A DNA stretch of 39,722 bases from Deltaproteobacteria bacterium. GTDB lineage: Bacteria; Myxococcota; SpSt-1050; JACRCP01. The stretch is from NCBI GenBank assembly GCA_016218965.1, contig JACRCP010000218.1, positions 1 through 39,722 on the forward strand, in the 5' to 3' direction. The notes under the pieces were generated by a model that was given only the letters and a program-made list of their open reading frames with translations, had not been told where the DNA came from and did no database searches. The translations under genes were made by a program, and so were the position numbers. Of the stretch, positions 1-39,722 are shown in pieces; positions within the stretch are counted from its first letter, which is position 1; the number at the start of each line of letters is the position of its first letter.

Positions 1-253
1 CGCGGTCCTGCGCAAGGACGACGAGCGACGCGGGGCGGCCCTCGACGGTGAGCTCGGCGCCCAGAATGATCTTCTGGCCGATCTCCTTTGCCTTGACGTA
101 CGCGCGCACGGCGCCATACACGCCGTCGCGGTCGGTGATTGCAATCGCCGGAAGCCCAAGTCGCGCCGCGGTTTCAACGAGATCCTCGGGGTGGCTCGCC
201 CCTTCAAGGAACGAGTAGTTGCTCTTGCACCACAGCGGGACGTACGAATCCAT
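1..253 (-). CDS. dnaE2: Error-prone DNA polymerase III alpha subunit DnaE2 (ImuC), N-terminal part
   Basis: The reading frame begins with ATG at 253 and runs off the left edge of the window, so only about 84 residues of an expected ~1000 are seen. It starts MDSYVPLWCKSNYSFLEG and continues with GASHPEDLV and AITDRDGVYGAVR, the hallmark N-terminus of the PHP domain of DnaE-type polymerases. Its position downstream of lexA, imuA and imuB on the same strand identifies it as the mutasome polymerase DnaE2/ImuC, which performs translesion synthesis after DNA damage. The two histidines that open a metal-binding PHP domain (HxH) are replaced here by W and K (LWCKS), so the PHP site is probably inactive. 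It is separated from imuB by 303 bases filled by a palindromic element. Confidence 0.9.
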   Translation of the reverse strand, partial: MDSYVPLWCKSNYSFLEGASHPEDLVETAARLGLPAIAITDRDGVYGAVRAYVKAKEIGQKIILGAELTVEGRPASLVVLAQDR

Positions 254-280
254 GACGTCATTCCTGCACCAAAGGCCGTC

Positions 281-484
281 CGGCGCGCTGAAAGCGCAAT
301 GACTCTTGAGCCTGGGGCAACGCCCCAGGTGTGCAGGGCAAATATTCGGGGAAGCCCTGAAAGGGCGACACACGGAGACCGAGCATCGCAAAGACGAGTC
401 TTGCCCCTTCAGGGCTCGTATTCCGACCGGAATCGCAACCCGGGGCGTTGCCCCGGGCTGAAGAATTGTGCGCCTTCGGCGCGC
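281..484. repeat. Nested palindromic intergenic element between imuB and dnaE2
   Basis: This fills most of the 303-base gene-free stretch 254-556. It contains six short hairpins: GCGCT/AGCGC (285-297), CCTGGGGC/GCCCCAGG (311-329), GCCCT/AGGGC (354-366), a CCCTTCAGGG-type hairpin (about 403-415), CCCGGGGC/GCCCCGGG (439-457) and GCGCC/GGCGC (470-482). The last three mirror the first three in reverse order and complement, so the whole block is one large imperfect inverted repeat made of smaller hairpins. No convincing gene lies in it. The words resemble dispersed intergenic repeats I remember from other uncultured high-GC bacteria, but I could not check that. Confidence 0.8.
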
Positions 485-556
485 AGGCCAGTCCGAACGA
501 ATCAAAAAAACGGACGACGGCAAGCGAAGTTCCGTCGGAATTGGGAAAAGACCAGA

Positions 557-1969
557 TCATTCCACCCTCCCGTGCAGAAACCAGCGGCGGCGGACGCGGT
601 CGTAGAACACCCACAGGACCTCGCCGCGCCGGGTTTCGACGAAGTAGTAGTCGCGCTCGACCGGCCGCCGCCACCAGCCGCCGGAGAGGCGATAAGGACC
701 ACCCAGGAAGGCGGTAGGCACGAGGACTGGTGCTGAAGGCTGAAGTCGTGAGTCGTGAGTGGCGACTGGCGACTGGCGACTGGCAACTGGCAACTGGCAA
801 CTGCTCACTTCCAGCGGCGACGCGTAGAGGCGGCGGACGAGCGTGCCTGCCAGTCCTGCGGGAACGGGCTGCGCCGGGGCCACCCTGGCCACCGGCTCCC
901 AGACAAACCGGTGTTCGGGGAGGTGCCTCTCGCGCAGGCGCGCGCGGACCACGGCGTGGTCGCCGAACTCGGTTCGGAGGCGCGCAAGCGCCCGCTCGGC
1001 GGCGGCCGGGTCGCGCGCTGGACGATCGACAAGCAAGAGCTGTTCGGGTTCCTCCGCGGCCGGGATGAGCGTTGCGCGGATTTCACGCACGAGGTCCGGC
1101 AACTCAAGCGTATCCAGTCTCAGGCGGATGAGGTCCATGAGCACGCCTTCGTCGCGCGACGGACGCGCGAGCCTTACCACCGTGTAGAGTTTTGCGGATT
1201 GCCCGAACGAAAGCTCGAGCGCCACACCCGCCGCAACCTTGTGGCGCTTAGCCACCCGCTCGTAAAGCGACGGCATGGCCTGTTTCAGCATGAACAAAAG
1301 CCGCATCGCGTTGTCGTCGGGCGGATCGACTTCGATGATTTCGGAGATTTCTTCTTCGGGCCTTTGCGGCGACAGGGGAAGGTCCCTCTCACCTGACGCA
1401 AAGCGGTGGAATCGGTACACCTCGTCGTCATAGCGCGCCAGGAGGTCGTCGGCCGGGAGTGCAAGCAGATCGCCCACGGTGACAACCCGAAGCCGCTTGA
1501 GCGCCTCGAGCGCATCGGGCGGGAGCGGGAAGCGGGCAAGACGCACGCGCAGCGCCGCCGCGCGCTCGGCGGCGGGAGAGCGGAACACAATCGGCAATTT
1601 AGAATTTGGATTTGGGCCGGCTGATGGCTGATGGCTGATGGCTGATGGCTGATTTTTTACTACCGCATAGACGCCGAAGCGCGAGAATCCCACGGCTATT
1701 CGATGTTCGTGCCCCGCGGCGACAAGCGCGCCGGAGAGCGCGGCGGCCCACTGCGACGCGCTCTTGTAAAGTGATTGCAGCCCCGAGACATCCATGAAAA
1801 AGATCCCCGGCTCGTCATCCGATATCTCCACGCGGGGGGAAAATCCGCGCAACACTGCGGCCGCTTCATCGAGCGCACGGCGATAGCCTTCGCCGCGCCA
1901 GCCGCGGTGCTCGTGCTCCCGTAGCCTCTCAGGAAGGTCCAAAAGATCAACGCAGACCAGCCGGTCCAT
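557..1969 (-). CDS. imuB: ImuB, Y-family polymerase-like mutasome adaptor
   Basis: This is a 470-residue Y-family polymerase-like protein. Family members are catalytically inactive hubs that link ImuA, DnaE2 and the sliding clamp during damage-induced mutagenesis. Visible features are the N-terminal palm (VCVDLLDLP; GIFFMDVSGL at about 55-64), the helix-hairpin-helix-like VVTVGDLLALP, and a C-terminal tail with GGPYRLSGGWW, RDYYFVE and WFLHG that is typical of ImuB. The usual catalytic Asp-Glu pair of active Y-family enzymes is not in its normal context. The ATG at 1969 overlaps the end of imuA by 23 bases, as in other imuAB operons. Two peptides look foreign: residues about 106-125 and about 389-414. 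Both are encoded by seven-base tandem repeats that keep the frame open. Confidence 0.93.
   Translation of the reverse strand: MDRLVCVDLLDLPERLREHEHRGWRGEGYRRALDEAAAVLRGFSPRVEISDDEPGIFFMDVSGLQSLYKSASQWAAALSGALVAAGHEHRIAVGFSRFGVYAVVKNQPSAISHQPSAGPNPNSKLPIVFRSPAAERAAALRVRLARFPLPPDALEALKRLRVVTVGDLLALPADDLLARYDDEVYRFHRFASGERDLPLSPQRPEEEISEIIEVDPPDDNAMRLLFMLKQAMPSLYERVAKRHKVAAGVALELSFGQSAKLYTVVRLARPSRDEGVLMDLIRLRLDTLELPDLVREIRATLIPAAEEPEQLLLVDRPARDPAAAERALARLRTEFGDHAVVRARLRERHLPEHRFVWEPVARVAPAQPVPAGLAGTLVRRLYASPLEVSSCQLPVASRQSPVATHDSRLQPSAPVLVPTAFLGGPYRLSGGWWRRPVERDYYFVETRRGEVLWVFYDRVRRRWFLHGRVE
744..804. repeat. Heptanucleotide tandem repeat inside imuB
   Basis: On the plus strand the units are AGTCGTG (about 2), then GACTGGC (3), then AACTGGC (3), all with a period of seven. 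On the coding strand they give the low-complexity peptide QLPVASRQSPVATHDSRL, placed between the little-finger region and the conserved C-terminal tail of ImuB. The insert keeps the frame open. Confidence 0.88.
1599..1654. repeat. Second heptanucleotide tandem repeat inside imuB
   Basis: About four copies of TGATGGC (1620-1651) are preceded by degenerate seven-base units related to AATTTGG (1599-1617). They encode NQPSAISHQPSAG and PNPNSKL in ImuB, between the palm-like segment and the start of the next conserved block (PIVFRSPAAER). Confidence 0.85.
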
Positions 1970-2615
1970 AAAAGACCTCGACGTGCCGCCACCCGGGTCC
2001 GGCCCGCTTGTCCTTGACCACTTCGACGCTTACGGCAAAGCGGCCGGACTTTGCGCGACGCCGCACAACTTCGGCCCTAAGAGAGACGAGCGAGCCGAGC
2101 GACCCCGCGGCATCACCCTTCGTGAGAAACACCACCGCCATGTTGTGCCTCTGCGCCAGCGCCCCCAGGCGGCTGAGAAGCGGCACAGGTACACGACTTG
2201 TTGTCGGTTGTCGGTTGTCGGTTGCCGGTGTAGCGCCCAAGTCGAGGACGACCATGCCGAAGCCGCCGGATCTGGCCAGCCTGTCCGCCGCGCGCGCGAC
2301 GTCCTGCGCCTCCGGCACGCGCACGACGACCAGCGCCGCAAGGTCAATCCCCAGCGCCGCGGCGTCCGGTGGGAAAAATGACGCCCCCCGGGCGGTGAGC
2401 CACGCGGCCGTCTCGCCCTTGCGCTGGGCCTCGCCGACGAGCACGAGCGCGGCGGTGAGCGCCGCCGAAGACGTGCCGGCCGAGAGCTCGACGATCCTTC
2501 CCTGGATGGCGGCAAGCTCGAAGCGGCGGGTGGCCGGTTCCGCGAGCGCCGCCCCCGCGATGCGCAACCCGCGCCGGGCGATCTCGTCTTTCAGTAAAGG
2601 TACTGCAGAAACCAT
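1947..2615 (-). CDS. imuA: ImuA, RecA-like SOS mutagenesis protein
   Basis: This is a 222-residue RecA/SulA-like protein of the ImuA family, which works with ImuB and DnaE2 in translesion synthesis. GRIVELSAGTSSAALTAAL (about 39-57) lines up with the Walker A region of RecA but lacks the Walker lysine. Also seen are a Walker B-like MVVLDLG (about 121-127), VFLTKGD, and a basic C-terminal strand ending in HVEVFYGPAGLR. Residues about 129-141 (TPATDNRQPTTSR) come from a seven-base tandem repeat and interrupt an otherwise normal ImuA. I see no strong Shine-Dalgarno sequence at the ATG. The gene lies 217 bases downstream of lexA, and imuB overlaps its end. Confidence 0.88.
   Translation of the reverse strand: MVSAVPLLKDEIARRGLRIAGAALAEPATRRFELAAIQGRIVELSAGTSSAALTAALVLVGEAQRKGETAAWLTARGASFFPPDAAALGIDLAALVVVRVPEAQDVARAADRLARSGGFGMVVLDLGATPATDNRQPTTSRVPVPLLSRLGALAQRHNMAVVFLTKGDAAGSLGSLVSLRAEVVRRRAKSGRFAVSVEVVKDKRAGPGWRHVEVFYGPAGLR
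2195..2232. repeat. Heptanucleotide tandem repeat inside imuA
   Basis: Three copies of TTGTCGG followed by a degenerate TTGCCGG. They encode the DNRQPTTSR segment of ImuA without breaking the frame. Confidence 0.85.
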
Positions 2616-2684
2616 GACACTTCACAAGTCCTGAGTCTTGAGCCGGCAAATCGGCAGGTCGGCACCTGAGCCGGGCCAGAATCG

Positions 2685-2776
2685 CCACGAAATTGCACGA
2701 AACGGCACGAAAGATTTCGGGCCTCGGAATCGCAAACCGGTTTCGTGTCTTTCGTGTCCTTTCGTGGCAAATCTTC
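2685..2776. repeat. CACGAAA-type inverted repeat between lexA and imuA
   Basis: The left arm (2685-2717) holds three CACGAAA words at ten-base spacing, followed by GATTT. The right arm (about 2749-2776) holds the reverse complement, three TTTCGTG words at nine- to ten-base spacing, followed by CAAATC. Together they could fold as one long imperfect hairpin. It lies in the 217-base gap between lexA and imuA, which shows no gene and no second LexA operator. Confidence 0.75.
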
Positions 2777-2788
2777 TTGTGCCCTGTT

Positions 2789-2824
2789 GTGAGTCATGGG
2801 TCGTGGGTCGTCAGTCGTAAGTCG
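2789..2824. repeat. Degenerate heptanucleotide repeat downstream of lexA
   Basis: Five successive seven-base units of the form GTCxTxx (GTCATGG, GTCGTGG, GTCGTCA, GTCGTAA, GTCG...). They lie just after the lexA stop codon, between lexA and the CACGAAA element. Confidence 0.75.
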
Positions 2825-2832
2825 CGCCACAT

Positions 2833-3456
2833 TCACCGTCCCTCGCCTTCGAGAAACCTCCGCACTTCGATCACTTTGCCGACGAGCGTTACCTTGTCGG
2901 GGTTTAACACCATCGGCGAAAACGCCGGGTTTTCGGGATGAAGCTCGACGTGTCCCCGGCGGACCTTGAGCCTCTTTACGGTGGCCTCGTCGCCCACGAG
3001 GGCGACGACGATCTCGCCGGGGTCGGCGGTGGGCTGGCGGCGCACGATCACGACGTCGCCGGGGAGGATCCCCGCGCCCGTCATGCTCTCGCCGCGCACG
3101 CGAAGGGCAAAGAGGTCCTCGCGCGGCGGCCGGCCGCCCACCGGCAGGTACCCCTCGACCTCCTCGACCGCGGTCGTGAGCGCGCCCGCCTGCACCCGGC
3201 CAAGGAGCGGAATCGCCCGGGGCGGCGCGTGTGAAAACCCCGCCTGCCGCAGGCGGTACCCGCGGGCAAGCCCGGGGCTTTTGTCGAGCGCGCCTTCCTT
3301 AATGAGCGTCTCAAGGTGCTTCCGGGCCGTCTGCACGGCGCTGAAACCCATTGCACCCTGCACCTCGCGCACAGTCGGCGGCGCGCCGCCGAGTATCCGC
3401 TGCCGCATGAGCTCGAGCACCCTGCGTCTGGTCTCACCCTTTGGCGTCTTCCCCAT
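2833..3456 (-). CDS. lexA: LexA repressor
   Basis: This is a 207-residue SOS repressor with self-cleaving protease activity. The N-terminal winged-helix region covers about 1-70 (PTVREVQGAMGF and TARKHLETL). The cleavage site is Ala90-Gly91 in VQAGAL. The catalytic dyad is Ser124 (GESMTG) and Lys161 (ATVKRL). The frame is open 40 codons further upstream, but the ATG at 3456 has an AGGAG about eight bases before it, gives the normal LexA length, and leaves the operator outside the gene. It heads the cassette lexA-imuA-imuB-dnaE2, whose products are expected to be induced when LexA is cleaved on RecA filaments. It should repress itself through the palindrome at 3492-3507. Confidence 0.95.
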   Translation of the reverse strand: MGKTPKGETRRRVLELMRQRILGGAPPTVREVQGAMGFSAVQTARKHLETLIKEGALDKSPGLARGYRLRQAGFSHAPPRAIPLLGRVQAGALTTAVEEVEGYLPVGGRPPREDLFALRVRGESMTGAGILPGDVVIVRRQPTADPGEIVVALVGDEATVKRLKVRRGHVELHPENPAFSPMVLNPDKVTLVGKVIEVRRFLEGEGR

Positions 3457-3485
3457 GGAGCCCGCTCCTTCTTCCCCCGGCGGCC

Positions 3486-3515
3486 AATATAGCAGACAAA
3501 TGTCTGCCAAATCAA
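3486..3515 (-). promoter_or_regulatory. lexA promoter with LexA operator in the spacer
   Basis: Read on the minus strand there is a -35 box TTGATT (3515-3510), an 18-base spacer, and a -10 box TATATT (3491-3486). The spacer contains a perfect palindrome, GCAGACA-AA-TGTCTGC in plus-strand terms (3492-3507). A repressor bound there would block RNA polymerase, which fits LexA autoregulation. The assignment to LexA is inferred from position and symmetry. Confidence 0.82.
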
Positions 3516-3528
3516 GCACAATCCGCCC

Positions 3529-3665
3529 GCGCCCTCGCCCGTGGAGTGGGCGAGGCAGGTGTAGCCACGTGCGCAAGCGCGTGGATCACTGGGATGGCAC
3601 CGCAAAGTCCCGGTACGGGGCGACGCGCATTCCGCCCGAGCCGCGAGCGTCAGCGAGCGGTTGTA
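3529..3665. repeat. Composite hairpin element between lexA and the DUF4160 remnant
   Basis: This gene-free stretch carries CTCGCCC/GGGCGAG (3534-3554), a CCACG...CGTGG hairpin with a GCGC inner stem (3565-3584), and a short CCG/CGG dyad near 3643-3661. It stops one base before the open part of the truncated DUF4160 frame begins. Confidence 0.6.
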
Positions 3666-3666
3666 G

Positions 3667-3825
3667 GGCGCGTACCATGGGTGCTTGCTGTTGTCCGGTG
3701 ACCTGCCGGCAAGGCAGCGGAAACTCGTATCAGCATGGGTGGAGATTCACAGGGAGGATCTCTTGGCCGACTGGAAGCTCGCGTCTCAAGGCGAACTGCC
3801 GTTCAAGATTGGACCTCTCAACTGA
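3667..3825 (+). pseudogene. Remnant of a DUF4160 protein (C-terminal half only)
   Basis: An open frame of 52 codons, preceded at once by TAG (3664-3666) and with no plausible start codon, ends LLLSGDLPARQRKLVSAW, then VEIHREDLLADWKLA and FKIGPLN. This matches the C-terminal half of DUF4160 proteins, which are usually about 80-90 residues long and are commonly paired with DUF2442, as here. The N-terminal half (with its HxH-type motif) is missing and its place is taken by the hairpin element at 3529-3665. I infer a 5' truncation; an unusual start codon cannot be excluded. Confidence 0.65.
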
Positions 3826-3850
3826 TTGTTTGCGGAACGGAGGGCGAAAG

Positions 3851-4114
3851 ATGTTGATCGGAGTGAAAGAAGTGCAGCCCTTGTCTGGATACAAGCTTCT
3901 CCTCACGTTCGAAAACGGCGAGCGACGTTCCTTCGACGTGACTCCATATCTGGAGACCGGCGTTTTCTCGGCATTGAAGGACGAAACGATCTTCAGTTCC
4001 GTGCGCGTCGCCTTCGACACGGTCGAACGGCCCAACGGGGCCGACTTGTGCGCCGAGGTTCTGTACGGAGAGAGCGAACCTGTCCGAATAGAACCGGCGC
4101 CTCGTCGAGCCTGA
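3851..4114 (+). CDS. DUF2442 domain protein
   Basis: This 87-residue protein has the DUF2442 pattern: an N-terminal beta-rich part (GYKLLLTFENGERRSFDV) and the conserved RPNGADLCAEVLY near the C-terminus. A GGAG lies about nine bases before the ATG at 3851. DUF2442 genes often sit beside DUF4160 genes; the pair is of unknown function, sometimes suspected of toxin-antitoxin-like behaviour. Here the DUF4160 partner directly upstream is broken, so this gene may be an orphan. Confidence 0.8.
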   Translation: MLIGVKEVQPLSGYKLLLTFENGERRSFDVTPYLETGVFSALKDETIFSSVRVAFDTVERPNGADLCAEVLYGESEPVRIEPAPRRA

Positions 4115-4124
4115 GAAGTACCCG

Positions 4125-4430
4125 GTGGACAAAGGCCACAGGAAAGTGCCTGGGAGGCGAAAAATCGCCAGACATGACGTGGCGAGACGGCTCGACGACT
4201 ACCTGCACCACAGGTTGACCCTGGACGAATTCGTTGACTGGGTCGAATCGGTCGTGATGGAGGCGGAGTTTGAACAGGCGGACGCCCGGATGCTCAGGGA
4301 CGTCGTCGGCAGGATCGGGCTGGCCGACGTGAAGGCGTTCGGGATGTCGTGGGAGGATTGCGAAGATTTTCTCGGTCGTCTGGGCTACCAGGTCAACGTC
4401 AACGTCTCGGAAGCCAGACCCCCGGCGTAG
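4125..4430 (+). CDS. Small conserved-looking hypothetical protein
   Basis: This is a 101-residue, helix-rich, mostly acidic protein with ARRLDDYLHHRLTLDEF, VVMEAEFE and FGMSWEDCEDFLGRLGY. I do not recognise a named family. The GTG at 4125 is ten bases after the DUF2442 stop, so the two are probably co-transcribed. The Shine-Dalgarno is weak (GAGAAG), and a second GTG at 4146 is also possible. The orderly composition and the lack of competing frames support a real gene. Confidence 0.55.
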   Translation: MDKGHRKVPGRRKIARHDVARRLDDYLHHRLTLDEFVDWVESVVMEAEFEQADARMLRDVVGRIGLADVKAFGMSWEDCEDFLGRLGYQVNVNVSEARPPA

Positions 4431-4533
4431 CGCGGCGCCGCCCGCCGGACGCCACCTTCACCCCGCGACCCCATCCGCGCCGACGCTCGCCGCCAGAGAC
4501 GCGTGCAGCACGTGACTGTGTTCGGCAAGTTTC

Positions 4534-4562
4534 TTGAAAATTGGGTCCGGCTCTGTCACAAT
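4534..4562 (+). promoter_or_regulatory. Candidate sigma-70 promoter for the membrane protein/protease pair
   Basis: TTGAAA (4534-4539), a 17-base spacer, then CACAAT (4557-4562). It lies 66 bases before the ATG of the next gene, in a 198-base gap that otherwise shows nothing. Confidence 0.45.
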
Positions 4563-4628
4563 CGCAACCGACAGAGCGTGTGAACACTTTCGGGAAGAAC
4601 CGGACGGCCGTCGGCTGAGGGGATTTGG

Positions 4629-5297
4629 ATGGAAGAACTCAAAATGGTGTTCACGGTGCTGGGTTCTGTCGTGGTCGGCTGGGCGTTGAACGAAATCTCG
4701 TACGCGTTCCGCGAGAGACAAAAAGGCAAGGGAAAACTGAACAACGCTCTGTCTATCCTGCTGCCCATGAGGTTCAGCCTCGGTTTCTACTCGGCTGCGA
4801 AGAAACTGTCGTCGCAGCGAATGAAAGACGCGGTTTCCGTGGCGCGGACGGTCGGAGGTGTCGAAGCGGTTGTCGAAAACACGGTTTCCATGGTTTCAAC
4901 GAACTCGATCCTAGGATGGGCAAAGGACATTGCCGTTCTTTTCGGTGATTCGGCGCAAAAGGCCGTCGGCGAGGTAGGCACAGTGGACCCGGTTTTGGCC
5001 TGCGAACTGCACTGCAGCGTGAGTGCCATCTACATGTTCTTCGGTGTCGAAAAGAAACAGTCTCTTGAGCTTGCGAGGATTCGATCTGTGCTCGGGATTC
5101 CAGACAGGCGGCTTGCTCAAGCCGGAGATTTCGCCGATGCTCCCGACGTTCCGGACGGTGTGCTGGTTTCTTTCGACAAAGTGATAAAGGCAATCGCACG
5201 ACGCGCGGGACCATGGACGTGGTTGCGAGTCGGGAGATACCTGAACAGGATGTCTTCCCAAGTCTCGCCTGGAATTCCGTCCGCGACGCGAACTTGA
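4629..5297 (+). CDS. Unknown protein with N-terminal membrane segment
   Basis: This 222-residue protein is not recognised. A hydrophobic stretch at about 7-21 (VFTVLGSVVVGWALN) suggests a membrane anchor, followed by a basic segment (RERQKGKGK). A second moderately hydrophobic stretch lies near 145-160 (HCSVSAIYMFFG). The middle is Ser/Val/Ala-rich and likely helical. Base composition is clearly less GC-rich than in the flanking operons and matches the next gene, so the two may have arrived together. The protease gene starts 92 bases downstream on the same strand with no obvious terminator between. Confidence 0.65.
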   Translation: MEELKMVFTVLGSVVVGWALNEISYAFRERQKGKGKLNNALSILLPMRFSLGFYSAAKKLSSQRMKDAVSVARTVGGVEAVVENTVSMVSTNSILGWAKDIAVLFGDSAQKAVGEVGTVDPVLACELHCSVSAIYMFFGVEKKQSLELARIRSVLGIPDRRLAQAGDFADAPDVPDGVLVSFDKVIKAIARRAGPWTWLRVGRYLNRMSSQVSPGIPSATRT

Positions 5298-5389
5298 CCG
5301 CTCGCGGGGTCGGACGTTGGCCGGGTTTCGAGAGGCTCCGAGCGGAAACCGACGTGGCAAGACGCACCGTCGCGACAAAAGGATGATCG

Positions 5390-6706
5390 ATGAGTACCTT
5401 TTTCTCAACGAGAGGGGTTCGTTCCTTTTTACATTTCCGAGACGATCGAGGAAACCGTGAAGGGACTTCCGCCAGGTCCGTGGCGTGGCGATCGCTCGGC
5501 TCTTCACTGTTGATAGTCCACCTGCTGGCCTCCGCCTGCTCCAAACCGGACCCCGGTACCTCAGAGTGGCTGATTGAGAACCTCCAGACCGGCGCATCGT
5601 TGAGGCAGCGCTGCGCCAAATGCCTGACTCGGCGAGCCGAACTGTTTGCCGACGACTGGAGAAAGTCCCTGCAGAACCCGGACTTTGCAGTTTACCAGCT
5701 GCCGTCGTGCAATCGTGAGTGCGCGGAAGAAACACCAGGCTGGGATTGGGATGAACTGCGCGAGATCGAGCGACGCAATCCGCAGAAGGTCAAATGGTGG
5801 GTGGGAAACGCCATGAGGCAGGGATTGACAGGTCAGCGGGTGGCGTCCGGGGTTGTCGACAGGTTCTTGTATCGCCAACTCGCCGACCAAGTGATGGCTC
5901 GCGCCGAAAAGTTGTCCTCTGCGCAGATCTCTTCGCTCTACCGTGATTCGGTTTGTCATCTGCACACCGGCTCGGCGGAGGGAACGGGGTTTTTGGTGAC
6001 AAGGGACCATGCGTGCTTCCTATACGGTGGTGCAAGTTGTCCTGCCGACCATGCGAGTTCGGCGTTGCTGTTGGCTACGGCAAAGCACAACGTGGTCGGG
6101 CAAGAGGATACGGTTCAGATCGAATGCCCGTCCGCAAAAGGTGTCAAGACAACCACCTCGGGGGTTGCCCACAATCCATTCCGGGACATCTCCGTGGTCG
6201 CCGTTGTCAACACACAAGGACTCAAACATAGACCGGTCTTTGACCCCAATCTCGACGATACCGATTTCGAGAGTTCGTTCCTTACTTTGGGACCGATGGT
6301 GGGATGCCCTCTGCTCATGGGTGTTGTAGAGGGGATTGTCAGAAACGAAGATTGTTCTCCGACGGCACGTTATTGGGCTCGCATTTCGGAAAGGCCGTCT
6401 TTCGAATCCAGCAACACGAGATTTCGTGCCGGAGCGCCCGTCACGGTACTTGGTTTCCCGCTCGGGATGAAAGAACTTCAGACGACGAGCGGTGTGATCA
6501 GCGGGTTTCGTGAAGACGAGATGTTCAGGAAAAGACTGATCGTGACGGCGCCGATTTCGCCCGGGAGCTCTGGGTCTCCGGTCTTTGACGAGTTCGGCAA
6601 TCTCCTTGGAGTGCTCGTTGGGACGTTCCGCGGTGGACAGAATTTGAATATCGTGGAGCCCTTCCGGTTGCTCTACTCGAGCGACAACAGTCCCGACGAG
6701 AATTGA
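5390..6706 (+). CDS. Trypsin-fold serine protease, probable lipoprotein
   Basis: The 438-residue protein ends in a chymotrypsin-like domain. The catalytic triad is readable as His233 (LLATAKHNVV), Asp266 (PFRDISVVAV) and Ser394 (SPGSSGSPVF). A hydrophobic signal ending in LLASAC (Cys50) looks like a lipobox, so the protein is probably anchored in an envelope membrane. The 130-residue spacer between lipobox and protease is Cys-containing (CAKC at 75-78, then Cys107 and Cys111). The ATG at 5390 has AAGGAT at good spacing but gives an unusually long n-region; a GTG at 5480 would make a more normal signal. Codon use is unlike the GC-rich neighbours. The substrate is unknown. It is not HtrA, because no PDZ domain follows. 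Confidence 0.82.
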   Translation: MSTFFSTRGVRSFLHFRDDRGNREGTSARSVAWRSLGSSLLIVHLLASACSKPDPGTSEWLIENLQTGASLRQRCAKCLTRRAELFADDWRKSLQNPDFAVYQLPSCNRECAEETPGWDWDELREIERRNPQKVKWWVGNAMRQGLTGQRVASGVVDRFLYRQLADQVMARAEKLSSAQISSLYRDSVCHLHTGSAEGTGFLVTRDHACFLYGGASCPADHASSALLLATAKHNVVGQEDTVQIECPSAKGVKTTTSGVAHNPFRDISVVAVVNTQGLKHRPVFDPNLDDTDFESSFLTLGPMVGCPLLMGVVEGIVRNEDCSPTARYWARISERPSFESSNTRFRAGAPVTVLGFPLGMKELQTTSGVISGFREDEMFRKRLIVTAPISPGSSGSPVFDEFGNLLGVLVGTFRGGQNLNIVEPFRLLYSSDNSPDEN

Positions 6707-6792
6707 CGGCACCGCCAACCTTGGGCGGCGTGGATGTCCTTGCCACTCGCCCACGAGAGCAAGCGTGTCGTTCAACAAGTTGTCCGAGATGT

Positions 6793-10160
<3,368 letters not shown>

Positions 10161-10195
10161 TTTTCCCTCCTTTGTTTTTGCTGCGTGGTGCGTAG

Positions 10196-11539
10196 CTACA
10201 GGCCGTCGATCACCGCCACGCCCGAGCGCGCGGCGAGCGGCGCATCGGCGTCGCCGTTGACGACGACGAACAGTTTCGTGCCGGTGCTGTCGAAAAACAC
10301 GAACCGCCCATGCGACACCGACTTCGAGTCCCCCTCCTTCATCCGGGGCAGGGCAATCTGCTTGCGGAACGTGAGGAAGTCCGGGTCATAGACGTTCATG
10401 ACGGTGTCCTCGTTCTCGATGTCATCCCAGATCCTCTCCCCGCCGGGGACGGTGACAATCGCGCCGGCCGTCGACGAATGAACGGCGGCGACGACAGAAG
10501 TGCTGTTTTCGATCTTCCCGGCGTACACCATGTCGGTTTCCTGCAACTCGGTCGAGCTGAAGACGTTCCCGCACGCCGTGATGATGCGCGCCCCCGTTTC
10601 GTAGATCCATGCGTTCTCGCACATGTCGTAGTCGCCGTGGTATTGCGAGTCATACAGCGCCGTCGCCGTGCCGCCCTCGATGCTGAACTTGTCGAGGTCG
10701 TTCGGGTGGCTTTTGTTCGCGCCGTAGATCCACCTGCCGTTAGGGTGCAGCCGGATGACGGTGTTCTCCAGGAGGTCGTTGTCGGCGCCCACGGTTTCCT
10801 CGCCGGTATCAACCTTGATGCAGCGGAACGCGTCCCACCCGCCCTCGGTCGGAACCGCGTAGATCCAGCCGTTGGCCGCGAGCACCGCGTCGTAGACGTT
10901 CACGGAAACCGGGAGGATGCGTTCGACGGTCGCCGTGGAGAGGTTCACATATGAGACATTGGCATCATGGCACACGGCGGCAAACGGGGCGGCGGGGTGC
11001 ACCGAGACACAGGCCGGGACTTGCGGCAGCGCCACGGCAGACTCCTTCCCGGTCGCGGGGTCGTGAATATGCAGCTGGTTGGGGTTTGCCGACACCAAGA
11101 CAATGCGGTCAAGAAGCGTGCTGTACTCGGCGTCCACCGCGGCGTAAGGAAGGACCTCCGCGAACCGGCTCGCCGTGACGGCGACCGTGTCGGGCTTTCC
11201 GGCGTTCGCACCGTCGTCCACCTCAAGTTCAATCTCGTAGACCCCCTCGACGTCCGGCGTGAACGTCGGGTTGACGCTCTCCGCCGCGGAAAGCGATGCC
11301 GCGCTGCCTGAGGGGACGACGCTGAGCGCCCAGACGTAGTTGAGCGCCGCGCCCGAGGGGCTCCGGCTCCTGCTCCCGTCGAGCGAAACGGGCGTGCCCA
11401 CCGCGACCTCCTGGTCGGCCCCCGCGTTCGCGACCGGAACCCCGGCCGTCTCCTGTGTTCCGTCGTCGCCGCCGCATCCCGCGGCCGCCGCCAGCAGAAC
11501 CGCGGCGCCAATCAAACCAAGGACCGGTGGTGGTTTCAT
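10196..11539 (-). CDS. Lipoprotein with a PKD-like domain and a beta-propeller
   Basis: This 447-residue protein has a lipoprotein signal (LIGAAVLLAAAAGC). The Ig/PKD-like domain at about 33-125 carries ANAGADQEVAVGTPVSLDGS and GVYEIELEVDDG. The remaining ~320 residues are repeating beta-strand motifs of a propeller, with phrases such as HIHDPATGKE, AVLAANGWIYAVP and RLHPNGRWIYG that resemble WD40/YVTN-type repeats. It probably displays a sensing or binding surface in the envelope. The frame is open to 11611, but the ATG at 11539 has GGAGGTCGGG directly before it and gives a proper lipoprotein signal. No catalytic motif is seen. Confidence 0.78.
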   Translation of the reverse strand: MKPPPVLGLIGAAVLLAAAAGCGGDDGTQETAGVPVANAGADQEVAVGTPVSLDGSRSRSPSGAALNYVWALSVVPSGSAASLSAAESVNPTFTPDVEGVYEIELEVDDGANAGKPDTVAVTASRFAEVLPYAAVDAEYSTLLDRIVLVSANPNQLHIHDPATGKESAVALPQVPACVSVHPAAPFAAVCHDANVSYVNLSTATVERILPVSVNVYDAVLAANGWIYAVPTEGGWDAFRCIKVDTGEETVGADNDLLENTVIRLHPNGRWIYGANKSHPNDLDKFSIEGGTATALYDSQYHGDYDMCENAWIYETGARIITACGNVFSSTELQETDMVYAGKIENSTSVVAAVHSSTAGAIVTVPGGERIWDDIENEDTVMNVYDPDFLTFRKQIALPRMKEGDSKSVSHGRFVFFDSTGTKLFVVVNGDADAPLAARSGVAVIDGL

Positions 11540-11623
11540 CCCGACCTCCTCCGCAATTGACTCACTTCCCGTCACAGGCCAACTCTTTCTCCAAACCGTC
11601 CTGAACCCCATCTTGTGCGATCC

Positions 11624-12547
11624 CTAGATGAACCGATCCTGCGCCCATCCGATCTTAACAACGTCGATGCGTGCAGGATCGGCCAGGCCAAGGTGGTACC
11701 TGGTTTCTGCGACCTCAACGTGCTTGGGGGGGACGTACAGCGGCTCTTCCTTCCCGAAGTGCGCCTTGCGCTTTGCCAGGAGAATGCGCAGGCCGGTGGC
11801 GTCGGCGGCCACGGGATCGGCCGAGAGGATGAGACCCCTGTAGTCCCAGACGTAACTCGCGTTGAAGTGGTGGGGGCCTTTGCCGTGAAAGAGAGGCGTC
11901 AGCATGACCAGGATGTTCAAACGGGTCTTGTCGCGGCACACGGGCAGGTCCCACACACCGGCCAGGTTGGCGCACGAGTCGTCGTGCCAGGCGGGCGGGT
12001 TGTCGGAAAACATGATGTAGTTCTTGATGCAGCCGCCGATCCCGGCCCAGTGGTGGGTGCGCAGCGGGCGGACATTGACAAGGCAGGTCGCCCGCTCAAA
12101 GACCGGGTTGCCGAGGATTCCGCGGTCGTCGACGTTCGCCCTCCCGGCAGGCACGCCGGCCGAGCGGACCCGCTTGAGCAGGATCTGTTCGATCTCGGCC
12201 GGCGTGGGAAGAAAACGCCAGGCGTTGGACTTGATTCCGACGATATCCGCGGGCGAGATCAGGCTCCCCCACGCGGCTGCCTGGTCCGGCCGCCCGGTGA
12301 GAGCGCAGACGCCGCGATCCAGCATCTCCGAGACAATCGGCGGGTCGACCTTGCGGCCGGAGTTCACGACGTTCTCGTCGCGAATCAGGACCACGCGGGA
12401 GCGGGCCGGGAGTTCCCGGGTCTTCTTTTCGGGCGGTGTCGGGACCTGGTCACGGGAACGGCACGTCGACGACAGGCCAAGCAGGGCGAATGCGGCGGCG
12501 CCCTGGACGAAATCCCGCCGCGAAATCGTGCGCCGGATCGAGCTCAC
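11624..12547 (-). CDS. DUF362 protein with Tat signal
   Basis: This 307-residue protein begins with a twin-arginine signal (TISRRDFVQG) followed by a hydrophobic core and a possible lipobox (LSSTC), so it is exported folded. The body has the DUF362 pattern: DIVGIKSN, the RPLRTHHWAGIGGCIKNY motif and ADPVAADATGLRIL. No CxxCxxC ferredoxin motif is present. Start choice: GTG at 12547 overlaps the stop of the upstream DUF6599 gene by four bases (GTGA), which implies coupled translation. The Tat route suggests a bound cofactor. Function is not established for this form. Confidence 0.83.
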   Translation of the reverse strand: MSSIRRTISRRDFVQGAAAFALLGLSSTCRSRDQVPTPPEKKTRELPARSRVVLIRDENVVNSGRKVDPPIVSEMLDRGVCALTGRPDQAAAWGSLISPADIVGIKSNAWRFLPTPAEIEQILLKRVRSAGVPAGRANVDDRGILGNPVFERATCLVNVRPLRTHHWAGIGGCIKNYIMFSDNPPAWHDDSCANLAGVWDLPVCRDKTRLNILVMLTPLFHGKGPHHFNASYVWDYRGLILSADPVAADATGLRILLAKRKAHFGKEEPLYVPPKHVEVAETRYHLGLADPARIDVVKIGWAQDRFI

Positions 12548-13482
12548 GGCCTTTCCTTCCGGGGCAGGGCCGGCAGGATCTGGGAGATCCGCCGAAGGGC
12601 CTCCTTCTCGGTTGGAGCGTCGAACACGATCACGACCCGGTCGGCGTGGGCACGGGCGGCGAACCAGCGGCCGTTTTCGCTGCCGCGCAGGCCCCGCTCG
12701 CCGGCCCCGGGCATCACCTTGGCGCGATAGGCGGCGAGGGCCTGCCGGGCGGCGTCGGGGGTCGCGTAGCGGATCTGGATCAAGGTAATCAGCTCTACTC
12801 CAGCAGGTTTCCCGTTTGCGGCGGGGTTCTTGTAACGCGCGAGCACACCACGCGTGGTCTTGTCGAGTTTGAGCAGATTCTCGTCGGCAAAGGCATAGTG
12901 GCGTTTCAGAAGGGGCCAGTCGTGGAAATAGTGGATCTGGCTGCGCAGCAGGCCGTCCTCCGGCAGGCTCCGGACAAGCTCTGGCAGGACCCCGTCGCGC
13001 GGAATGGCCGCTGCGACCGCCGTGCCGACGGCCAGGACCGCCTTTTCGGCGGCGGGACCTGGCGCCATGGCGGCGACACTCACGAAGAAGCGGTCCTTCC
13101 AGAAAAACAGGTTGGTCTTTTCCCACTCGGATTCCCGGCCGATTCCGGCGCTTCCGCCGTCGCGGACGTCGAAGTGGAAGGCGCCATACGCGTCCTCGGC
13201 CGAGCCCATGTCGTATATGTCCGCGACGATGTCGGCTGCCCCGGGTTTGACATACCGGCGGCTGATCACGCGGCTCACATTGAGCGAGCGGTAGACCTCG
13301 GCGCCGCCATCGATGAGCCTAAAAAGGGTGTCGTACGTCGCGTGCTCGTCCGGTTCCGCGGCCTTCCACCCGTCCACCTGCGCCGGAAGGAGCGCGGCGA
13401 GTTCAACCTCGGCGCCGCCTTCGGCCCCAGGGCCGGCTGTCAGAAGGGACAGCAAAAGAAATATGGTCGTCATGATCCCCAC
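12544..13482 (-). CDS. DUF6599 family protein
   Basis: This 312-residue exported protein has a signal peptide (IMTTIFLLLSLLTAG) and DUF6599-type segments: ADIVADIYDMGSAEDAYGAF, WEKTNLFFWKDRFFVSV, IHYFHDWPLLKRHYAFADEN. The internal halves look like an ancient duplication. It is translationally coupled to the Tat-exported DUF362 protein downstream, so the two likely act together in the envelope. The start may be GTG at 13482 (GGAGG eleven bases upstream) or ATG at 13473. Function unknown. Confidence 0.8.
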   Translation of the reverse strand: MGIMTTIFLLLSLLTAGPGAEGGAEVELAALLPAQVDGWKAAEPDEHATYDTLFRLIDGGAEVYRSLNVSRVISRRYVKPGAADIVADIYDMGSAEDAYGAFHFDVRDGGSAGIGRESEWEKTNLFFWKDRFFVSVAAMAPGPAAEKAVLAVGTAVAAAIPRDGVLPELVRSLPEDGLLRSQIHYFHDWPLLKRHYAFADENLLKLDKTTRGVLARYKNPAANGKPAGVELITLIQIRYATPDAARQALAAYRAKVMPGAGERGLRGSENGRWFAARAHADRVVIVFDAPTEKEALRRISQILPALPRKERP

Positions 13483-13518
13483 GGACCCGCGGTCCTCCCT
13501 CCCCTCGATGAGGGGATT

Positions 13519-13797
13519 CTAGCTCTTTTTCGATTCAGCCACGAGGACCTTTTTTGACGAGCGCGAGGCGAGCAGTCGCTCCGCGCACTCGCGATTCTCC
13601 CGACGGTCGGTCACAAATTCCCATACGGGCACATCCCCAATCATTCGGAGGTTGTGGCCGCGAACGATCTGCTGTGAGGGCTTGATACACCCGCTGCGGA
13701 CCGCGAGCTCGCAAATCGCCACCGCGCCGCGCAGGCCAAGCACGGCAACACCGAGGTTGTGAATCCATCGAAATGGATTTCGCGAACGTTTTGCCAT
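13519..13797 (-). CDS. Hypothetical small protein
   Basis: A 92-residue open frame beginning MAKRSRNPFRW with a weakly hydrophobic segment (LGVAVLGLRGAVAICELAV) and a charged C-terminus (RRENRECAERLLASR, ending SKKS). I recognise no family. GGAG lies about twelve bases before the ATG. It lies just upstream of the DUF6599 gene on the same strand, so it could be the first gene of that operon. Coding potential is moderate. Confidence 0.42.
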   Translation of the reverse strand: MAKRSRNPFRWIHNLGVAVLGLRGAVAICELAVRSGCIKPSQQIVRGHNLRMIGDVPVWEFVTDRRENRECAERLLASRSSKKVLVAESKKS

Positions 13798-14110
13798 GCC
13801 CGCACCCTACTCCGCCACCTCGCATGTGTCATCAAATAACGGCGTCTGACCCCCAGATCTGTCCCTTCGTAGTACTACGTAGAACGTATACTACGGAGAA
13901 CGGGCGCCCGTGAGGTATCGGCGGATTGAGCCGGGACAGGTCAGGGCGTCGACGACAAAGACTCGGGCGAGCAAGGCCGCCGGTCAGCGGCTATCACACG
14001 CTCCGATCCTCGCCCCGATCCTCGCCCCCGATCCTCGCCCTTGAATCCCCTTTCCCCCGGTGGTAGTAGTCTTTTGCGGTCTTTCGGGGGGGCAGGGAAG
14101 CGGGCGGCAG
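13798..14110. other. Gene-free stretch with palindrome and short tandem repeat
   Basis: These 313 bases hold no convincing gene. A segment at about 13828-13865 (ATCAAATAACGGCGTCTGACC and following) resembles dispersed repeat phrases I associate, from memory, with REP-type transposase flanks. At 13868-13879 CGTAGTACTACG is a perfect 12-base palindrome, followed by a related GTATACTAC. At 14003-14039 three copies of CCGATCCTCGCC are arrayed head to tail with one extra base. The promoter of the downstream GAF/HD-GYP gene must lie here, but I cannot place it. Confidence 0.55.
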
Positions 14111-16726
14111 ATGGAAGCAGACGGCCACACGCGGAAGCTTAGGCTCCTCGGCGAGGCGGGGCGCGCCATGAACTCGATTTTGGACCCCGACGAACTTCTC
14201 GAACGGATACTCGCCCTCGTCGAGGAGGTCTTCCGCCTGGACAACTGCGCCATCCTCCTGTTCGACCCCGCCACGGGGACGCTCCGGATCAGAAAGTCCC
14301 GCGGCTACCCGGACGACGTCGTGCGCGGTTTCGCCGGCAGGCCGGGCGCCGGCATCTCGGGCTGGGTCTTCAAGGAAGGCCAGCCGGTGCTCGTGAGCGA
14401 TGTCCGCAAAGACCCGCGCTACATCCCCGGCGTCACGGGCGGCGTTTCCGAGATGGCCGTCCCGCTCAAGCTCGACGGCGGCGTCATAGGCGTCCTCGAC
14501 GCCGAGAGCCGCGATGCCAACGCCTTCAACGAGACCGACCTCGAGCTGTTCGCCGTCTTCGGCGCGCAGGCGGCGACAGCCATCCACAATGCGCGCCTCT
14601 ACGATCAACTCATTTTGCGGAAGGCCGAGCTCGAGCAGAACGTGGGGGAGCTCGCCCTCCTTGGCGGGGTCGGCCGCGCCCTGGGGACGATCACCGATCT
14701 CGACAAGGTCCTCCGCGAGATCCTGCGCGCGGCGCAGCAGGCGCTACATTTCGCCGAGTGCGCGGTGCTCCTGCGGAACGGGACCGACTATCTTTCCGTG
14801 CGCGCCGCAATCGGCTACCGCGACGAGGTGCTCCGGGACCTCAAGATCAGGCTGGGCGAAGGGATCACCGGCGGCGTCGCGCTGACCGGAAAACCCCGCC
14901 TTGTGGCCGACGTGACGCTCGAACAGGGGTACATCCCGGGGGTAAAAGGCGGAAGGTCGGAGATGGCCGTCGCGCTCATCGCCCGGGACGAGGTCATAGG
15001 CGTCCTGGACGCCGAGAGCCCCCGGGTCGACGCCTTTTCGGATCACGACCTGGAGATCTTCCAGACATTTGCGAGCCAGGCGGCCGTCGCAATCGTCAAT
15101 GCCCAGCTCCACGAGGAGGCAAGGCGCCACAAGCAGGACCTCGAGCGCAAGCTCTCGGAACTGGACATGCTCAACAAGGTGGGCCGCGCGGTTTCGTCGA
15201 TCCTCGATCTCGACAAGCTGCTCGCCGAGATCCTGGCGATGGCGCGGGACGCCCTTCATTTTTCGGAGTGCGCTGTCCTTCTTCTGAATCGGGAAACCGG
15301 CGAGCTATCGGTCAAGGCCGCCATCGGCTACCGGCCCGAGGTCCTGGATTCGGTGAGGATCAAGCTCGGGGCCGGGGTGACCGGGCGCGTCGCCCTCACG
15401 GGCAAGCCGGTGCTCGTGGCCGACGTGACCGAGGAGGAGGGCTACATTCCGGGGGTGTCCGGCGGCCGTTCGGAAATGGCCGTCCCGCTCGTCGCCCGCG
15501 ACCAGGTGATAGGCGTGCTGGACGCCGAGAGCCCCGCCGAGAACGCCTTCTCGCTTCACGACCTCGAGCTCTTCGCCACGTTCGCGGCGCAGACGGCGGT
15601 CGCTGTGCAGAACGCGGCGCTCTACCAGGAGGTCGAGCGCAAAAACGGGATTCTGCGAGCGAACATCGAAGAGATGGAAAAGCTGAACGCGGATCTCCGC
15701 GAGTACTCGGCCCGGATCGCCGATGCCAACTCCAAGCTCGAAAAGCGCGTCAACGAGCTCGCCACGCTCTACGAGGCGGGCAAGACCATCACGACCTCGG
15801 GGCTCGACCTTGACGAGACGCTCATGACGATAGTCGAGATGACCCAGACCATCGTCAAATCCTCGGCCTCGGCGATCAAGCTCCTCGACGAGGAGTCCTC
15901 GGAGATGCGAGTCCGCGCCGTGTTCGACCCGCACACCGGGAGGCTCGTCAAGCCCGCCTACGGCGTGGTGCCCGACATAGGCAAGGCCGAGGACTACAAG
16001 TCGTTTCTGGGCGTGCCGATCAAGGTCGGGGACAAGACAATCGGCGTGTTCGAGTTCGGGAGCGACAGCGTCGACGCGTTCTCCGAAGAGGAGCTCCGCA
16101 TGCTCCGGACGCTCGCGACACAGGCCGCGGTGGCCATCGAGAACGCGCGGCTCTTCGAGCGGACCCAGCGCACGTACTACGAGACCATAAGCGGGCTCGC
16201 CCAGGCGCTCGAGGCGCGCGACGCCTACACGCGCGGCCACAGCGAGAGGGTCACGGCGTATGCCACCGCGATCGGGCGCGAAATGGGGCTCTCGGACGAA
16301 GATATGCAGATCATCGGGATTGCCGGGATGCTCCACGACATCGGAAAGATCGGCATCGCCGACGCGATTCTGCGAAAACCGACGTCACTCACCGCCGAGG
16401 ACCGCAAGGCTATTGAAAGCCACCCCGCCTTCGGCGACAACATCCTGGGCCCCATCAAGTTCCTCGAGAACGCCCAGCACATCGTGCTGCACCACCACGA
16501 ACGGTACGACGGCGCGGGATACCCCGACAAGCTCAAGGGCGACGAGATCCCGCTAATGGCGCGCATCATTGCGGTTGCCGATTCCTTCGACGCCATGACC
16601 TCCGACCGGCCGTACCGCAAGGCGTACGCCCGCCCGGACGCCATTCGCGAGATCACCACGAAATCCGGGACACAGTTCGACCCCGACGTCGTGCAGGCCT
16701 TTCTCAAAGTGATTGAAAGACTTTGA
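14111..16726 (+). CDS. Cyclic-di-GMP phosphodiesterase with four GAF domains and HD-GYP
   Basis: This 871-residue soluble signalling protein has four GAF domains in a row (about 20-175, 200-345, 370-515, 570-695), linked by helices, and then a C-terminal HD-GYP domain. The HD-GYP catalytic signatures are intact: GHSERVTAYA, MLHDIGKIGI, HHHERYDGAGYP and DSFDAMTSDRPYR. The expected reaction is hydrolysis of c-di-GMP. GAF2 and GAF3 share long near-identical stretches (LTGKP-LVADVT, GYIPGV-GGRSEMAV, VIGVLDAESP), and GAF1 carries the same phrases less exactly, so the array grew by recent duplication. No membrane segment is present. The start is uncertain: the frame opens at GTG 14060, but ATG 14111 gives a cleaner N-terminus. 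The acyltransferase gene follows 12 bases later. Confidence 0.93.
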   Translation: MEADGHTRKLRLLGEAGRAMNSILDPDELLERILALVEEVFRLDNCAILLFDPATGTLRIRKSRGYPDDVVRGFAGRPGAGISGWVFKEGQPVLVSDVRKDPRYIPGVTGGVSEMAVPLKLDGGVIGVLDAESRDANAFNETDLELFAVFGAQAATAIHNARLYDQLILRKAELEQNVGELALLGGVGRALGTITDLDKVLREILRAAQQALHFAECAVLLRNGTDYLSVRAAIGYRDEVLRDLKIRLGEGITGGVALTGKPRLVADVTLEQGYIPGVKGGRSEMAVALIARDEVIGVLDAESPRVDAFSDHDLEIFQTFASQAAVAIVNAQLHEEARRHKQDLERKLSELDMLNKVGRAVSSILDLDKLLAEILAMARDALHFSECAVLLLNRETGELSVKAAIGYRPEVLDSVRIKLGAGVTGRVALTGKPVLVADVTEEEGYIPGVSGGRSEMAVPLVARDQVIGVLDAESPAENAFSLHDLELFATFAAQTAVAVQNAALYQEVERKNGILRANIEEMEKLNADLREYSARIADANSKLEKRVNELATLYEAGKTITTSGLDLDETLMTIVEMTQTIVKSSASAIKLLDEESSEMRVRAVFDPHTGRLVKPAYGVVPDIGKAEDYKSFLGVPIKVGDKTIGVFEFGSDSVDAFSEEELRMLRTLATQAAVAIENARLFERTQRTYYETISGLAQALEARDAYTRGHSERVTAYATAIGREMGLSDEDMQIIGIAGMLHDIGKIGIADAILRKPTSLTAEDRKAIESHPAFGDNILGPIKFLENAQHIVLHHHERYDGAGYPDKLKGDEIPLMARIIAVADSFDAMTSDRPYRKAYARPDAIREITTKSGTQFDPDVVQAFLKVIERL

Positions 16727-16738
16727 GCGGAATGATCC

Positions 16739-17419
16739 TTGGCTTCACGGATCCTCAAGAGCGGGCTTGGAACCGCCGTCGCGCACAGGTCGATCTCGGC
16801 GGCGGCAAGGGGCACGCTCAAGACCGTCCGGCTCCTGGTCGAGGGCGAAGAGGCGATGCTTTCCGCCGCGGGGGAAACGCCGCCGGTCTTCGCCTTCTGG
16901 CACGGCAAGCAGATGCTCCTTTTGAGATACCGGCTCCGCTGGCCGCTCGGGATCCTGGTAAGCCACAGCCGTGACGGCGAACTGCTCGCGCGGGTCCTTT
17001 CGGATTTCGGCCATCGAATCACGCGCGGCTCATCGAGCAAGGGGGGCGCGGAGGGACTCGCGGGACTTGCGGAACTCTACCGTCAGGGGTGCGCCCCGTG
17101 CTTCGCCGCCGACGGACCGAGGGGTCCGTACCACGTCCTCAAACCGGGGGCGGTGAGGCTGGCGTCGGAACTCGGAAGGCCTCTCGTCCCCGCCTCGGCC
17201 GCCGCCGGCAGGCGTCTCACCTTGGGCTCGTGGGACCGGCTGGAGCTTGTGGCGCCTTTTTCGATCGCCGCTGTGGTCTTTGGGCCGGCGTTCGCTTTCC
17301 CGCGGGGCATGGATGAGGACGCCGTCCGCATGGCCACCGAAAAGGTCGGTCGCGCCGTGGACGCGTGCACCCGCCGGGCCGAGGAGATGATTGCAGAGGG
17401 CAAAGGGTGCAGGGCGTAG
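16739..17419 (+). CDS. DUF374 family lysophospholipid acyltransferase-like protein
   Basis: This 226-residue protein has the DUF374 motifs FAFWHGKQM, SHSRDGELLARVLSDFG, RGSSSKGGAEGL and AADGPRGPYHVLKPGA. The family is related to LpxL-type and PlsC-type acyltransferases that modify membrane lipids or lipid A. The start must be TTG at 16739, because an in-frame stop (TGA 16733-16735) lies just upstream and the family length fits. It begins 12 bases after the HD-GYP stop, so the two are co-transcribed. A pyruvyl transferase gene downstream suggests a shared envelope-glycolipid theme. Confidence 0.87.
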   Translation: MASRILKSGLGTAVAHRSISAAARGTLKTVRLLVEGEEAMLSAAGETPPVFAFWHGKQMLLLRYRLRWPLGILVSHSRDGELLARVLSDFGHRITRGSSSKGGAEGLAGLAELYRQGCAPCFAADGPRGPYHVLKPGAVRLASELGRPLVPASAAAGRRLTLGSWDRLELVAPFSIAAVVFGPAFAFPRGMDEDAVRMATEKVGRAVDACTRRAEEMIAEGKGCRA

Positions 17420-17536
17420 GGAGCGTGGCGGGTTTCTTTCAGCCGTCCGGGGCCGGGCCGAAGTTGACAAGCACACGGACACCTGCTGTAGTCGTTGCCG
17501 TCCGCCGAACGCGCGTGCAACGTGAGGAGGGAACGG

Positions 17537-18961
17537 ATGTTCCCGGATCAACTCAACATGGATCTGGTCACCGAAATGACCATGGCATCGTTCATCGAGG
17601 CCGCAAAGATCGTGCCCCGCGACCGGTGGATGCCGGGGAAGAAGTTGAAAGTCCTGATGGTGGGGTACAACGGCGCGCGCAACACCGGCGCCGACGTCAG
17701 GGTCGAGGCGATGATGAGGCAATTCTACCACGTTCTCGGCGCGGAGAACGTCCATTTCGGGATCATGACGCTCGATGCCTCGCACTCGTCCATCTACTAC
17801 AGGCCGCCGACCGAATTGATCCAGTTCAGTTCGGTCTTCTTTCGCGACCTGTTTGGGGCCTCTTGCGCCCACCACACGGCGGTGCTGAGCGAGGGGAGTT
17901 GTTTCAAGTCGAAGTTCGCCAACGCTCTGACGACGTTCTTCTTCGGCGCCGCGGGGATCATGAAGGCCCAGGGCAAACCCTGCATCGCCTACGGCTCCGA
18001 GGCCGGCGCCATGGACGACGTGCTGAAGGGGTTCGTGAAGCACTACTGCGACCAGGCGTACATCATCTCCCGGACCGAGCCGTCGCGGAGGATTGTGGAA
18101 GAGCTGGGGCTTGAGGGCACCATCGGGACCGACACCGCCTGGACGTTCGAGCCGGGCCCGGCTGCGGCGGCGCGCGACCTCCTTGCGAAACACGGGTGGG
18201 ACGGGAAGAAGCCCGTAGTCGGCGTCGCCGTGATCAACCCGTTCTACTGGCCCGTGAAGCCCGACCTGGTGAAGTTCCTGCGTATGAAGATGGCGGGCCA
18301 GAAACGTCCCGACAACTACGACAAGTGGTACTTCTTTTCGACCTCGGACGAACGTTCGAGGCAGTTCGACGGCTATCTCGACGGCATCGCCGCGGCCCTG
18401 GACGCATTCGTTGACCGGCACGGCGTTTTCCCGATCGTCATCGGCATGGAAAGGCTCGACCACGGTCCCTGTCTGGAACTGCAAAAACGCCTGAAGCACC
18501 CGGCGCCGGTCTTCTGTTCGGAGGACTACAACGGTTACGAGCTGACCGCGGTGCTGTGGCAGCTCGCGATGCTCGTCACGTCGCGCTACCACGCCCGGGT
18601 CCTGTCCATGCCCGGCGGTGTGGCGTCCGGCGCCATCTCGATGGACGAGCGGCTTGAGAACCTTCTGATGGAATCGGGCCATCTTGATGATTTCTACCTC
18701 AAGGCCGGCGACCCCGAACTTGGCGCAAAGCTCCCCCCGCTGATGGAGAAACTCTGGGCCGAACGCGAGGCGGTCAAGGACCAGATTCTGCGGAAGATCC
18801 CGGGGTACCTGCACAAGATGGCGCTCATGGGCAAGGAGTACAAGGAGTTCCTCAGAAGATACTTCCCGGAACTCGTGCTCAAGCCCGACCCCGAGGGTAT
18901 TCTGGGGTACCTCCCGCCCCTGCACCCGGCCCTCGAGAGGATCATGGCGCTGTATGGCTGA
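17537..18961 (+). CDS. Polysaccharide pyruvyl transferase family protein
   Basis: This 474-residue protein belongs to the CsaB/WcaK-type pyruvyl transferase superfamily, which adds ketal pyruvate to surface sugars. Visible motifs are the N-terminal nucleotide-binding-like LMVGYNGARNTGADVRVEAM, the mid-protein VGVAVINPFYW, and the C-terminal VTSRYHARVLSMP. The ATG at 17537 has GAGGAGGGAA directly before it, so I chose it over an earlier frame-open start at 17495. The end overlaps the next gene by eight bases. The exact acceptor, and whether the activity is truly pyruvyl transfer, cannot be read from the sequence. Confidence 0.85.
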   Translation: MFPDQLNMDLVTEMTMASFIEAAKIVPRDRWMPGKKLKVLMVGYNGARNTGADVRVEAMMRQFYHVLGAENVHFGIMTLDASHSSIYYRPPTELIQFSSVFFRDLFGASCAHHTAVLSEGSCFKSKFANALTTFFFGAAGIMKAQGKPCIAYGSEAGAMDDVLKGFVKHYCDQAYIISRTEPSRRIVEELGLEGTIGTDTAWTFEPGPAAAARDLLAKHGWDGKKPVVGVAVINPFYWPVKPDLVKFLRMKMAGQKRPDNYDKWYFFSTSDERSRQFDGYLDGIAAALDAFVDRHGVFPIVIGMERLDHGPCLELQKRLKHPAPVFCSEDYNGYELTAVLWQLAMLVTSRYHARVLSMPGGVASGAISMDERLENLLMESGHLDDFYLKAGDPELGAKLPPLMEKLWAEREAVKDQILRKIPGYLHKMALMGKEYKEFLRRYFPELVLKPDPEGILGYLPPLHPALERIMALYG

Positions 18962-19955
18962 TCACATGCTCAAGGACTTCAACAGGCCGCGGTGGGCCGG
19001 CGAGCGGGGGCACCTGGAAGCCTGGTACCTGACCTGCAACGACCGGGAGACGCGGCACGGGTACTGGTTCCGGATCGCGCTCACGGCCCCCGCGGACCGC
19101 GGCGTGCGCTCCTCGGCACGTCTCTGGTTCACGCGGTTTTCCCATGAAGGCGCCGCGACGCGGATCATCAGCAGCGCCTACGACACCGCCGGCTGCGTGC
19201 TCGCTCCCGGCGCGATCCGCGTCGGGCCGGGCGGCCTCGAACCGGGGCACATGTGGGGGGCAATCGAGCGCGACGGGACGTCGGTCGCCTGGGACCTCCG
19301 TTTCGACGAGGGGGAAGAGTACCTCCACATGCCGAGGGTGATGTACGCGCTGAAACTCCGGCGGTCGTTCTCCGCTTCGCCGAACCTGTCGGTGAAGATC
19401 CGCGGCACGGTGACCGTCAACGGGGTCACATGCGAGGTCGGAGGGATGGCGACGCAGGGCCACGTCTGGGGGAGGCGCCTGCCGCGGCAGTGGGTATGGC
19501 TCCATGCGAACGACTTCGAGGGCGACGCCGCCGTCATCGAGATGGCCACCACGCGCGAGCCGGTCAGGCGGATATGGACGCCGACGTTCGCGACGATCTG
19601 CGTCATCCACGGGGGCGAGCGGCGCCGGCTTTGGCTGGCCGACCCGCTGCTGTTCAAGGAGACGGTCTCGTTCCCTTCATACTCGTTCTGGGCGATGGAC
19701 CACCGCTTCAGGGTGGAGGGCGCCGTTTCGGCGCCTCTCGATCGGTTCGTCCAGTACCGTTACCCCGCCCCGGCCGGCCGCGATTCGCACTGCGCCAACA
19801 CCGAGATCGCCTCGCTCAAGCTGACTTTGTACGGGCGCGGCGGTCCCTTCTCGTCATGGCGACGGCGCGCCGAGCTCAAGGCCGCCGACACCGCACACTT
19901 CGAGATCGGCTCGCGGGCGCCGATCCCCGGGGTCCCGGTGTTCAACCCCGCTTGA
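18954..19955 (+). CDS. Lipocalin-like (CrtC/AttH/tocopherol-cyclase-type) protein
   Basis: This 333-residue, strongly beta-rich protein has no signal peptide. It opens with GHLEAWYLTCNDRETRHGYW and carries TQGHVWGRRLPRQWVWLHAND in the middle, a pattern that resembles the double-lipocalin fold of hydroxyneurosporene synthase (CrtC), AttH and tocopherol cyclase, proteins that bind hydrophobic ligands. The match is to fold-level patterns only; no enzyme activity can be claimed. It overlaps the pyruvyl transferase gene by eight bases (ATGGCTGA), so the two are translated together. With the acyltransferase upstream this suggests a small lipid- or glycolipid-handling operon. Confidence 0.6.
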   Translation: MADHMLKDFNRPRWAGERGHLEAWYLTCNDRETRHGYWFRIALTAPADRGVRSSARLWFTRFSHEGAATRIISSAYDTAGCVLAPGAIRVGPGGLEPGHMWGAIERDGTSVAWDLRFDEGEEYLHMPRVMYALKLRRSFSASPNLSVKIRGTVTVNGVTCEVGGMATQGHVWGRRLPRQWVWLHANDFEGDAAVIEMATTREPVRRIWTPTFATICVIHGGERRRLWLADPLLFKETVSFPSYSFWAMDHRFRVEGAVSAPLDRFVQYRYPAPAGRDSHCANTEIASLKLTLYGRGGPFSSWRRRAELKAADTAHFEIGSRAPIPGVPVFNPA

Positions 19956-19975
19956 GAGGGATCGCCGGAATAGGT

Positions 19976-20662
19976 TCAAAAAAGACCGCGGAGTAGCGCG
20001 GCGGTACGGTGGAGGAGCGTCGGCGCGTATGTCGTCCCGATCTCGAACGCCCTCTCCGGGCCGGCCATCAGGTATTCGAGGACGGCGGGGCAGCCCCCCG
20101 CGGCAAAGGCGATGATGCATCCGTAGGTGAGCAGGCCCAAGAGGGCGATGAACGCAAACGAGAATATGCGGCCCGACTCCCTGATGTCCGGCTGGCCGAC
20201 GAGCATCTCGGCGATCGACGAATACAGGTGGTGCATGAGCAGGAACCCTGCCGGGACCAGGGCGTACACGGCGATCTTAGGGTGGAGCGCCGGCGAGAGC
20301 AGTGCGAACGCGGCCGCGAAAAGCGGGAGGAAGTACGGCGCCAGCGCTATGACGAAGTTCGACTCACGCGAGTAGCGCACCTCGCCGTCGCCGGACGATT
20401 TGACGTTGAGCGACTCCCATTTGGCAAAAAAGGCCTTGGCCGCGAGAAGGTGAGTGAGTTCGTGCTCGAACGTCCGGAAGAACTGGCTTCGCCTGAGCCA
20501 GGGGTAGCCGAGGAGCGCCGCCCCCGCGCCCGACAGGAACAGGATGTGTCGGGTCTCGAACGCCACGAAATGCCCGGCGATCGGCAGAAGCGCCAGCGCG
20601 AACCCCACGGTGAGCGGGATCGAAACGACGATGAAGACGAGTTTCAGGAGCCTCTTCATCAT
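19976..20662 (-). CDS. Integral membrane zinc metalloprotease-like protein (M50-like)
   Basis: This 228-residue protein has about five hydrophobic segments and an HExxH zinc site in FEHELTHLLAAKAFF, as in site-2-type (M50) proteases. A C-terminal QPDIRESG could stand for the second conserved motif, but the classical NPDG is not evident, so activity is uncertain. The start is ATG 20662, which overlaps the trmJ stop by four bases (ATGA). It is the last gene of the lon-mscS-trmJ operon. Confidence 0.65.
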   Translation of the reverse strand: MMKRLLKLVFIVVSIPLTVGFALALLPIAGHFVAFETRHILFLSGAGAALLGYPWLRRSQFFRTFEHELTHLLAAKAFFAKWESLNVKSSGDGEVRYSRESNFVIALAPYFLPLFAAAFALLSPALHPKIAVYALVPAGFLLMHHLYSSIAEMLVGQPDIRESGRIFSFAFIALLGLLTYGCIIAFAAGGCPAVLEYLMAGPERAFEIGTTYAPTLLHRTAALLRGLF

Positions 20663-21405
20663 CCGCCCTGTGCCCCCCCTTTCCCGGTCGCCCATTCAAT
20701 CTGGGCGAGGATCCCCCGCACGACCCGGACTTCGCGCGACGTCACGCGCGCGCGGGTCAGCATTGAGCGGAACATCGGCTGAAGCCTGTTGGGGTTCTGC
20801 TCCTTCAGAAACCCGATTCGGCGGAGCAGCTCGCGGCCGCGGACCAGCAACTCCTCGATCTCGGCCGATGGCGGGAGCGGCTCGGATTCGCGCGCCGGCG
20901 CCGCGGGCCTTTTGACCGCCGCAGAAAAGACCTCGTGGCACACCACCGCGACGGCATGCGACAGGTTGAGGGACGGGCACGAAGGCGACGACGGGATCGA
21001 GAGCGTCCTGCAACACTGCCCGATCTCCTCGTTCGAAAGCCCGCGGTGTTCGGGGCCGAAGACGAGCGCGAGGCGCTTCCCGCCGGCCTGTTTCACGGCA
21101 AGCGCTCCGAGCTCGCGCGGCGTCAGGACCTCCCGGTCGCCCAGATCGGCGCGGCGCGTTACCGCGAAAGAGGCCGACGCGTCGGCGGTCGCGTCGAGCA
21201 ACGAGTCGTGGGTGGTCGTGGCGTCAAGAACATCGGTTGCGTGCGTCGCCATCCGGTACGCGCCGTCGAGTCTCCGCGGCACGGGGCGCACGAGCCTTAA
21301 GCGCGGGATTCCAAAATTCTTCGCGGCGCGCGCCACGGCCCCGATATTCTGCGGGCGCTCGGGCTGCACCAGAACGATGACGATGTTGTCGAGGACGGGG
21401 TTCAA
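20659..21405 (-). CDS. trmJ: tRNA (cytidine/uridine-2'-O-)-methyltransferase TrmJ
   Basis: This 248-residue SPOUT methyltransferase has the knot motifs LVQPERPQNIGAVARAAKNFG, LVFGPEHRGLSNEEI and SLNLSHAVAVVCHEV, and the TrmJ-type C-terminal helical tail with RSMLTRARVTSREVRVVRGIL. It methylates the 2'-OH of the wobble-loop nucleotide 32 of tRNA using SAM. The start is probably TTG at 21405: AAAGGAC lies just before it and it overlaps the mscS stop by four bases (TTGA). The frame is open for 35 more codons, but those are antisense-like sequence within mscS. Confidence 0.88.
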   Translation of the reverse strand: MNPVLDNIVIVLVQPERPQNIGAVARAAKNFGIPRLRLVRPVPRRLDGAYRMATHATDVLDATTTHDSLLDATADASASFAVTRRADLGDREVLTPRELGALAVKQAGGKRLALVFGPEHRGLSNEEIGQCCRTLSIPSSPSCPSLNLSHAVAVVCHEVFSAAVKRPAAPARESEPLPPSAEIEELLVRGRELLRRIGFLKEQNPNRLQPMFRSMLTRARVTSREVRVVRGILAQIEWATGKGGAQGG

Positions 21406-22262
21406 CGGTCCTTTGCCATGTGCACGACGCGCTGGGGATACGGAATCTCTATGCCGGCGCGGTCGAATGCCGCCTTCAGGCGTTTCCGGTACTCGCGCGC
21501 CACCGCCCACTGGGCGAGCGGCGCCGTCTTCATCACGAGCCTCAGCACGACCGCGTGGTCACCGAACGATTCGACGCCCAGGACCTCCGGGTCCTCGATG
21601 ACCTTTTCGGCAAACTCGGGGTCGGCTCGCATCTGCATCGCGGTGTCCTTCATCACCGCGCCGGCCTTGTCGATGTCGGCGTCGTACGAGATGCCGACGT
21701 CCAGAACCGCGCGCGACCACGCAAACGACATGTTGCTCACGGTCTGGACCTGTCCGTTGGGGATCACGTGCTTGACCCCCTCGATGTCGCGCAGGACGGT
21801 GGTGCGGAGATTGATCTCCTCGACCAGTCCGGACACCGCTCCGATCTTGACGACGTCTCCGACGCGGTACTGATTCTCCAGAAGGATGAAAAACCCGTGG
21901 AAGAGGTCCTTGACGATTGACTGCGCCCCGAACCCAATGGCTATGCCGGCGATCCCGGCGCCGGCCAAAAGGGGAGTGACGTTGACCCCGAGCTCCTTGA
22001 GCAGGACGTACAGCATTGCAAGCAGCGCAACGATCCTGGCGGACCCGTCGAGGATCCGGACGAGGGTCTCGGCGCGTTTCTCGCGTTCGCTTTTCGTCGT
22101 CGGGTCGTCGTCCTCGACAAACCGGATGATGCGCCTTCCCACCGCGCGGACGACCTTGATGAACACCCACAGGACGACGGCCATCACCGCGATGCGCAGC
22201 CCCGAGGTGACAAGCCACCCCTCGATCTTCGACCAGATGACTTCGAGCAGCTGCTTCAACAT
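21402..22262 (-). CDS. MscS-type mechanosensitive channel
   Basis: This 286-residue small-conductance mechanosensitive channel has N-terminal membrane helices (about 15-35 and 75-95), the pore helix with the Gly/Ala pattern PLLAGAGIAGIAIGFGAQSIVKDLFHGFFI, and the cytosolic beta and alpha/beta domains (NQYRVGDVV, VIPNGQV). It should release solutes on hypo-osmotic shock. ATG 22262 has GGGAGGCA directly before it and lies just after the stop of the Lon-family gene. The end is coupled to trmJ by a four-base overlap. Confidence 0.93.
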   Translation of the reverse strand: MLKQLLEVIWSKIEGWLVTSGLRIAVMAVVLWVFIKVVRAVGRRIIRFVEDDDPTTKSEREKRAETLVRILDGSARIVALLAMLYVLLKELGVNVTPLLAGAGIAGIAIGFGAQSIVKDLFHGFFILLENQYRVGDVVKIGAVSGLVEEINLRTTVLRDIEGVKHVIPNGQVQTVSNMSFAWSRAVLDVGISYDADIDKAGAVMKDTAMQMRADPEFAEKVIEDPEVLGVESFGDHAVVLRLVMKTAPLAQWAVAREYRKRLKAAFDRAGIEIPYPQRVVHMAKDR

Positions 22263-22273
22263 TGCCTCCCGCC

Positions 22274-24808
22274 TCACTTGTCCGCCGCAGCCTTGGCGAA
22301 GGCGGATGTCTCAGGCCTTCTCTGTTTGAGCAGCGAGTTCATCTCGGCAAGCCGTCTTGCCGCCAGGGAGTTGACCGTTCCTTCAGGGTATCTGGCGTCG
22401 GGCCCCGCCGCGCCCGCGGGGACGCCCGTGAGGATTTCGATCCCCTCATCTATGGTGTCGACCGCCCAGACATGGAAAGTCCCGTCCTTGACCGCACGCT
22501 CGACTTCGGGTCTAAGCACCAGATGTTCAACGTTGCGGCGCGGGATCATGACGCCCTGCGCGCCTGAGAGGCCCCGCGATCGGCACACGTCGTAGAATCC
22601 CTCGACCTTGAACGTTGCGCCGCCCACCGGCTGGATCTCGCCCTTCTGGTTGACCGAGCCGGTCACCGCGATCGACTGGTCCACCGGGAGCCCCGAGAGC
22701 GCCGAGAGCAGGGCGTAGACCTCCGCCGACGAGGCCGAGTCGCCCTCGACGCCGCCGTACGACTGCTCGAGCGTGATCGACGCGCGCAGGTTGATCGGGG
22801 CGCTCCTGCCGAACCGCTCCATCAGAAAGCCCGTCAGGATCATCACGCCCTTGTCGTAGACGGCGCCGGACAGCCCCGCGCGGCGCTCTATGTTGACAAT
22901 GCCGCCGCGCCCGACGGCGACCGACGCCGTGATGCGGACCGGCCGGCCGAAGTGGTGGTCGCCGAGGTCATAGACCGTCAGGCCGTTAACCGTTCCTGCC
23001 GCCGTTCCCGTCGTTTCCACGATGAGCTGGCCGCGTTCGAATTCCTCCTGGACGCGGTCCTCGTCGAGCCCGAAACGCCGCCTGCGCTCGTGGATCGCCT
23101 TCTCGACGTCCGCGCGCGTGATCTCGGCGTGACCCTCCTCCCCCGCGAAGTGGTTGGCCTCGCGCAGGAGGTCGGCGACGAACCAGAAGCGGGTCGAGAT
23201 CTTCCTGCGGTCCTGCGTCAGGCGTATGCCGTACTCGACGACCGCGAGGACCGCGTCCTTGTCAAGCACGCGGAGTTTCTCCTCGCGCACCGCGCGCGTG
23301 ATGAACGAGAGGTATTTTGCGACGTTGTCGGCCTCGAGGTTCATCTCGGTGTCGAACTCGCTTTTGACCTTGAAGATCTTTTTGAAGTCGTCCTCGAGGG
23401 CGTAGAGCATCCGATACGCCTCGTCGTCGCCGATCATGATGACCTTGACGTCGACCGCTATCGGCTCGGGCTTGAGCGCCGTGGGCGGGGCATATCCCGG
23501 AGCCTCGAGGTTCTGGATCTCGAGCTGGCGGTGCCGGAGCATCCTTTTCAGGGCCTTCCAGACGCCGGCCTCGCCGAAGACGTCGGCCGCGTTCACGATC
23601 AGGAACCCCCCGTCGGCCATGAGGACCGACCCGCCCTTGATGGTAGTGAAATGCGCGCCGCCGTGCGAGGCGTCCTCGTACGGGCGCTCTATGGCCCCGA
23701 AGAGGTTGTGGAACGTCGTCGAGGTTTCCTGGACAATCGGGCACTGCTCGCGGCCGGTGTTGTCAAGGACCACGTTGACGCGGTAGTTGACGGTCTGCTC
23801 CTGGTACTGCGCCCGCCTGTCGGCGGCCTGCTCGCCGTCCTGGCTCTCGGTCTCCCGGAAGATGTCGAGGTTCTCGATCAGGTTCTCGCGGATCTCGTTA
23901 AGATACGACGCCAGTTTCTGTGGCATCGTTTCATGGGGGCGGTCCTTGGAGGGCCGCGGGTCGGGGACCTGCCCAGCGAACGGTGTATAGCGTTCACCGA
24001 CCTCCGCCACGAGATCGCCTATGGTCGAAGAAAACGTGTCGCGGTCGAGCTGGCGCAGGCGCTCCTCGAACTCGCGGTTTTCCTTGCGGATGCTCCCCAT
24101 CATCACTTCGAGTTCCGAGCGTTTCTGCTCGAGGACGACCATCATCTTCTGGAAAACGTCGGCCTTGAACTTCCCCGACTCCACGAGGTTTTGAACGTCC
24201 TGGATGCTCAAGAGCTTGCCCTTGATGACCGGCGCGACCTCGGGGCGGCCGCTGGGCCCCTCGCGCCCCTGGGCCAGCGCAAAGCCCTGCTTCTTGAGGG
24301 CGTTTTCAAAACGCTGGACGCGGTTGCGCTGGCGCCGTTCGTATTGTTTCTGGAGCTTTTCGCGGCGTTTGGCGTAGTCGGTCGCGTCGAAGATCGACTG
24401 GACCTCCTTCTTGATGCGATCGAGCAGCTTGTCCATGTCGGCGCGGAACTTGCCGCCGATGCCGGCAGGGAACTCCAGAAGGCGCGGCCGGTCGGGGTTC
24501 TTGAAACTCATCACGTAGCACCGGTCAAGGAGCGGCTTGCGCGCGCGCCGGTAAATTGCGAGTACGTCCTTGACGGTCGAGGTGCGGCCGGTCCCCGATT
24601 CGCCGCACACGTACACGTTGTAGCCCGGCGCCTCGAGCTCTATGCCGAGTTTCAGGGCGTCCATGGCCCGGTCCTGGCCGATGATCCCCTGCGATTTTTC
24701 CGGGAGCGGGGCCCGCTCGTCCACGAAGTTTTTGGCCCACGGTGTTATCAGGATGTCGTCCGGTGCGACCCTGAGCCTGTTTTTGAGGTCCGTCGCGTGA
24801 GTGGTCAT
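22274..24808 (-). CDS. Lon-family ATP-dependent protease (LonB/AAA_32 type)
   Basis: This 844-residue protein is of the LonB-like class with an N-terminal AAA module interrupted by a long helical insert (about 130-300) and a C-terminal Lon protease domain. Walker A is GESGTGRTST, with Arg in place of the usual Lys. The protease Ser lies in GVEGDSASSAEVYALLSAL and the Lys in GGATFKVEGFYD. It degrades misfolded or regulatory proteins. The start is ATG 24808; nine more codons upstream are possible. The last residues (TSAFAKAAADK) and the stop codon are made by a small palindromic repeat rather than by family sequence. Promoter boxes lie at 24847-24875. The gene heads the lon-mscS-trmJ-M50 operon. 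Confidence 0.92.
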   Translation of the reverse strand: MTTHATDLKNRLRVAPDDILITPWAKNFVDERAPLPEKSQGIIGQDRAMDALKLGIELEAPGYNVYVCGESGTGRTSTVKDVLAIYRRARKPLLDRCYVMSFKNPDRPRLLEFPAGIGGKFRADMDKLLDRIKKEVQSIFDATDYAKRREKLQKQYERRQRNRVQRFENALKKQGFALAQGREGPSGRPEVAPVIKGKLLSIQDVQNLVESGKFKADVFQKMMVVLEQKRSELEVMMGSIRKENREFEERLRQLDRDTFSSTIGDLVAEVGERYTPFAGQVPDPRPSKDRPHETMPQKLASYLNEIRENLIENLDIFRETESQDGEQAADRRAQYQEQTVNYRVNVVLDNTGREQCPIVQETSTTFHNLFGAIERPYEDASHGGAHFTTIKGGSVLMADGGFLIVNAADVFGEAGVWKALKRMLRHRQLEIQNLEAPGYAPPTALKPEPIAVDVKVIMIGDDEAYRMLYALEDDFKKIFKVKSEFDTEMNLEADNVAKYLSFITRAVREEKLRVLDKDAVLAVVEYGIRLTQDRRKISTRFWFVADLLREANHFAGEEGHAEITRADVEKAIHERRRRFGLDEDRVQEEFERGQLIVETTGTAAGTVNGLTVYDLGDHHFGRPVRITASVAVGRGGIVNIERRAGLSGAVYDKGVMILTGFLMERFGRSAPINLRASITLEQSYGGVEGDSASSAEVYALLSALSGLPVDQSIAVTGSVNQKGEIQPVGGATFKVEGFYDVCRSRGLSGAQGVMIPRRNVEHLVLRPEVERAVKDGTFHVWAVDTIDEGIEILTGVPAGAAGPDARYPEGTVNSLAARRLAEMNSLLKQRRPETSAFAKAAADK
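22281..22306. repeat. Palindromic repeat forming the Lon C-terminus
   Basis: TCCGCC (22281-22286) and GGCGGA (22301-22306) form a stem around GCAGCCTTGGCGAA, itself with a GCC/GGC inner stem. On the coding strand it specifies SAFAKAAADK just before the stop codon. Confidence 0.7.
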
Positions 24809-24846
24809 GCGGCTCCCGCTCCCCCGGAGGTTCAAAAGCGGGCGCG

Positions 24847-24875
24847 ATTCTAGGCGTCGGGGGGTGTCAAGTCAA
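24847..24875 (-). promoter_or_regulatory. Promoter of the Lon-family operon
   Basis: Read on the minus strand: TTGACT (24875-24870), a 17-base spacer, TAGAAT (24852-24847), 38 bases before the start codon. It is back to back with the plus-strand promoter at 24886. Confidence 0.68.
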
Positions 24876-24885
24876 ACCGGCGGGC

Positions 24886-24915
24886 TTGACGGGCGGCGCG
24901 GGCGGCCCGTAGTAT
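24886..24915 (+). promoter_or_regulatory. Promoter of the YdjM-like gene
   Basis: TTGACG (24886-24891), an 18-base spacer, TAGTAT (24910-24915), 53 bases before the GTG start. Confidence 0.6.
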
Positions 24916-24968
24916 CCAAATGCCAACGGGAAAGCCCGGGGACCGGGTTTCAAGGAAAGGTGCCGAAG

Positions 24969-25547
24969 GTGAATCCTTACACGCACGCGCTGGCCGGATG
25001 GTGTGCCGCGCAGGCGGTCTGCCGTCACCGCAGGGACGTGGCGATCGCCGCGGTCGGAGGAGTCCTGGCGGATCTCGACGGGGCAGGGTTGTTCATTGAC
25101 GTTGCAACAGGGCACTGGAACGGGCCCTACAGGTGGTACGAGTCGCTGCATCACGTGCTGGGCCACAACCTGTTGGCGGCCGGGGCAACGGCGGTGGTCG
25201 CCGCTTTTTTCGCGCGCGACCGGCTCAGAACGGGCGTCGTGTTTTTCGCCTTGTTCCATCTCCATCTGCTGATGGACCTTGCCGGCTCGGGCGGGCCGGA
25301 CGGCGACCTTTGGACGATCTCTTACCTGTACCCTTTGTCGCAAAGGGAGTTCTCGTGGAGCGGGCAGTGGGCGCTCAATGCCTGGCCGAACGTGGTCTTC
25401 ACAGCCGCTCTTCTGGCCTTGTTCTTCCGGCAGACCGGCCGCCACGGGTTCTCGCCGTTCTGGTACGTCTCGAAACGCTTCGATGAGGAGTTCGTCAGGA
25501 CCGTACGCAAGTGGTTTGCAGGCAAGGGTGGCGGGACGTGCATGTGA
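24969..25547 (+). CDS. YdjM-like (DUF457) membrane-bound metal-dependent hydrolase
   Basis: This 192-residue membrane protein has the His-rich pattern of the YdjM/DUF457 family: YTHALAGW at the N-terminus, GGVLADLDG, LHHVLGHNLLAAG and FHLHLLMDLAG. Three or four hydrophobic segments are visible. Family members are annotated as metal-dependent membrane hydrolases of unclear substrate. The GTG at 24969 follows AAGGAAAGG at good spacing; an open frame further upstream has no support. Confidence 0.82.
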   Translation: MNPYTHALAGWCAAQAVCRHRRDVAIAAVGGVLADLDGAGLFIDVATGHWNGPYRWYESLHHVLGHNLLAAGATAVVAAFFARDRLRTGVVFFALFHLHLLMDLAGSGGPDGDLWTISYLYPLSQREFSWSGQWALNAWPNVVFTAALLALFFRQTGRHGFSPFWYVSKRFDEEFVRTVRKWFAGKGGGTCM

Positions 25548-25569
25548 GGGCCGACGCCGAGCAGTGGAA

Positions 25570-25731
25570 ATGACACGGTACATGTTGGACACGTCCGCGT
25601 ACATCGCCGCGGCGCGGGGGCACGTGCCAATCAAGGAAGCTCTTTGTTTTGCCGATGAGGTGTTCGTGAACCCCATCGTGATGGGAGAACTTCAAGCAGG
25701 GTTCCTGAAAGGGTCACAACCTCCCGACGAA
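25570..25731 (+). pseudogene. Truncated VapC-type PIN-domain toxin
   Basis: The ATG at 25570 opens a PIN-domain protein: MLDTSAYIAAARGH gives the first catalytic Asp, and VNPIVMGELQAGFLKGS gives the conserved Glu. Then, after SQPPDEL, the sequence changes to the antisense of the alpha/beta hydrolase gene, whose stop codon lies at 25714. A full PIN domain needs about 130 residues, so the last acidic motifs are lost and only about 54 residues are homologous. No VapB antitoxin gene is present upstream. I read it as a toxin gene cut off by a rearrangement that joined it to the hydrolase gene. Confidence 0.7.
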
Positions 25732-26523
25732 CTCGCCTATCCGTTTCCAGTAGTCGATCTCGTTCCCGCCCGGGAAGTCGTTGTGGGCGCAATGGTACTC
25801 GACGTAGGTCGCCCGGGGGTTGAGCTTCGAGAGCTTCCGGCCGTGGCTCACGGGGATCACGTCGTCGACGTCGCCGTGGAAGAGCAGTATCGGGTAGTCC
25901 GCCGCCGAAACGACCTTATCGGTCTCGAACTTGTTTTTCACGACGAACCCGGGCACCCCCATCCCCCACGCCATCGCCGAAACCGAGAGGAACGTCGACT
26001 CCAGGATCATCGCCGTCGGCTTGCGCCTCGCGGCGAGGTCCGCCGCCACGCCGCCGCCGAGTGAGCGGCCGTGGAAGATCACCTTCGACCGGTCGACGTC
26101 CGTCCGCTTGAGGGTCTCGTCGAGAAACCACACCGCGTCCGAGCCGATGTTCTCCTGCGAGGGTTTTCCGCCCGAGCGCGAGTACCCGCGGTATTCCGGG
26201 AGAAGGACAGCGAACCCCAGCAAGCCCCAACCGTCAACGATGTGCGGCTGGTAGTCCTGGATCTCGGCGTTCCCGTGGAAGTACATGACGAGAGGCGCCG
26301 GCCTGTCTTTTCGGGGCGCCGGGACGAACAACGCCTCGACCTTCGCCCCGCCTTCGACGTCCCGCGTCATCACCTCCACGCCCCTGTAAGGCGCCCGGGC
26401 CGGCGCCGGCGGCGCGTACTGGCGGGGAAAGAGCATCATGTCCTCAAGAAACACGCGCGCGATTATGCCACAACCCGCCCCGAGCGCCAGCACCGTTGCG
26501 ATCCGCCCGAGCCACTTCTTCAT
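25714..26523 (-). CDS. Alpha/beta hydrolase, membrane-anchored
   Basis: This 269-residue protein has an N-terminal hydrophobic anchor (IATVLALGAGCGIIARVFL) and an alpha/beta hydrolase core of the BEM46/YhfR-like type. The oxyanion region is YFHGNAE, the nucleophile Ser is in FHGRSLGGGV, the acid is in HGDVDDVIP and the His in YHCAHNDFPGG. It is probably an envelope esterase or peptidase of unknown substrate. ATG 26523 has GAAGGGCAGAGG directly upstream; the 34 codons before it in the open frame lack support. Confidence 0.87.
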   Translation of the reverse strand: MKKWLGRIATVLALGAGCGIIARVFLEDMMLFPRQYAPPAPARAPYRGVEVMTRDVEGGAKVEALFVPAPRKDRPAPLVMYFHGNAEIQDYQPHIVDGWGLLGFAVLLPEYRGYSRSGGKPSQENIGSDAVWFLDETLKRTDVDRSKVIFHGRSLGGGVAADLAARRKPTAMILESTFLSVSAMAWGMGVPGFVVKNKFETDKVVSAADYPILLFHGDVDDVIPVSHGRKLSKLNPRATYVEYHCAHNDFPGGNEIDYWKRIGEFVGRL

Positions 26524-26634
26524 GCCTCTGCCCTTCTCTTGAGAAATGATACCACCGCGCTGGGCGTGGGTCCAACGCGGCCGACTGGCGGCCGACGGGC
26601 GCTGGCGTGCCGGATTTCCGAGCACGTTTTCTTG

Positions 26635-26803
26635 CCCTCACCCTGACCCTCTCCCAGGCGGGAGAGGGGAAAAAGGGCCACACAACACCCGCGTCGGAAC
26701 GCGTTTCCCGCGTCCCCGGGTCGGGACCGGACCGCTTTCTTCTCGAGTGTTCTTGCTCCACATGCGTGGTCCCTCTCCCGCTGGGAGAGGGTCAGGGTGA
26801 GGG
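26635..26803. repeat. CCCTCACCCTGACC-type inverted repeat pair
   Basis: The left arm (26635-26669) and right arm (26771-26803) are near-exact inverted copies about 33 bases long, each itself containing a CCTCTCCC/GGGAGAGG hairpin. The 100 bases between show no gene. It occupies the first half of the 490-base gap between the hydrolase gene and batB. Confidence 0.82.
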
Positions 26804-26858
26804 TATCAAACGATGGACGCTGAGAATTGTCCGCCGGTCGACAACCTCGATCCTTCCG

Positions 26859-26948
26859 GGGTGCCACGGACAACCCCAGGTTGTCCGTGAGTGCGGCGCG
26901 GCGGAAATACGGACAAGATCCGTCGAACGGACCTTGTCCGTGGCACCC
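26859..26948. repeat. GGGTGCCACGGACAA inverted repeat with two internal hairpins
   Basis: Terminal arms GGGTGCCACGGACAA (26859-26873) and its exact reverse complement (26934-26948) flank two hairpins. The first is CACGGACAAC/GTTGTCCGTG (26865-26889). The second is CGGACAAG/CTTGTCCG (26910-26940) with an inner TCCGT/ACGGA stem. It lies upstream of batB, directly after the preceding inverted pair. Confidence 0.85.
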
Positions 26949-26979
26949 GGCCCGGCGGGTCCGCCCCTGGAGCCGGATG

Positions 26980-27005
26980 ATTTTCCTCCGGAAAATTGTT
27001 ATATA
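26980..27005 (+). promoter_or_regulatory. Palindrome and -10-like box before batB
   Basis: ATTTTCC/GGAAAAT (26980-26996, three-base centre) is a perfect palindrome that could be an operator. It is followed at once by TATATA (27000-27005), eight bases before the batB ATG. There is no Shine-Dalgarno, and a good -35 box is not evident. Confidence 0.5.
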
Positions 27006-27013
27006 GTCCGCGT

Positions 27014-28060
27014 ATGTTCAAGGTCGGGCATCCAATGTACCTGTGGCTTCTGGTCATCGTGCCCCTGCTGGCGCTTTTGTACTGGCGCGCGCACGCGCGG
27101 TTTGCGCGAAGGCTCCGGGAGGCGGTTGACCCGGCGCTCCTCCCCGTCGTGGCGCCGCGGCACCGGACCTGGCGCGCCCATCTCCAGGCGGGCCTTGTCA
27201 TCGCGGCCTGCGCGCTCCTCATAGGCGCCGCGGCCTGGCCCATGGCGGGGGTGGGGACGCGCCTTGCCCGCGCGACGGGCATTGACGTCGTATTCGCGAT
27301 AGACGTTTCCAAGTCCATGCAGGCAAAGGACGTGACCCCCTCCCGGCTCGAGCGCGCCAAGCTCGAGGTCTCGGAGTTCATCAAGACGCTTTCGGGCGAC
27401 CGCGTCGGGATCGTCGTTTTTGCCGGCGAGGCGTTCGTCCAGTGCCCGCTCACCAACGACTACGACGCGGCGCGGCTTTTCATGCGCTCGATCGAGTGGA
27501 ACTCGGTCCCACAGCCGGGGACGTCGCTCAAGAAAGCCATCGCGACGTCGCGCGAGATGCTCAGACACGTCCCCGAGGGCGCCAAATCCAAGGTCCTCGT
27601 CCTGCTCACCGACGGCGAGGACCACGAAGGCGACGTCGCCGAATCGGCGAAGGCGGCAGCCGATGAGGGAATCGTCATCCATGCCGTAGGTATAGGCTCG
27701 ACCTCGGGCGAACCTGTGCCGGAGTACGACGAAAAGGGCGTCATGAAGGGGTACAAAAAGGACAAGGCGGGACAGACGGTGTTGAGCCGCCTAAATGAAA
27801 CCGCGCTCAAGCAGGTGACCAGCGCAACGGGCGGCCGATACGTGCACGCGGTGAACCGCGACCTGGGCATGGATGCGATCCGGGACGAGATCGCGCGGAT
27901 GGCCAAGACCGAAACGCAGGCGCGGCTCATCATCCAGTACGAGGAGCGTTTCCGCTGGTTCCTACTGCCGGCCGCGGCGTTTCTCTTTTTCGGCGGGGCG
28001 GTGCTGCCGATTTCGGCGACGCCGTTGCGGTGGCGGAGGAAGACGAGGCAGAAGGCATGA
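27014..28060 (+). CDS. batB: BatB-type VWA membrane protein (aerotolerance operon)
   Basis: This 348-residue protein has two N-terminal membrane helices (about 7-23 and 55-75), a VWA domain with an intact MIDAS (DVSKSMQ, then PGTSL and LLTDGEDHEGD), and a C-terminal membrane helix (WFLLPAAAFLFFGGAVL). Its place before batC, batD and batE makes it BatB of the Bat operon, thought to work in envelope stress tolerance together with MoxR-type ATPases; no moxR lies in the window. The start is ATG 27014; no Shine-Dalgarno precedes it, so the message may be leaderless. The stop codon is followed by a seven-base tandem repeat. Confidence 0.9.
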   Translation: MFKVGHPMYLWLLVIVPLLALLYWRAHARFARRLREAVDPALLPVVAPRHRTWRAHLQAGLVIAACALLIGAAAWPMAGVGTRLARATGIDVVFAIDVSKSMQAKDVTPSRLERAKLEVSEFIKTLSGDRVGIVVFAGEAFVQCPLTNDYDAARLFMRSIEWNSVPQPGTSLKKAIATSREMLRHVPEGAKSKVLVLLTDGEDHEGDVAESAKAAADEGIVIHAVGIGSTSGEPVPEYDEKGVMKGYKKDKAGQTVLSRLNETALKQVTSATGGRYVHAVNRDLGMDAIRDEIARMAKTETQARLIIQYEERFRWFLLPAAAFLFFGGAVLPISATPLRWRRKTRQKA

Positions 28061-28140
28061 GGCACGAGGCACGAGGCACGAGTCTTGGAGTGCGGCGGCT
28101 TGACGCCGCCTTGTCTTCGCGCCGGCTTGACGGCGCGGGT
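28060..28140. repeat. Heptanucleotide run plus two GC hairpins between batB and batC
   Basis: 28060-28082 holds three copies of AGGCACG. It is followed by two hairpins built around TTGAC: GGCGGC/GCCGCC (about 28097-28113) and GCGCCG/CGGCGC (about 28120-28138). The block fills nearly the whole 104-base spacer inside the operon. The same AGGCACG word recurs at 35857-35882. Confidence 0.78.
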
Positions 28141-28164
28141 TGCTCGTTTGCGGAGGCGCGGCGC

Positions 28165-28731
28165 ATGACGGGCGCAAAAACAGTCTCAATAGCGATCGCG
28201 CTGCTTGTCTTTGGCGGCTGGAACCCCTTCCTCAAGCAGAACGCCGACGTCAAGTCCGGAAACGAGGAGTACTCGGACGGGAAGTTCGATCAGGCCCTTT
28301 TGCACTACGAAAACGCGACCAAGAGCACCAGGGAGTCGCCCGAGTCGCGGTTCAACCGCGGGGATGCGCTTTACAAACAGGGGAAGTTCGACGAGGCGCG
28401 GGACGACTACGTGAAAGCCGCGGCCGGCGGGGACAGGAAGTTCAAATCGAGCGCCCTCTACAACCTCGGAAACACGTTTGCCAAGGGCGGCAGGATTCAG
28501 GAGGCGATAGACGCCTACATCAAGTCGCTCATGCTCGACCCCAAAAACGCCGACGCCAAGTTCAACCTTGAGCTCCTGCTCAAGCGGGAGGAGGAGCCGC
28601 AGCAGCAACAACAACAGCAACAACAGCAGCAGGACCCGCTCGACAAGATGAAGGAGCAGGAAAAACCAATGCCCAGGACCCAGCAACAGGTCAAGCAGTT
28701 CGAGGAGCCCAAAGTCGAGAAGGACTGGTAG
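28165..28731 (+). CDS. batC: BatC-type TPR protein with poly-glutamine tract
   Basis: This 188-residue protein has a signal-anchor (VSIAIALLVFGGW) and three TPR-like repeats (GNEEYSDGKFDQALLHYENA; FNRGDALYKQGKFDEARDDY; YNLGNTFAKGGRIQEAIDAY). These are followed by 11 glutamines encoded by mixed CAG/CAA codons (about 149-159) and an acidic/basic tail ending VEKDW. TPRs usually mediate protein contacts in the Bat complex. ATG 28165 is chosen because GGAGG precedes it; the earlier open frame runs through repeat sequence. BatD starts eight bases after its stop. Confidence 0.85.
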   Translation: MTGAKTVSIAIALLVFGGWNPFLKQNADVKSGNEEYSDGKFDQALLHYENATKSTRESPESRFNRGDALYKQGKFDEARDDYVKAAAGGDRKFKSSALYNLGNTFAKGGRIQEAIDAYIKSLMLDPKNADAKFNLELLLKREEEPQQQQQQQQQQQDPLDKMKEQEKPMPRTQQQVKQFEEPKVEKDW

Positions 28732-28735
28732 AGGA

Positions 28736-28766
28736 AAGGATGAAGGCGGAAGGCGGAAGGCGGAAG
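28736..28766. repeat. Heptanucleotide repeat forming the batD start
   Basis: AAGGCGG repeated three times (28742 on) with degenerate flanks. It encodes KAEGGRRK immediately after the batD start codon. Confidence 0.8.
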
Positions 28767-30608
28767 ATACTCGCCGGCGCGACGCTGACTGCGGCGGCAC
28801 TGGGCGTCGCCTCGATCGCCCTCGCGGCCGGGTCGGCGCCGGGGATCGAGGCGAACGTCGACCGCGACCAGGTCGCGCTGGGCGACACGTTCGTCTATTC
28901 GCTGACCATCGTCTCGGACGTCGACAGCCAACCGTCACAGCTCAGGCTCCCCGACTTCAAGGGGTTTTCGGACATGGGGCGGTCGCAGTCCGAGCAGATC
29001 TCGCTCTCGTTCGGGTCCGGCGGGCGCGGTTTTTTGCGGACCAAGACCGTGCGCGCAACGCTCAGTCCCAACAAGACGGGGACGCTCGAGATAGGTCCAG
29101 CGACGGCGGTCATCAAGGGGAAAAGGTACGAAGCCCAGAGAATCGCCATAAGCGTCCTCCCCGCCGGCAAGGGGCCGGTGCAGCGGCCGCAGCGGCCGGG
29201 GACGACAAGATATCCGTCGATGTGGGACGACGACTTCGACGTCGATTCGGTGCTCACGCGCCCCAAGACGGTGGGGAAAGACGAAATAGTGCTCCGCGCC
29301 GGGGTCGACAAGGTGTCGGCCTACGTGGGCGAGCAGGTTGTCTGGGTGCTCCAGCTCTACAGCCGCGTGCCGCTCTCGGGCCTGGACTCGCTTTCGATGC
29401 CCAAGTTCGAAGGCTTCTGGACCGAGGACATCACCAGCCCCCAGCGGTACACGAGCGAGACCAAGGTGGTCGGCGGCGTGCAGTACAACGTGTACCTTCT
29501 CAAGCGCAAGGGCCTGTTCCCGACCAAACCCGGCCGGCTGGCGATTGAGGCGGCCTCCGCGCAGGTGTCCTACGGCACCTCGGTGTTCACCCCGGGACAG
29601 CGCGCCAACCGGCAGAGCGAGGCGCAGGAAATCGAAGTCAAGGCGCTCCCCGAGTCCGGGCGGCCGCCCGGGTTCAATCCCGGCAACGTCGGGCAGTTCA
29701 CCCTCCGGACCGAGGTGTCGGCGCACACGACCCGCCTTGACCAGCCCATAACCGTGCGTTTCGTCGTGAACGGCACCGGGAACGTGAAATACGTCCAGAT
29801 CCCAAGGCTTTCGCCGGGCGACGATTTCAAGGCGTACGACCCGACTGTTTCGGAGAAGGTGAACACCACGAAACACCGCTTTTCGGGCGAGCGCCAGTGG
29901 GAGTACCTCCTGATCCCGCAGAAGGTGGGCAAGGCGATCATACCGGAGGTGGCGTTACACTTCTTCGACCCGGCGTCCGGGCAGTACCAGAGCCTCTCGT
30001 CCGGCCCCATCGCCGTCGAGGTGACCCCCGGCACGGGCGAGTCCGCGACCGTTTCAGGGAAGGCCGCCGCAAAAGGGCCGACGGTCCAGGCCGGCGTGCG
30101 GCCCATCCGCTACAACAGCCGGCTCGAGGCCATGGACCCGGCCTGGCACCGTTCATGGCCGGTGAAGGCAGTTTTCGTCCTTTTCCCGCTCGCCTTCATC
30201 GGCGTGATCGGCTATGGCCGCATCCTCGCGTTCGTCAGGCGCGAAACCCCGTATTCAAAACAAAAGCGGGCGCACGCGCAGGCGTTTCGGCGCCTCAAAG
30301 CGGCGGCCAGGATGCTCAAGGCCGGGCGCGAAGCGAAGGCCGAGGAGTTCTTTGCCGAAATCGCGCGCGTGCTCCGCGAGTATCTGACGTACAGACTTGG
30401 GCGCGAGGCGGCAGGGCTCACCGTCGATCAGGTGCGGGACCTGATGCGCGAGGCGGGGGTCGACGAGGTGCTTTCGGCGCGGGTGATCCAGGAGGTCGAA
30501 AACTGTGACTTCGCCCGTTTTGCGCCCTCCGCCACACGGCGCGAGGAGATGGAGCGGAGCCTCGAGCGGACCCGGGAGCTTTTGGTCGAGCTGGAGAAGA
30601 AGGGATGA
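28740..30608 (+). CDS. batD: BatD-type oxygen tolerance protein
   Basis: This 622-residue protein has a signal segment (LAGATLTAAALGVASIALA) after a basic repeat-encoded leader, a large beta-rich BatD ectodomain (GIEANVDRDQVALGDTFVY; LRLPDFKGFSDMG; KRKGLFPTKPGRLAIE; RFVVNGTGNVKYVQIP), a membrane helix (about 475-495, VKAVFVLFPLAFIGVIGYG) and a helical cytosolic tail. Start: ATG 28740, eight bases after batC, with GAGGAAAGG before it. Four codons overlap with batE (ATGA). A role in envelope homeostasis is inferred from the family. Confidence 0.9.
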   Translation: MKAEGGRRKILAGATLTAAALGVASIALAAGSAPGIEANVDRDQVALGDTFVYSLTIVSDVDSQPSQLRLPDFKGFSDMGRSQSEQISLSFGSGGRGFLRTKTVRATLSPNKTGTLEIGPATAVIKGKRYEAQRIAISVLPAGKGPVQRPQRPGTTRYPSMWDDDFDVDSVLTRPKTVGKDEIVLRAGVDKVSAYVGEQVVWVLQLYSRVPLSGLDSLSMPKFEGFWTEDITSPQRYTSETKVVGGVQYNVYLLKRKGLFPTKPGRLAIEAASAQVSYGTSVFTPGQRANRQSEAQEIEVKALPESGRPPGFNPGNVGQFTLRTEVSAHTTRLDQPITVRFVVNGTGNVKYVQIPRLSPGDDFKAYDPTVSEKVNTTKHRFSGERQWEYLLIPQKVGKAIIPEVALHFFDPASGQYQSLSSGPIAVEVTPGTGESATVSGKAAAKGPTVQAGVRPIRYNSRLEAMDPAWHRSWPVKAVFVLFPLAFIGVIGYGRILAFVRRETPYSKQKRAHAQAFRRLKAAARMLKAGREAKAEEFFAEIARVLREYLTYRLGREAAGLTVDQVRDLMREAGVDEVLSARVIQEVENCDFARFAPSATRREEMERSLERTRELLVELEKKG

Positions 30609-31336
30609 ACGCCGCAGCGCTCTTGATGGCCCTTGCGGCCGCCGTCGCCGGCCCTGTGGAGTTCCGCGAGGCAAACGAGGCGTTCCTTCACGGCCGGTAC
30701 GACCATGCCATAGAAGGATACCAGGCGCTCATTCGCGCCGGGACGTGGAACCCGGACGTCCACTACAATCTTGGCAACGCCTACCTCGCCTCGGGCCGGC
30801 GGGGGATGGCCGTCCTGCACTACGAGAGGGCGCTCACGCTCAATCCGGACGACGACGACGCGAGGTCAAACCTCGAGTTCGCCAGGCGCCACCTCCAGGA
30901 CGAGGCCGCGTTCATGCCGTCCATGAAGACTCCGGTCGAGGACTTCTTCAGGGGGCTGCCGTTCTCTCCGTTGCTTTTCATGGCGATGGTCTCGTGGGCG
31001 CTCGCGTTCACGCTCCTCCTTGTGCGCCGCCTGTTCATGGCCGGCGTCGCAAGGCGGATTGTGACCGCAATTCTCATCCCGGTCGCGTCGGTGGCGGCGC
31101 TCACGGCCGTCCTTTCGGCGGGCGGGGTCTGGGTGCGGGAGTACCGGCCGCGGTGCGTCGTCCTTTCGGACGCCGCGGAGCTCAAGGAGGGCCCCAGCGA
31201 CTCGTTCAAGTCGGTCGTAACCCTCCGCGAGGGCGTCACCGCCGGCCTCCGTGCCAAAGAGTCCGGCTGGGTCCGGATCACCCTCCCCAGCGGCGTCACC
31301 GGCTGGGTCAAGACCGACGCGATAGAGAAGATCTGA
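30605..31336 (+). CDS. batE: BatE-type TPR/SH3 membrane protein
   Basis: This 243-residue protein has an N-terminal signal-like segment, TPR repeats (ANEAFLHGRYDHAIEGYQAL; YNLGNAYLASGRRGMAVLHYERALTLNPDD), two membrane helices (about 115-165) and a C-terminal bacterial SH3-like domain (LKEGPSDSFKSVVTLREG, SGWVRITLPSGVTGWVKTDAIEKI). Its ATG overlaps the batD stop (ATGA). It is the last gene of the operon. A seven-base repeat run covers the stop codon and the end of the convergent RNase gene. Confidence 0.88.
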   Translation: MNAAALLMALAAAVAGPVEFREANEAFLHGRYDHAIEGYQALIRAGTWNPDVHYNLGNAYLASGRRGMAVLHYERALTLNPDDDDARSNLEFARRHLQDEAAFMPSMKTPVEDFFRGLPFSPLLFMAMVSWALAFTLLLVRRLFMAGVARRIVTAILIPVASVAALTAVLSAGGVWVREYRPRCVVLSDAAELKEGPSDSFKSVVTLREGVTAGLRAKESGWVRITLPSGVTGWVKTDAIEKI

Positions 31337-31372
31337 CGATCAACGACCGACGACTCACGACTTCAAACGAGG
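31335..31372. repeat. Degenerate heptanucleotide repeat at the batE/Mut7-C junction
   Basis: Four units of ACGAxxx (ACGATCA, ACGACCG, ACGACTC, ACGACTT) begin at the batE stop codon and continue into the 3' end of the convergent Mut7-C gene, where they help encode its last residues. Confidence 0.7.
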
Positions 31373-31884
31373 TCGTCAGCGTTCGTTCCCTCTCTTTTTT
31401 CAAGCGTTTTCTGGCCAAGAGAGCGCAATCGAGTTTCCATCCGCCGGCGGTGCGTCGCGGCCCAGTAGACTCTCTTGCACGCCGGGCAACGCGAGAAGAC
31501 ATCCTGCGTTCTTCGGACGTACACGGGCACCTCGTCCGACAAGGATTCCTTTTCCACGCGCTCCAACGGCTCGTTGCACTCCACACAGCGGGTGAAGGCC
31601 CGCTCCAGCGGGTCGATCGGGTACGCGCCCAGGAATTCGAGCACCTGTTCCTGCACAAAGTTGCTCCTGATGAAGAACCGCTCGACGCGCGTCCTCCGTT
31701 TCATCAAACCGGTGTCGCGCGTGACAAGCACCCTCCGTTCGGCCAGCGCCTTGTCCAGCACTTCGGGCGCGAGAAGCCCCTCGGCCGATGCGCAGTCCAC
31801 CCCCATCATCCGAAGCCACCGCCCGAGCCTCCCGACCATCCGGTCGGCGAGGAAACTTTTCTCGTTTGACTCGAACCCGTCCAT
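31363..31884 (-). CDS. Mut7-C RNase-domain protein
   Basis: This 173-residue protein has the Mut7-C fold, a PIN-like RNase domain: FLADRMVGRLGRWLRMMGVDC, then LVTRDTGLMKRR, and a C-terminal zinc ribbon from CVECNEPL and CPACKRVYW. It probably cleaves RNA, like the C-terminal domain of Mut-7. Start: ATG 31884. TATAAT lies just eight bases upstream and no Shine-Dalgarno is present, which suggests a leaderless message. Its 3' end converges on batE. Confidence 0.88.
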   Translation of the reverse strand: MDGFESNEKSFLADRMVGRLGRWLRMMGVDCASAEGLLAPEVLDKALAERRVLVTRDTGLMKRRTRVERFFIRSNFVQEQVLEFLGAYPIDPLERAFTRCVECNEPLERVEKESLSDEVPVYVRRTQDVFSRCPACKRVYWAATHRRRMETRLRSLGQKTLEKREGTNADDLV

Positions 31885-31892
31885 GCAGTCTA

Positions 31893-31898
31893 ATTATA
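31893..31898 (-). promoter_or_regulatory. -10 box of the Mut7-C gene
   Basis: TATAAT on the minus strand (31898-31893) ends eight bases before the ATG at 31884, as does the TATATA before batB. No matching -35 box is evident. Confidence 0.55.
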
Positions 31899-31970
31899 CC
31901 AGCGCGGAGGGCGCGCCGCGAAACGACACGAAAGACGCAGAACATTGCTCCAGTCGCAAAAAAAACCTTT

Positions 31971-32053
31971 CTTCACGCAAAGACGCAAAGACGCCAAGTC
32001 GGCACCACGGAATTCTTGGGTTGTCTTTGCGGGCTTTGCGCCTTTGCGTGAGA
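31971..32053. repeat. ACGCAAAG-type inverted repeat
   Basis: The left arm (31971-31995) has two exact eight-base units ACGCAAAG followed by ACGCC. The right arm (about 32022-32053) is the reverse complement in degenerate form (CTTTGCG words). It sits between the divergent Mut7-C and SUMF genes and would fold into a long hairpin. A further CACGAAAG word lies at about 31927. Confidence 0.78.
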
Positions 32054-32109
32054 CGATCCTGTTTTCTCGCGGAGGTGGCATTTCACTCTGAAACGGGCCG
32101 GGGTGCTGG

Positions 32110-32742
32110 ATGAACAGGTTGACCGCTTTCCTGATTTTCGCAGCCGCTGTGGTGGCGTTCGGCAACTGCAAAAAGGCCGGCCCGTGTCCGGCGGAGATGG
32201 CGGTTGTTGAGGGCGCGAAGGTCTGCATCGACCGGTTCGAGTCGTCGGCGGGGCGTGATTTGAAGGGGAACCTCGGGCCGGCGGTCTCCAAAAGGGGCGC
32301 GATCCCGGTGGACTCGGTGGCGTGGGTCGAGGCCGATGCATCGTGCAAGGCGGCCGGGAAGCGCCTTTGTTCCAGCGACGAGTGGACTGGTGCCTGCCGC
32401 GGGAAGGAAGGACGGCGGTTCCCGTACGGCAAGGAGTTCGAACCTGAACGCTGCAACACCTACCAATATGGGAAGAAGACGGGGAAGACCGAAAAACGAC
32501 CCGCCGGGTCGATGCCGACATGCGACAACGGGTCGGGCGTGATGGACCTTTCGGGGAACGTCTGGGAATGGATGGCCAATACCGATCAGACCGGGGTTTT
32601 GCGCCAGCTCTGGGGCGGCGGGTTCGCCAACGACAACCACGAAAACGAGTTGACGTGCGGCTTCAAGAAGCCGATGTACCAGCCGCCCAAGGGGAATTTT
32701 TCGGGGATCGGCTACAGGTGTTGCCGCGCCGCGAAGCTCTGA
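32110..32742 (+). CDS. SUMF1/formylglycine-enzyme-like lipoprotein
   Basis: This 210-residue protein has a lipoprotein-like signal (FLIFAAAVVAFGNC; Asn at -1 is unusual) and a sulfatase-modifying-factor (FGE-sulfatase) fold. MAVVEGAKVCIDRFE, LCSSDEWTGACRG, MDLSGNVWEWMA and LWGGGFANDN are the typical landmarks. Many such proteins lack the cysteines needed for formylglycine formation and serve as binding lipoproteins instead; I cannot see a clear active-site pair. The gene ends three bases from the convergent rpmE gene. Confidence 0.8.
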   Translation: MNRLTAFLIFAAAVVAFGNCKKAGPCPAEMAVVEGAKVCIDRFESSAGRDLKGNLGPAVSKRGAIPVDSVAWVEADASCKAAGKRLCSSDEWTGACRGKEGRRFPYGKEFEPERCNTYQYGKKTGKTEKRPAGSMPTCDNGSGVMDLSGNVWEWMANTDQTGVLRQLWGGGFANDNHENELTCGFKKPMYQPPKGNFSGIGYRCCRAAKL

Positions 32743-32745
32743 TTT

Positions 32746-33018
32746 TTACTCGGCTTTGGCCGGTGCCGGCGCGGGCGGCGCCGGGGGCGTTTTCGGGGTC
32801 GCCGCGGCGGCCGGCAGGCCCTTCTTGGCGTACTTGCGCATGAACCGTTCGATGCGTCCGGCCGAGTCGACGAGTTTTTGCTTGCCGGTGAAGAACGGGT
32901 GGCAGTTCGAGCAGATGTCGATGGTGAAGTCCTTCCTCGTGGAGCGTGTCTTTATGACGTTCCCGCAGGCGCAGGTGATGGTGCAGTCGTTGTACTGGGG
33001 GTGGATCTTTTCTTTCAT
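32746..33018 (-). CDS. rpmE: Ribosomal protein L31 (zinc-binding form) with Ala/Pro tail
   Basis: This 90-residue L31 has the zinc ligands intact: Cys16 and Cys18 (CACGN) and Cys36 and Cys39 ([12 protein letters not shown]). The core ends near residue 66, followed by about 24 residues rich in Ala and Pro ([18 protein letters not shown]...), longer than in typical L31. GGAGAAGG precedes the ATG at 33018. Its promoter is at 33128-33156, giving a leader of roughly 100 bases. Confidence 0.95.
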
Positions 33019-33127
33019 CGGCCTTCTCCTCTTTTCGGGGGTCGCCACGCGAACTTCTCCCCCGATCCCCCTGCTCGCTCCGGCGGAGCAAGTCCGCCTG
33101 CACTCGCCCCGGCGCCAGAGGGCGCGT

Positions 33128-33156
33128 AATGTAGCCGCAACCCCGCGCGTTGTCAA
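33128..33156 (-). promoter_or_regulatory. rpmE promoter
   Basis: Minus strand: TTGACA (33156-33151), a 17-base spacer, TACATT (33133-33128). A near-ideal sigma-70 promoter, upstream of and divergent from the one at 33164. Confidence 0.75.
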
Positions 33157-33163
33157 ATCCGGT

Positions 33164-33193
33164 TTGACTTCGCGGGGGCGTACGGAATATGGT
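33164..33193 (+). promoter_or_regulatory. Candidate promoter of the beta-helix gene pair
   Basis: TTGACT (33164-33169), an 18-base spacer, TATGGT (33188-33193), 21 bases before the ATG. Confidence 0.45.
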
Positions 33194-33214
33194 GTGTCCG
33201 CCCGGAGATTCATC

Positions 33215-34585
33215 ATGCGCACGGCGTACATCCTCAAGACCGAAACGCGTATCCATCCGTTCGGCGACCCCGCCGGCGCGGCGTGGGTGGGCGGGGGCAC
33301 GCTCGCGGCACTTCAGGACGAGGAGCTTTCGCTTGCCGGGATTCGTCCGGTGCATGTGAACTCACTTGCCGGCCTCCCTCCCGTCGGGCCATTTCTTCTC
33401 CTTCCGGACCGCCTGTACGTCTCGGCGCGCTGCGCGGCCGTGTTCGCGGCAATGGTCGAGGACTCGGGCGACAACGCGATGCTGTGCATGCCGCGGTCGC
33501 CAGTTACCGAGTACGCCCGCCCTCTCTCGAGCGTTCGCGACGTTTCGCTCCCGGCGGCGCGGGAGGCCGTCGCGTACGATCTCTTCTACGTCGGGGGCCG
33601 CCTGCCGGCGCCGGCCGGCGGGAAGGCGGGGACAGATGGAGTTTTCGAGGCGCTGGCCGCAAGCTGCGCGAGGGTGCTTGTGCGCCCGTCCTATTCCGTC
33701 GATCGGTTGAGGCACCCCAACGTCGGCCACAGGCCGTACGTCACGCAGGTCCCGGTTTCGGACTCCATTGCCGCCCATGTCGAATCATGGGTCCACGTAT
33801 TGTGGCTCAATCACGTGCTTGCCAGCCTCGTTGTGCGGCGCGCGCTTGCGGCGAAACCGGGACCCGTCGAGGTGCTCCGGCGCGCGGCGGTGTCGGCAAA
33901 CGTACCGGGGTGCGTCGTGAACAGCGTCGTTGGCGGTACGCTCGACGCCCATCCGACGGCGCGCATCGAGAACTCGATCGTGGGGAGCGGCGCCCGAGTC
34001 GGGGCGCGCGCTCTCGTAAAGGACTGCATTCTCGGCGACGATGTCGTTGTCGGCGACGGGACCAAGTTCGTCAACTGCGTCGTCGGTGACCGGTGCAACT
34101 CGCTTTCGGACTCGCTTTTCGTGCGCTCGACGTTTTACCCGGACGCGACGCTCTCGAACCTTTTCGTGCGCGAATGCGTGGTAGGGCGGTTCGCGTTTCT
34201 CACGACGGCCGTGCTCTGTTTTGCCGACTCGCACGAAGGGCCGGTCCGCGTGTTCCACGACGGTCAGATGCGATCCACCGGCCGCCATGTGCTGGGCGCC
34301 TGCATGGGGCACGAGACTACGCTCGGGACGCGCGCGATCTTCCTGCCCGGTCTCGCGCTTCCCAACGGCTGCATAATCGTGATGCCGCCGGGCGAGGGGG
34401 TCCACAAGGTGCCGGCAACGGGAGACCCTGCGGTCCCGCTCGTGTGGGATGCCGGCACGCTACGGCCCGTCGAGGCGGTATTTCCCGGCTACCGGCCGGC
34501 GGACGCGGAGCCGGCGGAAGGTCCGGGGGGAATGGCGAGGGACTGCGGGGGGCGGTCGCCACCTGCGAGAGGACGAGGCACATGA
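33215..34585 (+). CDS. Left-handed beta-helix protein 1, nucleotidyltransferase-like N-terminus
   Basis: This 456-residue protein has a C-terminal half that is a left-handed beta-helix of hexapeptide-type repeats ([20 protein letters not shown], then [20 protein letters not shown]), the kind found in GlmU, PglD and acyltransferases. The N-terminal ~200 residues follow the layout of a sugar nucleotidyltransferase, but no GGxGTRL nucleotide loop is visible, so enzymatic activity there is doubtful. Start: ATG 33215 with CCCGGAGA before it; the long open frame upstream is antisense to rpmE. It overlaps the second beta-helix gene by four bases (ATGA), and the two are paralogous. Confidence 0.72.
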
Positions 34586-35859
34586 GGAACAAAAAACGCC
34601 CGACGTTTGAAGGGTACATCTGCCGGACCGGGACCACCATTGAGCCGTTCTGCGAGGACGCGTCGGACTCGCTCATCGCCAACGAGCCGCTCATCGAGAC
34701 GCAAAAGAGGGCGATTCGGCGCGCGGGGGGGACGCCGCGGCAGGTCAGGGCGCCCTCGGAGCTCGGGCCGGGTCCGGCGGTTATCTTGTTCGACCGTGTC
34801 TACGTGAGCGACAAGCTCATGAAGGACTTCGTCAAGGCGGTTGACCCCGCGGCCCCGGCGATGCTCGGCCTCGCGAGGTGCATTTCGGTTGAATTCAACC
34901 TCCCAATCCAGGATGTCGTGATCGAAGACAGCGGCGTGTTCTACTCGTGTTTCTGGGTCCCGGACGCCTCGCGGTATGCGGGCGAACCCGATTTTTTGGC
35001 GCTGGAGAGCAGGCTCAAGGCCGACGCCGGCCGGGTCGTGGTCAAGATGCGTGAGCTCTCCGCGTCACTTCGCCTCCCGTCGCTCGCGCGACAGTCCAGG
35101 GTCTTCAAATTCCCAATCACGTCGAGCGTCGCGGCTCACGTCGTCCACTGGGTGACGCTTCTGCGCCTCAACTCACTCCAATGGGGGGTACGCTGGCTCG
35201 AGTACATGCGCGGGGACGCGCTGGGGATGGCCCAAAAAACCGTCGGGGCGCTCGCCTCGGCGGCGACCGTGAATCCTTATCGCCTGATGTCGAAGATCAA
35301 CGTCGTGGGGCCGGACTGCGAGATCCACCCGTCAGCCTACGTCGAGGCCTCGTTTCTGGGCCGCGGCGTCAAGATCGGCGCGGGTGCAACGGTCCGGAAT
35401 TCTTTTCTGGGCGACGGGGCGGTCGTGGGCGACGCCGCGTACTCCATGAGCTCGGTTTTGGGGGCCGAATCGTATCTTACCGAGGGGACGGCGCTCATCT
35501 GGACGGTGGTATACCCGGGTTCGTCGGTCGGAAACGTCAAGATCCAGATGTCGATGATCGGCCGCGACACCTACGTCGGGATGTGGTGCTCGTTTCTCGA
35601 TGCCAAGTTCATCGGCGACATCATGGTCGGGCACAGGGGCGGGCTCGTGTCGGCGGGGACGTCGTTTCTGGGGTCGTGCGTCGGGAACAACTGCGTGATG
35701 GGCGGAAAGGTGCTCATCATGCCCGGGCGCGCCATCCCGAACGGGACGTTCATGGTGATGCGCCCCGACGAGTGCATCGTAGAGATACCGGAGCAACTCC
35801 CTGCCGGCGTCCCGCTCATCAGGGAGAACGGAACGCTCGTGGCGCTCAGGAAGGCATGA
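34582..35859 (+). CDS. Left-handed beta-helix protein 2, paralogue of the upstream gene
   Basis: This 425-residue protein has the same plan as its neighbour: an N-terminal part beginning TFEGYICRTGTTIEPFCED and IANEPLIETQKRAIRRAG, and a C-terminal beta-helix (CEIHPSAYVEASFLGRGV, ATVRNSFLGDGAVVGDAAYS, VGMWCSFLDAKFIGDIMVG, PGRAIPNGTFMVMRP). IANEPLIETQKRAIRRAG resembles the second block of NDP-sugar pyrophosphorylases, but the glycine-rich triphosphate loop is absent. Co-translated with gene 1 (ATGA). A joint product, such as a heteromer, is possible. Function unknown. Confidence 0.72.
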   Translation: MRNKKRPTFEGYICRTGTTIEPFCEDASDSLIANEPLIETQKRAIRRAGGTPRQVRAPSELGPGPAVILFDRVYVSDKLMKDFVKAVDPAAPAMLGLARCISVEFNLPIQDVVIEDSGVFYSCFWVPDASRYAGEPDFLALESRLKADAGRVVVKMRELSASLRLPSLARQSRVFKFPITSSVAAHVVHWVTLLRLNSLQWGVRWLEYMRGDALGMAQKTVGALASAATVNPYRLMSKINVVGPDCEIHPSAYVEASFLGRGVKIGAGATVRNSFLGDGAVVGDAAYSMSSVLGAESYLTEGTALIWTVVYPGSSVGNVKIQMSMIGRDTYVGMWCSFLDAKFIGDIMVGHRGGLVSAGTSFLGSCVGNNCVMGGKVLIMPGRAIPNGTFMVMRPDECIVEIPEQLPAGVPLIRENGTLVALRKA

Positions 35860-35882
35860 GGCACGAGGCTCGAGGCACGAGC
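35857..35882. repeat. AGGCACG heptanucleotide repeat after the beta-helix genes
   Basis: AGGCACG, AGGCTCG, AGGCACG: the same word as in the batB-batC spacer. It begins at the stop codon and ends near the 3' end of the convergent cysK. Confidence 0.75.
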
Positions 35883-35888
35883 AGACGG

Positions 35889-36872
35889 CTATCTGCCGGT
35901 CCCCAGCTCCGTTTCCGTGAACAACCCTTCAAAGAGCGGTCCGGTGAGGTAGCGTTCGCCCGAGTCCGGGAAGACGACCACTATCTGTTTGCCTTCAAAC
36001 TCCGGAGTTCCGGCCAGGCGCACGGCGACCGCGGCGGCGGCGCCGCACGACACCCCCGATAGAATGCCCTCTTCGCGCGACAGACGCCTTGCCATCGCAA
36101 TGGCCTCGTCGCTCGAGACCTTTTCGACGCGGTCCACCATCGAGAGGTCGAGTACGTCCGGAATGAACCCGGCGCCGATTCCCTGGATCTTGTGCGGGCC
36201 CGGCTTGAGTTCCTGCCCCGCGAGCTTCTGGGAGATTATTGGCGATTCGGCCGGTTCGACGGCAACCGACAGGATCTTTTTACCTTTGGTGCGCTTGACA
36301 AAACGCGACACACCCGTAATGGTTCCGCCGGTGCCCACGCCCGAGACCAGCACGTCGACGTTGCCGTCGGTGTCGTCCCAGATCTCGGGTCCCGTGGTCT
36401 TTTCGTGAATGGCCGGGTTCGCGGGGTTTTTGAACTGCTGGGGCATGAAATACCGTTTGGGGTCGCTTGCGACAATCTCTTCGGCCTTGGCGACCGCGCC
36501 CTTCATCCCCTGCGGTCCGGGTGTGAGCACCAGCGCGGCGCCGAGGGCCTTGAGGATCTTCCGTCGCTCGAGGCTCATGGTTTCGGGCATTGTGAGCGTG
36601 ATGGGATACCCGCGCGAGGCCGCAACGAACGCAAGCGCGATGCCGGTGTTGCCGCTCGTCGGCTCGACGATCTCCTTGCCGGGGCGGAGCAACCCCTTCT
36701 CTTCGGCATCCCACACCATCGACGCGCCGATCCGGCATTTGACCGAGTAGGCGGGATTTCGACCCTCGATCTTGGCGAAGATCCGTGCCCTGGCGCCGTC
36801 TTTGACGCGGCTGAGTTCAATTAGAGGGGTACGCCCGATCGAGAACGAGTTGTCTTTGAAGACGTTGCCCAT
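35889..36872 (-). CDS. cysK: Cysteine synthase
   Basis: This 327-residue PLP enzyme makes cysteine from O-acetylserine and sulfide. The PLP lysine lies in [19 protein letters not shown], the same wording as E. coli CysK. Other landmarks are [19 protein letters not shown], the PLP phosphate loop [14 protein letters not shown] and [11 protein letters not shown]. The start is ATG 36872, with CAGGAGAA before it; the open frame extends 11 codons further. A strong promoter lies at 36916-36944. Confidence 0.95.
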
Positions 36873-36915
36873 GAGCCGTTCTCCTGTCATACATGACCGC
36901 CCCAATCATATTTAT

Positions 36916-36944
36916 AGAATATGCACGCCATGGCGACTTGTCAA
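36916..36944 (-). promoter_or_regulatory. cysK promoter
   Basis: Minus strand: TTGACA (36944-36939), a 17-base spacer, TATTCT (36921-36916), 43 bases before the ATG. The -10 region runs into an AT-rich stretch (TATAAATATG) that is rare in this window. Confidence 0.78.
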
Positions 36945-36961
36945 GACGAATCGTCGAAAAC

Positions 36962-38272
36962 CTACTGGGGCCTGCCGAGGATCTCGACGCGCAACTCAAT
37001 CACGGTTTCGTCTCCGGCGGTATCGACCGACGCCTTGCCCACCGTGCCCAATTCCTTGAGCTTCCCGACGAGCGCAACCAAGTTCTTCGAGGCGATCTCG
37101 ACAAAGTAGACATCTCTGTCGAAGCGCACCTGTTTTCTGGTGAGGCGCGCACCGACGGAGGGGAGCAACTCGAGCAACTTCTCGCCGGCGCGCGGCCGCT
37201 CATCGACGCGCACCGTGACGACCTGTGGCGGGGCCGATGCCGCCGGCGCGGAGAACGCGGACTTCGCCCGTGGCCGCTCTTCGGCCTCCGCTTTCTCTTC
37301 GGCCCCCGCCTTTTTTGACTCGTCGAGCCACGGTCGATCGAGCGCCATGTCCGCCCCGGTTTCCCGCGCCAGTCCCGCCGGCGGGGGCGGTGCGGGTTCC
37401 GCGGGTGCTGCCTCGAGTTTCCGCGGTGCCGGGCGTTCGGCCTCGACTGTCCGGGCCGGCGCGGGCGGAGGCGACTCAGTGAAACCGATTTCGTCGGAAT
37501 GGAGTTCGCGGGGCTTCGAGGCTTTCTCCTCTTCGGGTTTCTTGTACCGCGGTCCCTCGAATCCGGCGGCCCCCGCGCCGGCCGAGGCGCGCGGGGTCTC
37601 AACGTCCGACTGTTTGGCTTTCTTTTCAAGGACCAGGGACGTTTTGGATAACTCGTCGGGAGCGGGGGGCGCCTTTTTTGCAGGCGGGGGCGCGGCAAAT
37701 CCTTTTTTGTCGGAATCTTTCGAAACGGGCGCGCGGCGCGGGCCAGCCTTGTCCACGGCCGCTCGCATCTGCTCATCGCGGGCCTGAGGGCGTTCCGCCT
37801 CGGAAACGACGGGTGTCCGACTCTGATACGGCCCGACCTCGATCTCGACCTTCTTCGCGGCAACCTCGCGCGATTGCGCCTTCTCCGGCGCACGCGGGGG
37901 ATCCATGTCGGAGGGCCGGAGGGATTCGGGCCCCACGGTTCGATAGATCTGGATTGCGATGACCGCTACCAGGACGGCAGCGAGTGCCTCCAAGGGCAGC
38001 TTGATATGGAGCGGGAACAGGATCCGTTTGAGCAGACTCAGCTTGGGGACGGAAGCTGCCCTGACCTCCGCCATGATCTTTTTGGCAAAAAACGGCGGCG
38101 GTTCGATCTCCGGGAGTTCCTTGACGAGGTGCGCCGCTTTCCTGAGCGCCGCAAGCTCGCGGGTGCAGTGCTCGCACGCCGCCACGTGGGTTTCGATCTC
38201 TCTCGTTTCGTCGGCGGGCAGCGCGGTGTCGAGCAGGGCGGGGAGCAGGCCTTTTGCGTGTTCGCAGTTCAT
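36962..38272 (-). CDS. Anti-sigma factor with zinc finger and DUF2275-type C-terminus
   Basis: This 436-residue membrane anti-sigma factor has an N-terminal zinc finger with HxxxCxxC (His29, Cys33, Cys36; HVAACEHC), a single membrane helix (about 95-113, LEALAAVLVAVIAIQIY), and a long Pro/Ala/Glu/Lys-rich periplasmic spacer (about 120-340). A compact C-terminal domain (VTVRVDERPRAGEKLLELLP, QVRFDRDVYFVEI) resembles the end of DUF2275 anti-sigma proteins. ATG 38272 overlaps the sigma-factor stop by four bases (ATGA). It should hold the sigma factor inactive at the membrane until an envelope signal arrives. Confidence 0.88.
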   Translation of the reverse strand: MNCEHAKGLLPALLDTALPADETREIETHVAACEHCTRELAALRKAAHLVKELPEIEPPPFFAKKIMAEVRAASVPKLSLLKRILFPLHIKLPLEALAAVLVAVIAIQIYRTVGPESLRPSDMDPPRAPEKAQSREVAAKKVEIEVGPYQSRTPVVSEAERPQARDEQMRAAVDKAGPRRAPVSKDSDKKGFAAPPPAKKAPPAPDELSKTSLVLEKKAKQSDVETPRASAGAGAAGFEGPRYKKPEEEKASKPRELHSDEIGFTESPPPAPARTVEAERPAPRKLEAAPAEPAPPPPAGLARETGADMALDRPWLDESKKAGAEEKAEAEERPRAKSAFSAPAASAPPQVVTVRVDERPRAGEKLLELLPSVGARLTRKQVRFDRDVYFVEIASKNLVALVGKLKELGTVGKASVDTAGDETVIELRVEILGRPQ

Positions 38273-38889
38273 CCGAGATCCTTTATGACCTCCGAGAGGC
38301 AGTCCTTGATCGCAAGCCTCGCCCGAAAGAGCCGCGATTTGACCGTCCCGTCGGGCACCTTGAGCATGCTCCCGATCTCCTCGTACGACAGCTCCTGGAT
38401 GTCCCGGAGCACCAGCACTTCCTTCTGTTCGCCCTCGAGCGCGTCTATGCAGTCCTGGACCCGGGCGTCCCTTTGTTTCCGCTCGAGCAGATCGGTTGCC
38501 GATTCGGCGTCGGAGCGCGGTTCGTGCCGGATTCGGCCGTCTTGGGTTTCGCGATCGTCGTCGAGCGAACGGCATTCATGGCAGGCCCGGCTGGCGCGTT
38601 GCTGCAACCTGTTTCTTGCATGGTTGAGCACTATCGTCGTCATCCACGTCGAGAATTTCGCCTCTTGCCTGAAACTGCCGATTGCACGGTACGCCGAGAG
38701 AAACGCCTCCTGCACAACGTCGCACGCCTCGTCGAAGTCGCCGAGCATCCTGTAAGCCGTGTTGAGCATGCGCCGCTGGTGCCTCTCTACGAGCGCCTCG
38801 AAGGCCGCCGCCTCGCCGTTTTGACTTCGCGTGATGAACCCGGCATCGTCGTCGGGTCCCGCCGACGGCCGTCTGCCTTCGTTGCCCAT
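38269..38889 (-). CDS. ECF RNA polymerase sigma factor (RpoE-like)
   Basis: This 206-residue sigma-70 family protein of ECF type has region 2 (MLNTAYRMLGDFDEACDVVQEAFLSAYRAIGSFR with FSTWMTTIVLNHARNRL) and region 4 (LEGEQKEVLVLRDIQELSYEEIGSMLKVPDGTVKSRLFRAR). It pairs with the anti-sigma gene downstream. The ATG at 38889 has no Shine-Dalgarno. A 52-codon open frame with a good ribosome site overlaps its start, and TTGACA at 38924-38919 could be its -35 box. Confidence 0.93.
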   Translation of the reverse strand: MGNEGRRPSAGPDDDAGFITRSQNGEAAAFEALVERHQRRMLNTAYRMLGDFDEACDVVQEAFLSAYRAIGSFRQEAKFSTWMTTIVLNHARNRLQQRASRACHECRSLDDDRETQDGRIRHEPRSDAESATDLLERKQRDARVQDCIDALEGEQKEVLVLRDIQELSYEEIGSMLKVPDGTVKSRLFRARLAIKDCLSEVIKDLG

Positions 38890-38945
38890 GCGTAAAGCAC
38901 AGCCGATGCCGCGGCGCCTGTCAAGATCATTTGCGTGGCGATCAT
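38787..38945 (-). CDS. Possible 52-residue leader peptide overlapping the sigma-factor start
   Basis: ATG 38945 has AGGGAGG at eight-base spacing. The product begins with a hydrophobic segment (MILTGAAASAVLYAW) and ends very basic (KTARRRPSRRS). It overlaps the first ~100 bases of the sigma gene in another frame. It could couple translation of the sigma factor or be chance, because the overlapping part is constrained by the sigma gene. Confidence 0.3.
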   Translation of the reverse strand: MIATQMILTGAAASAVLYAWATKADGRRRDPTTMPGSSREVKTARRRPSRRS

Positions 38946-38970
38946 TGTGACAACCTCCCTCTCCACTCCG

Positions 38971-39011
38971 AAAAGGACGGCCGGGACCGAGGAGGGGTTC
39001 GGTCCCGGCCG
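38971..39011 (-). terminator. Rho-independent terminator of the VIT/AgmX gene
   Basis: A perfect 13-base stem (38978-38990 with 38999-39011, CGGCCGGGACCGA) and an eight-base loop. In the minus direction it is followed by TCCTTTTC. It ends transcription 15 bases after the VIT/AgmX gene and separates that gene from the sigma/anti-sigma operon. Confidence 0.85.
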
Positions 39012-39025
39012 CGCAAACCCGCCGA

Positions 39026-39722
39026 CTAGCGGACCTGCTCGAAAGTGATGGTCACGGTGGACTCGCGGCTGTCCGGACTCGGAGCGAAGCCCCATTTTCC
39101 GACGACGCGCTGAATGCAATGTTTCGCCGACCAGCCGAAAACCGACAGGCCGGACACAACCTTGACTTCCCTGACTGTGCCGTCGGCCCGGACGGTGACC
39201 GAGAGGACCAGTTTGCCGCGCAGATCGCGAAGCCCCGGGCAACCCGCAAGCTCGTGGAGCCGCGACTCGACCACACGGGCTGCCGTTTCGTTGGAAAGAC
39301 CACCCGAGACCTTCAGCTCAACCGTCCTGAGCGTCATGCCGGTCCCGTCCGCATCGTCCTGCGATTTGACTGTCTTCGCTTCCTCGAGTTTGGCCGGAGC
39401 GTCCGGCACGGCCTTCAGTTTCCGGTCGTACGACGGAGCGGCCTCCATCTTCATCGCATCGGCCTTTCCATAGGCGACGTGTTCTTTTGCTTTCATCACC
39501 GCGCTTCTGGCGGCGCGCGGCGGCGCGTAGTAACCGGTTGTCGCGGCAGGGGCAGGGGCGGAAGCGGCGAATCCCTGGGCTCCGCCCACGGCGTAGTTGC
39601 TGACGCCTTCGGGGAGGGGGAGGGGCTGTTTCACCGTCGTCTGCTGGCCGGTCTTGTTGCGGACCTCTGAATCAATGGCGACAAACGAGGTGTAGGCCGT
39701 GAGGAGGTTGTAGGTGAGTCCC
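39026..39722 (-). CDS. C-terminal part of a VIT/VWA-type protein with AgmX-like domain
   Basis: The frame is open through the right window edge (39722) and stops with TAG at 39026, so the start is not seen; about 231 residues are present. Near the edge it reads LTYNLLTAYTSFVAIDSEVRN, the phrase that ends the VWA part of VIT-domain proteins, followed by QPLPLPEGVSNYAVG. A low-complexity linker follows, and then a C-terminal AgmX/TonB-like domain (GKLVLSVTVRADGTVREVKVVSG; CIQRVVGKWGF). Such proteins are envelope-associated in myxobacteria and relatives. Its neighbour is the ECF sigma/anti-sigma pair. Confidence 0.8.
   Translation of the reverse strand, partial: GLTYNLLTAYTSFVAIDSEVRNKTGQQTTVKQPLPLPEGVSNYAVGGAQGFAASAPAPAATTGYYAPPRAARSAVMKAKEHVAYGKADAMKMEAAPSYDRKLKAVPDAPAKLEEAKTVKSQDDADGTGMTLRTVELKVSGGLSNETAARVVESRLHELAGCPGLRDLRGKLVLSVTVRADGTVREVKVVSGLSVFGWSAKHCIQRVVGKWGFAPSPDSRESTVTITFEQVR

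Follow-up and report, generated by a model that had tools for sequence, protein, structure and literature searches.

In a 39,722-nt window of DNA from a Deltaproteobacteria bacterium (the window being the whole stretch analysed), positions 278–491 are best explained, with a probability of about 85%, as a non-autonomous mobile element with a three-hairpin left arm and a three-hairpin right arm, the autonomous form of which would carry an HUH/Y1 transposase between the arms. The reading relies on copies elsewhere in the genome, mirrored arms around a transposase gene, compensatory changes in stems, an ordered left/right pairing, a wide distribution and the expansion of the spacer that holds the element. 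A broader proposal, favoured with more reserve, is that of an undescribed cross-phylum family of single-strand transposons, in which TnpAY1 subclass 1.2 proteins would act on ordered, inverted three-hairpin ends and, in a manner coupled to the replication fork, disseminate six-hairpin copies that lack the gene. The Rfam motif Acido-Lenti-1 would originate from this family.

Six hairpins in the imuB–dnaE2 spacer and their copies

The element lies, as the initial annotation had placed it, between imuB and dnaE2, in a 303-nt spacer (254–556) of which its six hairpins take up most. The 5′ part of dnaE2, encoding an error-prone polymerase, is at 1–253 on the minus strand, the contig starting inside the gene (NCBIfam NF004225, E=1.7e-25 across 84 readable residues). 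On the same strand, imuB (557–1969) is identified by a Pol IV-type (Y-family) match and by relatives in which its orthologues are followed by dnaE2, and an imuA-like gene of the RecA/ImuA family (1947–2615; match below the curated cut-off) lies upstream of imuB. In the left arm, or ‘T-type’ (278–372, plus strand), supported by compensation and an R1 score of 96.4 bits, hp1 is at 285–297 (GCGCTgaaAGCGC), hp2 at 311–329 (CCTGGGGCaacGCCCCAGG), preceded by an AG foot at 309–310, and hp3 at 354–366 (GCCCTgaaAGGGC). After a doublet spacer (373–395) comes the mirrored right arm, or ‘C-type’ (396–491, minus strand; R1, 94.9 bits), with hp3′ at 403–415, hp2′ at 439–457, a CT at 458–459 that is the complement of the AG foot, and hp1′ at 470–482. 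The six hairpins described earlier are thus all located, and the edges first given (281–484) are right to within a few bases, since conservation among copies spans ~278–491. The claimed mirror symmetry holds for the reversed order of the arms; the halves, however, are inexact mirrors and represent two distinct arm types (hp2 CCTGGGG.. versus CCCGGGG..), with 73 identities in 106 alignment columns between the left arm and the reverse-complemented right arm. Inverted repeats at 304–330/438–464 (89% complementary) and 353–374/395–416 (82%) were detected independently. Compared with dinucleotide shuffles, folding of the 216-nt stretch gives z = −6.7 as DNA and −8.1 as RNA, with none of 200 shuffles folding as well.

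Other repeats were seen in the window: TGGCRAC tandem repeats of period 7 inside the imuB frame (744–803), like GGCAACTGGCAACT runs elsewhere in the genome (L319); a 30-nt inverted repeat of CCTCACCCTGACCCTCTCCC type (26628–26810); and a GTGCCACGGACAA / TTGTCCGTGGCAC palindrome (26859–26948) that recurs near an arm in L019.

In 12 relatives with imuB followed by dnaE2, the distance between these genes never exceeds ~40 nt, some pairs even overlapping, against 303 nt here; the window copy is therefore best explained by insertion. These relatives thus show the empty site at the level of the operon. A precise empty site, a polymorphism or a transposition intermediate did not come to light, and none of the relatives with imuB was close. 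A BLAST search of the source genome with the window element recovers four more near full-length copies of 75–79% identity and many half copies. A sixth doublet of the window family is found on contig C175, so that the genome holds six doublets plus many single arms, a positive answer to the question of genomic copies raised by the initial annotation. A covariance model of the arm, built from 20 BLAST-chosen arms, matches this genome 44 times at E≤1 and 38 times at E≤2e-4. Two further mirrored six-hairpin doublets, of at least two other families (L315, G000:C381:21180–21640; L321, G000:C321:15700–16080) have unrelated stem sequences and the same hp1-hp2-hp3 order, and therefore the architecture is conserved beyond sequence. 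Copies of the window family in this genome are old; as the best are only 75–79% identical to the window copy, the latter need not be mobile now. Under the proposal, single arms elsewhere would be remnants of the element.

GC-rich hairpins in an operon spacer would also be expected if the imuA-imuB-dnaE2 operon had evolved an intrinsic terminator or attenuator at this place. Yet the same element stands at unrelated loci, relatives lack such a spacer, and the fixed-order three-hairpin arms around transposase genes would be left unexplained, so that this alternative retains hardly any probability. The earlier view that the structure is not a simple terminator agrees with the copies at unrelated loci, by which a simple terminator or attenuator is largely refuted.

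Transposase genes between the arms

The source genome encodes three short Y1 transposases of 149–151 aa, on contigs C139, C220 and C64. The other two are 53–57% identical to the first, and high-copy, near-identical gene-carrying copies are absent from the genome. On C64 and C139 the layout is hp1-hp2-hp3 – gene – hp3′-hp2′-hp1′; on C220 the downstream arm is partly deleted and one downstream hairpin is missing. In sequence, the C64 arms match those of the window family, ACTCTT.AG linker included. The right one has an insertion in the hp2 loop, and the HUH motif of the C64 protein reads DHAH. The window left arm is of the type found 5′ of the C64 gene and the right arm of the type found 3′ of it, and the gene occupies the place that matches the doublet spacer. 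Thus, the window element has the appearance of a C64 element in which 23 nt stand in for the gene. The search for a nearby Y1 transposase proposed in the initial annotation therefore has a positive outcome, and, since arms of these two types enclose an HUH/Y1 gene, the most suitable reading of the doublet is that of a non-autonomous, REPIN-like form derived from an element with a transposase. Elsewhere in the genome, arms adjoin long Y1 transposase genes of another subclass, one truncated and one intact (NHYH type, 322–339 aa; L023, G000:C155:1–465, and L006/L038, G000:C102).

When the three proteins served as queries against named genomes, 80 loci from many phyla were recovered. Among these 80 homologues, the HUH motif ([DN]HxH) occurs in 80/80, Y---Q--HH in 79/80 and WQ in 78/80 (the last count partly biased by the search peptide), and nearly all are of ~150 aa. 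The proteins thus carry the signature of TnpAY1 subclass 1.2, to which they are provisionally assigned by motif content. They do not behave as classical RAYT/TnpA-REP proteins of class 2, having Y---Q--HH instead of Y---NP and reaching at most 22.2 bits with REP_Tyr_transpos against a cut-off of 80. As IS200-type TnpA proteins, they score at or just above the 55-bit cut-off of NCBIfam NF033573, and their closest solved structures are of the ISHp608/ISDra2 type. Plasmids and phages searched for the transposase gave distant matches only.

In the flanks of the 80 loci, the three-hairpin arm is found in 114/161, as against 13/161 for shuffles and 11/146 for distal controls; the stem pairing in this count, as in alignment A3, is partly selected by the search itself. 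With nhmmer, an arm in the right orientation stands beside 66 of the 77 readable genes, on both sides in 51, and in the wrong orientation beside 15–16. Subclass 1.2 has been described as mainly cyanobacterial and from Bacteroidetes, with no REP partner or typical terminal structures and not sharing IS properties (Quentin 2018, PMC6006769). The proteins found here agree with that subclass in their Y---Q--HH, WQ and [DN]HxH motifs and their length (about 148 aa in the subclass), but depart from the published account in their broader range of hosts and in the mirrored three-hairpin arms that accompany most genes. This would provide a DNA partner for a transposase subclass reported to have none. 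The likeness to IS200/IS605 elements (IS608, ISDra2) lies in the nearest TnpA structures, NF033573 and distinct left and right ends. IS200/IS605 ends are small subterminal hairpins (PMC6006769); unlike these, the ends here are inverted and of three hairpins each, and gene-less copies abound.

Individual hairpins and ordered arm pairs as the selected form

Among arms of the source genome, 6 of 18 stem pairs have changed on both sides, which none of 500 shuffles reach; this count uses BLAST-chosen copies and is less biased than that across loci, where 16/18 stem pairs are compensated (397 cells versus 101 shuffled) in an alignment that leans towards structure. The initial annotation had looked to compensatory changes for a decision, with a single copy free of them as the adverse outcome; several copies and compensation are what was found. 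Between the two arms of one element, 101 of 131 differing stem pairs are compensated inside the hairpin, as are 29 of 45 in gene-less doublets.

The last result bears on the possibility that selection maintains a cruciform or long stem of the whole palindrome as architectural DNA, with an incidental link to the transposase. The long stem is indeed the best predicted fold of the window copy, at −66 kcal/mol versus ~−52 kcal/mol for local hairpins only. However, compensation within a hairpin breaks the cross-arm pair, hp3 in Brevifollis is wholly different between arms, and single arms are common; selection on the cruciform is thus very improbable. As the arms are also always unlike, selection acts on the individual hairpins and on the ordered left/right pair. 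Of the two folds first envisaged, the row of six hairpins stands as the selected one, whereas the long stem, though thermodynamically better for the window copy, is rejected as the selected form by the compensation pattern.

Arms are unlike in all 31 scored doublets of three genomes: 6/6 in the source genome, 7/7 in Brevifollis, and 7/7 and 11/11 in two families of G034 (types in the last two genomes judged by eye, with copies that were partial or of mixed family set aside). In the source genome, each doublet of the six, like the gene copy on C64, has one arm with CCTGGGGC and the other with CCCGGGGC. In the main Brevifollis family (7/7), hp3 reads GCGCCgaaGGTGC in one arm and GGCCT...GGCC in the other. 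In one G034 family an arm with a long hp2 is partnered by one with a short hp2 (7/7), and in the second two linker types are paired (11/11). Such ordered pairs of unlike arms imply that the elements move or persist as left-right units. Since the arms are strictly left versus right, unlike the symmetric ends of REPINs, the element can be oriented, which opens to study the movement of an inverted-end Y1 element and its link with the replication fork. In some loci, an extra palindrome lies within the loop of the middle hairpin (L033:1309–1360, L025:1454–1510 and G034 arms of L205 and L207), so that hp2 is longer, with its stem intact.

Just 5′ of hp2 the foot is AG (A 98%, G 93%), with C or T before it and a first position without a conserved G. 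For TnpA-REP systems, the choice of cleavage site has been linked to the final two bases of GTAG (PMC8266576), and by analogy the AG foot is a plausible guide for this choice. A route for recognition, cleavage and movement can be proposed. Exposure of one strand, most probably as lagging-strand template, would let the arms form local hairpins. These hairpins would be recognized by the transposase, probably via the middle one and its [C/T]AG foot, much as TnpA-REP reads GTAG, and the tyrosine of the transposase would cleave and join single strands. The left and right pair would thereby be moved or copied into other intergenic DNA, the window copy having presumably landed in this way in the imuB–dnaE2 spacer. 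On the Kiritimatiellota chromosome G070, clusters with a single arm are oriented by replichore (30/40 consistent, Fisher p=0.002, in one genome and post hoc). About half of its single arms lie between convergent genes, and convergent gene pairs show the same trend, in small numbers. The replichore bias fits a lagging-strand link, to which gene orientation may contribute.

Distribution, Acido-Lenti-1 and relation to REPINs

The main hosts are Planctomycetota, Verrucomicrobiota, Acidobacteriota, Bacteroidota and others. Arms occur in 12/12 named genomes searched, with at least 8–82 each; the complete Kiritimatiellota chromosome (G070, L105) holds 127, and 39 of its 40 single-arm clusters lie outside predicted genes. 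Gene-less doublets consist of a plus arm followed by a minus arm, with gaps of 14–73 nt that are near-constant per family (38 nt five times in L081, ~41 nt in Brevifollis, ~29 nt in G034). Among 58 relatives, arms are present in 4/8 genomes with the gene versus 2/50 without (p=0.002). The arm models match no arms in the strong gene carriers G028, G046 and G075, and arms are present without a strong gene in G014 and G041.

The arms also bear on Acido-Lenti-1 (RF01687), rated a probable RNA of unknown role (Weinberg 2010, PMC2864571). At the gathering threshold the window gives no Rfam hit; RF01687 falls just below it, with 36.0 bits against 37 (E=3.2e-6), at 439–483 on the plus strand, covering hp2′ and hp1′. 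Related arms in other genomes reach 37–57.7 bits, and the RF01687 hits in the tested loci are all inside arms (15/15). Among 146 phylum-mates, RF01687 is found in 4/8 genomes with a strong gene versus 2/138 without (p=5.5e-5; 6.7e-4 with the source genome excluded). The two hairpins and linker of the family correspond, on the opposite strand, to hp2 and hp1 of the arm, and they include CT(A), the complement of the foot. Judged by sequence, Acido-Lenti-1 is most likely the outer part (hp2 and hp1) of the element arm, with the difference that Rfam files it as ‘Gene; sRNA’ and that the element here would be a mobile DNA end with hp3 and a mirrored partner.

This Rfam filing of the two outer hairpins and the 2010 rating support another explanation, a structured RNA acting either as a trans-acting sRNA or as an mRNA processing or stability element between imuB and dnaE2. 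A 2026 paper, according to which little is known of Acido-Lenti-1, suggests a role in protease expression (PMC13298647). In addition, the RNA fold is very stable and any operon transcript would include the element. Nevertheless, a structured RNA is unlikely in view of the presence of the motif tens to >100 times per genome, in mirror image on either side of a transposase gene and in gene-less doublets, the absence of an apparent common host gene beside the motif copies, and the confinement of the tested hits to arms. A secondary effect of the element on mRNA is possible. The mobile-element reading thus provides a testable answer to the nature of a family still discussed in 2026 as a regulatory RNA.

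Contrary to the initial annotation, which had set the structure apart from REP sequences, the element is a REPIN-like doublet with a three-hairpin arm in place of the REP. It resembles REPINs and REPtrons (Bertels & Rainey 2011, PMC3116915; Quentin 2018, PMC6006769) in its gene-less inverted doublets with a short, near-constant spacer, dispersed extragenic copies with single remnants, a cognate Y1/HUH gene with these repeats on either side, compensatory stem changes and a tetranucleotide-like foot ending in AG. It differs from them in its arms, which, instead of the one hairpin and 5′ GT[AG]G foot of a canonical REP, have three hairpins in fixed order and a [C/T]AG foot and are of two distinct types; in a protein with the signature of class 1 (subclass 1.2) rather than a class 2 RAYT; and in its main hosts. 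In TIRtrons (Di Nocera 2013, PMC3733652), too, Y1 genes stand between long inverted repeats with partial self-complementarity, some of which form repeat families, Acidobacteria included; the text consulted describes no three-hairpin arm. Unlike the element, TIRYT proteins are mostly of subclass 2.1, with HTH domains and GGGGWSAS motifs (PMC6006769). A search of openly accessible papers found nothing on three-hairpin arms.

Experiments are feasible in a cultured host, Brevifollis gellanilyticus, which has at least 82 arms. In Verrucomicrobiales, arrays of five six-hairpin doublets adjoin a transposase gene (L081:3122–4652, L059:1034–2242). In G034, doublets (L215, L222) are enclosed by an outer inverted repeat, TATACACATCT ... 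AGATGTGTATA, common to both copies. Finally, a c-di-GMP-I riboswitch (L239:917–992, G014) lies ~120 nt from a six-hairpin doublet.
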